A stretch of 64,000 nucleotides of DNA from Proteromonas lacertae (taxonomy: Eukaryota; Sar; Bigyra; Opalinata; Proteromonadidae): contig NGBS01000323.1 in assembly GCA_002245135.1 (NCBI GenBank), positions 1-64,000 on the forward strand. The letters are read 5' to 3'. Below the pieces are notes generated by a model, which was not told where the DNA came from, searched no databases, and saw only the letters and a program-made list of their open reading frames with translations. Below, piece by piece: positions 1 through 64,000 of this stretch (the first letter of the stretch is position 1; each line of letters begins with the position of its first letter). The translations under genes and the position numbers were made by a program.

Positions 1-2149
1 GATTAGAAAAGTTATGTGATGAAATGGGAATTCCAAAGAAAGATGAGATTTATATAACCAAGAGATTGAAGAATTAGAAAAAGAGTTAAAAGAAAAAGAA
101 GAAGAATTGAAAGAAGCAGTAAAAGAGAAGATGAAAATATTTCAAAATTAGAAGAAGAACTAAAGAACAAAGAAGATGAATTGATTAATCAACTGGAAAA
201 GCTTGAAGAGAAAGTTGAAGATGATACAATATTGAAATGTGAAATATTAGGTGAGAGTGAAGAAAACGTGAGTGATGAATTGAATAAAGAGATAATAAAG
301 ATAGTAGTGAAGAAAGAATTGAGATGATGAAAGATAAAGTTGATGAAGTAAGAATTGAAATATAACAAATAGATGATATTAAAGTGAAAGAATTGAATAA
401 TTAAAGAAAAAGTAAAAAGAATAAAAAACTTTAGAAAAGAATTAAATAACAACAAGAAGAAATGAAGAAGCTTGGTGATGAAAAGAAAAAATGATGAAAT
501 GATAATAAAGTATTGAATGATATAGACAAAGTGAATGATGAATTGAAAAGTGAGAATAAATTGATTAATAAATAGAAAGTAAAATAAAAAGATTAGAATG
601 AAAAAGTAATGATGAAAAGAGATGAAATCAAGATGATTTAGAAAAGTAGAAGATAAGTTGAATGAAAATGAAAAGAAACTAGATGATTTAGAAGCTAATG
701 TGAAAAACTTGAAAGATATAAATGAGTTAAACAACAAATGTAAATCAAATGAAGATGAATTGAAAGAATTGAATGAAAATGTTGATAAATTGGAGAATGA
801 GTTAAAAGAATTAGATGAATGTGACTTTATAGATAAATGTAAGTTAAGCGACAATGAAGAAATAAAGAAGAAGTAGAAATCCAAAGAAGAATAGTTATCT
901 ATGTGGTTTAAGTAAATTGAATGAAGAATTAAAAGAGAAGAGAAAGTGAGAATGATCTGAATGAAACAAAGAAAGAATTAGATGAGATAAAAGTAGATGA
1001 TGATGAAGAAGAAAAAGATATTGAAGAAATGAAAGAAAAATTATTCGAGTTAGGAAATAAAGAAATCGATTTAAGGTGTAAAATTCGAGAAACTAAAGAA
1101 TAATTCAAATGAATTAAAGAATGATTTAAATGATATAAAAGATGTAAAAATGAAATTAATCGAAGAGAAAGAAAAGAATGTAGAAGAAGATTTAAGTGAA
1201 TTAAAGAAAGAAAATGAAAAATTACATAATCGACTAAAGAAATGTGATAAAGATTTGTTAAAGAATAAAGAAGTGATTGATAAATTAGAATAAGCGATTA
1301 GAAGATATGAAATGTGAATTGGATGAGAATGAATTAGAAAATTTCGATATTGAGACAAGTAAAATAATTCCAATGAAAGAAGATCTGGAGAATGTGAGAG
1401 TGAATGAAATAAAAGAATTAGAACATAATGTAGATGAGATGAATGAAAAATTAGAGAAGTTGAAGAATGAAAAAGACGAAATAGAAGAAAAGTTGAAAGT
1501 ATTAGAAGATATGAATGATTTAAAAGAAAGTATTGATGATTTAAATAAAGATGTTGAGTTATGTAAAAGATTAGATGATCGAGTTCATAACAAATTGAAC
1601 AATGTAAAAGAGAATGAATAGTATGTCTAAAGAAAAGATAGATGAAATAGAAGAAGAATTAAAAGATATAGAAAATGAATTATACAGTAAAGAAAAGAGA
1701 TATTAAATGAGAATGAAAAATTATTAAATGTCGATGAAAATGCAGAAGATATAGAAGATAAATTGAAAGAAATAAAAGATGATATATTAAGAGAGAAGAA
1801 AGAAGTTGAAGAATTAAAGAGTCGATTAGAAAAGTTATGTGATGAAATGGGAATTCCAAAGAAAGATGAGAATTTATATAACCAAGAGATTGAAGAATTA
1901 GAAAAAGAGTTAAAAGAAAAAGAAGAAGAATTGAAAGAAGCAGTAAAAGAGAAAGATGAAAATATTTCAAAATTAGAAGAAGAACTAAAGAACAAAGAAG
2001 ATGAATTAGAGAGATTATGTAATCAACTGGAAAAGCTTGAAGAGAAAGTTGAAGATGATACAATATTGAAATGTGAAATATTAGGTGAGAGTGAAGAAAA
2101 CGTGAGTGATGAATTGAATAAAGAAGATAATAAAGATAGTAGTGGAAGA
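1..2149 (+). other. Frame-broken 5' repeat copy of the giant coiled-coil gene
   Basis: This stretch is a degraded copy of the tandem unit that follows it. Bases 1-300 match 3685-3990, and about 640-866 match the later copies almost perfectly. Many single bases are missing, mainly from A runs (for example near 47, 130, 867 and 879). A one-base gain near 2145 separates the frame of 1763-2164 from the long frame that follows. Part of it, about 930-1620, is a more divergent segment of the same Lys/Glu-rich heptad type. I read it as the continuation of the downstream gene, which therefore starts before the window. Residual indel errors in an assembled repeat are the likeliest cause, and real decay of a terminal repeat is the alternative. 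Confidence 0.7.
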
Positions 2150-5100
2150 AATGAATTTGAATGAGATGAAATCATTAGATACAACTGAAAATAAACCAAT
2201 TGAAGAATATAAGAATGAGATAGATAATTTGAAAGTGAATGTATTAGAAAGTCGATTAAAAGAATTGAAGAACAAAGAAAAATCTTTAGAGAAAGAATTA
2301 AATAACAACAAGAAAGAAATGAAGAAGCTTGGTGATGAAAAGATTGGAAAAGATGATAATGATAATAAAGTATTGAATGATATAGACAAAGTGAATGATG
2401 AATTGAATGAGAATAAACATGAGATAGATGAAATAGAAAGTAAAATAGAAAGTTTAAAGAATAATAAGAATGAAATGTCAAATGATGAAAAGAGTGAAAA
2501 ATATGATGAAATCAAGAATGATTTAGACAAAGTAGAAGATAAGTTGAATGAAAATGAAAAGAAACTAGATGATTTAGAAGCTAATGTGAAAAACTTGAAA
2601 GATATAAATGAGTTAAACAACAAATGTAAATCAAATGAAGATGAATTGAAAGAATTGAATGAAAATGTTGATAAATTGGAGAATGAGTTAAAAGAATTAG
2701 ATGAATGTGACTTTATAGATAAATGTAAGTTAAGCGACAATGAAGAAATAAAAGAAGAAGTAGAAAATCCAAAGAAGAATAGTTATCTATGTGGTTTAAG
2801 TAAATTGAATGAAGAATTAAAAGAGAAAGAGAATGAGTTGAAAGAATTGAAAGAAAATATCGACAATTTCTATGTAAATGATCATGAAGATGAAAATAAA
2901 GATTTGAAAGAGTTAAATGATAAATCTGAAAAATTAAACAAAGATATTGAAGATCTAAAGAAAGACATAGATGATATAAATGATACATTAGAATCGATAA
3001 AGAAAGACTTATACAACAAGACTGAGAATCAAATACCTGAAAAAGAGAATGAATTGAAAGATTTAAGAAAAGAGAATGAAAAACTAGAAGAAAGACTAAA
3101 TAAAATAAATGGTGATGAAATAAACAACCAAGATATGTTAGAAAACACCAAGACAGAAATGGATGAAAATACTAATAAGTTGACTGAATTGAAGAATGAT
3201 TTATCCAAATTGAAAGGAAGTATGAAATCAATAGATGATGGAAATATGTCCAAAGTTCCAGTTGAACAATTAAAAGAATTGGATAAAGAAATGAGTGGAA
3301 TTGAAGATGATATGAAAGCTTGTAAAGAAAAAGAAAAAGAAATGGAAGATAAGCTAAATGTACTTGAAGAAATGACCAAATTGAATAAAGATTTGAAAGA
3401 GTTGAATAAAGATTTAGAACATTGTAAAAACATGGATGATCGAGTTCATAACAAATTGAACAATGTAAAAGAGAATGATAGTATGTCTAAAGAAAAGATG
3501 GATGAAATAGAAAAAGAATTGAATGAAATTGATGAAGAATTGAAAGTTAAAGAGAAAGAAATCGAAGATGAAAATGAAAAATTATTAAATGTCGATGAAA
3601 GTGATGAAAATGCCAAAAATAAGATGAATGAAATAAAATATGAAATAGAAAAAGAGAAGAAAGAAATTGAAGAATTAAAGAGTCGATTAGAAAAGTTATG
3701 TGATGAAATGGGAATTCCAAAGAAAGATGAGAATTTATATAACCAAGAGATTGAAGAATTAGAAAAAGAGTTAAAAGAAAAAGAAGAAGAATTGAAAGAA
3801 GCAGTAAAAGAGAAAGATGAAAATATTTCAAAATTAGAAGAAGAACTAAAGAACAAAGAAGATGAATTAGAGAGATTATGTAATCAACTGGAAAAGCTTG
3901 AAGAGAAAGTTGAAGATGATACAATATTGAAATGTGAAATATTAGGTGAGAGTGAAGAAAACGTGAGTGATGAATTGAATAAAGAAGATAATAAAGATAG
4001 TAGTGAAGAAATGAATTTGAATGAGATGAAATCATTAGATACAACTGAAAATAAACCAATTGAAGAATATAAGAATGAGATAGATAATTTGAAAGTGAAT
4101 GTATTAGAAAGTCGATTAAAAGAATTGAAGAACAAAGAAAAATCTTTAGAGAAAGAATTAAATAACAACAAGAAAGAAATGAAGAAGCTTGGTGATGAAA
4201 AGATTGGAAAAGATGATAATGATAATAAAGTATTGAATGATATAGACAAAGTGAATGATGAATTGAATGAGAATAAACATGAGATAGATGAAATAGAAAG
4301 TAAAATAGAAAGTTTAAAGAATAATAAGAATGAAATGTCAAATGATGAAAAGAGTGAAAAATATGATGAAATCAAGAATGATTTAGACAAAGTAGAAGAT
4401 AAGTTGAATGAAAATGAAAAGAAACTAGATGATTTAGAAGCTAATGTGAAAAACTTGAAAGATATAAATGAGTTAAACAACAAATGTAAATCAAATGAAG
4501 ATGAATTGAAAGAATTGAATGAAAATGTTGATAAATTGGAGAATGAGTTAAAAGAATTAGATGAATGTGACTTTATAGATAAATGTAAGTTAAGCGACAA
4601 TGAAGAAATAAAAGAAGAAGTAGAAAATCCAAAGAAGAATAGTTATCTATGTGGTTTAAGTAAATTGAATGAAGAATTAAAAGAGAAAGAGAATGAGTTG
4701 AAAGAATTGAAAGAAAATATCGACAATTTCTATGTAAATGATCATGAAGATGAAAGTAAAGATTTGAAAGAGTTAAATGATAAATCTGAAAAATTAAACA
4801 AAGATATTGAAGATCTAAAGAAAGACATAGATGATATAAATGATACATTAGAATCGATAAAGAAAGACTTATACAACAAGACTGAGAATCAAATACCTGA
4901 AAAAGAGAATGAATTGAAAGATTTAAGAAAAGAGAATGAAAAACTAGAAGAAAGACTAAATAAAATAAATGGTGATGAAATAAACAACCAAGATATGTTA
5001 GAAAACACCAAGACAGAAATGGATGAAAATACTAATAAGTTGACTGAATTGAAGAATGATTTATCCAAATTGAAAGGAAGTATGAAATCAATAGATGATG

Positions 5101-8100
5101 GAAATATGTCCAAAGTTCCAGTTGAACAATTAAAAGAATTGGATAAAGAAATGAGTGGAATTGAAGATGATATGAAAGCTTGTAAAGAAAAAGAAAAAGA
5201 AATGGAAGATAAGCTAAATGTACTTGAAGAAATGAATAAATTGAATGAAAATCTAAATAACTTAAACGAAGAATATGATAATGATGTGAATAGAATAAAC
5301 AATGCAATGGAACAATTGAACAAACATAAAGAAAATCCAAATAATGATGAATCTGTAATGAATGATATACAGAAATGTGAAAATGAAGTAAAATTAGCAT
5401 TAGATACAATAAAGGAGATGTTAGATTCAAACAAAGATAGAATTAATAAGATTGATGAAAGTGACAAAGAGAATAGTGAAAATGAAATTCAAGAATGTAA
5501 GAAAGTTCAAGATGAAATTAAAGAGAAATTGAATGATATTAATATAAAGTTAGATGATGAGTTTAAGAAATATGATGGGTTAATTCCAGAAAATGTGGAT
5601 GAAAAAGAAGAAGAGATTAAAGCATTAAAAGAACAAGTAAGTGAATTACAGAAGCAATTAGATGAAATAGAAAACAATACAGAAATTGTTCCAATTGAAA
5701 AGAATGTATTGGTAGAATTTGTAAGAGATAGAGTGGAAATATTAGATGAAGATAATGACACAATAGCAAAAGCAGCAGGAGAATTAGAAAAACAAATCAA
5801 TAACTATAAGAGTATATCTACATTACAATCAAAGTCAGAAATTGATAAATTAAGTCAATCATTAGAAGAAATAAAGAAAGAGATTGAATCTTGTCCATCC
5901 ATATTAGATAATTACAATAAAGACATTGATGATTATGTAGAAGAGAAGAGTACAAGTTGTGATAAACTGATTGATATTTATTCTCGTGTTTTAGAGACTG
6001 AAAGATCAATAAAACAAACAGAAGAGTTGTTATTTGATTCTCAAATCTTGAATAATGTTATTGTGAATGAAGTTGTTCCATTATCTACAGATTATTCTAC
6101 AATAAAAGATAATTTCACTATTTCTATAGAAGAAAGAATGAAAATTGTGGAATATAATATGAATAATTATGAGAATTTATTACATAGATTAGATAAATTG
6201 GTAAATGAATATACAAATATGGCAAATGTCAAACAAAGTAAAGTAGAATTGTATACAATTGAATTGAAGAAATTATCATCAGAATTAGTTAGTATGAAGA
6301 AATCATTCAAACAATATCAAACAGCTAATTCAAAGAAAGATCTAAATGGAAATGAATATGTCGAATTAGATTCAAATATAACAAAACTTGAGAATGATCT
6401 GACTCAATCTAGAGAATCTGTAATGAATTTAATAGAAAATGTTGAAAATTCAAAATTACTCAACGAGATAAAGAATAAAGATGAATCATTGAATGAGAAA
6501 TGTGAATATTTATCATCACAATCATCAATTCAAATTCAATTAGAAACATTAGAGAATAATAAACACATCGACCAAACAAAAGTAGCTGTTATTAGAGAAA
6601 AATATGATAAATGTATTGAGATATTAGATAAATGTAATAAAGAATTGAAAGAAGATTTAGAAACAATAAACAATTTAGATGAAGAAAGTGAAAATATAAT
6701 CAGTGAAGTAAATATGGATAAGAATAATGAAATGAAAAAAGAATTACTTAAATCAGAAATTGATTTAGAAAAGACAGAATCAGATATAAATAACATTAGA
6801 ACTATGATGACTTTATTAGAAGAAATAACAAACGCTATGTTGGATGATAAATTGAAAGATCAATATAAAGAATTAATGAATTCACAAATTGATAGTTTAT
6901 CCAATATGAATGAAACAATGGGAAATCAATCGAAGAGATTAAATGAAAGAATTGACTCTCTATCAAAAGATCCAAATTGTATGGTGAATATTGATAATTT
7001 AGAAGAACAAATGAAAGAAATAGAAGAATCTAAAGATGAGAATATGAAAAAATTAGAAGAATGTGAAAGGAGATTAAAAGAACTTCAAAATACTGATGAT
7101 AGAGATCCATCCAAAGCAAACGAAATGGTAAAACTGAATAATGAAATATCTGAATTAAGTAAAGCAATAAATGAATCATCAGATAAAATGAATAAGATAA
7201 ATGATACAGTTAATACATTAGAAACTATAGCAATGGCTAATTCTGAATTAGATGATGCAGAAAAAGAACAAAAATTGAATAAATCTGCTTTAGATGAGAT
7301 GAAGCAAACTGTTGGAGGATTGGAATATTGTGAATATGTAAATCAAAATGCAATTAAAGATATTAATAATGATTTGAATTCATTGAAAAGAAGTCTTGAA
7401 GGAAATGATGATTCAATTAATGATATTAAATATTCAGTAAATGCAATGGAAAAAGTAAGTGATAGTGTAACATCAAAACAATTGAATAATCTTAAACAGA
7501 ATCTTCAACATTTACAAGATGTTAGAAATAAACCACGTAATGATATACAAGATATACATAGTAAATTAGATAAATCTTATCTTGATGATATGGAAAGATT
7601 AGAAAAAATAGTAGAAGATACAGAAAATACTACTGCAAATGATTTAAGAAAAGCAAAAGAGGAGAATGAAAAAGAGAAAGGGAAATTATTGAATAAGATA
7701 GAAGATTTAGAAAAAGAGGTAGATCGTTTGATTGTGGAAGGTGGTAAAGAAAAGAGAAAGCAATTGGAAGGTGAATTAAATAAACTGAAGAAGCAATTGA
7801 ATGAAGCTGAAAGAGAAGAGAAAAGATTAAGTGATGAGAAAGATAGACAAGAAAAAGGATGGAATTGTTGTAAAGAGAATTCAAAGGCATTAATGGAAGA
7901 AAGTAACAGATTAAAAGAAGAAATAGAAAGATTAGAGAATGAGTTGAAGGATGCTGATGAAAGATTAGCTGAGAATGATAAACTTATAAAGAATCAGAAA
8001 CAAATGTATGATGATCTTGATGATGAGTATAATAATCTATTGAATAAGACCAAGAATCAAAATATAGAGAATCCTGAAGTTCAAGAATTAAAGAGATATG

Positions 8101-8941
8101 TTGGCAAAGCAAGAATGTCTGTAATGGCTGCTAAATCTGCCTATGCTGAAGTAAGGCATTATGAAGTTCCACCACCAGAAAAGCCATATAAGATTGTAAT
8201 GTGTTGTTTATATTTTGTTGGTATAATTAATGAAGATCAATTTGTGAATGGATTAGGTAGAGAATGTGATTTGAATTATGATCCTCATGATCCAGATTAT
8301 AAACTAACAGAACAAGCAAAATGGAACTTTGTTAGAAGATATGTTGATTTTGATTTCGTTAAATCAAATCTGTGATTATGATATATTATCTGATAAGAAT
8401 GATGACTGAAAAGAGAATGTTAAGTCAAATCAGAGATGTATTGCTAGATATAACTCCTCAAGAAATAGATAATTATTCAAAAGCATTTACAGTTTCATTG
8501 AATTTGTTAAGATCTTATTTAGATTTGTATGATGCAGCGAATCGTGTAAGAGGATTAGCTGAATTAACTCCAAAGGAAATGATGTATAGAATATTGAATG
8601 TAAGTGATAAAATAACAACGTCATTCAATTCAACCAATAGCGAATTGAAGAAGATTAGAAATGAAGCTGAAAGTATTCTTAAAAGCCATCAAGAAGATAC
8701 TAAAGGAGATGTTTTCAAAGTTAAAGCAAGTAGAAAGTTCGATGAATTATGCAGTGATGTTTCTCAAGCTTATCATGATTTACAATATGCTTTAACGCCA
8801 GATCCATCTGATACAGAAAAGAATTGGCAAGAAGTATCTAAGGCATTGAAAAAGAGTATGGAAAAAGACATGCAATCAAATAATAAGCCATTCAATTTAC
8901 AGAAGAAAAAACCTGTAAGAAGTATGAAAAAGAAGTATTAA
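2142..8941 (+). CDS. Giant repeat-built coiled-coil protein (5' end outside the window)
   Basis: An open frame from 2142 to 8371 joins 8398-8941 through a putative 26-nt intron (8372-8397, GTGATT...AAG), giving about 2,257 residues after the frame break at 2145. Nearly all of it is Lys/Glu/Asn/Leu-rich heptad sequence typical of long coiled coils, with no membrane segment. The first ~1,030 residues are two copies of a 620-residue repeat. The rest is unique coiled coil. The last ~260 residues are less charged and look globular (PPPEKPYKIVMCCLYFVG, then an Arg/Lys tail ending MKKKY), so this may be the functional anchor. I do not recognise the family. A structural or cytoskeletal tether is a guess based only on the coiled coil. 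The intron is atypical for the window, so a small indel is an alternative there. Confidence 0.75.
2150..4009 (+). repeat. Tandem repeat unit, full copy (1,860 bp, 620 codons)
   Basis: Aligning the motif at 2151 with 4011 gives a period of exactly 1,860 bp, which keeps the frame. The unit starts at EEMNLNEMKSLDTTENKP and ends at KEDNKDSS. It is nearly identical to the partial copy at 4010-5235; one visible difference is Asn to Ser around 4756. Confidence 0.9.
4010..5235 (+). repeat. Tandem repeat unit, 3' partial copy
   Basis: This copy matches the preceding unit almost base for base until about 5235. There the sequence changes from the repeat (EEMTKLNKDL) to unique coiled coil (EEMNKLNENLNN). 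Such identity across more than 1.2 kb suggests recent duplication or gene conversion. Confidence 0.9.
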
Positions 8942-9455
8942 ATATTATTATAATGTTTTAATTATATATAAATGTGTTTTTTAATTAAATAATGACAATA
9001 TTTTTTTCCAAAAGTTATTATCATTAATTAATATAAATTCAATTATTTTTTTTATTAATTCTTTATTATTTATCATCGTTTTTATACTTCTTTCATTTTT
9101 TTATCTAATTCTTTTTGTTCTTTTAAATGTATTTTATTATTTATAATTTAGCATAATATATATCAAATTATCTATTTTATAATAAAACATAAATATACAT
9201 TAGACTTCATTATTGTATTTAATCAAAAATCTACTTTTTTCAACATCATTGTCATTAAAAATAGTATAGCAACAAAGTTACTGTTGTCTCTGATAACAAT
9301 ATAGGCAAATAAATTCATTATTACAGAAATATTTTTCAAACATATTTGAAGTTTCAAAATATATAGTCGTTTCTAATTATCATTTTTCTCTTCTATTTTC
9401 TTTAATTTTAAGTTTATCATTTATTAAATTTTGTAGTATTCGTATTTTAAGCAGT
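8942..9455. other. Intergenic, no gene seen
   Basis: About 510 bp of very AT-rich sequence with T runs and stops in all frames. I found no GTAT...TAG intron chain linking open segments on either strand, and no RNA gene. Confidence 0.6.
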
Positions 9456-9968
9456 ATGCATAAAAATTCTCCATATAAAGTAAAACATTATGTTGAAAAG
9501 GAACATTTGAAGAAAACAGACGAATATATAGCATCATTTGTAAGTAGATCGATGAAATTGTATATTAGTATATTTACATTTTATAGTTCAAGTGAAAAAG
9601 GTGATGTAGATGTTTGTAGTGCAGAGAATATTGCATCAATGAATTTAAAATACGAAAAGAGTATATCTGTTAATGAAGATGAATCAAAACATATTCCATT
9701 TTATAAAATCCCAGAAGATATTAAATCCACTGTTTTATCAATTGTTCAGTCGAATGTATAGAATTATTAGTTTATAATAATAGAAAATAGATAAAGAAGT
9801 TCAAACATCTTTGGAGTTAATTTCGTTAATGTGTATAAATAGGTTAATAAAATGCAATTCAAAGTATATATTAGTATAACATATATGCATAATAGACTAA
9901 AGAATTCATCTTCATCACATAAATTGGTGAGATTGTCAAAAATTGATAATCCTTTTCTGTATAATTAG
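9456..9968 (+). CDS. Small unknown protein, four exons
   Basis: A simple ORF scan shows only 101 codons here, but three short introns extend it: 9560-9586 (27 nt, stop-free and a multiple of three), 9756-9783 (28 nt) and 9864-9895 (32 nt). All start GTAT and end TAG. The exons 9456-9559, 9587-9755, 9784-9863 and 9896-9968 join in frame to 141 residues ending FLYN. The product is basic and soluble-looking, with no signal peptide or membrane segment. I do not recognise any domain. Three consistent introns that preserve the frame are the main evidence that it is real. The start is the first ATG after an AT-rich leader. Confidence 0.6.
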
Positions 9969-10127
9969 TTAAATATATATGTTTTATAGGAAATATAAAA
10001 AAACAAAACATCGTACAAGTCACAAAGAATAATAATAATAATAATAATAATATATTTCTAAATCTCTTACTTTTTAGTTGGTGTTGTTTTTATCAAATTT
10101 GATAATTTGGATATATAATTGTCAATT

Positions 10128-11858
10128 TCAACTCGGACTTAATCTTGGATGCATAAATACTACTTTTTCACCTGGAAATGCACAACACATTTCATGAACA
10201 TTATAATTGGAATGACTAACACTACCTACCCAACTAGTAGATAAAGTGTCAGCATTCATTTTATCAAATATTGCTTTATGATATCCAACATTTGTTTTTA
10301 CTACTTGACTATATTCATCAGTTTGAGTGGGATTATCTGGAAATGAGGTAGATTCATAAATATATTGAGCCATTGCATCATGAGGATATAAACGAAATGC
10401 TACAGATGGACCATTATTTTTACCAGCCACAATTTGAACATTATCATTCATTTTTGATAATTTTTCTCTCAAATAATTTGCATTTTGTAAACCGTGAGAT
10501 ACAAGAGTTTGCATACCATCTTTGCCTAAAGACATAAGTGATCCATATGCGCCAAAAACACCAACACCTCCTCTACTACATTCAATGGTAGATTCAAATC
10601 GATGAGTTGGATCTTCAGACATAAAATAAGTGAATGTTTTTGGGTCATGATGTAAATTGTAAAAGTCCTTTTTATTTTTGAATAATATCATTGAGGATAT
10701 ATATGGAGCAAATCCCCACTTGTGAAAATCAATTGTAAGTGAATCTGCTAAATATAAATATTTATATATCTCATTGACTGATTGTATTGCTATAGAATAA
10801 CAACAATAATAAAGAAGAAATAATAATAATAAATACATTCAATAGTTTTTTCATTAATACCAAGTGGATTTTTATCAAAATCATAATCTCTAAAATACAC
10901 TAAAGGCCAACCAACAGCAGTATCAGCATGTAAATGTGGTTTAACTGTAATATTATACTTTTTACACATTTCTTCACGAATATCATAAACAGCTTTGATA
11001 TTATCAATAGCAAATGTATCAGTTGTTCCTAATGTAATTAATATAACAGGAACTTTCAAATTCATTTTGAAACAACTTTCTAAAGTAGTTCTAAAATCAC
11101 GTAAATCTATTTGATTGGTGTTATTAAGTTTCAATTCAACTGTAAATTCTTTAGCTCCTACACCTAATGTGGATAGTACTGTCTTGTTGCTGTAATGCCC
11201 TGCTTGTGAAAATATGAATCTAAATGGTCCACATCTTTTTAAACCATTTTGTTCACTCTCTGGAAATTGCTTTCTTATTCCTGCTAAATAACCATACATA
11301 TTACACATTGTTCCACCTTGAGTGAATAGCCCAATACTTTCATTTGGATTGAAACCTACTAGATTTGACATTATTCTTGAGATTGTATCTTCAATATCAG
11401 CTGCCATTCTAGAATCTACATTTAGATTAAATCTAATTAAACATACATTCATAATGTACTAAATTTGAATTACTAATTAGACCTACTATACTAGCATATA
11501 ATGCACCATCACAACTCATTGTAGCTACATTTTCAGCTGATCTTCTTGAACACCAATTCTTACAAATTGCTCCCATCAGTTGCAATCTTTGACGAATCTC
11601 AGGAATATCCTTTTCTCCTGTAATACCTTTTGTTATTATTTCCTGATTTAACATTAACTTCTGTAATTCATCACCCTTTTCCATAAAATCATTTGGCATA
11701 GGGTTTATTCCTGGGAAGGACATCTGAAAGTCTGTCAATGGTTTTAAATCAGAAGATTTAAAGACGCACCAATAATTTGGATTTCTCGAAAAATTGTATT
11801 CGATAATCTTTTTATAGTTTTGTTGAAATACTTTACTTAGAGCATTTTTGAAAGACAT
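10128..11858 (-). CDS. Group II PLP-dependent decarboxylase (glutamate decarboxylase-like)
   Basis: Three exons (11447-11858, 10837-11415, 10128-10789) joined over introns of 31 and 47 nt give 550 residues, a usual length for the family. The PLP lysine lies in SLTIDFHKWGFAPY, and the cofactor-contacting Asp in HLHADTAVGW. The glycine-rich GLFTQGGTMCNMYG segment fits the cofactor phosphate site. Such enzymes remove the alpha-carboxyl of an amino acid (glutamate, aspartate, cysteine sulfinate or an aromatic residue) in the cytosol. Which substrate this one uses cannot be read from motifs. No targeting peptide is obvious. The first intron (11416-11446) restores the VHYEYSRMAAD region that separates two overlapping frames. 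Confidence 0.88.
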
Positions 11859-11940
11859 AATGAAAAAAAAAGATATAAAAACGTAGAAAATATTAGAGAA
11901 ATGAACATTATACTCCTGTAATTTGTAATTTGTTATAGAG

Positions 11941-12733
11941 TTAAGCTAGAATTAACTCTTCAACATCAAGTTGCAGTATATCACACTCACAACCTAACAA
12001 AGAGCCAACACTTGGATTTGTTCTTCCTAAGTCACTATGAACAAACTCCTTGATATAAGTTCCTCCTGAACTTAATAAATGAAGAATGAAAAAGTGTGGA
12101 TTAATGTACTCTGTTTTCATTGAATAAATCATCTTCTTTCTCTCCATTAAAGATCTCCTATGTAATACTCGAACTGGAGTTTGTTGTAATACTTCCAAGT
12201 TAATAACATTATCTAATTTCTCATATAATAACTCTGGTGTCACTTTTTCTGAAGATTGAACAACACAAACATAGGATTTCTTCTTAGCCTCTGCATTCTG
12301 TTGTAACATATCAAAAGTTGATTTTTCACACACTCTCAAACTATTTACACCAACTCTATCATCTTGATTAATCTCATCTTCTAATTGTTTAAGTTCTTCT
12401 TCTGTAAGAGTTTCTCTTTTAGAATCTAATAATTCAACAACAAAAGGTCTTCCTTTACCTAACATTCTAACATTCACATCTTCTCTACCAGCTGCATGGA
12501 ATTTGGATGATTCTGCATGAAACATACTTTCAGTTGGTTTTGAGATAATTTCAGATAGACTTCCAACTATTCTACAAGTTGAATTATCAATTAACCATGG
12601 TGTTTGACTTAGATATCTATCGAATTTATTATAGAAACCATATAAATAAATTGAACTTCGTTTTATTGTACATGTTACTGTTGGATAAGTTGATAAAGAT
12701 GAAGGAGGAGACTAAATATATAAAATATTAACA

Positions 12734-12775
<42 letters not shown>

Positions 12776-13497
12776 CAATGAATGTAGATGGAGGTGTATC
12801 ATAATTAAATTCCAATAATTTATTTGTTAAACTTCTAATACTACTATCTAATGAACTTCTTTCTTTCTCCTTTCTAGATCTTTTCCTAGCTTTTTCAGAA
12901 TCGATTGGATTTAATAACCATTTATAATCTTCGTTAGTTTCTGGATGAGATATATCATAATATAATTCAAAATTTGATTCTCTCATATATTCTGAGGATG
13001 GTAAATACTCTTTTACAATTGGAGTTAAAATGTATTTTAATATATCTTTTAATTCTAGTATTGTTAATTCAGTAGGTTTTTTAAGTATTAAATTTGATTT
13101 GTACAGATTATAAAGAGATGAAAATTGACGAACAATGTATGAATTTGGGAAATGAAAACTCATTGAAAATTTACTTACTTCATAATTTGTTTCTTTGCAT
13201 AACTTTTCTAAAGCTTCTCTGAATATTCCTTTTGAAATAAATGCATCTTGTAATAGACCTAAACAGATTGGACATATTTTATCAAACTTCACTTCTTCAT
13301 TGATATATTTAGATATTGCATTAGCAATATCACTTTCTGATGATCTAGTAATTATAATTTCAATAATACAAGTAAAATTGTTGATTAACACAATTAGACA
13401 ATCTTAATATGCACCTTGGACAACATCCAAATGAATTAAGTTGTGATATACTTTGTGAAGAAAGTGTCAAGCTAGATGGGTTTAATTCGATTGACAT
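11941..13497 (-). CDS. PUS10: tRNA pseudouridine synthase Pus10
   Basis: Exons 13400-13497, 12777-13344 and 11941-12711 join over introns of 55 and 65 nt (the second a long TA run) into 478 residues. The N-terminus carries the CCPRCILRL and CPICLG pairs expected for the zinc-binding, THUMP-like half of Pus10. The C-terminal half has SQTPWLID and GREDVNVRMLGKGRPF, the active-site block of this family, then HRRSLMERKKMIY and the closing GGTYIKEFVHSDLGRTNPS. Pus10 makes pseudouridine at positions 54 and 55 of the tRNA T arm in archaea and many eukaryotes. Family identity is firm. The second intron's donor was chosen because it alone restores the cysteine motif in frame. Confidence 0.93.
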
Positions 13498-13560
13498 TAT
13501 AAATATATTCGTTTTAATAATTCAATTTAAATTTAAATTTTGTTGATTATATCTGTAAAT

Positions 13561-13861
13561 ATGAATTCAATTCAAATTCCAGAAGTATTTTCTTATATAA
13601 TATATTGTGTAGGAGGTGTATACACAAGAGGTAGTTAATGTAATTGAAGATATTCAAAATGTATGTAATTTAGTGTTTATATGATGTAGGGAATTAAAAG
13701 ATTAGTTGAAAATTTAAATTCTCTGAATAATAATCTTGAATATACATGCGAATTAGTATTCTTTAAAAAAATATTGTAATTAGGGACAAGAGACTGAGAA
13801 ATTAGCAAATATATGGTCATGCATAGGAAAACAAACACCTGAAGAAGATAATAATAAGTAG
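13561..13861 (+). CDS. DAD1: DAD1-like subunit of the DASH/Dam1 kinetochore complex
   Basis: Four phase-0 exons (13561-13584, 13613-13660, 13690-13755, 13784-13861) are split by introns of 28, 29 and 28 nt (GTAT...TAG) and give a 71-residue protein. No single exon is long enough for an ORF finder. The core LVENLNSLNNNLEYTC followed by GQETEKLANIWSCIG matches the DAD1 signature: a NLNSLNxNLE helix, then a Gly-Glu-Lys turn and a Leu-Trp-Ser helix. DAD1 helps build the microtubule ring that couples kinetochores to spindle ends, and small size is usual for it. The gene sits between the divergent PUS10 start and the GST gene's 3' end. Assignment rests on motif recall, so a profile search would settle it. 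Confidence 0.8.
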
Positions 13862-13923
13862 ATAGTATGTTTATAATTTAAATTTTTATTTAATTGATTA
13901 AATGTGATGTTTTTACCATACTT

Positions 13924-14598
13924 TTAATCACTAAATGGTGTAGTACCAACTACAGTTTTTATCTCTGTTATATTTGAACATTCTTTCAACCATCTCTTTA
14001 TATTTGGGTATAAATCACTTTCTTCTTTAGACAAAGTGTTACTAAATAAAGGCAAACAAACACAGAATAATGGCACATCTGCAAATGTGAAATTATCTCC
14101 TAACATGAATTTCTTCCCTTCCAATTCATTGTTTATAATATCTACATGTTGTTTTATATCTTTTAAGGTTGTTTCATAATTTGGAGATTCTTTTGGTAAT
14201 TTCAACAATGAATTATAGGGTCTTTCTAATTCATTCATTGAAAAATCAGTCCACTATTCATTATGAAATATAAAAGAATAATTATACTCTATCAATCAAA
14301 CCTTGATCAAATAATGTATTTCCTAAATATTTTTTAGCTGAATGGTTTGTTTGAAATATCCTGAAAATAGCATTAGACTGAGTAAACTTGTAATAACCCA
14401 TTGATAATATTGGTGCCTAATTAAATCTTGCATATATTATACCTGCTCATTTTCACCAACATTCTTAGTTCTAGGAATAAAATGAGTTAATTGAGCTGCA
14501 ATTGACACCTAGGAACAATATTACTTCATTGACTATACTTTATTCGATTCAATGCTCTTATTTGCAATTAAATTAAACATACCATTGACTGTATCCAT
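13924..14598 (-). CDS. GST-fold protein resembling the N-terminal half of eEF1B-gamma
   Basis: Exons 14539-14598, 14443-14508, 14288-14416 and 13924-14253 join in phase 0 over introns of 30, 26 and 34 nt to 194 residues. The N-terminal thioredoxin-like part includes SIAAQLTHFIPRT and the turn ending APILSMG, followed by FTQSNAIFRIF (the usual ESNAI position). The helical part has KKFMLGDNFTFADVPLFCV, the conserved GST N-capping and hydrophobic staple region. The order resembles eEF1B-gamma or GST modules of tRNA synthetases. The C-terminal eEF1G domain is absent, so it may be a stand-alone scaffold or a small GST. An active-site Ser/Tyr is not evident. Confidence 0.75.
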
Positions 14599-14684
14599 AG
14601 CGAGGAATTAACAAAATGAAAGAAAAGAGAAGAATATCTCAAACCTGTTTGAAGTGTTTTTGTTTTTTATTTCATTCACTTGAA
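14599..14684. promoter_or_regulatory. 86-bp shared upstream region of GST-like gene and CRIPT
   Basis: The two genes are transcribed away from each other and their start codons are 86 bp apart, so both promoters must lie in or near this stretch. I see no defined element beyond AT-richness. Confidence 0.4.
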
Positions 14685-15062
14685 ATGGTATGTGATAAAT
14701 GCGCTAAGAAACTACAAAAAATAATTGTACCAGATACTTGGAAAGAAGGTTCTATGAATAATACAGGTGGTGAAAAAGCTGGTATAGAATTATATTTTAT
14801 TCTATTAAATTAGGAGGTAAAGGAAAAGGCAGAGAAGTTAATCCTAACCAATTACTATCGAAGTTAAAGAATAATAGGTAAGATTATCGAGATATAGTTC
14901 TCTAGATTTACACAAGATGGTTCCCATATATGTAGAATATGTAAGAAACCTGTTCATCAATGGGCTAATTATTGTAACGATTGTGCTTATAAAAAAGGAA
15001 TTTGTGCTAGATGTGGTAAAAAAGTGGTAGACACTTCAGAATATAGAATGAGTAGTAGATAG
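14685..15062 (+). CDS. CRIPT: CRIPT, cysteine-rich minor-spliceosome/PDZ-binding protein
   Basis: Exons 14685-14781, 14814-14877 and 14906-15062 join over introns of 32 and 28 nt to 105 residues, the normal CRIPT length. It opens MVCDKCAKKL and IVPDTWKEGS, both near-invariant in CRIPT, and continues CRICKKPVHQ, YCNDCAYKKGICARCGKKV, giving the full set of CxxC pairs that bind zinc. The upstream in-frame ATG at 14616 would add 23 residues that the family lacks, so I chose 14685. CRIPT is known as a zinc protein that binds PDZ domains in animals and is linked to the minor spliceosome. In a genome with 30-nt introns the splicing link is worth noting, but nothing here proves it. Confidence 0.93.
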
Positions 15063-15259
15063 GAGTAAAGTATTTCTAAGTATTTATTATATTTGTTTTT
15101 TTGATTATGATTTGTTTGTTTTATCTCTTACCATAATAAACAATAACAATAACAATGTAATAATAATATAATAGTAAGCAATTTTACAGGAGATTTAAAC
15201 GAAAAAAATGTATAAAAGAAAGAATTGTTGTTTTTTTAGTTTGAATTAAAATTAGGTCT

Positions 15260-18028
15260 TTAATTGGGAGTAGGAGAAATTGGTCTAGAATTAGCCATCG
15301 GCTCATTAGTTGCTTTAAACGCTTTATATTCATCACTTTCTAAGAATTGATCTAACAATTCACTCTCCATCTTTGTCTCAGCTACTTTTTCAGCTGGTAA
15401 GAATAGAGCAGGGTTTGGATCTTTGTATGATGATTCTATTTTTGTATAAACATCTTCAGGTAAATCAATATGCATCTTACAATTCTTTAATATATATTTA
15501 TGAACAATTTTATTTGATTTGACTTTCATAAAACCAGAATCTGGAATTAATTTATATTCTTCAGCTTCAATCCAAAAGAAGAATAGATTTATTTCTATAT
15601 ATATATATATAATATATACGTTTAACTCTAGTGCAAAATAATTTGAAATAATTTGAACAAATAGGATGATGTAAAACATCTTGAATATGTTGAACAACTA
15701 ATACTTTCTTAATCTCTTCTTCCATCTTAACTTCTTTAACTCTATCTTTCTTTTGTTTCTTATCAGAATTCACTACTTTAATCATCTCAGCACATTGATC
15801 ACTCATTACAAATGATGGAAATAGTGAATCTTTCATCAATGCATATACTTCATCAATTGCATGTTGGAACATTCGTGGAGATGGCTCTTTTTTCGCTAAA
15901 CTTGCTTCTGTAAATGCTAAGGCTTCTTTTGATACAGTAACTGGCTGTCTTGCTGTTTTAGCTAAGTATCTTTGATATATTTTCTTACCTCTTGCTGCTG
16001 ACAATTGTGATTTTGGTATTCTCATAAAATCTTCTACATCTATCCAGAAGTATAAACAAGCATCATAAAACTGTGCTGATAAATATAATTCAAAGTATTT
16101 ACAGTAATGCGATGTATGTAAAATATCATCGAAACTGATTGGACATTCAAATTTTACATCTGTTAAATAGGTATCTTCAATATCATGAGCATTTTCTAAG
16201 AATTTCAAATATGTTGGATTTTGTAAGAAATTGAAATATTCTTCATTTTCCAATACTTGTACTACTTCATTCACTATATTATCGAACAAAGTTGGTTTAC
16301 ATTCTGAAGCTAATCCAATCTTAGATCTTACAGATTTCTTCAAAGTTTCATCGATATTTAATTCTTGTTTACTCCCTCTTTGAATGTATTTAACATATAT
16401 TTTTCTAGCTCTTCCCATTATATAATCCTTCCTTGTCATTGGAATAGCTTTATACTCTTGCACTTCTTTATAAAAACGTATTAAATTACGATTTAATGGA
16501 TTCTGTATTGATCCATCAAACATTTGACACAAGGTTTGATTTAATAAGATTTCTGTAATAGTATGGACAGCTTTGGATGTAATATTTGTTAATAATTGAA
16601 AATCTTGATGACTGGCTCTTCTATTCTTCTTATTTTCAGCTTCTTCTTCATATTGGTGGTATTCCTCTGACTCTAAAAATGCATCTAAATAATTCTCCAT
16701 CAAAAATGTTAATGACATATCACTTGATAGATTAAATACATCATATGGATATTGACCTTCTCCATCCCATGTTCCTAGTCGATCTACTACTGCTTTTGCT
16801 ATATTTGAATCATCAATAACTTGTTGCAATGCTCCTTTACGAATGTATTTATCATATATCTTAGATGCTTGTGTTAAGAAGAATTCTCTACTAAGTGCTT
16901 TTTCTCTTTCAATCATTGCTTCATCTTCTACTATTTCACCTGGAAGATTGGTTTTTTGATTTTCTATTGATTTATATATTAATAATTACATATATATTTA
17001 TATACCATCTCTCATTGCACTAAACATATTATAAAATTCATTCACATCCAAATAAAACAGCAAATGTTCCATTCCACCATTTATTCTCTGTATATATTGC
17101 TTAAAATAAAAACATTTTCTACTACTATTTAATATTTTTTCCATCATTGCTTTTCTTCTTCCTACTTCTATCTTTTGTGTGGTTGTAACAAACATATCCA
17201 TATTGGAAAATGCTGTTTTTTGCTCAATTTCTAATCTTGTTTCTTTTTCTAAAATGACTTTGAATTTTTCAAATACTTCGTTGTGTAATAACTCGAAACA
17301 TTGTTTTTGGAAGTAATTGAATATTGTATCTGATGGAATTTCACATGTGTATAATTCTTGCTGTAATTCTTCTTTTTCTAGTTGTTCTGATTGAATCTAA
17401 TATTGTTATAATTGATAATATATACTGGAGTACTTGCAAACTGTGAAAAATATCGATTATATATCTCATTTGCTCTTTTTGCTCTAAATTCAGATTTTGG
17501 TAAAGATGAATAATCTTCTACTTCAATCCAAAATAAAAGACAATTCAGTAGTAAGTTTTGACTGCCTTCTACTTTATCTTTAGACTTTTCAAAGATATCA
17601 GTTAAATATTTCCTGAATCTCTTACAAGCTCTTGTATCCTATTATTTAAAATTATTTATTACAATGATACTTTTAATATTATATCCAATGAAGAATCCAT
17701 AACCATTGAGCTTCTTAATGCACTTCCTCTCTTAGAAGTGACAGCTGCTCCTAGTACAGCTTCTTCATCATCACAATGTTTTATTGCCTTTTTTAAATTC
17801 TCTTCTACTGAGGATTTAGAATCACTATCTTCACTATTATCTCCATCAGATTCTGGGCCTCCAAATTTGTGTTTCGTTTTATTAATTCTACTTTTTGGAC
17901 GTGGTACAGCTTTTGGTACTGTTGGTTCTTGACCTATCAAACACATTATTTTAAGAAATACTTGGCGCTGGTTGCACTTGATTTTTCTTAGGTGGTGGTG
18001 CTTTTGGTTTACTCTCTTTACTTCCCAT
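15260..18028 (-). CDS. Protein with five tandem RGS domains
   Basis: Six exons (17962-18028, 17671-17933, 17426-17638, 17006-17396, 15620-16963, 15260-15594) join over introns of 28, 32, 29, 42 and 25 nt to 870 residues. The start MGSKESKPK fits an N-myristoylation site. An acidic, Ser-rich linker follows, then five RGS-type helical bundles. They are recognised by repeated FWIEVEDYSSLP, FYLDVNEFYNM, FYKEVQEYKAIP, FWIDVEDFMRIP and FWIEAEEYKLIP motifs, each followed by an Arg/Lys-rich KIYxKYI helix. RGS domains speed GTP hydrolysis by G-alpha subunits, and multi-RGS proteins such as animal RGS22 are found in ciliated cells. Not every copy need be catalytic. The 25-nt intron (15595-15619) is among the shortest in the window. 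Confidence 0.87.
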
Positions 18029-18218
18029 TCTCTATTTCATTAAAATAACGAAAATAGAAAACGAATAAACATAAAACGAATCTGTTTTCGGAAACAATTG
18101 GAATTGTATTTAACAGTTACACTCTCTATTAAATCAATTCATATGCCAACAAATAAATTCAATGAATTCAATATTTTTTTTAGTACAAATAAATAGAAAT
18201 TACAGTTTTACAACATAA

Positions 18219-21200
18219 TTAGAAAAACATAGTCGTCTTTCTACTAGCTGTATTTGGATTCATCATTATACTAGCCTTATGAGTTGTATCTTTCTTCACA
18301 GAAATTGAAGATTGCTTATGTGGATTTAAATCAATATTAAATTTCGTAACATGGATCTTAAAAGGATCTAATTGATTTAAATCAGTCACATAAGTAGGTA
18401 AAGGTTGTGGATCGACATTTCTCTTCTTCTGTGACATCATAATAATTGGTTCAGGTAATTCTGAACTTCTATCACTCTTAAAAATTAGATTATGAATAGC
18501 CCAAATTATATTCTCTAATCTATCATATCTCAATATCAAATTATGCAATTCCGTTAATAAATAATTGCTATCAATTAACTTCATTATTCCATACCTTTTT
18601 AATACAGTTTCAACTGTACTAATCTTTTTATCAACTGGATCAATCATACATAATCTATTAAATACACTTCCCATTGTATTATTATTATTATTATTATTAT
18701 CTCCTCTTGCATGACTTAAACTAGCAAATGATTTCTTTGTATCTAATCTTTTCTCCAGAAAACTCACTTTTGTTTCCATTATACCAAATATTTTTTCTAA
18801 ATACAATGTATTTTGTACTGGTTCACAAAAGATTATATCAATCAATTCATTTAATATTTTGTAATATTTTCTAGCATCATATTGTCGATTAATTCTAAAT
18901 GAACGTAGTAATAAATCCAAAGCACATTTCGGCTCTAAATATCCATCATTTTCTGTTAATATTTCATTGTATATACTACTTACTCTATTTTTTGTTCCTT
19001 TATCTAAACGATCAATTCTTTTGTGTATATAAGTATCTCGATTGACAGGTGTTGTTAATAAACTCTTTATTTCTTGAATATCAAATTCAAATCGATATCT
19101 TGTTATATTTCCATTTGCATTTGGAGCATTATTACCACCTCCACTTACACCTGTTGCTGTTGATCCTCCACTTAATACTGCTGAAATTCTATTGGACAAT
19201 TTTCTACTTTGTGTCATTGTGCTTTTCCTAGCTCCAAATCCTGTGTATTGTTTAGATGATTTTCGATCAATAGATGGTTGAGATATATTTTGAGTTGTAA
19301 CAGAGTTCATCTCTCTTGATCCCCATTCACTTTTAGTTAAAAATACAAATGGAATAGAATGGAATATTGGATTATAAGATTTCCAACATTCCTCCATCAT
19401 ATTCTTAAAAGCAATAAATCTATTGGAATTATCAATACTAATTTTCTTTATTTTATCATCCATTCCACCAATAGCGAGTAAACCTGTAGCAATATTTCCA
19501 CTAATTGTACCAATCACACCCATACCAATACATAATACAATCAAGCCTAAGATTCGAGCATATATCGTCACTGCTGTTATATCACCATAACCTAACGTTG
19601 TGACTGTAATAATATTAAACCAAATGACATTATCCAATTGTATAAACACTGAATTACTTGATTGATCCAACATCTTCAAAAATACAGCTGTTAATAATAC
19701 AAATACTACTGTAAAGATAGTTAGATAAAAACCAGGATGAGTAACCATCAAAGTAACTAGTTTATCTTGACTGGTTAAATTACGATAGAATCTAACTATA
19801 CGTAATAACTTAAACAATCTAAAAACTCTAAAAAACCTTCCAATCTTTGCTATTGATAATACTGACATTACACTAGAAGCATTTGTATCCATTAAACCTG
19901 GTAAATCTGTTAATAAAGCTAATATTTCCCACCATATATTATAACACCAATGTTTCCAATCTATAAACTCTTTTCCTTCACCAATTTGAGTGCAAGTTCT
20001 ACGGACAATATCTAAAGCGAAGGATGTTGAAATATATAAATCAGTCCATGAGAATATCTGTACAACTCTGTCAGGGAATCCATCAATATCTAAGAAAGGT
20101 GCTACTAATAAAACCAAACTAACAACTGTTAATATTAAGATTGTTATTTCAAAGGTTAATTCGAATTTACTCATTGCAACTGTTTCTATTGATACAGCTA
20201 ATATTGGAATACCATCTGCATCTAATTTATCCATTACACTTTTATCAGGAATTTTCTTTTCTTCTCTTTTTCTTTTATTGTTAATATACCATATTGAGAA
20301 TACTGTAAATAATGAAGCAATTAGTGTAAACACACCCCAAATGATATATAAATAGGTGAAATCATTAAGACATTTATCATTCGGATCATTTGCACAACTT
20401 CCTGTTGATTTCCATATATCACTATTGTCACTAATTCCATCATTATCTTCATCATATCTATCTTTACCTTCTTCAGGAAATATATCATAAGAATCGATCA
20501 TTTCATCATTGTCTTTATCAAGATCAATAAACTATATATAAATATAAATATTAATATATATTATCTATCTATACATTTACATAATATTCATTATTTTCTT
20601 TATGGATTACCCAAAATACAATATCACTATACATAAATACAGCATCTAAATCCTCCTGAGTACTAAACTGCTGTGGTAAAATATCGATTAATTCACATTT
20701 ACTATTTGGTAATATATCACGATGTTCATCATCTGTACTTACATGTAAATAATAATAATGAATATAACCAGTATTAATCATGTATAATAATGTATTTATA
20801 GATGAATCTATAAATACGATTGGATATTCAGATGTTAAATATTCAGTGTATGTTTTATCCTTTATTCTATAATATCTTATCATATAATTGAATGTATTTG
20901 GCTCTTTTAACAAATAAAATATTACTTGTCCAGCTAATAATACATTCTCTAATACAGTGTATTCACCAAACGTATAGTTACTCGGTTCAAATTTTCTTCT
21001 TATTAAAGAAGGCATTTCTAATAATTGAACGAACAATTCTGATTTGACTTGATCAGTTGGATTTGCTAGTCCGACATGACCATTAGTGTTGATTTTTACT
21101 TCATTCTGTGTGGCTATCCATAAACAATACACTTCATCCATATTATTATAATCAACATAATAAGAATGAGAGTTAATTGGTGATAATTGAACATGAAATG

Positions 21201-21906
21201 TTTTCCATGTTGTTAATGAGGATTTTAATCTAAATGATGAGTGTAACATTGAATTGTATAATACTGCTGTTGATTCTTCTGTCTTGTGGTCATATTCAAT
21301 ATATACAAAGTATCTACCAAATACTACTGGTTGAATGTAATCTATATCATTCTTTTGATATATATGATCAAATTCACTACTAAGAGCTTGATCTTTTAAA
21401 TTATATAATTGGATGTTGTAATGTTTTGTTACTTCGTTCAATTCAGACCATACAATAGAATTTCCATCAGAATTTAAGGCAGATATATTGTGTGATAAAA
21501 ATGATACACTACTGTATAACACTTCATATTTGTCTTTGTAGAATTCTAGATATTCTGTACCATGATGACTGAAATCAAAGAAACCATTTCCCCACCCATC
21601 ACTATATACACTGTATGGAACAAACACCTTTTCGAAGTCTTTTAAGTATAACATATCAACTGATTCTGTTCCTGTGTCTCCTACAAATATCAATACATTC
21701 TTAGCAAAAAATATCTGGTCATTCATATAGAATGAAGCATCTTTAGACCTTGAAAAACCTGAGGAAGTGATTGTAGTATCAAGTCTAACAGGAGGATATT
21801 TACCATCACGTGTCAGATATGTACATGATTCCTTTGCTATTTTATTAGGGGCAATAGCATCAACAACTGCACAAATGAGAAGAAAAAATGAAAAACGAAA
21901 ATTCAT
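18219..21906 (-). CDS. Voltage-gated K+ channel with secreted-type ectodomain and Ca2+-binding-like loops
   Basis: Exons 20581-21906 and 18219-20531 join over a 49-nt intron to 1,212 residues. It begins with a signal peptide (FRFSFFLLICAVVDA), then ~420 residues of extracellular-looking beta-rich sequence. Acidic loops follow (FIDLDKDNDEMIDSYD, DRYDEDNDGISDNSD), like thrombospondin type 3 or EF-type Ca2+ loops. An extra membrane helix (YLYIIWGVFTLIASL) precedes the six-segment channel. S4 carries spaced arginines (RFFRVFRLFKLLRIVRFYR), and the pore holds the K+ filter TLGYGD with a GNIATGLL inner helix. About 400 cytoplasmic residues follow, Asn-rich in places, without a clear nucleotide-binding domain. 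The extra helix would place the voltage sensor in its usual orientation. The combination is unusual. Confidence 0.85.
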
Positions 21907-21987
21907 TTCTCAAACCTATAGCTTGAATGTAACGAATATATTTTTATTTTATCTCATTTTTCTTCACAGAACAATCATAGAACACTA

Positions 21988-23262
21988 TTAATTAACATAT
22001 AGATGATATTTAATTGAATAATATACATTTGAGAAAATTTGCCTCAAACTAAGAGACATTGACATTTTTCCTTTGTCAGCAAAGCGAAGAGGATGAAAAG
22101 TATAAACATTTAAATGAATTTGAGGGTAATTATCATAATAGAATGTGGTGTTATCTTTATTCTTGAAATCATAATAAACACTCAAATCGTCATAAACTTC
22201 AGTGGTTGATAAAGACATATAACGAAATCCTAAAGTTGCTGATATTTTTGCAAATGCAGTTATTTTAAACGCAGAGTAGCATTCAATTACTGTTACTCCT
22301 TTCTTTATTATCCATATTAGATTTACTAATCCTGCACCATGAGGACTTATTATTATATCTCTATTCATTATTAACTTTATTTGATCTGAACTTTTCAATC
22401 CATCAAAATATATCATTTCTACATTTAAATCTATATTCATATATTTTTTAATACCATTTAACATTGAATAGATTTCATTTACATTTATTATTTTTCTAGC
22501 TGAATTACCACTTTTTCTGATTAATATACATACTTCTATCGATTTTGATTGCTTTTGATTGTTTTGATTATAATTTATTAATCTAAATCCAATATCTCGA
22601 AATTCTTTTGTAAGATTTGGATTATAAAAGTAAAAATCAATATATCCACTTCTTATACCAACATGAACTTTCTTAAAATATATTATATCATATTTTCTAT
22701 AAAATTTATCCATTGTGTCACCATAATAAAATTTAGTTTTGGATAGTTTTGATGCAATTATTTTTTGAATATAATTGTGCATTTCCATATAATCATATGT
22801 TGTATAATAGCTATCAAATATAACTTCATTTATAGGATTAAAATTCTTTTTGTCAGCTATATCGAAAAACATAAAATGATCTAACTGATGGTAGAGATTT
22901 TGACAATATGAACTGTGATACCATACTTCATCACTTGCCCATCTTACAGAAGTAGGTAAAGGCTCATAATGGTAAAAAAGTAAAGCAGAATACATACTAA
23001 GCGTGTTTTGTTGAAAAATAGTAACATTTATTTTATGATCAGTTACATACAATATGATTGTTCTAGCATTGTATTGCTGTTTTATAAAAGCAACATTTTC
23101 AAGTGTAACCCATAAATAACCCTGTTTTAATTCACTTACATGAATATACATACTACTCTGCTTTATTGTATTATTTTCACGAATGACCAAATTTTTACAT
23201 AATATTAAGTTAATAGTTATCATAATAAGCGATAATTTCATTTTTGAAATTTTAGAATTCAA
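21988..23262 (-). CDS. GT61-family (DUF563) glycosyltransferase
   Basis: A single 424-residue frame begins with a signal anchor (LSLIMITINLILC), as expected for a Golgi or ER type II enzyme. The C-terminal part holds the family hallmark IIISPHGAGLVNLIWI, then VTVIECY and RYMSLS. Upstream, VCILIRKSGNSARKI is the nucleotide-sugar side of the fold. GT61 members transfer xylose, arabinose or GlcNAc to glycoproteins or polysaccharides, and the sugar here cannot be told. It starts 75 bp downstream of YIPF5 and ends 81 bp before the channel gene, all on the same strand. No intron is needed. Confidence 0.82.
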   Translation of the reverse strand: MNSKISKMKLSLIMITINLILCKNLVIRENNTIKQSSMYIHVSELKQGYLWVTLENVAFIKQQYNARTIILYVTDHKINVTIFQQNTLSMYSALLFYHYEPLPTSVRWASDEVWYHSSYCQNLYHQLDHFMFFDIADKKNFNPINEVIFDSYYTTYDYMEMHNYIQKIIASKLSKTKFYYGDTMDKFYRKYDIIYFKKVHVGIRSGYIDFYFYNPNLTKEFRDIGFRLINYNQNNQKQSKSIEVCILIRKSGNSARKIINVNEIYSMLNGIKKYMNIDLNVEMIYFDGLKSSDQIKLIMNRDIIISPHGAGLVNLIWIIKKGVTVIECYSAFKITAFAKISATLGFRYMSLSTTEVYDDLSVYYDFKNKDNTTFYYDNYPQIHLNVYTFHPLRFADKGKMSMSLSLRQIFSNVYYSIKYHLYVN

Positions 23263-23338
23263 ACTTCTGAGTTTGTCATTTTTGGTCTTATAATAGTAAT
23301 ATTAATTCATCACACAACAACAAAATAGAGTAATAAAT

Positions 23339-24113
23339 TTAAAAAATAGTTAGAAGAGCAAAGCAAATATAGAATAATAACACTGGATAGCTTATTAAAT
23401 ATCTTTGAGCTCTCATATTCAAATAATATTCAAAAAATCTAGTAGCTGTAACTGTACACCATCCAATAATGAGAAAAGTCAAGATAATTCCAAACAAAGA
23501 ATTCATATTCAACAAACACTTCACAATTGCTAATATTCCAATTGGTATAAGCGAATAACCCATTATACTAGTTGTATGACACCAACCGATGTAATTCTTT
23601 TGACATAACAAATTCAAAACTGCGTACATTAAAAATGAGCCAAAAAAGCCAAAACCATAAATATAACCAAAATGAATTCTACCAGACTATTTCAATATAT
23701 CATAATTAAGATATAGACAATTTAAATATACTAATAATAGTAGAAAACCTAAGCCTAAACAAAACAATAAAGGACCAGCTAAATCTGCATCTTCTACAAC
23801 GTCTTTTTCAAGCTTACGTAGTGGGTTTAATGAAGCTAATACTTTTTGATATATATGACGAAAATCAAATCCAAGTTCTATGTTTCATAGTGACAATTTT
23901 ATACCTTCTAATAAAGGAGGTTCGTTTTCATAATCTTCTACTTCAGTATATTCATTTTGACTAATATCACCTGTAGGAACTTGATAATTATTGTAGTATT
24001 GTTCATTATTACTAAAACAATAACAAAGTAATATACTCAGCAGCAGCCCATGAATTGTCATTATATTCACCACCAAAAGGATTTAAGTTCATGTCTGACA
24101 TTGGAAGGGCCAT
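23339..24113 (-). CDS. YIPF5: YIPF5/Yip1 membrane protein of ER-Golgi vesicles
   Basis: Exons 24037-24113, 23905-24011, 23732-23877 and 23339-23686 join over introns of 25, 27 and 45 nt to 225 residues. The Yip1 core is unmistakable: EELGFDFRHIYQKVLASLNP, then DADLAGPLLFC, HFGYIYGFG, MGYSLIPIGIL, IIGWCTVTATRFF and the closing FYICFALLTIF. Five membrane helices fill the C-terminal half, while the Asn/Tyr-rich N-terminus faces the cytosol. Yip1 proteins bind prenylated Rab GTPases and act in COPII vesicle budding and ER structure. The gene diverges from the SEC14-like gene, with 88 bp between start codons. Confidence 0.93.
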
Positions 24114-24201
24114 TATATAAGTCAAAAATTAAGAAATTTAAAAAAAGTGATTGTGAAACGGACTATAATTTCAATAATTTTCAAGAATAAGTGCAAATAT
24201 C
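24114..24201. promoter_or_regulatory. 88-bp shared upstream region of YIPF5 and SEC14-GOLD genes
   Basis: Two divergent genes with membrane-traffic products share this short spacer, so it must hold both core promoters. No specific motif is recognised. Confidence 0.4.
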
Positions 24202-25457
24202 ATGTTAGAAAAAGCATCTGTTAAATTTTCTGATGAAGAAAAGATTAAGATAGATAATGTATCCAAGAAAATAACAAAAGTGCACAGTATAGAAGTGAAT
24301 TTCATAGTTATAGATGAGAAATACAGAAACGAAATTATAGGTAGGTTTTTAAGAGATTATAATGGAAATGAAAATGAAGTATATAAACTAGTCAGCGAAT
24401 TATATGAATGGAGAGAAAAATATGGAATTAACAACGTCTTAGAAAATCCACAGTTTGAAGAAGTATAATAAATCAATAAAGTTGATCATATTTAGGCATA
24501 CAAAATCGTCACTCAATATGTCTTATTCAAATTACATAAAAAAGATAAACTTAACCAACCATTGTCTATTGTAAATTGTGGTCCAATGGTATTAAAAACT
24601 ATATTTCAAGTATATATATGATTATATATTATATATAAATAAATACAATAATAGAAAGTAACTGTAGAACAACTATTTCAAACTTTTTTCTACTATTTAG
24701 AATTGAATATGAAAATAATTCGAGAAGCTGAAGATAGTACAGGAAGTGATATATTGTCTATCGTCTCTATTTTAGACTTAGATGGTATATCGTTATATGC
24801 ATATATGTATAAACCAGGAATAAAAATCTTTGAAGTATAATTATAATAAAATGTATTATTATTATAGAAAGCTGTATATATTTATGAACATTATTTCGCT
24901 GGTTATGTAGGTAAAGTTTATTTATTAAATGTTCCTTGGATATATAAAATATTATGGTCAATTGTATCTCCAATGTTATCTGAAGCTAATCGTAACAAAG
25001 TGGTTATTATAAAGGAATATCCAGAATTATTTCAGTATTTTGATGAAGATGTTATACCTGAAAAGTATGGAGGAAAATGTAATTGTGAGAATGGAGGTTG
25101 TATTCCTATGCCAAATAGTGTAGATAATGGTTCTAACAATAGCAATGAAAATACATATCATTTAGGATGTAAAAGCTGGAGAAATGAAGGATATAAAGAT
25201 TAACGTAGTTTCTGGTGATAAAATTAGTTATAATGTTGTATGCGATTATTATGACATTAAATTTGGAATTAAATTAATGACACAAGAAGGCAAAGAAATT
25301 GAATTATTACAATCTAACAGGATTGATACTAGTTTAGAACCATTCAGAGGAATTTTAGCTTGTTGAAGAAAGTGGAGAATGTGTTGCTGTCGTGGATAAT
25401 AGTTATTCTTATTTTCACTCGAAATCTGTATATTTTGGATTTTTTCATCGAATGTGA
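24202..25457 (+). CDS. SEC14-like lipid-transfer protein with GOLD domain (frame broken twice)
   Basis: Exons 24202-24462, 24496-24609, 24655-24834 and 24868-25457 are joined over introns of 33, 45 and 33 nt. A further 27-nt stop-free intron is likely at 24287-24313. The CRAL/TRIO N-terminal helix reads RFLRDYNGNENEV and YEWREKYG. The lipid-binding fold is marked by DLDGISLYAY, KVYLLNVPWIYKILWSIV and VIPEKYGGKC. The last ~110 residues form a GOLD domain (KINVVSGDKISYNV, AVVDNSYSYFHSK), as in animal SEC14L proteins that shuttle lipids at the Golgi. One extra base near 25174 and one near 25364 break the frame inside the GOLD part. Protein conservation continues across both, so I favour sequence errors. 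Corrected length is about 370-380 residues. Confidence 0.82.
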
Positions 25458-25625
25458 AAGTCCTCTGTCACCTACTAATGATAGTTCACTATTTAATTAA
25501 ATTAAATTTACATAGAATATAATATTTGTTTGTTAAATGTTGATTATTTGAAATAGGTTTGATACTTAGTTTGAACTTTTTTTTCAAATTTTTATCTAAT
25601 TTTCTTGATTTAAGGGAATATAATA

Positions 25626-28600
25626 ATGAGTAGAGATAGAAATAGGTTTTACATAAAAGATGAACTTCCAGCAAAACAAAAATATGAAATTACTTCTCTT
25701 TTAGATGACAATAGTTTAAAAGTATATCTATATCATCTATATTTGAAAGAATGTACAAAAAATTAAACTATCACCATTTTCACACACGAGAATTTCTGAC
25801 ACTTCAAAATCTTCACTATCTTCAGAAAGAACATCGATGGTATTTATATTATAATAAAGTTATACTGAAATAGACTAATACAGACCAAACAAAATATACA
25901 TTATCAAAAAAGAAAGTAATTACTCTTGTTGCTCCACTACAAATATATCAACCTTATATGTATATTTCATTCTCTATGATTGTTATGTATTAGTTCATAT
26001 TTAGATTTACCGAAAGTAGAACCATTCTTACACACCTATGATTGGTTAATAACAACTATTGATTCTATTTATTCTTTTAGACTAAAATATGAAAAGTTTT
26101 TGGAAGTTTATTCAAATATGAAGGTTTATTCATTTCCAGAATTTGTGTACTATTATATCTATCTACATTCTGATCAACATAAGAGAAGAATTATCAATGA
26201 AAAGAGCTGGGATTTCTTATATACTTTAAAACATTATGATAATAATGAGAATAGATATGTAATTGTTTTTTGTTCTTTCTTTAGAGTATTATTAATATAT
26301 ATATTATATTGTTTATTTCAAATAGGAAGAATACCAAAATTGTGATATTATTTACTATATTCATGCAAAAACAACTCTTTATGAAAAAGTATTATATAAT
26401 TATGAACATAGAAATTTACTTATCACAAAAAGAGACATAGAAAAATTAAGTCATTTGTTGTTTATAAATAAAAGAAAACCAAATAAAAAGGATTATTATA
26501 TTGCCTTTATTGAATTAGTAAATCAATATTTACCCAATTATCAAGATGAAATAATACCAAGCTATGATTTATTGTATATTATTTTAAACCATTATTTGAC
26601 TATCTTACATACTAAAAAGACTGTTATAAGCCACAAATCCAGATCCAGTAATAGTAAAACCAAAGAAAACAACAACTATAATAAAGAAAACAAAAGGAAA
26701 TAATGTTTTTATTCCTTTAGAACCTATAATTGAAGTATATAGTGTATTTTTTATACCATAGAAACCAGAATTGAATGATGTTACTTTATCAACAGATGTA
26801 GTAACAAAATTCACTAAATTTTGTAATAATAAATCTTCTGCAAATCCAATTATACCGTCAGATACTGAAATTAAAGAAACTTTACCTAATAATGATCAGA
26901 AAAAGAAACAAGTTAAAACTACAACTATAAAACCAAAATTAAAACCAAAATCAGATATTGAATCTCCTCCTATTCATTTGCCTGATCTTAATATATTAAA
27001 GAAAAGCAGTAATCCTCCAAAAGATTTAACAAATCAATTACTAGATAAAAAGGAAAGAAAAATATTAAACAAATCACCAAATCCTAAATCTTCCTCCTCT
27101 TCTCCAACTTATGATCCTTTACAAAAGAAATATGTTCCACCAATCCAAATTGAAGATGATACAAAGAAATATGGCAAATCGAAACGAAGAAATTCATTGA
27201 ACGATATCTTTCCTATTGAAATAGGTGACAGTAAGAATGATCTAAGTAATATTAATAACAAAAAGAATAACACTTTCAATTCAGAACCATCCTCTCCAAA
27301 AATCTATCATTATCCTTCACCTGAAGTATCTTTTGAAACTGTATAAGAATCCTGACTTAGATGATTATATTAAACCAAATAATAGGAAATCAAATTCGTT
27401 GAACGATTCTCTAAAATCTTCATCTCCATCTTCAAAGTTAGATTATATTCATAACAAATGGATAGTAAACCAGACTATGATTCCTCATCAAGTGATTCAG
27501 ATAATAATGATAATTCTATTTATAATGAAGATAAAAAATCTTTTCCTCCATCATTTATTTCATCAAAATCTCCTTCTATTCCTTCTCAACTGAATAATGA
27601 TTCGAAACAAACTGAAAGTGAATCATCTTCTGAAAATGAAGATAATGATGTTAATGATGAAGAATTTAAGAACTTATTATCTGATTATACTTCACCAATA
27701 CCTCCAGATTTATCATCTACTTTGTCTATTTCTTCTCAAGATATTAGTAAAGTAAAACCAAATACACTAAACTCAGTAAGAAATAGTTTAGATAATGATG
27801 ATAATAGTGATGATGATGAAGTTGTTGAAGATAATGGCTTATTAGATATATTTGGAAATCCACCTGATATTTCTAATCAAATGAGATCTTCATCTCAACC
27901 TGTAAATAGAAGATTATTTGATGATATTCCTGAAGATGAGAATGACAATAAAGAGAAGAAGAAGAAGAAGAGAATAATAAAGAAGAAGAAAGAAGAAGCA
28001 GAAGATAATGATGAATTGGATTTAACTCCATCTTATTTAAAACCAAAAATTAATAAAGTAGTAGATGATAAACAACCCAAAAGAAATATATCAAGAAAAA
28101 CTAATCCAATCAAAAAAGTAGAGATAAAAAGAAAAATCCTACAGGAAATAAGAAAGCTACTGTAGAAAAGCCAATCATTCCAAAATCTTCGAGTAATAAG
28201 ACATTATTGAATAAGAATAAGAAGAATTCGGTTGATAAAGACCAAAAGTCAAACAATTTAGATGAAAGTAAACCTAATAAAAATAAGACAAAACAAATGA
28301 GAAATAATATAGCTGAAAAATGGATTTGTTGAAGAAGAAGAATGAGAATATTAAAGAAAAGAGAAAGAAAAAGAAAAAGAAAAAGAAAAAGAAAAGAAAA
28401 AGAAAAAGAAAAAGAAAAAGAAAAAGAAAAAGAAAAAGAAAAGAAAAAGAAAAAGAAAAAGAAAAAGAAAAAGAAAAGGAGAAGAGAAGGAGAAGAGAAG
28501 GAGAAGGAGAAGGAGAAGGAGAAGGAGAAGAAAGGAATAAAGACATAGAAAGAGAATTGAATAAACAGAAAGACACTGAGAAAGTTAAACAAAAGCCAAA

Positions 28601-31600
28601 ATTGTTATTAAAATCGAAAAATAAGTTTGATGGTTTGAAGAATGATAATAACGGTATGAAAGAAGCAGAATCAAAACATCCACCTGTGTCAAAATTATCT
28701 CTTCTTAAAAATAGAAAGAAAACAATCAGTCTACCAGTATCTGATAAATCTAAAGAAACAGATGTAATTAATACTGTTTCTGATGTAAAAGATAAAAACA
28801 ATAAAACTGATAATGAAATGAAAAAATAAAACTGAAACGAATGGAGTAAGACCAAAACCGAAATTATCTTTGTTGAAGAATAGAAAGAAAACTATTAATT
28901 TACCAATTATTAATGATACTACTGATAATAATAACTTGAAACCTCTGAAAGAAGAGAATAATAAAGAGACAGATGAAAAACACAACAAAGACAATGATGA
29001 TTCTCATTTTCTCAACCTATACCTCAATCTCTCTCTCCAAAAACTATCAATACTAATTTAAACAAAAAGAAAAGAAAAAGTGAAGAAGATTCTAATACAA
29101 ATAATGCTAATAAGAATGATTCAATAAATCGAAGTGAAGAAAAAGTTCAAAACAAAGATATAGAAAAAGGAATTATTAAAGGAGAAGGTGGAAGTGATAA
29201 TATTGATAATGGTAAAAAGGATAAAGAAGCAATTGCATTAGTTAATGCTTATTTAGGTTTAAATGATGATGAATTACCTCTTACTCCTCCTCTTTCACCA
29301 AGAATAAAAGATGTAAAACCAGTCAATGATGTGGATGATGAGATTATTAAGGATCAAGAAAGAGAAGAAACAAAATTGAATTTATCCACTGGAGAAAATA
29401 ATCAAAAGAAAAAAGAAATAATAGAATATGAGAATAAGAATAAACCAAAATTAAAACCAAAATTGTCTTTGTTAAAGTCAAAGAAGAATTCAAATGATTT
29501 AAAAGATGATGATATGGTTTTAGATAAAGTTAAATCAAAACCTAAAACAATAACAAAATTATCTCTTCTCAAGAATAGAAAGAAGTCAAATAATTTGCCT
29601 ATCACTGATGAAACAGCTCATTTAGATAAGCCAAAATCGCCAAAAGAAGAACAATCAGAAAAAAATATCAAAATAATACCACAAAATAATGATATAAATA
29701 TTAATAATAAAGAAACAACATCTCTATCTCCAAAAGTCACAAAAATCAGTTTGAAGAAGAAAAGAAACTCTCCTGTAGATAATAGCAAAAGAAAATCGGA
29801 TAATGGATTAGAAAAACAAACACAAATAGTCTTTAACAAAGAAGAGAATGAATTATTAAATAACACAGATGAAGTTATTCTTCCTAAAGATTCAAAATTA
29901 CAATTAAATCACAGTGAAAAATCAGATCCGACAAGTATAAATGAGGAAGATAAAAGTAACAAAAGATCACCAATAATACTGCAGAAAAGAAATGAAAATG
30001 AAGTAAAAAGTAAATCAGATTTCAATAAAACAAATATGGAAGATGAAACTATCAAAGACGATGCTTATCAAGAAGAATCTGTTCCATTAGAGTCTAAAGA
30101 TCAAGATAATGTAAAGAATAAGAATAGAATATCAGAAGAAACAGATAAATCCAGACAAGATAAAATGGGAAAATCAGATGAAACATCGACTGATGAATCA
30201 ATTGTAAATGAAGTTAAAGAAACAAATGAAGAGAATAAAACAGAAGAAGAATCTATCTTATCAAAATCTAACAATAAAGCATCAGAAGGAAAAAGAAATA
30301 AAACAAAATTAGATGGAGACGAAAATGGAGAGAAAAAAGAGAAGAATAAAGAAAATAACCAGAAAATAATATCAACAAAATCATCTACAGTAATTGAGAC
30401 ATGAAGAAATTAAGGAAGAAGAATCAATTCCAAAAGAATTTAGTGATAAAATGGTTAAAGAAAAAATAGCTGAAATAAAACCAAAAGATGAAGAAAAGGA
30501 AGAAAAGGAAGAAAATAATAAGAATGAATCATATATTGATGATACTACTGTTATTGAAACTGAAGAAACAAGAAAAGAACAAAGTGAAGCAGTTTCAAAT
30601 GATGAAATCAACGAAAATAACAAGGAAGATGAAGATAATGGAGAAAATAAGAATAAAAAATTAGCTGTAGAATCTACAATAATTAAAACTGAAAATATAA
30701 CTGAAGAAACAAAAGAAGAAGAAGAAATTGTTAAATGTCAATCTGAAGATAAAACAGTTGAAGAACATTCAAATGAAAAACAACCAAATGAAGAAGAACA
30801 AAGAGAAAAAGATGATGAAGAACAGAAGAAGAATAAAACAACAACAATTACAACAACAACAACAACAATTGTGACTGAAGAGATAAATGAAGAAACTAAT
30901 GAAGAAATAAAAAATCAATCGAAAAACTTAAGCAAAGGAGATAATGAGAATAATCAAAACAAGGAAATGGCTGTAGAAAATAATAATAATAATAATGAAG
31001 GTGATAAAGAAGATATAAATGTGAAGAGAATAACAACAGAAAATTCATACAGAGAAATAGTGGAAGAAGAAGAAAATACTATAATATCTGAAGAAAAGAA
31101 GAATAATGATAATGATAATCTACTAATAAATAGCAGTAGAGTTAATGCAATGAAGAAAGAGAGATTTAACACTTCAAATGATGATAATGAAATAAATCAA
31201 GTGAAATTAGTGTTAAAATCAGAAAAGGAGAGAATTAGAGAAAGAGTTGAAGATTCAAGCATAATGAAAGACAAAATGGATTTTGATAAATCTGAAACTA
31301 AAAAGAAAAAGACTATATGGAAAGTCGAAAAATCAACAGAAGTGAAAGAAAAATTGCCATTTAAACAATATATGAGCAATTATATTGATACTTATTCATC
31401 ATCTTTTAAAGTAGAAGGAATTGATAACAAGGCATATGAAAGAGAAATATACACAAAAGTAAATGATCAAATAATTGAATCAATAAACGATAAATATAAA
31501 GAATGTGAGGATGGAAATTGTGATAATAATGATTTGAATAGTTTGTATAAGTCAATTAAAGATAACTATGAAAATAAGAATGATTATACTAAAGTCAATT

Positions 31601-31695
31601 TATTACTAAAGGAATTTTGTAAAAAAGTTGAAGAAGATCCTGAAGTACAAGAAGAAGCTGAAGAGATGGCATCTATACTTTCAACATGTCTTTAA
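25626..31695 (+). CDS. Long lysine-rich low-complexity protein with repeated KLSLLKNRKK motif (frame broken)
   Basis: Exon 1 starts at 25626. Introns are placed at 25722-25749, 25840-25873, 25960-25993, 26286-26325 (or 26259-26325) and 26735-26761. The first ~330 residues look folded, with Tyr/Phe-rich helices (EPFLHTYDWLITTIDSIYS, FPEFVYYYIYLHSD). From about 26,900 the product becomes Ser/Asn/Glu/Lys-rich and disordered. The last ~110 residues look folded again (FKQYMSNYIDTYSSSFKVEG to ILSTCL). Single-base frame changes occur near 26625, 27340, 27455, 28137, 28318, 28829, 29060 and 30400, in both directions, though coding character continues. I do not recognise a family. The gene could be one large gene with residual indels, or two neighbouring genes; I favour one. 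Confidence 0.55.
28354..28534 (+). repeat. Purine hexanucleotide microsatellite (GAAAAA)n then (GGAGAA)n
   Basis: About 180 bp is made of GAAAAA-type six-base repeats that change to GGAGAA-type repeats at 28480. It lies inside the lysine-rich gene. Six-base periodicity keeps any frame open, so it encodes alternating Lys/Glu or Lys/Arg depending on frame, and the true frame is uncertain here. Confidence 0.9.
28689..29780 (+). repeat. Dispersed KLSLLKNRKK short linear motif, four to five copies
   Basis: The motif appears at 28690 (SKLSLLKNRKKTISLP), 28858 (PKLSLLKNRKKTINLP), 29458 (PKLSLLKSKKNSNDL) and 29557 (TKLSLLKNRKKSNNLP), with a weaker form near 29738 (TKISLKKKRNS). Spacing is irregular and the linkers differ, so this is a repeated peptide motif rather than a DNA tandem repeat. 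Confidence 0.8.
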
Positions 31696-31885
31696 TAGTT
31701 TAGTCGTTGTATATTATTCTATTTGTTGTTATAACTATTTTAAGGAATGCAGAAATTGAAGTTAATTTATAAAAAAGTGTGAAACTGATCAAGCAAAAAC
31801 TTGAGTTTCTTTCAATCTTAATTGTTTTTGCTGTTACTTAGTTTTAATAATCTTACTGAAATTCTGGTTGAATAAGATCTAAAAA

Positions 31886-34800
31886 ATGGGTTGCAATAAA
31901 TCTAAGCAGGAACCATCTCAAGTAATAGAAAAAACAGAAAATAACTCTCAATTCCCTCCTCCACCTCCTCCGCCAATACAGACGAATACTTCATATGTCA
32001 AACCAGAAGAAAAATTGAGGACACCACCATTGACTCCCCAACAAACTCCAAAGAATCCTGCATTACCTCCAATAAAAAGATCCCCTGACAAAGCATCACC
32101 TCTTAGTAAAACAATAAATGTTTCACAACCTTTTAGACTACCAGCTCCAAGGACTAATAATAAATTAAACATATCAACAGATGGATTAAATACATCAGAT
32201 CCAGAGATGAAAGCTTCTCCAGAACGTGATTCTGCAATGTCAACAGTAAGTAGTAAACCTACAAGAGCAAGTTTCTATAAAACACCAAGAATACCAAAGA
32301 CACCAGCCTTTCACAAGAAAGATGCATTGAGTGCATCAATGATTTCATTTGATTTTTCAGATACACCTTCTCATTCAATGTATTCTGCAGCTCCTATTGT
32401 CAGAAGACCATCATTAGCTGAAATGGGACAAAATAACAATAATTTAAGCAGACGTAAAGTGGTATTACAAGTACTACAATCTGACTATGTAACTCCTACA
32501 TCCAAATTCTATGCAAAAACAGATGATCAAATTGAATTAATTCGAAAAGCTATAGAGGAGAGTGTAATATTCAAAAACTACGCAGAGACTCAGAAAGAGG
32601 CAATAATACAGAATATGTACAGAGAAGAATATAAAGAATGCGATGTAATCATGAAAGAAGGAGATGTAACTTCAGATTTTGTAGTGATAGAGAAAGGTGA
32701 AGTTGATATTCAATCATCAACAGAAGAGGAAGTATATGATATGTCAGAAGGTGGATTTTATGGTGATAGTATAATAATAATATTATTATTATTATAGTTT
32801 TTCTATTAAATGGTCAAGTATCACCTTTTACTGTAGTTGCAACAACAAATGTGATTATATGGAAAGCAAATGGTGCTGAATTTGAAGATACAAATATTAC
32901 ATCATTATCGTATATATATATAATAAATAATAATCTTATAAATAGTGTACAAAATCAAACAACAAAAGAGTTACTCCAGTCTGTTCCATTATTATCACAT
33001 CTAACAGAATATCAATTATTCAGTTTAATTCCATTAATACAAGAAGTTAATTATAAGAATGATGAATATATTATACACAAAGGTGATAAAGGAGATGCAT
33101 TTTATATAGTCAAAAAAGGAGTTGCTGTTTGTTATGATCATTTGACAAAGAATAGTCCAGCAACTAAAACAAGATCAATAGAATCTAAAGATAAGAATAA
33201 AGAGAATTTGGTTGAAATAAGAGAACTACATGAGAAGGAATATTTTGGTGAGATTGCATTGTTGAATGATATTTGTAGGACTTTAGATGTAATAGCGAAA
33301 GGTGAAACTACTTGTTGGATGATTAAAAGAGATGATTTTGATAGACATGTTGGTTCATTAAAGAATATATTAGATGTATATATACATATATTATTATTAT
33401 TATTTTATAGCATAATATGAAAGTAAGATTTGCAGATTCTACACCACTGTTATGCGATTTAACAATTGAAGAAAAAGACAAATTAGCAGAGAAACTACAA
33501 ATTGAGAAATTTGAAAGTGAAAAACCAATTGTGGTTCAAGGAGAAAGTGGAGATAAATTCTATATAATAGAAGAAGGAAGAGTGAAATGTACACAAAAAC
33601 GAAAGAAAGAAAAAGCCAATAAAGATGATAAAGAAGAAGAAGAAGAAGAAATATTTTTACGTAATTTGAATGTTGGTGATTATTTTGGTGAAAAAGCATT
33701 ATTTGAGAGTGAAGTAAGAAGTGCAACAGTTACTGCAATAACTAATGTAACTTTATTATCTATTACACGTGAAGTATTTATCGAAATATTAGGTCCATGG
33801 GAGAAAATAGAGGAAAGGAAAATAATTGAGAATTGTATAAAACAATCTCCTTTTTTTGCAAGATTATTATTGGCTGAGAATCAAATATTGTATTTAATTG
33901 ATTGTGGTAAAATAGTTGAGTTTAATGATAAAGATGTGATAATTAAAAGTGATAGTAAGCCAAGTATATATATATATATATTTATTCAAATTTTATTATA
34001 TTTTCTAAATAGCATCATTTTATATAATATTAGATGGAACAGTAAACTCAACTGAATTATACAAACTACCAATAGTTTTAACTCGAAATAGTTATTTTGG
34101 TGAAGAAGCAATCATCTCTGGAACAAAAGAAACCAAAAAATATACAGCTAAAGGTCATGTTAAGTGTTTTATGTTGGATTCTGAGAAGTTTATTGATATT
34201 ATTCAACCATTATTATATAAATTAGAAGATTTAGTACCATGTGGAATATTAGGAATTGGTGGATTTGCATTGGTTCAGAAAGTACATCCAAAAGATAAAT
34301 TAACTAGTTTTTATGCATTGAAAAGTGTTCATAAAAGTAAACTAAGAACAGCAGCGTATATTTATTTATAATAATAATAATAATTTATAGAGATAAAAGA
34401 AATATAAAAAATGAAAGAATGATATCATTAAAACTAAACCATCCATTTTTAATAAGATTAGTAGCAACTTATCAATCAGAGACTGATTTATATTTCCTAC
34501 AAGAATTTATATCAGGTGGTGATATTAGAACATTAATGTCAACTAGAAAGAATTCAAGATTAAATGATAGAGAAGCACAGTTTTATATTTCCTGTGCAGC
34601 AATTGCATTACATTATATGCATATGAAACATGTCGTTTATAGAGATTTAAAACCAGAGAATATACTAATCACTAAGACAGGTTATATTAAATTAACTGAT
34701 TTTGGTAATGCAAAAGAAGTGATGCAGAGGACTTTTACATTGTGTGGAACACCTGATTATATGGCTCCAGAAGTATATATATATAAATTACATTTTTTTT

Positions 34801-34923
34801 CTTATTTATAGTTATGGTTGAATAAAGGTCATGGTATTGAAGTTGATATGTGGGCTTTAGGTGTGTTATTATATGAATTTTTAGATGGAAATACTCCTTT
34901 TGATTTACGAGAAGGAGGACAAG

Positions 34924-34957
<34 letters not shown>

Positions 34958-35359
34958 ATTGATTATTATTATTATTATTATTATATTAGCCTGAACAAAT
35001 ATCTAGAATAGTAAGTTGTCAATATGAAATACCAGTTCATTTTTCATTATATTCATCTGATTTAATACAGAATCTACTACAAGTAGATGTGAATAATAGA
35101 ATAGGAGTTGGTCAAATGGGTTGGGATAAATTACAATTACATAATTACTTTAAAGGAATTAACTTTGATGAAATTGAACAACAGAAAGTCAAACCTCCAT
35201 TTGTATTTGTTTTATTAATATAATTATTGTGTATAGATTCCTACTGCTGTATATATGAGTAACTGTTGTCAAGACTTTAACTCATTGAGTGAGAAAGAAG
35301 TAAAAGAAATAACTCAATTGAATGAAATGACAGAAAGACTTTGGATTGATGGGTTTTGA
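31886..35359 (+). CDS. cGMP-dependent protein kinase (PKG) with four cyclic-nucleotide domains
   Basis: Nine exons joined over eight introns (32769-32797, 32910-32945, 33376-33410, 33964-34012, 34356-34390, 34773-34811, 34923-34989, 35203-35236) give 1,049 residues. MGCNKSK suits myristoylation plus palmitoylation, and a ~200-residue Pro/Ser-rich region follows. Four cyclic-nucleotide domains come next. Phosphate cassettes of the second ([17 protein letters not shown]) and third ([17 protein letters not shown]) keep Glu and Arg. The first ([17 protein letters not shown]) and fourth ([17 protein letters not shown]) lack the Arg. The AGC kinase domain is complete: [47 protein letters not shown]. 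Four such domains are typical of alveolate-type PKGs. A further exon after 35350 is possible but its donor is weak, so I stop at 35359. Confidence 0.92.
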
Positions 35360-36009
35360 GTTTTTAATTTATAATAATAATTATATATATTTCTATTTTT
35401 AAAAATTTACTTCATTAATCTGTTTAGATATGAAGAAGAAAATGATCCAAGCCTAATTAGAAAAGCTTGAGATGATTGTTTCTGTAAGAATTGACTATTA
35501 AAGATATTAGTATATTAGCAATAATATTTAGCAGAAATGCTATTACTTTGATGTAATTATAAAAAAGAATGAGTATAATTGTCCTATTCCTTAATTGATT
35601 AAGTTGTAATCGAATATATTACTGTAAAAATGGTACTAAAGTCTATAAACTTGTATATATAATTGAAAGTAGAAGAATAAACATTGCAATATGCGATTAT
35701 TTTTTATCTTACTATGATAAGGTATGGAGTTTGTATGGATGACATATTTCATTGAAACTATTCTTTCTTAAGAGGTGTTAATAATTTATTGCTTTAAGCA
35801 CAGTGAAATCTAAACATTATCTAACAAAACATGCTGACATTATTATAAATGACAAATAATCTGAAAGATATGAATATTGTGAGATAAATGTGTGGTTGTG
35901 ATAAGATGGTTGTCCCAATTTAAAGTGAATTATATTCGTTTCGTGTACTATCAAGTCAAACTATTTTGGATCTTAATTAAGGGGGTGAGAAATAACTTTC
36001 ATATTAAAA
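35360..36009. other. Intergenic, no gene seen
   Basis: About 650 bp between PKG and the Ig-repeat gene. It is somewhat less AT-only than introns, yet frames are closed on both strands and no intron chain or RNA structure is evident. A 13-residue open segment at 35430-35469 (ending LIRKA) could be a last PKG exon. Confidence 0.5.
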
Positions 36010-39000
36010 ATGAAATTGGTATTGGTATTGTTAGCTTTGATAAGTATAGAATATATTCTACACTATAATAGGTACGATATCTGGCGAATGTGAACTTAAC
36101 AGTGGTATAATTGAATTATCAACCCAGGAAAACTCACGTTTTCCTATATTTCCACATGAAAATGACATTTCCTCATGTGTAATAAATCCAAGATTACCTG
36201 ATGGTTTATCTCTCTCACCAAACTGTGTAATAACAGGTAGATCAACTCGAAGTTTAGAGAAACGAGAATTTGAAGTGAAATATGTCTATAATGGATATTC
36301 ATTTAAAGATAATGTGAATATTGTAGTTTATGGAATATTGAATAGTTGTAGTTATGGAGTAAATGATGATGGAATAATAATTTCAGGTGGTAGTGCATTT
36401 ACAATCGCTCCTCCTCAGTGTAACTCTCCAATAAAGATATGTAGTTGTGATGGTTTACCTGCTGGAGTGAAAATCTCTGAAAATGGAAGAATCTATACTG
36501 AAAGACCAACATCAGTCAGTGATAAAGCTACATACAACATAAAGTGTAGTAATGGAATAAATGAAGTGACTATTCCCTTAAAACTGAGTATAGATGTTTC
36601 AAAAACAACAACAAAGCCACTTCAATACTTTCATTATCCAACCAATGAATATAACTTCTTTCTCAATCGAGCTGGTTCAATAATCCCTAGTTATTTAGGT
36701 AATATAAAATCAGGAGGTTGTTCAATAAACCCAACTTCATTAGGTACTGGATTATCATTTATTGCTGATACATGTGAAATTAAAGGAACATATACTTCAG
36801 GTGGTTCAAATAAAAACTTTACAGTAACTGCCATATCTACTGATGATCTAAGTAAAAGTGTATTTACAATAGAAATAAGGTATATAAGTGATAGTCATGG
36901 AAATTATCAATTTGGTTGGTTAATCAAATTTTATCGATTTAAAAATGCAAAATGTGATACTAGATATTCTAGTCAAACAGGTGAAAAAGAATTAATATAT
37001 GTAGGAGTAAGGGAGTATATAAATTACACTAAAGGTAGTAGTCTATGGCCAGAATATGGTTGGCATTTAGAACAACAATCATCCTTAAGTTCAACTGGTA
37101 TATTACATGGTAATCAACAAAGAATATTTTGTGGATACAGTGGTTCTACGCAAGTTTATTATGGTACAACAAGTAATTGGGAAAGACCTGAAAATACTGA
37201 TAATAATTTAGCGGACTGTAAATATCCTACTCAAACATTAATTGGTTATTTTACTAGCCGAGTTGAAATGCATCAACATAGAGGAGTAGGTTTAGATAAT
37301 CAATTTAGATTTGATATTCAAGTTGGTAAGCCAAGTGGAGAAGGTACTGCAGGAACAGGTGAATTTATTGGTCCTTCTGTAGTTGCTCATTTATATTTAG
37401 GATTTTTTGAATATTCGTTAATGAAAGCAATATATCCAGCTCATACTAAAATTCCTATTAATAAACCAGTATTACAAGCTTGGATTAGTGCTCGAACAGT
37501 TGATAGTTATGAAATAGAAGGTGATTTACCACTTGGATTGAAATTTGATCCAACAACAGGATATATAAGTGGTTATGTAGATGAAATAATGAAATCTCGA
37601 AATTATACAATAACTTTAAGAGGAAGAGATACAAGTGAAAAAGGAAATAATGCTGCATTTGTATATACATGTGAAATTGAAATGTCAATAGAAGAATATA
37701 AAAGTCTAGAAAGTGAAATTGAATGTGATTCAAATAAGATAATTGGTTTTACAGGTGAAACCATAACTCCAATCAGATGTTCAAGTAAAAATTCAATTGA
37801 AATGTTATATCATTCAACTGATTTACCCTTAGGATTAAGTCTAAATGAAGATGATGGTGAAATAAGTGGAACTCCATTAGAAGAAGTATTTGGTCATATC
37901 TCCACCATCTATGGTTATACAATCAATGGAGTTAGTTCAATAGAGATTGAATTTACTTTATATGGATGTAAAAAATCATCTGATTTAATTGAATTATCAA
38001 CAGAAACTGAATCAAATAAACCAATAATAATAAGCAAAAAACCTATATCTTCATGTGTAATAAATCCAAGATTACCTGATGGTTTATCTCTCTCACCAAA
38101 CTGTGTAATAACAGGTAGATCAACTCGAAGTTTAGAGAAACGAGAATTTGAAGTGAAATATGTCTATAATGGATATTCATTTAAAGATAATGTGAATATT
38201 GTAGTTTATGGAATATTGAATAGTTGTAGTTATGGAGTAAATGATGATGGAATAATAATTTCAGGTGGTAGTGTATTTACAATCGCTCCTCCTCAGTGTA
38301 ACTCTCCAATAAAGATATGTAGTTGTGATGATTTACCTGCTGGAGTGAAAATATCTGAAAATGGAAGAATCTATACTGAAAGACCAACATCAGTCAGTGA
38401 TAAAGCTACATACAACATAAAGTGTAGTGATGGAATAAATGAAGTGACTATTCCCTTAAAACTGAGTATAGATGTTTCAAAGACTGTAGAAAAACCACTT
38501 CAATACTTTCACTATCCAACCAATGAATATAGTTTCTTTCTCAATCGAGCTGGTTCAATAAAACCAACATTATCTTAGGTAATATCAAAATCTAATGGTT
38601 GTAGTCTATAGCATCATCAAATGATTTGTATAGTGGAGTTAAACTTGATGCTAATACATGTGAAATTAGTGGTATAGCTGCTACATTTCCAGAAGGCATA
38701 TCAAGAATTCATAATGTAACAGTGACTGCCATATCAGCTGATAATCTTAGTAAAAGTGTATTTACAATAGAAATACGATATATTAGTGATAGGTCATGGA
38801 AATTATCAATTTGGTTGGTTAATTCAATTTTATCGATTTAAAAATGCAAATTGTGTTGATAAATATTTAGATCAAACAGGTGAAAAAGAATTAATATATG
38901 TAGGAGTAAGAGAATATATAAACTATACTACTGGAAGTAGTTTATGGCCCGAATATGGTTGGCATTTAGAACAACAATCCTCCTTAAGTTCAATTGGTTT

Positions 39001-42000
39001 TTATCATGATAAACAAAGATCTTATTTTGGATATAGTGGTTCAACAATTGTATATTATGTTGGTAAATATCAAAATGGTAATGATAATCCTGGTAATTGG
39101 GAAAGAAATGGTAATAATGGTTGTAGTATTCCAACATCTGATTTAATTGGTGATTTATATAAAAGAACAGAAATGCATCAACATAGAGGAGTAGGTGAAG
39201 ATAATCAATTTAGATTTGAAATACAAGTAGGAAGTTCATCTGCTATAGCAGGAACAGGTGAATTTATTGGTCCTTCTGTAGTTGCTCATTTATATTTAGG
39301 ATTTTTTGAATATTCGTTAATGAAAGCAATATATCCAGCTCATACTAAAATTCCTATTAATAAACCAGTATTACAAGCTTGGATTAGTGCTCGAACAGTT
39401 GATAGTTATGAAATAGAAGGTGATTTACCACTTGGATTAAAATTTGATCCAACAACAGGATATATAAGTGGTTATGTAGATGAAATAATGAAATCTCGAA
39501 ATTATACAATAACTTTAAGAGGAAGAGATACAAGTGAAAAAGGAAATAATGCTGCATTTGTATATACATGTGAAATTGAAATGTCAATAGAAGAATATAA
39601 AAGTCCAGAAAGTGAAATTGAATGTGATTCAAATAAGATAATTGGTTTTACAGGTGAAACCATAACTCCAATCAGATGTTCAAGTAAAAATTCAATTGAA
39701 ATGTTATATCATTCAACTGATTTACCCTTAGGATTAAGTCTAAATGAAGATGATGGTGAAATAAGTGGAACTCCATTAGAAGAAGTATTTGGTCATATCT
39801 CCACCATCTATGGTTATACAATCAATGGAGTTAGTTCAATAGAGATTGAATTTACTTTATATGGATGTAAAAAATCATCTGATTTAATTGAATTATCAAG
39901 TGGTGATTATTCCAGTTTGTTAATTATGACATGTAAAAATAGAATATCTTCATGCTATATAAATCCTCAACTACCTGATGGATTGTTTTTGTCACAGAAC
40001 TGTTTATTAAGTGGAAAACCAAGTAGAACATTTGATAAAAGAGGATATGAATTAGAGTATGTCTATAATGGATATTCATTTAAAGATAATGTGAATATTG
40101 TAGTTTATGGAATATTGAATAGTTGTAGTTATGGAGTAAATGATGATGGAATAATAATTTCAGGTGGTAGTGCATTTACAATCGCTCCTCCTCAGTGTAA
40201 CTCTCCAATAAAGATATGTAGTTGTGATGGTTTACCTGCTGGAGTGAAAATCTCTGAAAATGGAAGAATCTATACTGAAAGACCAACATCAGTCAGTGAT
40301 AAAGCTACATACAACATAAAGTGTAGTAATGGAATAAATGAAGTGACTATTCCCTTAAAACTGAGTATAGATGTTTCAAAGACTGTAGAAAAACCACTTC
40401 AATACTTTCACTATCCAACCAATGATTTTCCATTTTTTCGTAGGCAGATTAGAATCAATAGTTCCTAGTTATCTAGGTAATATAAAATCAGGAGGTTGTT
40501 CAATAAACCCAACTTCATTAGGTACTGGATTATCATTTATTGCTGATACATGTGAAATTAAAGGAACATATACTTCAGGTGGTTCAAATAAAAACTTTAC
40601 AGTAACTGCCATATCAGCTGATGATCTAAGTAAAAGTGTATTTACAATAGAAATAAGGATATATAAGTGATAGTCATGGAAATTATCAATATGGTTGGTT
40701 AATCAAATTTTATCGATTCAAAACTGCTAGTTGTACTGTATCATATTCTAGTCAAACAGGTGAAAAAGAATTAATATATGTAGGAGTAAGAGAATATATA
40801 AACTATACTACTGGAAGTAGTTTATGGCCCGAATATGGTTGGCATTTAGAACAACAATCCTCCTTAAGTTCAATTGGTTTTTATCATGATAAACAAAGAT
40901 CTTATTTTGGATATAGTGGTTCAACAATTGTATATTATGTTGGTAAATATCAAAATGGTAATGATAATCCTGGTAATTGGGAAAGAAATGGTAATAATGG
41001 TTGTAGTATTCCAACATCTGATTTAATTGGTGATTTATATAAAAGAACAGAAATGCATCAACATAGAGGAGTAGGTGAAGATAATCAATTTAGATTTGAA
41101 ATACAAGTAGGAAGTTCATCTGCTATAGCAGGAACAGGTGAATTTATTGGTCCTTCTGTAGTTGCTCATTTATATTTAGGATTTTTTGAATATTCGTTAA
41201 TGAAAGCAATATATCCAGCTCATACTAAAATTCCTATTAATAAACCAGTATTACAAGCTTGGATTAGTGCTCGAACAGTTGATAGTTATGAAATAGAAGG
41301 TGATTTACCACTTGGATTAAAATTTGATCCAACAACAGGATATATAAGTGGTTATGTAGATGAAATAATGAAATCTCGAAATTATACAATAACTTTAAGA
41401 GGAAGAGATACAAGTGAAAAAGGAAATAATGCTGCATTTGTATATACATGTGAAATTGAAATGTCAATAGAAGAATATAAAAGTCCAGAAAGTGAAATTG
41501 AATGTGATTCAAATAAGATAATTGGTTTTACAGGTGAAACCATAACTCCAATCAGATGTTCAAGTAAAAATTCAATTGAAATGTTATATCATTCAACTGA
41601 TTTACCCTTAGGATTAAGTCTAAATGAAGATGATGGTGAAATAAGTGGAACTCCATTAGAAGAAGTATTTGGTCATATCTCCACCATCTATGGTTATACA
41701 ATCAATGGAGTTAGTTCAATAGAGATTGAATTTGTTATTGAAAGGTCTTGTCATTATTATGCATTTTATTTTAGTTACATTCTTGAAAGTGAAGGTACAG
41801 AATTTATTGTTAAACAAGATGATGATATATTATTTAATAGTAGTAATAATGGAGTAATAATAAAAGAAAATGTGAATATAATATGTGCAAAATGTGAAAC
41901 AGATTTGAAATTAATCATTCATAGTGATGCATTAATAGGAGGAAAGTTTATACTTCGTCGTAATAATGATTTGGTATTATATTCAGGAAAAGTTGAAGAT

Positions 42001-45000
42001 ATAATAGATAATAGAGAAATAGAAATAACATTTCCTAAAGAAGATCAGATTCCAATTCTTAATTATCCAGTTATGACTGATTTAATAGTTGGATTTGAGT
42101 ATTATATTGGTCCAACAGTGACAAATGGTGGATTTGTATTTGATGTTGATAAGAATTGTGAAGAAATTGAATTTGATCGAGAAACTGGTGCATTTTATGG
42201 ATTAATTGAATCTGTATTTGATGAAACATTTATAGTAACAGCAACTAATTATAATGGAAAAAGTACATCCACTTCAGTTACAATAACTTCATCAAAATGT
42301 GAAAATGACAAACAATTGTTCAAATTACATGTAGTAATTGGTCAAGCTGATAATAGACAAGCATCAATTAATATTAAGAAGAGATCTGATGATCTTACAC
42401 TATTTAAATTCGACAATATAAAAACAGAGACATTTGATAAAAGATTTTGTCAATTACAAGGTGAATATACAGCATTATATTCATTTACATCTTCATCATC
42501 AAGTATGGAAATAGTATTAGAAGATATAGATGTAACAACAAAATTACTTCCAGGAAGTGATTATGGTCAAGATTTCTTTGTTTATCGAATATACAGTGGT
42601 ATTGGTAATTGGTATTATACTTCCACATATCAATCTGATTGGATTACTACAACTGTCTTTGATTCATGGACAGCCAAACCAATGGGTGAATTTGAAGAAG
42701 TAAATGAAATAGTGAGATATTATAAATATCCATTTACAGTTCCAAATACTTATTTAAGTACAGCAATAGTATTGTCATTGACATATGCAGGAGGTATAGC
42801 TGTTTATATAAATGAACATTTTCGTTTATATTAATAATTTACCTGATGGTTATACACATGATACTCCAAGTAGTTCAGATACAACGCATACTATTCAAGT
42901 ACCAATAGTTACTGCTTACTTCAAAAGAGATGGAAGTGAAAATTATATTTCAATAGAAAGTCATTTCCAATCTTTAATGAGTGAAAAAGAAAAATTGATA
43001 GTTAATATTCAATATATGGGAATAAATCAATGTATGAATGCTCCAGGTGTAAATGATGTTACTATAACTGCATTTGCTAAAGAAGGTGAAACAGTATCAG
43101 ATGATAACCTTCGAGAAGTAGTTTTACCTGATACTTATAAAAATGAAATATATAGTGTTAATGGTGGTTTTAATTATAATTATGGTAGTTATCCTGCTTA
43201 TGAAAATGCTTGGTATAAATATAAATATAATTATCCAATAATGATTTCAAAATATAATTTTGTATCAACTGGTGAAGCAGATAATTTAATTCGATTTGCT
43301 ATAAGTTGGGATGTATTAGGATCAAATGATGATAAAACATGGAAAGTATTACACTCAGTGAGAAGAAGTGCTCAACCAACATTAGATGAAAATAGGCCAT
43401 ATTATATACCAAATTTAGAAGATCAATATAAATATTATATGTTCAATATAACAGCTAGAGGTGATGATAATGAAGTATTAGCAGATCAATTAAGAACAGG
43501 AGGTATAATACCATCAATATGTAATTATCCACAAACATGTGATGATATTCCAATGGGAAGTGAAAGTTATTTCATGTGTCCAGAAGGTCAAGAATCAAAT
43601 CGTAAAACCGCTACTTCTGAACCAATAAGAATAGTAAGAGAATGTCAGAATGTGAAAGGTGTTGCTACTATTCAACCTGATAATTATGGTGGAAATACTT
43701 GTTCTAAACAGCATATAATATTTGATGCTTCTTCAAATAAAGTAACAGGAATAATAGGAAAAGAAGTTCCAACTTATAGATCCTATTTATTTGTTGATCG
43801 AAATACAACTACAACTATAACATCTGATCCAGAATTACCAGATGGAGTGAAAATAGATCAATTGAGTGGAAGAATCTACGGTATAGCCAATGAAGTTAGA
43901 GAAGAAAAATCATATAAAATTACTGTAACTAATGAAGCTTATCCAGACGGAAGAAAGACAGTATCAAAAACAATTACTTTAAAAATATTAACTCAATATT
44001 GTGATACTGATGATATTTGGCCTAAAACTGAATTTAATCAAACAGCTTCATTAGAATGTGGAGAAGGCTGTGGAGGAAATCGAACCAGAGAATGTGTATT
44101 AACAAATGGAGATGCTGTTTGGAAAGAAGCTGATTATAGTGGATGTGTATATCCCAAATCAGTAGAATATAGTAATTATACAAGTAATTGCTTAGCTTTA
44201 GGAATAATAAAAGCTACAGTTATATCAATGGAAGATAAGAATTTAATATTTGAATTTGTGGATAAATCAGAAATAGTAAAAGAATTAACAATCGATCAAA
44301 CAAATGGAGAAATAAGTGGAACTTTATCATCCAAATATGTAAATACAACGAATGAAATAAAAGTGAAAGTAACAGGAAATTATACAATAATCACTTCATT
44401 CTTCTTAACCATTGATGTAAATCTGATGATTAAATATAAAGCATCTGAATATAAAGGTACAAAAGATTTATATTTTGAAAGTGATGAAGCTGAAATATCA
44501 TCTTGTGATCCTCATTTATCAATAGGACATGATCCTACTTCATTAGGATTATCATTTAATTCAACAAATGGTAAAATATCTGGAATTCCAACCAGATATT
44601 TCGAAGAATCATTTACAATAACATTATCAAGTGGAGATTTACCTCCGTCATTATTTGTAATGAAAATAATAATAGAAGAATTTGAATATGATATTCATGA
44701 TGAAATACATAAAAGTGATAAAATATCAATATCTCCAAAAGGTATAGCTGTTAATTCAAAATTTTCATTTAAAGAAGAAAGTATGAAAACATTATTGAAT
44801 GGTATAAGTATTTATTTGGATGAAAATGATGGAAGATTATACACAAAAGAGAATGAGAAAATTAGTGATGTATTAAATGAAACAAGTATAACAATAGTTC
44901 AATCATTAGATGGAAAATCAATCGAAACAACATTCAGTTTAACAATATTAAGATATACATTCAATTATTTAGATGTAAAAGAAATATATCATAAAGGTGA

Positions 45001-48000
45001 TTCATTTAGTATAAAACCAGATGTTAAATCAGGAGAAAAAATAGAATTTGAATTAATGGATAAAACAGAAGAAGAAGAATTACGTAAATTAGGAATAGAA
45101 TTAGATTCTACAACAGGTGTAATATCAAGTGATGAAATATTAGGTATAGTAGAGAATCATATATTGACAATAAATGTAAAACAAGTATATTCCGAAAGTG
45201 GAAAAGAAGTTGAAGGAACATTAATTCTCAACTTATATAATCCAGCACCACTAGATTTTAAATATAAAATGACAGATATGTATTTTATTAATGATAAAAT
45301 CGATATAATGCCAACTCCAGCAGGTGATGGATCAATATTTTCAATTGAACCTAATTCAATAATAACTGATTTGAAAAATATAGGAATATCATTCAATGAC
45401 ACAAATGGAGAAATAAAGAGTGAAATAATTACTGGATTATTTGAAAAAACATTTAAAATCATCCAAAGTAATGGATATAAACCCGAGAATAAAGAATATA
45501 CAATGTCTCTATTAGTTACATATCGTGCTCCATCTGAATTAGAATATACAGATAGTGATTATATATTAGCAGTAGGAATAGAAACAACAATAAAACCATC
45601 AAAATATGATGATAATGTATTTGCAAAATTCTCTTATCAATCATCAATAAAACTAGAAGATTACAATTTAACATTGAATAGTGATAATGGTATAATAAGT
45701 GGAATTCCAAGTAAAGATTTACCAGTTTCAACTGATGTTACGATAATATTGAAGAATCGAGCTGGAAGTATATCATATGTATTGAAATTGATGATTGAAA
45801 AAGAGCCTGATTATTCATTCTATGAATTAGTAACATCTGATTTAGAAAGAATAATATTGAATAGATCTTATGTAGTGGATATGAGATATTGGACAATTCC
45901 AAGTGATGCAATGAAATGGGTTAGTATGGAAGGTAAAAATGAAGAAACAAGTATAATAATCGAAACTAGAAATGATAATGAAATGAGATTATTTAATGAA
46001 TTGAATAGATAAAACATTAAAGCATATTAGATTTATAATAAAACCAAAAGGAGATGAAAGTGGAATGAAAGATATGAAGATAACTACAAATTCATTAATC
46101 GAATCAATAAATGAATGTTATTTATATGATGTAGAAATGATAATAAAGAACAAATTAATATTAGAAACAAATGAATGGCAAATGGTTTATTATTCAATTC
46201 AATAACAAATTCAATCTTATTACATGTAGGAATAATGAGTGAAAAATCTTTGATTATCAATACCAATTCAGAGATATTTGGTTTAATAAGTGGTATATTA
46301 AAAAATAATGGTAGTGATAAAGTAGTAAATGGTATATTTGTAAAATTAAACCAATATTCATTAGAAATGAAAAATAACAATGATGGTGTTAAAAGTGGAT
46401 TATTATTTGGTGAAGTCAGTAATATACAATTATCTTATAGTTTTATTGATATAAATGACATAAATATGAATATTAAAAAAGGAATTCATAGTTTAATGAT
46501 TGGTGATAGTGTAGATAATGGATTTGAAATATCTAGAAGTTTTGTGATAGTAAGAAAGTCATTGAATATAAAAGATTATCTAACTGCAGTATTTGGTATT
46601 TATAATGGAAATAAGAATATAAAAATTACTGAATGTTTTAATGATATTAGAATAGGTGAAATAAAAGATTCATCAACAGAATTGAAAATGAATATAAATG
46701 GAAAAGAAATGATGAATAGTTATAGTTATATTCAAATAACTAAGAATATTCCAACTAATGTAAAATTGTATTTAATATCAGAAGATGTAGTTTCTTCAAT
46801 CACAAATACATTTATATCAATAAGTAAATTAAAAGATATAACAATTGGCAATGATATTATTATAACAGTATCAACTGATGGTAACAGTAAAACACAAAAT
46901 GCATATTTAGAAAAATCAGATGGTATTACAATAACTGGTGATGATAAAATAAAAGAATTTAATAAAGAAATAAAAGATCATTTATATAAATATATGAATG
47001 AATTTTATATTGGTAAAGATCAATCCAAATTGTATTATTCAGAACTACCTCGATATGAGAATAATAAAATAATAGATGAATATAAAGTATTTGAAAACGC
47101 TGATATAATATTTGATACAAATTCAAATCCCAAATATTTCAAATCTAATGATGTATTCTATTTAACAGATATTCCGTTATCCAAATTGTACAAAGATATT
47201 ATACCTTCTAAATGTTATAATTTACACTTATTATCAAAAGAAAATACAAATGAAATATCGATTGAATCTTCATCCAATTGTTTAACTTTTGTTGATAATA
47301 AAGATATTAAAGATATTAAATTAGAAATTAAAACATTGAAATCTTTAACAATAGAAATAACAAATTCAGATGATTGTTTAACTCATATGTATAATCATTT
47401 CGAATTAAATATAAAATCAAATAATAAAAAACAAACAATCCCAATCAACATAATTGACAGTAAAAAACCTCCAATAATAAGAACAGAACCAGAAATAGTT
47501 TTAGAAAAATCAATATTCTATTTAGTATTTGATGATATAACATGTAATGTAACTGATTTTAAAGATTATTCTGAAATAATGAATTATAATAATGTTTATA
47601 TTAATAATGAAATAGATAATACATACAGTAAAGTAGAAATATCAATATCTAAAATATCAACAATAGATAAATATTATAATAAAAGCGAAGGAATATGTGT
47701 GACATATTATTTTAATGGATATGTTCAACCTAGTGAGAATAATTGTTTTAATTTCACAACAACAATAGAACATATATTCCAACCAACACTTCCTCCACCT
47801 CCATTAATATCAACAGATTTACCATATTTTCATATTAGTATAATAGAGAAAATAAAAGAAATAGTTAATGACGTAATAACAACTGTCCAAACAGTGAGTG
47901 AAGAAGCTAAAGAATTGAATTTCAAACCATCGATAAAGAATCATATACAGATTCATAATACTGAAGTAAAGACAAAACAAAATAATATATTTACACATCC

Positions 48001-50555
48001 ATATGCAACTAAAGAATCAACTTTAGAATTTACCTCACAGTTTAGTGCTGTTGTAAAAGAAGAAGAGAATGTTACATTATCTTTTACAAAATCTCATTCC
48101 ATAAAAATGGAAGAATTTGATAAAACAACTTTAAAAATAAAGAATGGTACAAAACTGGAATTTAATAATAACAAACTATATTTACAATTTTCATCATCTG
48201 ATAAAAGAAGAAGATCATTAGAAGAGGGAAATAATAAAAAAGAACAATCAATGAGAATGTTTGGTGATGTTGATAGTGTAGTACTTGTAAACGCAGAGAT
48301 AAATCTTTATACAAAAGATCCATCCAATGAAATAGTTATAAAACAATGTGGTTTATTTTCATCATTAACCAATTCAATAGTGCAAGATATAACTATAAGA
48401 ATAGCAAGTAATATAAGATTTGAATGTGATGGTGATAGTTATAATGGTTTATTTGCCTTAACAGCTTATGGTTCTACATTTATTAATGTGAAAGTAGAGT
48501 TTGCTAATGAAGGTATGAGAACAATAGCAATTCAAAATAACAATGAACATGTATTTGGATTGATAGTTGGATTAGGGTATGGTGTTCAAATATATAACAG
48601 CTATATATTTGGTGATATTATGACAGTGATAAATAATGGAGAATCAAACAAAGATAAGAGTAGTAGTATATTTGGTGGTATGGTAGGATTATGTGTGGTT
48701 TATTGCAACATTGTTAATTCATTTTTACAGGTGAATAATATTCTATTATATCAAAGTATGATATATGGTGGTTTGATAGGATCAATGTATAAAGAAAGTC
48801 AGTCACAAGTTATTAATTCATTTGTGTTTATTGAAGATGGTTTAAGAATTGGAGTAGATAAAAATCAAAAAGAGTTGGTATATGGTGGCTTTATTGGTGA
48901 TATAAATGAAAAATGTAAAGAAGTGAAGATAGATAATAGTTGGATAATATTTATAACGATGGGAATAGAAATCAATACAACAACTACTCATTTTGGTGGA
49001 ATGATAGGAAGAATAGGAGAAATTGAAAAAGAAATGCAATTAGTATTACAAATTCCTCAATGCAAATGCCAATTGGTCATAATACGTTTGTATTTAGAGG
49101 TAAAGATGGTAAGATATAGTTGATAAACCAAATATTGGTTTTATATTGGGATGTAAATTAGATGAAGACAATATAATATATATTGATCATACAATGGCTT
49201 ATGTAGAATCATGTAATCCAAAATTCAACTGTATTTCACCTCAAATGTATTATGCACCACCTGGAAAATATCCAAGTACTTCTAGAAGAATGTTAAGACC
49301 AACAGAAAATAATTATTGTAGTGGATCAGGAGCTTTAACAAATGGTCCATTTTCAAGTTTAGCTGCTCAAGGGAATGATTTCTGTAATTCATTAGGTAAA
49401 ACAACTTGTGAAGGATATAATGGAATATGTTATGATGCTTCATCTTACAGTCCATGTTCATTATCAAACAATGATAATTCGTTAATATTATTCAAAGATC
49501 CAATATATATTTCATCTAGTAAGTTAGTATGTGCAAATAATTGTTCATCAAATGGAGTATGTGTATATGGAGAATGTCGATGTTTTCCAGGTTTTACTTC
49601 ATTTAATTGTAAATATCGAAATTGTCCATTTGGAAGTCCAATTTCTAATCCATCAAATGAATATGATAAAGATAATCGATTATATTATGAATGTTCAAAT
49701 CAAGGTAAATGTAATAGAGAGAGTGGGTTATGTAAATGTTATAGTGGATTTGAAGGAAATGCATGTCAAAGAACAAAATGTCCAAATGAATGTTCAAATC
49801 ATGGAATTTGTATGACATTAAGTGAAGCTGAATTAAAGAAAGAAAAAGGAAATATAAATGACAATGATGAAAACAATTATGATATAAATTATATAAAGAA
49901 ATATGAGAAATGGGATAGAGAATCAATTCAAGTATGTGTTTGTGATAAAGAATATCGAGGTGTTGATTGTTCAATTAGAAAATGTCCTTATGGTTATTTA
50001 GCTGATAGTGAATGTGATTCCTTATCTCAAAGTGAAATAACAATTACATATAAACCTAAAACAAGTGCAATTTCAACCAACAATGATAAAGTCTATGTGA
50101 AATATACAGATCCATTTAATCGAGTATGGTTTACTAAGAGTTTTAGCTTCACTTCAAGAAAAGAATGGTTTAATGTATTACAATCTCTTCCACCAGGAAC
50201 ATTATCAATAGATGAAGTAAAAATAGAAAATCCAACTGCTAGTGAAATTGCCGTTTCAATTGCATTTTCAAAACATCAATCAGGAAGACAATATCCATTA
50301 GAAATAATCGGAAGTAAAGAAATGAAAGAAATTCCAGAATTAGGAGATATAAATAATGGATATTATCATTGGATTAATGCATCTTTAGAAGGAATTCTTG
50401 ATACTGTAAATGGTGAATTGAAATATGAAATGGATTATACTCAAAGATCCTCTGAATGTAGTAACAATGGAATATGTGATACAAAGAGTGGAATATGCAA
50501 TTGTTTTGATGGATATAGTGGAGTTGCTTGTTCTGAATTAAATGAATCTTATTAA
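36010..50555 (+). CDS. Giant secreted Ig-like (He_PIG) repeat protein with EGF-like tail (frame broken)
   Basis: Exon 1 (36010-36043) and a 28-nt intron (36044-36071) yield a clear signal peptide, MKLVLVLLALISTISG. Then come three ~1.9-kb repeats of Ig-like modules with the LPDGLSLSPN...ITG and LPLGLKFDPTTGYISG signature. Next are a lectin-like block with two half-motifs at the GGIAVYINEHF/YINNLPDG join, two cysteine blocks (near 43520 and 44010) and more Ig-like modules to about 45,800. A GLUG-like beta-helix region with GGMVG and YGGLIG repeats covers about 46,300-49,000. The end is EGF-type (CSSNGVCVYGECRCFPG, CSNQGKCNRESGLCKC, CSNNGICDTKSGICNC). No C-terminal membrane helix is seen. Frame changes lie near 38575-38612, 38792, 40436, 40659, 42824, 46013, 46190, 49032 and 49120. 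Corrected length is about 4,800 residues. A cell-surface or adhesive role is inference. Confidence 0.75.
36165..38045 (+). repeat. Ig-repeat unit 1 (~1.88 kb)
   Basis: The anchor tatgtctataatggatatt lies at 36281 here and at 38159 in the next unit, a period of 1,878 bp. The unit encodes several Ig-like modules around a WPEYGWHLEQQ block and is open throughout. Confidence 0.85.
38046..39945 (+). repeat. Ig-repeat unit 2 (~1.9 kb)
   Basis: Its first 500 bp match unit 1 nearly exactly, but from about 38,890 to 39,890 it matches unit 3 instead. Between those parts (38,565-38,800) it is divergent and carries several frame changes. This is a mosaic of its neighbours. Confidence 0.85.
39946..41732 (+). 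repeat. Ig-repeat unit 3 (~1.8 kb)
   Basis: The anchor is at 40058, 1,899 bp after that of unit 2. The first ~110 bp differ from units 1 and 2, the middle (40,455-40,670) follows unit 1, and the remainder equals unit 2. Unique sequence resumes at about 41,733. Confidence 0.85.
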
Positions 50556-50670
50556 ATGAATGACATTATTATTATTATTATTATTAATTTCATAAATTCA
50601 TATTATATTTCTTTTTTTTTTTTTACTTTAAAAAACAATATCATAAATAATAAAAACATTAAATTCTCAC

Positions 50671-52509
50671 TTATTCACATTGTTTGGTATTATCTATTGT
50701 TAATGTATTTACAATAATTTGAGATACTATTATTTCTTCATCAACAGAAACAACTACTTTTTCAATTTTAGGTTTTATTACTCCTTTTTCCATTTCTTCA
50801 AGTTTATTCTTCTGTTCCAACATCTTCTTTTGTTCACTCAGTTTTTCTCTCCATTTTTTAGATCTTGAATTATATTCTAGACTATCTTCCACTGGAAATT
50901 CTATACCCTTTTCTAAAGCAATTTCTTCTGGAGTTTTATTCTTTCTCTTTTCTATCAATTTACTTAATCTTTTCTTCCCTCCAAATATCATTAACCATAT
51001 CACAAATACTGTTATTATTATTAAAGTTACAATTATTATTGAAATACCTCCCCAAATTGTATTTCCTCCTTGTCCAATCAATATTGATACTAATAACAAA
51101 TAAACTGGTATTATAACATATAAAACTACAACATAAGCAAAACCAAACCAATTGAATTTCTGAATTGTTTTACCAAATAAATAAGCACTATTCACTAATA
51201 TTTTTCTAATCTTTTTGATTGGATAGAATACTATAATACCAATTATATTAAAATAGACATGAACTAAAGCAGCAGCTAAACCTGGTAATTCACCAGTTGC
51301 TAATCCAGCAACAATAGCAGTAAATGTTGTACCAACATTTGCACCTAAAGTTAGTGGAAGAATTCCTTCCACTGTTAATACACCAACACCAACTAGCGGA
51401 ACTAATGAAGAAGTAACTACAGAACTACTTTGTAATACAATAGTAAGACCTGTACCTATTAACATAGCTAAATACGGATTCATATTCAACGCTTTCTTTA
51501 TATATTTATTAGCCTTACCTAATAAAAGAAACTGTAATATCCAAACCAGCATAATTAAAAATATGATAATACATACAATTGCTAATATTAATAAAAACAC
51601 ACCTGTACCAATATCACCAAATTTCCATGAAGTTTTAATAAAACTTTTCTGTATAATAGAAGCAGAATCATATTCCTTATGCCATTCATCATCGAATATA
51701 CAAACAGCTTTTCCATTAAAACATCCCAAATCAGTTTGATTTAATAAAGCACCTGCTGGTGTACATTTTGGAGCACTTCCTCCACATCCAAATGAGAATG
51801 CTTTATAAACATCTTTATTAATTTTAACAACTAATTCACAGACTGGATCTAATATATAATCTAATGGAGATGGAAAACTTGCATCAGCACTTCCTCCACC
51901 AATTGCCTTTGTTGTAGCTGAAGCTATTGTACAATAGAACCCACAACCGTTGTTAAAAGCTCCCCAAATCCATTCTATTGGTAAGAATACAACAGCACTA
52001 TAAATATTAAACATATCATTGACAGTTGCTCCTGAAGCTGCTCTTCTGAATTGTACTGGATTTTTAACATAACCATATGATACAATAACACCTTCTAAGG
52101 CAGTACCAATATTTGAACCCATTATAATATATACTGCTGTGCTTAACGGAATTGCATGAGCAGCACACATAGCTACAGTGATAGAGGTTGTTGTGGATGA
52201 TGAAGAAATTATTACTGTGAATAACCAACCAACTGCTAATGCTGTGATTGGATTGTTGCAGAAACTAAACATCTAATGAAAATAAATTACATAAAATAAT
52301 ATGTATACTTTTGATGCATCTTTACCTCCTAATATTCTAAATGAATTACTCATCATGTCTAAAGCAAACATAAAACCATATAAGGAAATGATTAACACAA
52401 TTATTCCACCTGCTACACGTACTGTCCTTATATACCATGGACGTTGTTTTTCAACTGGTAAATTATCAGTTACATCAAGTGTTGGGTCTTTAAAGTCAAT
52501 AGTATTCAT
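50671..52509 (-). CDS. SLC34-type sodium/phosphate cotransporter
   Basis: Exons 52309-52509 and 50671-52272 join over a 36-nt intron to 600 residues. The two inverted Na/Pi repeats are visible. The first has ISSSSTTTSITVAMCAAHAI with MGSNIGTALEG. The second has VLQSSSVVTSSLVPLVGVG with TLGANVGTTFTAIVAGLA. In animals the first repeat normally reads QSSSTSTS, but here the Gln is replaced by Ile/Ser, which may affect Pi or Na+ handling. A cysteine-bearing extracellular loop (GCGGSAPKCTPAG to GCFNGKAVC) lies between the repeats, as usual. The protein should sit in the plasma membrane and import phosphate with sodium. The charged C-terminus ends QCE. It is convergent with the Ig-repeat gene, 115 bp apart. 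Confidence 0.9.
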
Positions 52510-53032
52510 TGAATCTCACAGATTCTTTGTATAAGTGTTGTAATGTAAATTTGATGACTCATCAAACATTCAATTTAAAAATTATGAATCTGAAGATTCT
52601 TTGATAATGTGAAATACACCAAATAACATTACTCACAAGTCTTCATTGTATTTCTGTAATTGTAATACTTTTCACGTATAACTTTTTCAACCATATGACA
52701 AGTCATTTTTCTTGTTAAATACAATACAATAGTCTGTATCTATTCTTAGCTAATTTTCATAATCATCTGAATACCTGTGATTATATTACATTTATTTTTA
52801 ATATATGCTAAATAAACCTTTATCATAACTCAAATTAGTGAGTTCTTTATCATTGACATTCTATATGAGTATGCGTCTGTTGATATTTTCTTCCTACAAA
52901 TATTTGACTATTAATATTGAATTGCATAATATTATCTCTACTTAACTTATGTATAAGCAGAAAATTGAGAAAATCAAAATAGAATAAAAAACCCAAACCA
53001 GAATCGAACATAATATACATTTTTATAATTAT
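52510..53032. other. Intergenic, no gene seen
   Basis: About 520 bp upstream of the SLC34 gene and downstream of the LRR gene. Frames are closed and no intron chain was found. A GTTCGATTC-like string near 53,000 (minus strand) was checked as a tRNA T-loop and rejected. Confidence 0.5.
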
Positions 53033-53308
53033 TTATAAATATGGATTAAATTCATCATTTCCATCAATTGCATTTAATAATCCAGATACTGGCATAGCAT
53101 TATCCACTTCTATAATACAGTACATATATATAAATCAAAAATACTTTCAAATTTTGGTAAAAGTCCTAACGCTTCATCCAACAATTCTACTCCATCTTCT
53201 GTAATATTGTTTTCATATATTTCCAACACTCTCAATTCTGGAATGAATTTGAAATACTGTATAAGTGTCTTAAGACCTTCATCTGAAATGCATTCATTAT
53301 CTATTCAC

Positions 53309-53339
<31 letters not shown>

Positions 53340-54263
53340 CCATCAAGCCTTAAGTATTCCAAACTAGATATATTCGAAAAACTATCACAAATGTATTTCA
53401 CACCATCATCAGTAATAAAGTTGCTTTTTAAATCCAATCCAGTCAATTCAGTAATGTAACTACTATATTCATTAAAATATTTCATTCCAACATCTGATAT
53501 ATAATCATCTATCAACAATAATAATAGGTTAGACTATATACATGTAAGATGTAGATTGTGAAGATGTGGAGTGCTTTTGAAGTTTTTACATAAATATTTA
53601 AATCCTTTATCATCTATTTCAGAGTCTATTCATATATATATATTTATATATATATACGAGTTATAGAAATTTCTCTAATATAAATATTTCTGATATTATA
53701 ACACAAATAATCATAGTCACTTTGATTTTCTGAATACTTTATATTGTTCAATACTAATTGTCCTATATTAATTCTGCACTTTCTTATAGCATCCTTAAAT
53801 GCATCTTCTATTGAATAGAATATTAATTAAATGGTATTATACTAGTGAATGGATCGATTGGGAAATTGTTATAAACAATAAACTCATATTTGTGTTTTAA
53901 AAACTTCTTTTTCTGTTTGTTATAATTAGGATCATTGAAGTTTTCATATTCTAACATAATTTCATCCTCTAAATATCCTAATCTTTCATTACTTTCATTT
54001 TTTATAGATTTCAACAAATCACCTTCGTTTACATTTAACAATTCTTTTAATTTACATATGCAATACATCTTTTTATAAATATTTCCACAATTAGATTCAT
54101 TATACCTTAGTCTTAAGAAGTTTTTATCTATTTGATCAACATAAAAAGGAATTAAATCATATAATGATAACTTTGATAGTACTTGAATATTTTCTAATAA
54201 ATGTAACACTATTTTAGGAGGAATTGAAGAGATATCTATTGTCTCTACTATGTAATTATCCAT
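53033..54263 (-). CDS. Leucine-rich repeat protein, six exons
   Basis: Exons 53843-54263, 53658-53807, 53542-53625, 53341-53508, 53145-53300 and 53033-53109 join cleanly over introns of 35, 32, 33, 40 and 35 nt to 351 residues. The N-terminal ~150 residues are helical and unassigned. The C-terminal half has at least four ribonuclease-inhibitor-like repeats: ISDVGMKYFNEY, ITDDGVKYICDSF, ISDEGLKTLIQYF and ITEDGVELLDEAL, each preceded by a LxxLxL strand (LTGLDLKSN, LEYLRLDDN, LRVLEIYENN). No signal peptide or membrane helix is seen, so it is probably a cytosolic binding protein. Introns cut inside repeat units rather than at their borders. Its partner is unknown. Confidence 0.8.
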
Positions 54264-54466
54264 AATATTAAATTATTTGATAAACTAATTAAAAATATAT
54301 GTGCGGAACTATTAAAAACTCTGTTAAAACACTAAAAAAACTAAAAAAGATATACTTGAAACGTATATATTTTCAAAATTAAAAAAAACAATAGAATGAA
54401 ATATAACTGGTTAATAATAATATATAGAATTTATATATCTTTTTTTTAAATCACAATAACATATTT

Positions 54467-57400
54467 TTAACTCTCAGTTCCTGGAATATATAAAGTCTTA
54501 AATCTAGCAGCATTCTGTTGTAAGAAGTGTAATAATTTACTTTGAATCAAACCAGTGGTAGATGGAGACAAGCAATTACCTCTAAATCCAATCAAAGCTC
54601 TTCTTCTCTTAGCTAATTCGAATTCATCCTCTTCACTCTGTACTCCTTCAATCATATCAGCCAATATTTCTTGCAAACCTTCTTCATCCTTCACTACACT
54701 ATGTACTTCCATCATAAAGTCTCTGAATCTATCATGATATAGAACATCAGCCCATTCCTCTTCTAAGAAGTCCAATAAATCAGGAATTCTACCTTCATTA
54801 TATGTAGCAACTAAACTATTCACATAACTTTGATGAACTCCAATAAGTTGTTCTAAATGAGAATAATTAACTTGTTTATCACTCAAGCATGTAATTGCAG
54901 CTATAATATCATCTTTATCTAAACTGATCTTACAATATCTCGTTCTACCAGGAACAGCAGTAACAATTTCAGCTAATGGAGTTTCACCTTCTTTCAACTT
55001 ACTAGCGAAGAAGTAATTCAAATTGAATGGAACATTACATCTTACTGTTCGAGGTAAATTAAACACTGGTGGTTCATGAGTTTCTTCATTTACATCTGAA
55101 TAATCAGCGACTGGATCAATAAAGTATAATAATGATTGTGATAAACAATATCCAGCTTCTAAACTATTATATAACTCCATTCTTCCACCATGTCTGTATC
55201 TTCTACTCCATTTAGCTATTGTACCAGCTGCAAATATATTCTTATCTGTTGTTCTGAAGAATGAATCAACCACTAATCTACCATCATATACTAAACCTGT
55301 ATTGTTAATAGCAGAAAAGATATAAGGATCTACATCATGTTGATCAGCGCAAACTAATAAGTTACATTCTATTACATCTTCACTTTTACTACCATCATCA
55401 TTGAATACTGTGAAAACAGCACCTTCTAGATTACCTCTTCCATCGATCTTTAATTCCTTTAATTTGTGATGGGCAATGACTTTAACTCCTCCCATTTGGA
55501 ACTGATCATTTAATGTGTCTTGAACACAGCCATTATCACCAATTAGAGTATTTAATGTCTATATAAAAAATAATATATATATATATACCTTTGACATAAC
55601 CAAACTAATACTTCCTCTTAAAGCACCTGAATTCTGTGCAATACAATAATTCACACATGTTAATGCTTCCATTGAACTACCATATACTACTACATAACCA
55701 CCATTATCTATTATATCATTAATATATTCACCAGCTTTACCTACACTCTCTCTACCACCAGCAAATAAGACTTGAGGTGGAATTGGACCAACTTTTTCTA
55801 GAAATTTCTTAGTACTGTCTTGTAAACCAGGTGTTAATACCAATGAATCATACGGAATAACTTTCTCATTATCTAATATTGCACATTTATTTTCTCTATC
55901 TAAATCTACTACATAGTTATTGACTATCTTTACTCTGCTTTCAAATCCTTTTAAATGTAAATCTTGTGATGTATAACATGAATCTCTTTGTGCAATACTA
56001 TCAACATCTTGATAAGGTAATCCTAATGGTGAAACTAATATAATATTGGTGAAGAATAAGTATGGAATAAATATTAGATTTTCTATTGCACTTAAACCGC
56101 AATCTGAAGCACCGACTACTACAATTCTGTGGTTTAATTTGATTCTTGGTTCTGTGAGATATTTGTATGGTAAAATAGATAATGCAAATATTGAATTTAG
56201 TGTAAGATTTTCCATTGATTTTCTAGATCTAGGCTTGACTTGAATAAACTCTTCAATAATAGTAGAGAATATTCTATCAGGGTAGATTCTATAATATAAT
56301 AATTCCTTCTGATAATATCTCATTACTTCTTGCAAACAGAATCTACTAGCTGGTATAAACAATGGATTAATAACAAAATGTAAAACAGTAGCTTGATTCT
56401 TTGATAAATACTCTTTTATATCACAATAATCTTCAACAGCAAAATTGTTACAAGTCCAAGTAACTAACTGACGAGTAGTGTATTCTCTTGTACAAATAGT
56501 CAAACCTACGATTTGTTCTTGGTAGATAAACGCAAATGCAGCTTGTTCAGGATTATTTTCTATTGGTTCATTGTATATTTGTAAAACATGTTGTAATGAC
56601 TGCAATATTTCATCTTTATTATTTACATTACTTAATATATTCTTTATTCTAGGAACATCATCTAATACAATTTGTCTAAGTGTCAAATCTCTCATTGCAC
56701 TGAGTGTATTTCTATGTATTATATATAAATTATGACTGAATGAATGATCTACTTTATTAGGGACTCTAATCATTGATTGTAATAGTGGGAATGGTCTTGC
56801 TGATGGTGGCATTGTTAATATTAAATAATCCATATTAGGGAAACATTCAAAGGCAGAATCTAAGAAATCAATTGATCTACTTTGGAAGCTTTCATCTACG
56901 CAGAATAATGTAACTCCAAATGCATTGGGTCTGGTTGGAATTGTGACTGGAGTTGCTTTCAATATTTCTATTTCTCGAACTTTCTTTTTGTAGTTTGTAT
57001 CAAATATTAATTTTTCCACTGCAGTGTAAACTGTATCAATTGTTCCAGTACCATCAACAACGGTAATTGGTAATCCATTTTCTATTTCTTCAATATGTTC
57101 TCGATATAATGATAATTGTACTGCCAATGTTGCTTCTGAATCTTCATCATTCATTTCACATCGATCAGATATCTCAGCTGGAGGTGGATTGAAGTCTTTA
57201 TGATATATTTCACCTGTAACTGTATCATATAATCTACCTTGCATGTGTTCTATTCCACAGGTTTCATCAGTTTCTATTAATATAACAAAAGTTGGAGTAT
57301 TTCCACTATCACATAACATTTTATAATCACTTACTGTTTTGATCATTCCATCTAAGATATAACCACTTTCATTAATATCAAATCCCTTTAATTTCTCAAT

Positions 57401-59234
57401 GGCTAATTTGATGAGTAGTTCGTGTGGGACTTTTTGACCACTTTGACTGAATTCTCTAATTGCTTGAACTTCTGGACATCTCATTGTATTGATTTGTTCC
57501 ATTAATATTTCTGGTGATATTATCTTATATCCATATCGCTTTGCTAATAATCTGGCTTGGGTTGTCAAACCTGAACAAGGAGGACCAATTAATGCGATTT
57601 TTTGACCACGGAAACTATTTTATATAATATAAATAGTGATATATACAAGGGATTTACTTTATAATCATATTCTTGATATAAATCTGCTAGTAATTTCTTA
57701 TTAATTTTCTGATTGTTTGGATCATCTTCGCTGAGTTGTGGCAATGCTTTGAAATTAAGACAATATCTAATATCTTCTTCTAAATTGCCATCATAATCAT
57801 ATAAATTTGGATTTCCTCCTTTCTCTGTTTCTGCTGCTTTTAATTGTCTTAAATATATATTCAATTTTTGGAAAAAACTTCTTACATCTGTTTCGTATAG
57901 TTTTTCTTCTTCATTTCCGGCATTTTTCTTATCTTTCTTACTTTCCTTCTTAGCTTCAGCTGCTGCATCATCTGGACAACATAATGCTAGAATAGTTGTG
58001 AAAATATGATATCTATCTTCCAATTCGCCATCTCTCATGTACCATTCATAGAATCGATCTAATATGATTCTATCATTTCTCTCAGCCAATAATGGTTGAT
58101 ACACTTTTTGAAAATCATTGAAAGTGATTTGATTGTCTTTTCCTAAATTCAAAGCACAAATCACATCCAAGCCAAGCTCGTTTGGTTGAACTTTTGTTGT
58201 ATATCCCCATTTCTCACCTTTGGCGTTTAAATATTTGTACAAACTATTATATAACTCCTTGGGCATTCCTTCTTCACGCTTCTTAGGGAAGTCCTTTTGG
58301 AATTCTTGCCAATTCTCTTCAATAATTTTTGTCCAATGAACTGGTTTAATTACTTCTTCTTTAATGATTTCCTATTCATATGTATAAATTATGATATAAT
58401 ATATACATCTAATTCTTTTACTAAATTATCATAAGGTTCTAATTGGAAAGACTCTTGTAATACCTTTAAATCAATTTCAGTGGATATTGCCATTATACCA
58501 ACTGCTACTTTTTTGGGATTTAATCCAACCAATACTTTGTTATTATCATCAACACCATAAATCACATCAGCCAAGAAGAAATCACCATAAATACTACGTA
58601 ATACTTCTGATTGACTTTCAAATATTGGTACTAAATCATCATGATCTTGAATTCTAGCTGGTCTGATTAATAAATTAGGAATTAAGGTTTCTCTTGGAAA
58701 TATGTATACTGATGGTTCTAAAGCAAGTTCTTCACTACCATCTTCTTGTGACATTATTTTTTTCTCTCTTTCTTCTTCTTCTTCTGTTAATGGTGGCAAT
58801 ATAAACATTGAAGATAATGGTTTATAAAGTAATACACCATCTGGCTTATATAACATGCATACATCAATTAATGGTAAGATACCAAAGGCAGATGTTAATA
58901 TTTGTTTTAATGCTTCTGTATCATACAATTCTGCAGCCACAAAATATGATAACCATAAAGTAGACGATACCATAAATTCAGGATATGCATAATGACTATC
59001 AAACCATCCTACGAAATTATCATTGTATCTTTCAGGAGGTTCATTTTTGAATGCAGCGAATGCAACTAGATCGTCCTCAGCAGTGACAGCTACAACTGAC
59101 AATATACTGTGTTCCAGAATCGATAGAACGGGATTATCACCAAACACAGCTGAACTTTCTGCTCTCTGAGAATTGATTAACTTTTTAATATCGCTTAGAT
59201 CATTAACATCAGCTCTTCTCACAAGCAAATCCAT
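54467..59234 (-). CDS. CFAP61: CFAP61-like radial-spoke protein with embedded adenylate-kinase domain
   Basis: Exons 58407-59234, 57647-58371, 55589-57614 and 54467-55558 join over introns of 35, 32 and 30 nt to 1,556 residues. The N-terminal ~275 residues match the CFAP61 GNAT-like region (VRRADVNDLSDIKKLI, LLIRPARIQDHDDLVPIF). An EF-hand-like helical stretch follows. Next is an adenylate-kinase fold with P-loop ALIGPPCSGLTTQARLLAK and lid-like RLYDTVTGEIYH. The C-terminal half holds the Rossmann FAD/NAD(P)-like fold (HRIVVVGASDCGLSAIENL, VVVYGSSMEALTCVNY) and AINNTGLVYDGRLVVDSFF, typical of CFAP61. CFAP61 sits at the base of radial spoke 3 in the calmodulin- and spoke-associated complex. 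To my knowledge animal CFAP61 is shorter (about 1,240 residues) and lacks the kinase. Confidence 0.85.
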
Positions 59235-59386
59235 CTATCAAAACGATTTTTAAAAAAACCACTTATATCAAGCTTTACATTCAAGCTCAATGACTTTCGA
59301 AAATATTTTTTCATTCACCCCAAAATTAAAAACTTTAAAAATTTCACACATATATAAATATACACATATAGAAAAACAAATAAATA

Positions 59387-60781
59387 TCACTTGCTTGGAT
59401 CTCCATTCGAAGAAGATCGATTATTATGAAAGAGACTACTCTCACTCGAATGATCGTTATTATTCTTCTTATTGATAGTATTATTAGTAATAGATGTTTT
59501 TACATTGTTCGTACTACCTAATATACCTTTATTACTATATATTCTTTTCATATTATTGAATGTATCCCTACCAGATCCTTTCGATCCACCTCTTGTAGTA
59601 GTATGTCTACTGGGAGTGTTGATATAACATGAATCTAAGCATTGATTGGCTGTAGTATTACTCTGAATAGCTCTGTCTAGATTAGTATCACTTTCTGCAG
59701 TGAATTTAGCTAATATACAGTATCGATTCTCTAAATATTTATCTTGTTTTTTATTATGATCTCTTAATGGCAAATTCTTCATTTTTCTACATCTACAGGT
59801 TTTAGTAGATCGAAATTCTTGTAAATCACATCTTAGCTTATACAGCTGTATAAAAGGTCTTATATCCATTTGCATAGGGTTATTTATACTAGTTGATTGT
59901 TGTAGTGATGGAATACTAGCATAAAACCATTCTTGTAACGAACTTTGAAATTTAATTGGCTCTTCTATTACTTCTGGAAAATCATGACAAAATTTGTAAA
60001 AACCTATTCTACTTAGAACGGTATTACTTTCATCATCTTCATATATTTCCACTAACTCTTTATAATTTGATGGAAAACCAGGTGGAAATTCTTTTTTTCT
60101 ATTACTTAGATTTTCTATTATTATTTTATAACTATTTATATTAATTTGATTGGTGGCTTCTTCATCAAATAAATTAAAAATTACTATTAAAATAATAATA
60201 TATAATATATACAATCTAACATTTGTTGTGGTCGAAGATGTATAAACATCATAGTAATTAGAAAAAATTCATTATAATTTATTCTTTCAACTATATTTAT
60301 ATCATACAATAACCATATAAAATGAATATAAGGAGGATGTAATATATCACCAAATACTCCAACTAAATCTGATTCATATAAATAACTTGAAAAAATGGAT
60401 TTAATTGAATCATATAACAGTCGGATTGGATATATATAAGTATCTGGTAGTAAGGATGTATCTATAAATTGAAGGGTCTCTTGAGATAGTTCAGCTTTTA
60501 CTGCACTAGAGAAGGGATGAAAAAATTTATTGATGCTGTGTTTAACATGCATCTATAGATAAATAAATGTATAATATACGAATGGAATATCTAATGGTGG
60601 TACTGTAATCTCATATTTACTTTGGAAAGTTACATGTTCATTTACTTCTAAGAATAAAAAATCAATTAATCATACCTGCCTTTGATTTCCTCACTGTCTG
60701 ATCATTTGCTAGATTAGTTGCAGAATTTGACCTACTTGCATATTCAGATGGCATTGAGGCAGAAAAACACTCACTTTCCAT
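59387..60781 (-). CDS. EF-hand-like protein, four exons
   Basis: Exons 60676-60781, 60580-60647, 60213-60552 and 59387-60183 join over introns of 28, 27 and 29 nt to 436 residues. The central part resembles paired EF-hands. LLYDINIVERINYNEFFLI has Asp at position 1, Ile at 8 and Glu at 12 of the loop. NLFDEEATNQININSYK and VLSRIGFYKFC look like degenerate second and third hands. The order resembles calcineurin-B or calmodulin-like proteins in a larger chain, but the loops are poor and Ca2+ binding is uncertain. A basic CRCRKMKNL segment and a Ser/Asn-rich, low-complexity C-terminus follow. No membrane segment is present. I cannot name the family. It lies upstream of CFAP61 on the same strand. 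Confidence 0.65.
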
Positions 60782-61042
60782 TTGCTATTGAATTATATAC
60801 AATAAGAAAAATACATTTCCATAGGTATTATACATTTCTAAACCTCAATTTTAAAACAAACTGATCTGAAACGAATATCAAAAAATATATGGGTTTTTAT
60901 ACTAACGATAATATTTTCAAAAACTGAAGAAGAAAACCTTTAACCGAACAGAAGCTTGTCTCATTCAAATCACCTCTTTTTAAAATTCATTAGCGCCATC
61001 TAATAACAGCAAGATTCTGATTTTATAAATTTTCATTGAAGC
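60782..61042. promoter_or_regulatory. 261-bp divergent upstream region (EF-hand gene and DNA2)
   Basis: The EF-hand-like gene and DNA2 diverge from this spacer, so it should hold both promoters. No specific binding site can be named. Confidence 0.35.
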
Positions 61043-62629
61043 ATGCCAAAGGGTACCAAAAGGAAGTCTGATGATATAGATAATACAACAGTCATTCCTT
61101 CTTACACACCATATATAACTAATGAAGAGCATTCTAAATCTAATTCTAATGAAGCAATATTGGATACAGTCATTTGGAAAGAATCTCCCGGTTCTCAAAG
61201 AACATTTTCGCACATATCGTATAATTACAATATTATGATGAATATAGAAAAGATAATATAGATGAGGGATTGTCAAAATTACAGAATCTAAAGAAGAAAC
61301 TATACGCAATAGCTCCTAACCCATCTGACCCAGTTTCACCTCCTCCTGTTGCATTTAGCCTTGGCAATGAAGATGCATTTTATTTAGGAAGTCAAACAGA
61401 TGATATGAATGAAATTGTATCAGCTGCCTTTAAAAGTCCAAATGAGAAGAATAAATCAAAAATACAACAACAACAAACACCTACAAATGTACAATCTACA
61501 GTAATATCACCGATTCAATCAAAACCAATACAAAAACAAGAATCTTTTAACAAAACAACAAATTATCTTCAATCGAGTATAGTCAAAACAAAAACAATTA
61601 ATAATAATAATAATAATAATATTCCATCATATAATCCATTAAAGAAAGTAGATACAAATAGAATGAATAAACAGGTGAAGAATAACTCCATAAATAAAAC
61701 ACCAATATCAAAATATCAACAGCAACAACAGCAACAACCGCAAAAACAACAACAAAATATAACTACACCATCACCACCTCCTCCTCCAATATTATCTAAA
61801 TCAGCATCATTACAATTAATCAAACCACTCAAGCCAAATACCGTAATTAACAGTAGTAATATATCTAAATCTAATAGTAACAGTATGACTTCTATTGATT
61901 TAGATGATGAAGATATAGATTGGGCTGTAATTGATTTGATCGAATCTTCTCAAAATAGTACATCTAATTCATGTTCAAATCCACCAACTACCACTACTAC
62001 CACTAATAATAATAATGAGAATAATGGTAAAGTTAGACATTTTTCAATGATTAATGAAATGAAACAAATACCATCTAATACACATAATACAAGTACAAGT
62101 ACAAGTACAGTTAATACAGTGTCTTCTCCACCTAGGAAGACAATGAGATTGAATAGCAATAATCCAATTAGTCCAAGTAAAACATTACCAATTAAATACA
62201 ATAATAAACCAAATCAATTAAAACAAACTTCATCTTTACCACCATCTAAATCTATATCTAATAATAACAATAATATTAAACCAATTAATCATTCATTAGT
62301 AATCAATACAATCAATAAAGGTATTAATAAAATACATTCTCCCATTATTAATACATCAATATTGACAACTACGCCAATAAACATACAACAGCAACAGCAA
62401 CAGCAACATTCATGTAATAATAATTCGTTTATTATTCCACCAACAACTACAATGCCATCCTCTACATTATATTCATCATCAACATTTATATCCAAATCAC
62501 CTATCAATTTCCCTAATAATGATAAAGATGAGAATGAAGATGATAGTCTAACATTTGATGAGAGATATGTTAATTGGGATGAAATAGAGAATATGGAACA
62601 ATTATCTCAATCACAACAACAACAACAAC

Positions 62630-62671
<42 letters not shown>

Positions 62672-64000
62672 TAATGGTATTTCCAGTAGAAGTTGAATAT
62701 AATAATAATATCAACTTACAACAAACTCCAATTGATTTAGATCAAATTAAAAGAAAAGATTTAAACTATTATATTGATAATAAGAACAATCAATATAATG
62801 TACCAACAGATAGTAAGTTATGGACTAATACTTCAACGCCGTTAACATCAGTATTAATCAACAAGAATAATAATAATAAAGAAAAAGATAAAGAAATATT
62901 TATAATAAAATATATGCAATTAAAAATAATCAATATAAAAGAAACAGATAAACCATTAAAAGGATTGATACTAGAGACACTACATCTAGTTACAAATCAA
63001 AATATAGTCGTTTTATTAACGGATATATGGATGAATTATAAACCCTCTAAAAACACAATAATCAATATAATACAAGACTATGCAAATCCACCTATATATT
63101 ACAGTAATATTGATATAGTCGTTTCAAATACACAACATTGGTTAATTATTAATCCAATGAGATTTATCAGTTGTACAACAATCTCCACTTCATTTAGTTG
63201 TATTAGAAAAACAGTTTTAGATGACTATTTCTCTACAAATATTCAAACTAAAGCTATGATTTATGGATCAATAAAACATGATTTATTTGAATATGCTATA
63301 ACTAATCATATTACAGATGATAATGAGTTAATGATATTTATAACAAACATTATACCTCGTTATTATGACAATATGATTCAAGCAAATATGACAATTGAAG
63401 ATATAAACTCATTGAAATATATAACAAATTGTGTAAAGAATTATATTCAAACATATACTACAACCAATGGAGGACCTTTACCATTTAATAATAAAATATA
63501 TAATTTAAAAATTGAAGATATAATCTCAACAGAAGATCAAATATTTTCACCAATTTGGGGAATTAAAGGAATTATTGATATAGTAACAAGAAGCTAAGAT
63601 TAAACAATAATAGTAATAATAGTAATATAATATTTCCATTAGAATTAAAAACAGGTAAAAAGAATCAATATACATCTGTTTCACATAATGCTCAATTATT
63701 GTTATATTCATTATTATTATCTGAAGTATATGGAACATTTCCATTTATTAACTCTTTACCATGTGGTTCTTTAGTGTATTTATCATCTCAAGTTGAATAT
63801 AATGAAATGAAGAAATTGAATAATGTTAAGAAAGAAAGTGAAGGATATGTTACTGAAGGAATTAATACAATGAAGTTTGAATTGAAGAATATTGTTAACC
63901 AGAGGAATATATTGTCAGAGTATTCAATAGATAAATGTAAATCAAATGATATAGATATAGAAGATTTATATAAAGTATATTATTATATTTTCACACTATT
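61043..64000 (+). CDS. DNA2: DNA2 nuclease/helicase, N-terminal part (cut by window end)
   Basis: Exon 1 (61043-61218) joins 61248 onward over a 29-nt intron. The first ~550 residues are disordered, with poly-Asn and poly-Gln runs (61605-61620, 62385-62405, 62611-62670). The Dna2 nuclease domain then starts: STSFSCIRKTVLDDYF (first Fe-S cysteine region), AMIYGSIKHDLFEYAI (His motif), IFSPIWGIKGIIDIV (metal-binding Asp) and FPLELKTGK (Glu-x-Lys), followed by SHNAQLLLYSLLLSE. Dna2 trims long flaps during Okazaki-fragment maturation and resects breaks. The helicase half lies beyond the window. The frame breaks near 63594, between the Asp and Glu-x-Lys motifs, which looks like one missing base in an (AAT)-rich stretch because both sides are conserved. 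Confidence 0.88.

Follow-up and report, generated by a model that had tools for sequence, protein, structure and literature searches.

A probable DAD1 gene divided by three micro-introns accompanies other Dam1/DASH subunits in a stramenopile close to Blastocystis

The plus strand between 13561 and 13861 of the window (the whole 64,000-nucleotide stretch of DNA that was analyzed) carries four short exons separated by three introns (Table 1), as a sequence-only reading had proposed. Its intron starts (13585, 13661, and 13756), the intron lengths of 28, 29, and 28 nt, and the 71-residue product were all found to be exact. Once joined, the exons amount to 216 bases and encode these 71 residues up to a TAG stop. 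The first intron has a tandem acceptor, ending at 13612 or 13615, which gives a protein of 71 or 70 residues with an equal Dad1 score. No second copy of the locus was found in the assembly by DNA search, and a search of the protein collection gave no candidate DAD1 homologue with three words in common. The same reading had placed the gene beside CFAP61- and PKG-type genes, and here it was mistaken: the CFAP61 gene (54467-59234) and the PKG-like gene (31886-35359) lie 18 to 45 kb away, and the adjoining genes are PUS10 and a glutathione S-transferase-like gene, both on the minus strand, and CRIPT. Strong family matches were obtained for both PUS10 and CRIPT after splicing of their gene-finder models.

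Table 1. Features of the DAD1 locus and of the adjoining genes, in window coordinates
Feature	Position	Strand	Evidence and remarks
DAD1 exon 1	13561..13584	+	Start codon at 13561; splice joining, gene finder
Intron 1, 28 nt, GTAT..GTAG	13585..13612	+	Alternative acceptor at 13615 drops one Glu
DAD1 exon 2	13613..13660	+	Splice joining, gene finder
Intron 2, 29 nt, GTAT..GTAG	13661..13689	+	Sequence, gene finder
DAD1 exon 3, encodes GIKRLVENLNSLNNNLEYTCEL	13690..13755	+	Splice joining, Pfam, gene finder
Intron 3, 28 nt, GTAT..TTAG	13756..13783	+	Sequence, gene finder
DAD1 exon 4, encodes GQETEKLANIWSCIG...	13784..13861	+	TAG stop at 13859-13861; splice joining, Pfam, gene finder
PUS10, divergent	11941..13497	-	Start at 13497, 63 bases from the DAD1 start codon; introns of 25 and 65 nt
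Part of glutathione S-transferase-like gene, convergent	13924..14238	-	Gene finder, family search
CRIPT, 3 exons, introns of 32 and 28 nt	14685..15062	+	Gene finder, family search

The identical four exons are called by a small exon-intron gene finder whose training drew on the window outside 13501-13900; an earlier round had the DAD1 locus in its training set and is not independent. The ab initio coding score of the locus is modest, being equaled by 6 of 500 dinucleotide shuffles, and none of the 500 gives a protein of at least 71 residues. Under rules that permit up to three GTA..AG introns of 24 to 40 nt within the region 13541-13880, 22 proteins of at least 45 residues are possible, and the claimed DAD1 protein, tied with its 70-residue form, has a BLOSUM62 score of 70 when compared with two segments of fungal Dad1. 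Given the same splicing freedom, the highest score was 43 among 746 other tiles from both strands of the window and 35 among 300 dinucleotide shuffles, and the DAD1 score was reached in neither set (0/746 and 0/300); the shuffles are a soft control because the median shuffle permitted no protein of at least 45 residues. Among the introns predicted in the window, 40 of 56 are 24 to 43 nt long, and 35 of these 40 begin with GTAT and 37 finish with TAG. The resemblance of the DAD1 introns to these others is partly circular because the same gene finder predicted them, and raw counts of GTA..TAG spacings in the window were uninformative.

In a profile search, the spliced protein scores 35.1 bits against DASH_Dad1 (PF08649), above the Pfam gathering cutoff of 31 (E = 1.5e-8), a similarity that bears out the DAD1-like identity first put forward from the letters of the DNA. 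The match spans residues 17 to 58, corresponding to profile positions 8 to 49 of 55. Three families are listed at an E value of ≤1, with DASH_Duo1 being the only other DASH family among them (E = 0.001, below its cutoff) and PDC10_C the third (E = 0.049). When the protein was searched against the sequences of solved structures, the best two matches were the Dad1 chains of 8q84 (E = 0.021) and 6cfz (E = 0.03), which we take to be complexes of yeast and Chaetomium; both are weak matches that scarcely outrank the next two, a designed coiled coil (E = 0.05) and Cry6Aa (E = 0.056). As controls, 20 of the 30 listed window open reading frames, including one of 2077 residues, matched no DASH family at an E value of ≤0.001, and seven predicted non-DASH proteins matched none at an E value of ≤0.1. 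The Dad1 domain is common to the protein and to the fungal DAD1 chains of 8q84 and 6cfz, with LNSLNNNLE and LANIW here aligning with LNGLNISLE and VSDLW there, whereas the solved fungal chains are 94 and 92 residues long compared to 71 residues here and, unlike fungal DAD1, the gene is cut by three micro-introns.

A genome-wide six-frame search with PF08649 to an E value of 10 returned four places, none of them at the DAD1 locus; the gene at 13561-13861 is thus hidden from a scan of open reading frames, just as had been predicted. The four places have E values of 0.3 to 0.6 and none was adopted as DAD1. Two of them (L001 and L004) gave, after splicing, near-identical 254-residue proteins that by eye are coiled coils, and these were dropped.

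Seven of the ten DASH families (DAD1, DAD2, DAM1, DUO1, DAD4, SPC34, and ASK1) and, of the three Ska proteins, SKA1 were sought in six frames in the 50.2-Mb genome. Four of the seven DASH families sought are present, namely DAD1 itself, DAM1, ASK1, and DAD2, all above their Pfam cutoffs. DAM1 exons on contigs C254 and C560 score 40.8 and 40.6 bits, and the spliced DAM1 protein scores 38.1 bits; ASK1 scores 37.7 bits by exon and 35.4 bits spliced (L043, one of three six-frame places). DAD2 (L005) has an E value of only 0.135 when searched by exon; its spliced protein scores 38.9 bits, the cutoff being 26.9. NDC80 was also found, its spliced protein matching Ndc80_HEC at 91.2 bits and NDC80_loop at 35.2 bits. 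A genome search proposed along with the original reading therefore yielded DAM1 and DAD2, but DUO1, SPC34, DAD4, and SKA1 were not detected in six frames.

The places set aside in these searches were of several kinds. Five places were returned for DAM1, of which L013 and L014 were kept; L015 (22.5 bits) has two internal stops and no same-strand gene, and L016, inside a predicted protein of another kind, and L017, in no predicted protein, were set aside. The remaining eight of the nine DAD2 places fall in longer frames of 141 to 2164 residues, and two of these eight lie in the window's own 2085-residue frame, at 16.4 to 16.5 bits. None of the nine DUO1 places in the genome was convincing among those examined: the best one (25.6 bits, 0.2 over the cutoff) is part of a long protein with many exons that looks by eye like a dynein heavy chain, and L019, L020, and L023 to L025 lie inside other predicted proteins. 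For DAD4 and SPC34, the genome gave one six-frame place each, in long predicted proteins, and nothing convincing. Because the six-frame search missed DAD1 too, the non-detection of DUO1, DAD4, and SPC34 is weak evidence of absence. The best SKA1 (PF07160) match in the six-frame search of the genome reaches 17.2 bits against a cutoff of 29.6, a search that an intron-split SKA1 could escape; two of its three places overlap a dynein-like gene and the protein at the third is by eye partly coiled coil.

The two DAM1 loci on C254 and C560 are identical at 2955 of 2991 bases and are probably alleles or a recent duplication. Similar pairs of loci on different contigs were also seen for C147/C503, C694/C685, and C1127/C45, with identity measured for C254/C560 alone, and such pairs suggest unmerged alleles or recent duplications.

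The DAM1 model runs on in frame past a 38-nt intron into about 96 further residues (L014:1443-2212 on C560; L041 on C254). In Pfam, this C-terminal part has weak matches, mostly to winged-helix families and all below cutoff (E = 0.011 to 0.06), and among solved structures it weakly matches bacterial ArsR-type regulators (E = 0.003 to 0.007); SKA1 is absent from the families listed for the DAM1 protein at an E value of ≤1. In both copies, the gene model gives a single DAM1-winged-helix protein with the frame kept. Between the copies, 17 codons are changed (8 synonymously and 9 not) and none of 107 intron bases is, and the codon changes would be weak evidence of constraint at best. With the acceptor masked, the parse score drops from 46.0 to 39.7 and the DAM1 model falls into two genes; the lead of the fused parse over the divided one is 6.3 natural-log units. 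Within the predicted gene model, the fusion is favored but unproven. A rebuilt complex in which DAD1, DAD2, and ASK1 are conventional while DAM1 ends in a winged-helix domain is a tentative proposal that we hold to be rather doubtful. The winged helix is the type of fold by which Ska1 grips microtubules, and the tail of fungal DAM1 is disordered. If the proposal is true, the Dam1 ring here would carry, where fungal DAM1 has that disordered tail, a module that is Ska-like or contacts DNA.

To place the organism, we used its EF2, which is encoded by a single exon and has 848 residues. Among the matches listed, it is 97, 91, 78, and 77% identical to four assembled sequences, then 70 to 71% identical to a set of sequences, one of them from Blastocystis sp. 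Blastoise (70%), and about 65% identical to further named matches, among them a placidid stramenopile and Acanthamoeba; because these last two are both at about 65%, identity alone is a weak guide to lineage. In a maximum-likelihood tree built from the query and 21 of 120 listed matches (22 rows), the query groups with the four closest assembled sequences (100/99), and this group is joined to a six-row clade made up of one named Blastocystis and five further rows (100/98). The other named stramenopile rows fall outside the clade of Blastocystis and the query, and Acanthamoeba, Drosophila, and Dendrobium fall farther out. Judged by this one gene, the organism is placed beside Blastocystis within the stramenopiles. 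That grouping makes a ciliate, a metamonad, or a chytrid, none of which has a row in the tree, unlikely. CFAP61 is present in the window and the cell is therefore probably flagellated; a passage of PMC9656049 describes Blastocystis as lacking flagella. The organism is hence probably an opalinate, akin to Proteromonas, Karotomorpha, or Opalina.

The gene structure in the DNA, the profile membership, and the co-occurrence with DAM1, ASK1, DAD2, and NDC80 are the basis on which we regard 13561-13861 as very probably a functional DAD1 gene, encoding a small helical Dam1/DASH subunit in a stramenopile close to Blastocystis, probably an opalinate. From the sequence we infer splicing in vivo, the fold, assembly, ring formation, and a kinetochore role for DAD1. 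Its pre-mRNA would lose three micro-introns whose length and consensus are usual for the window. As its family membership indicates, the protein would most likely give helices to a helical-bundle arm together with DAD2, ASK1, DAM1, and other subunits. The Dam1 complex would then couple NDC80-bearing kinetochores to spindle microtubules, holding their shrinking ends, where animals use Ska. In yeast, the ring formed by this complex attaches chromosomes to the spindle fibers. The Ska complex has the same proposed job with NDC80, the tracking of depolymerizing microtubules, but is not homologous to the Dam1 complex.

The protein could instead belong to another class of DASH-related subunit, or it could be an ordinary short coiled coil that matches the Dad1 profile through its helical composition. 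DASH subunits are paralogues of one another, Duo1 of Dad1 included, and the protein does touch DASH_Duo1 with an E value of 0.001; moreover, generic coiled-coil proteins yield weak six-frame DASH matches, as with the 25.6 bits for Duo1 and the 16.4 to 16.5 bits for Dad2, and non-DASH coiled coils stand close behind the Dad1 chains in the solved-structure search. This reading nevertheless seems quite improbable to us, given that the protein passes its own Dad1 cutoff, with an E value of 1.5e-8 for Dad1 against 1e-3 for Duo1, that the 20 window frames scanned, including the 2077-residue one, show no DASH match at an E value of ≤0.001, and that the top two solved chains are both Dad1. A decaying DAD1 relic that has lost its expression deserves hardly any credence: although selection is not measurable when the DNA search finds no second copy in the assembly, every exon reads through in frame, each of the three introns is bounded by consensus sites, the stop codon is in place, and the models of those partner genes that were found are intact too.

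There is a small but real chance that the Dam1 complex is kept with its main job away from the kinetochore, such as on the microtubules of interphase, the flagella, or the cell cortex. A second role of the complex in fungal hyphal tip growth and an ancestral function that may differ are both raised in the main text of PMC9998035, whereas the presence of NDC80 and the undetected SKA1 fit the usual pattern of substitution at the kinetochore.

According to the main text of PMC9998035, Stramenopila has a near-complete Dam1 complex, the distribution of the complex is sparse, wide, and disputed between vertical loss and horizontal transfer, SPC19 is specific to fungi, and the Dam1 complex and Ska are anti-correlated. 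Dam1 present and Ska undetected here would fit the reported anti-correlation, the Ska side being a six-frame search of SKA1. Since Stramenopila has already been reported to have the complex, DAD1 in this genome extends the sampling and not the supergroup range and is expected in kind. The suggestion that such a copy would be informative about the spread of the complex therefore holds in part: it adds a new stramenopile data point but leaves the supergroup range given in the main text of PMC9998035 unchanged. That main text names neither Blastocystis nor opalinids, and in the literature searched, itself limited, there was no opalinate record of the Dam1 complex or of the kinetochore; an earlier record for Blastocystis or an opalinate may exist in the published species tables. 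With at least four subunits and NDC80, no detected SKA1, and a position near Blastocystis, the genome is an informative stramenopile point. A 71-residue subunit cut by 28-nt introns escaped a six-frame search, and therefore some of the absences published for micro-intron genomes may be annotation artifacts.

Several other genes of the window have features of their own. The predicted 1556-residue protein at 54467-59234 (minus strand) unites CFAP61 with an adenylate-kinase domain in the middle of the protein (residues about 523 to 727). The long predicted protein at 36010-42834 (plus strand) has several He_PIG (putative Ig) domains and, by eye, three long near-alike repeats; its model contains 13-nt introns and is unsure. 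At 15260-18028 (minus strand), a predicted protein of 870 residues contains an inner 449-residue open reading frame with three RGS stretches. The PKG-like kinase at 31886-35359 (plus strand) starts with MGC, presumably a possible myristoylation signal, and by eye has several cyclic-nucleotide-binding repeats ahead of its kinase domain, an arrangement that we take to be the one known from alveolates. Over both of its strands, the window contains 15 copies of TGTTTGTT, which we take to be the poly-A-site motif of Blastocystis; one of them, at 15113, lies about 50 bases past the CRIPT stop.
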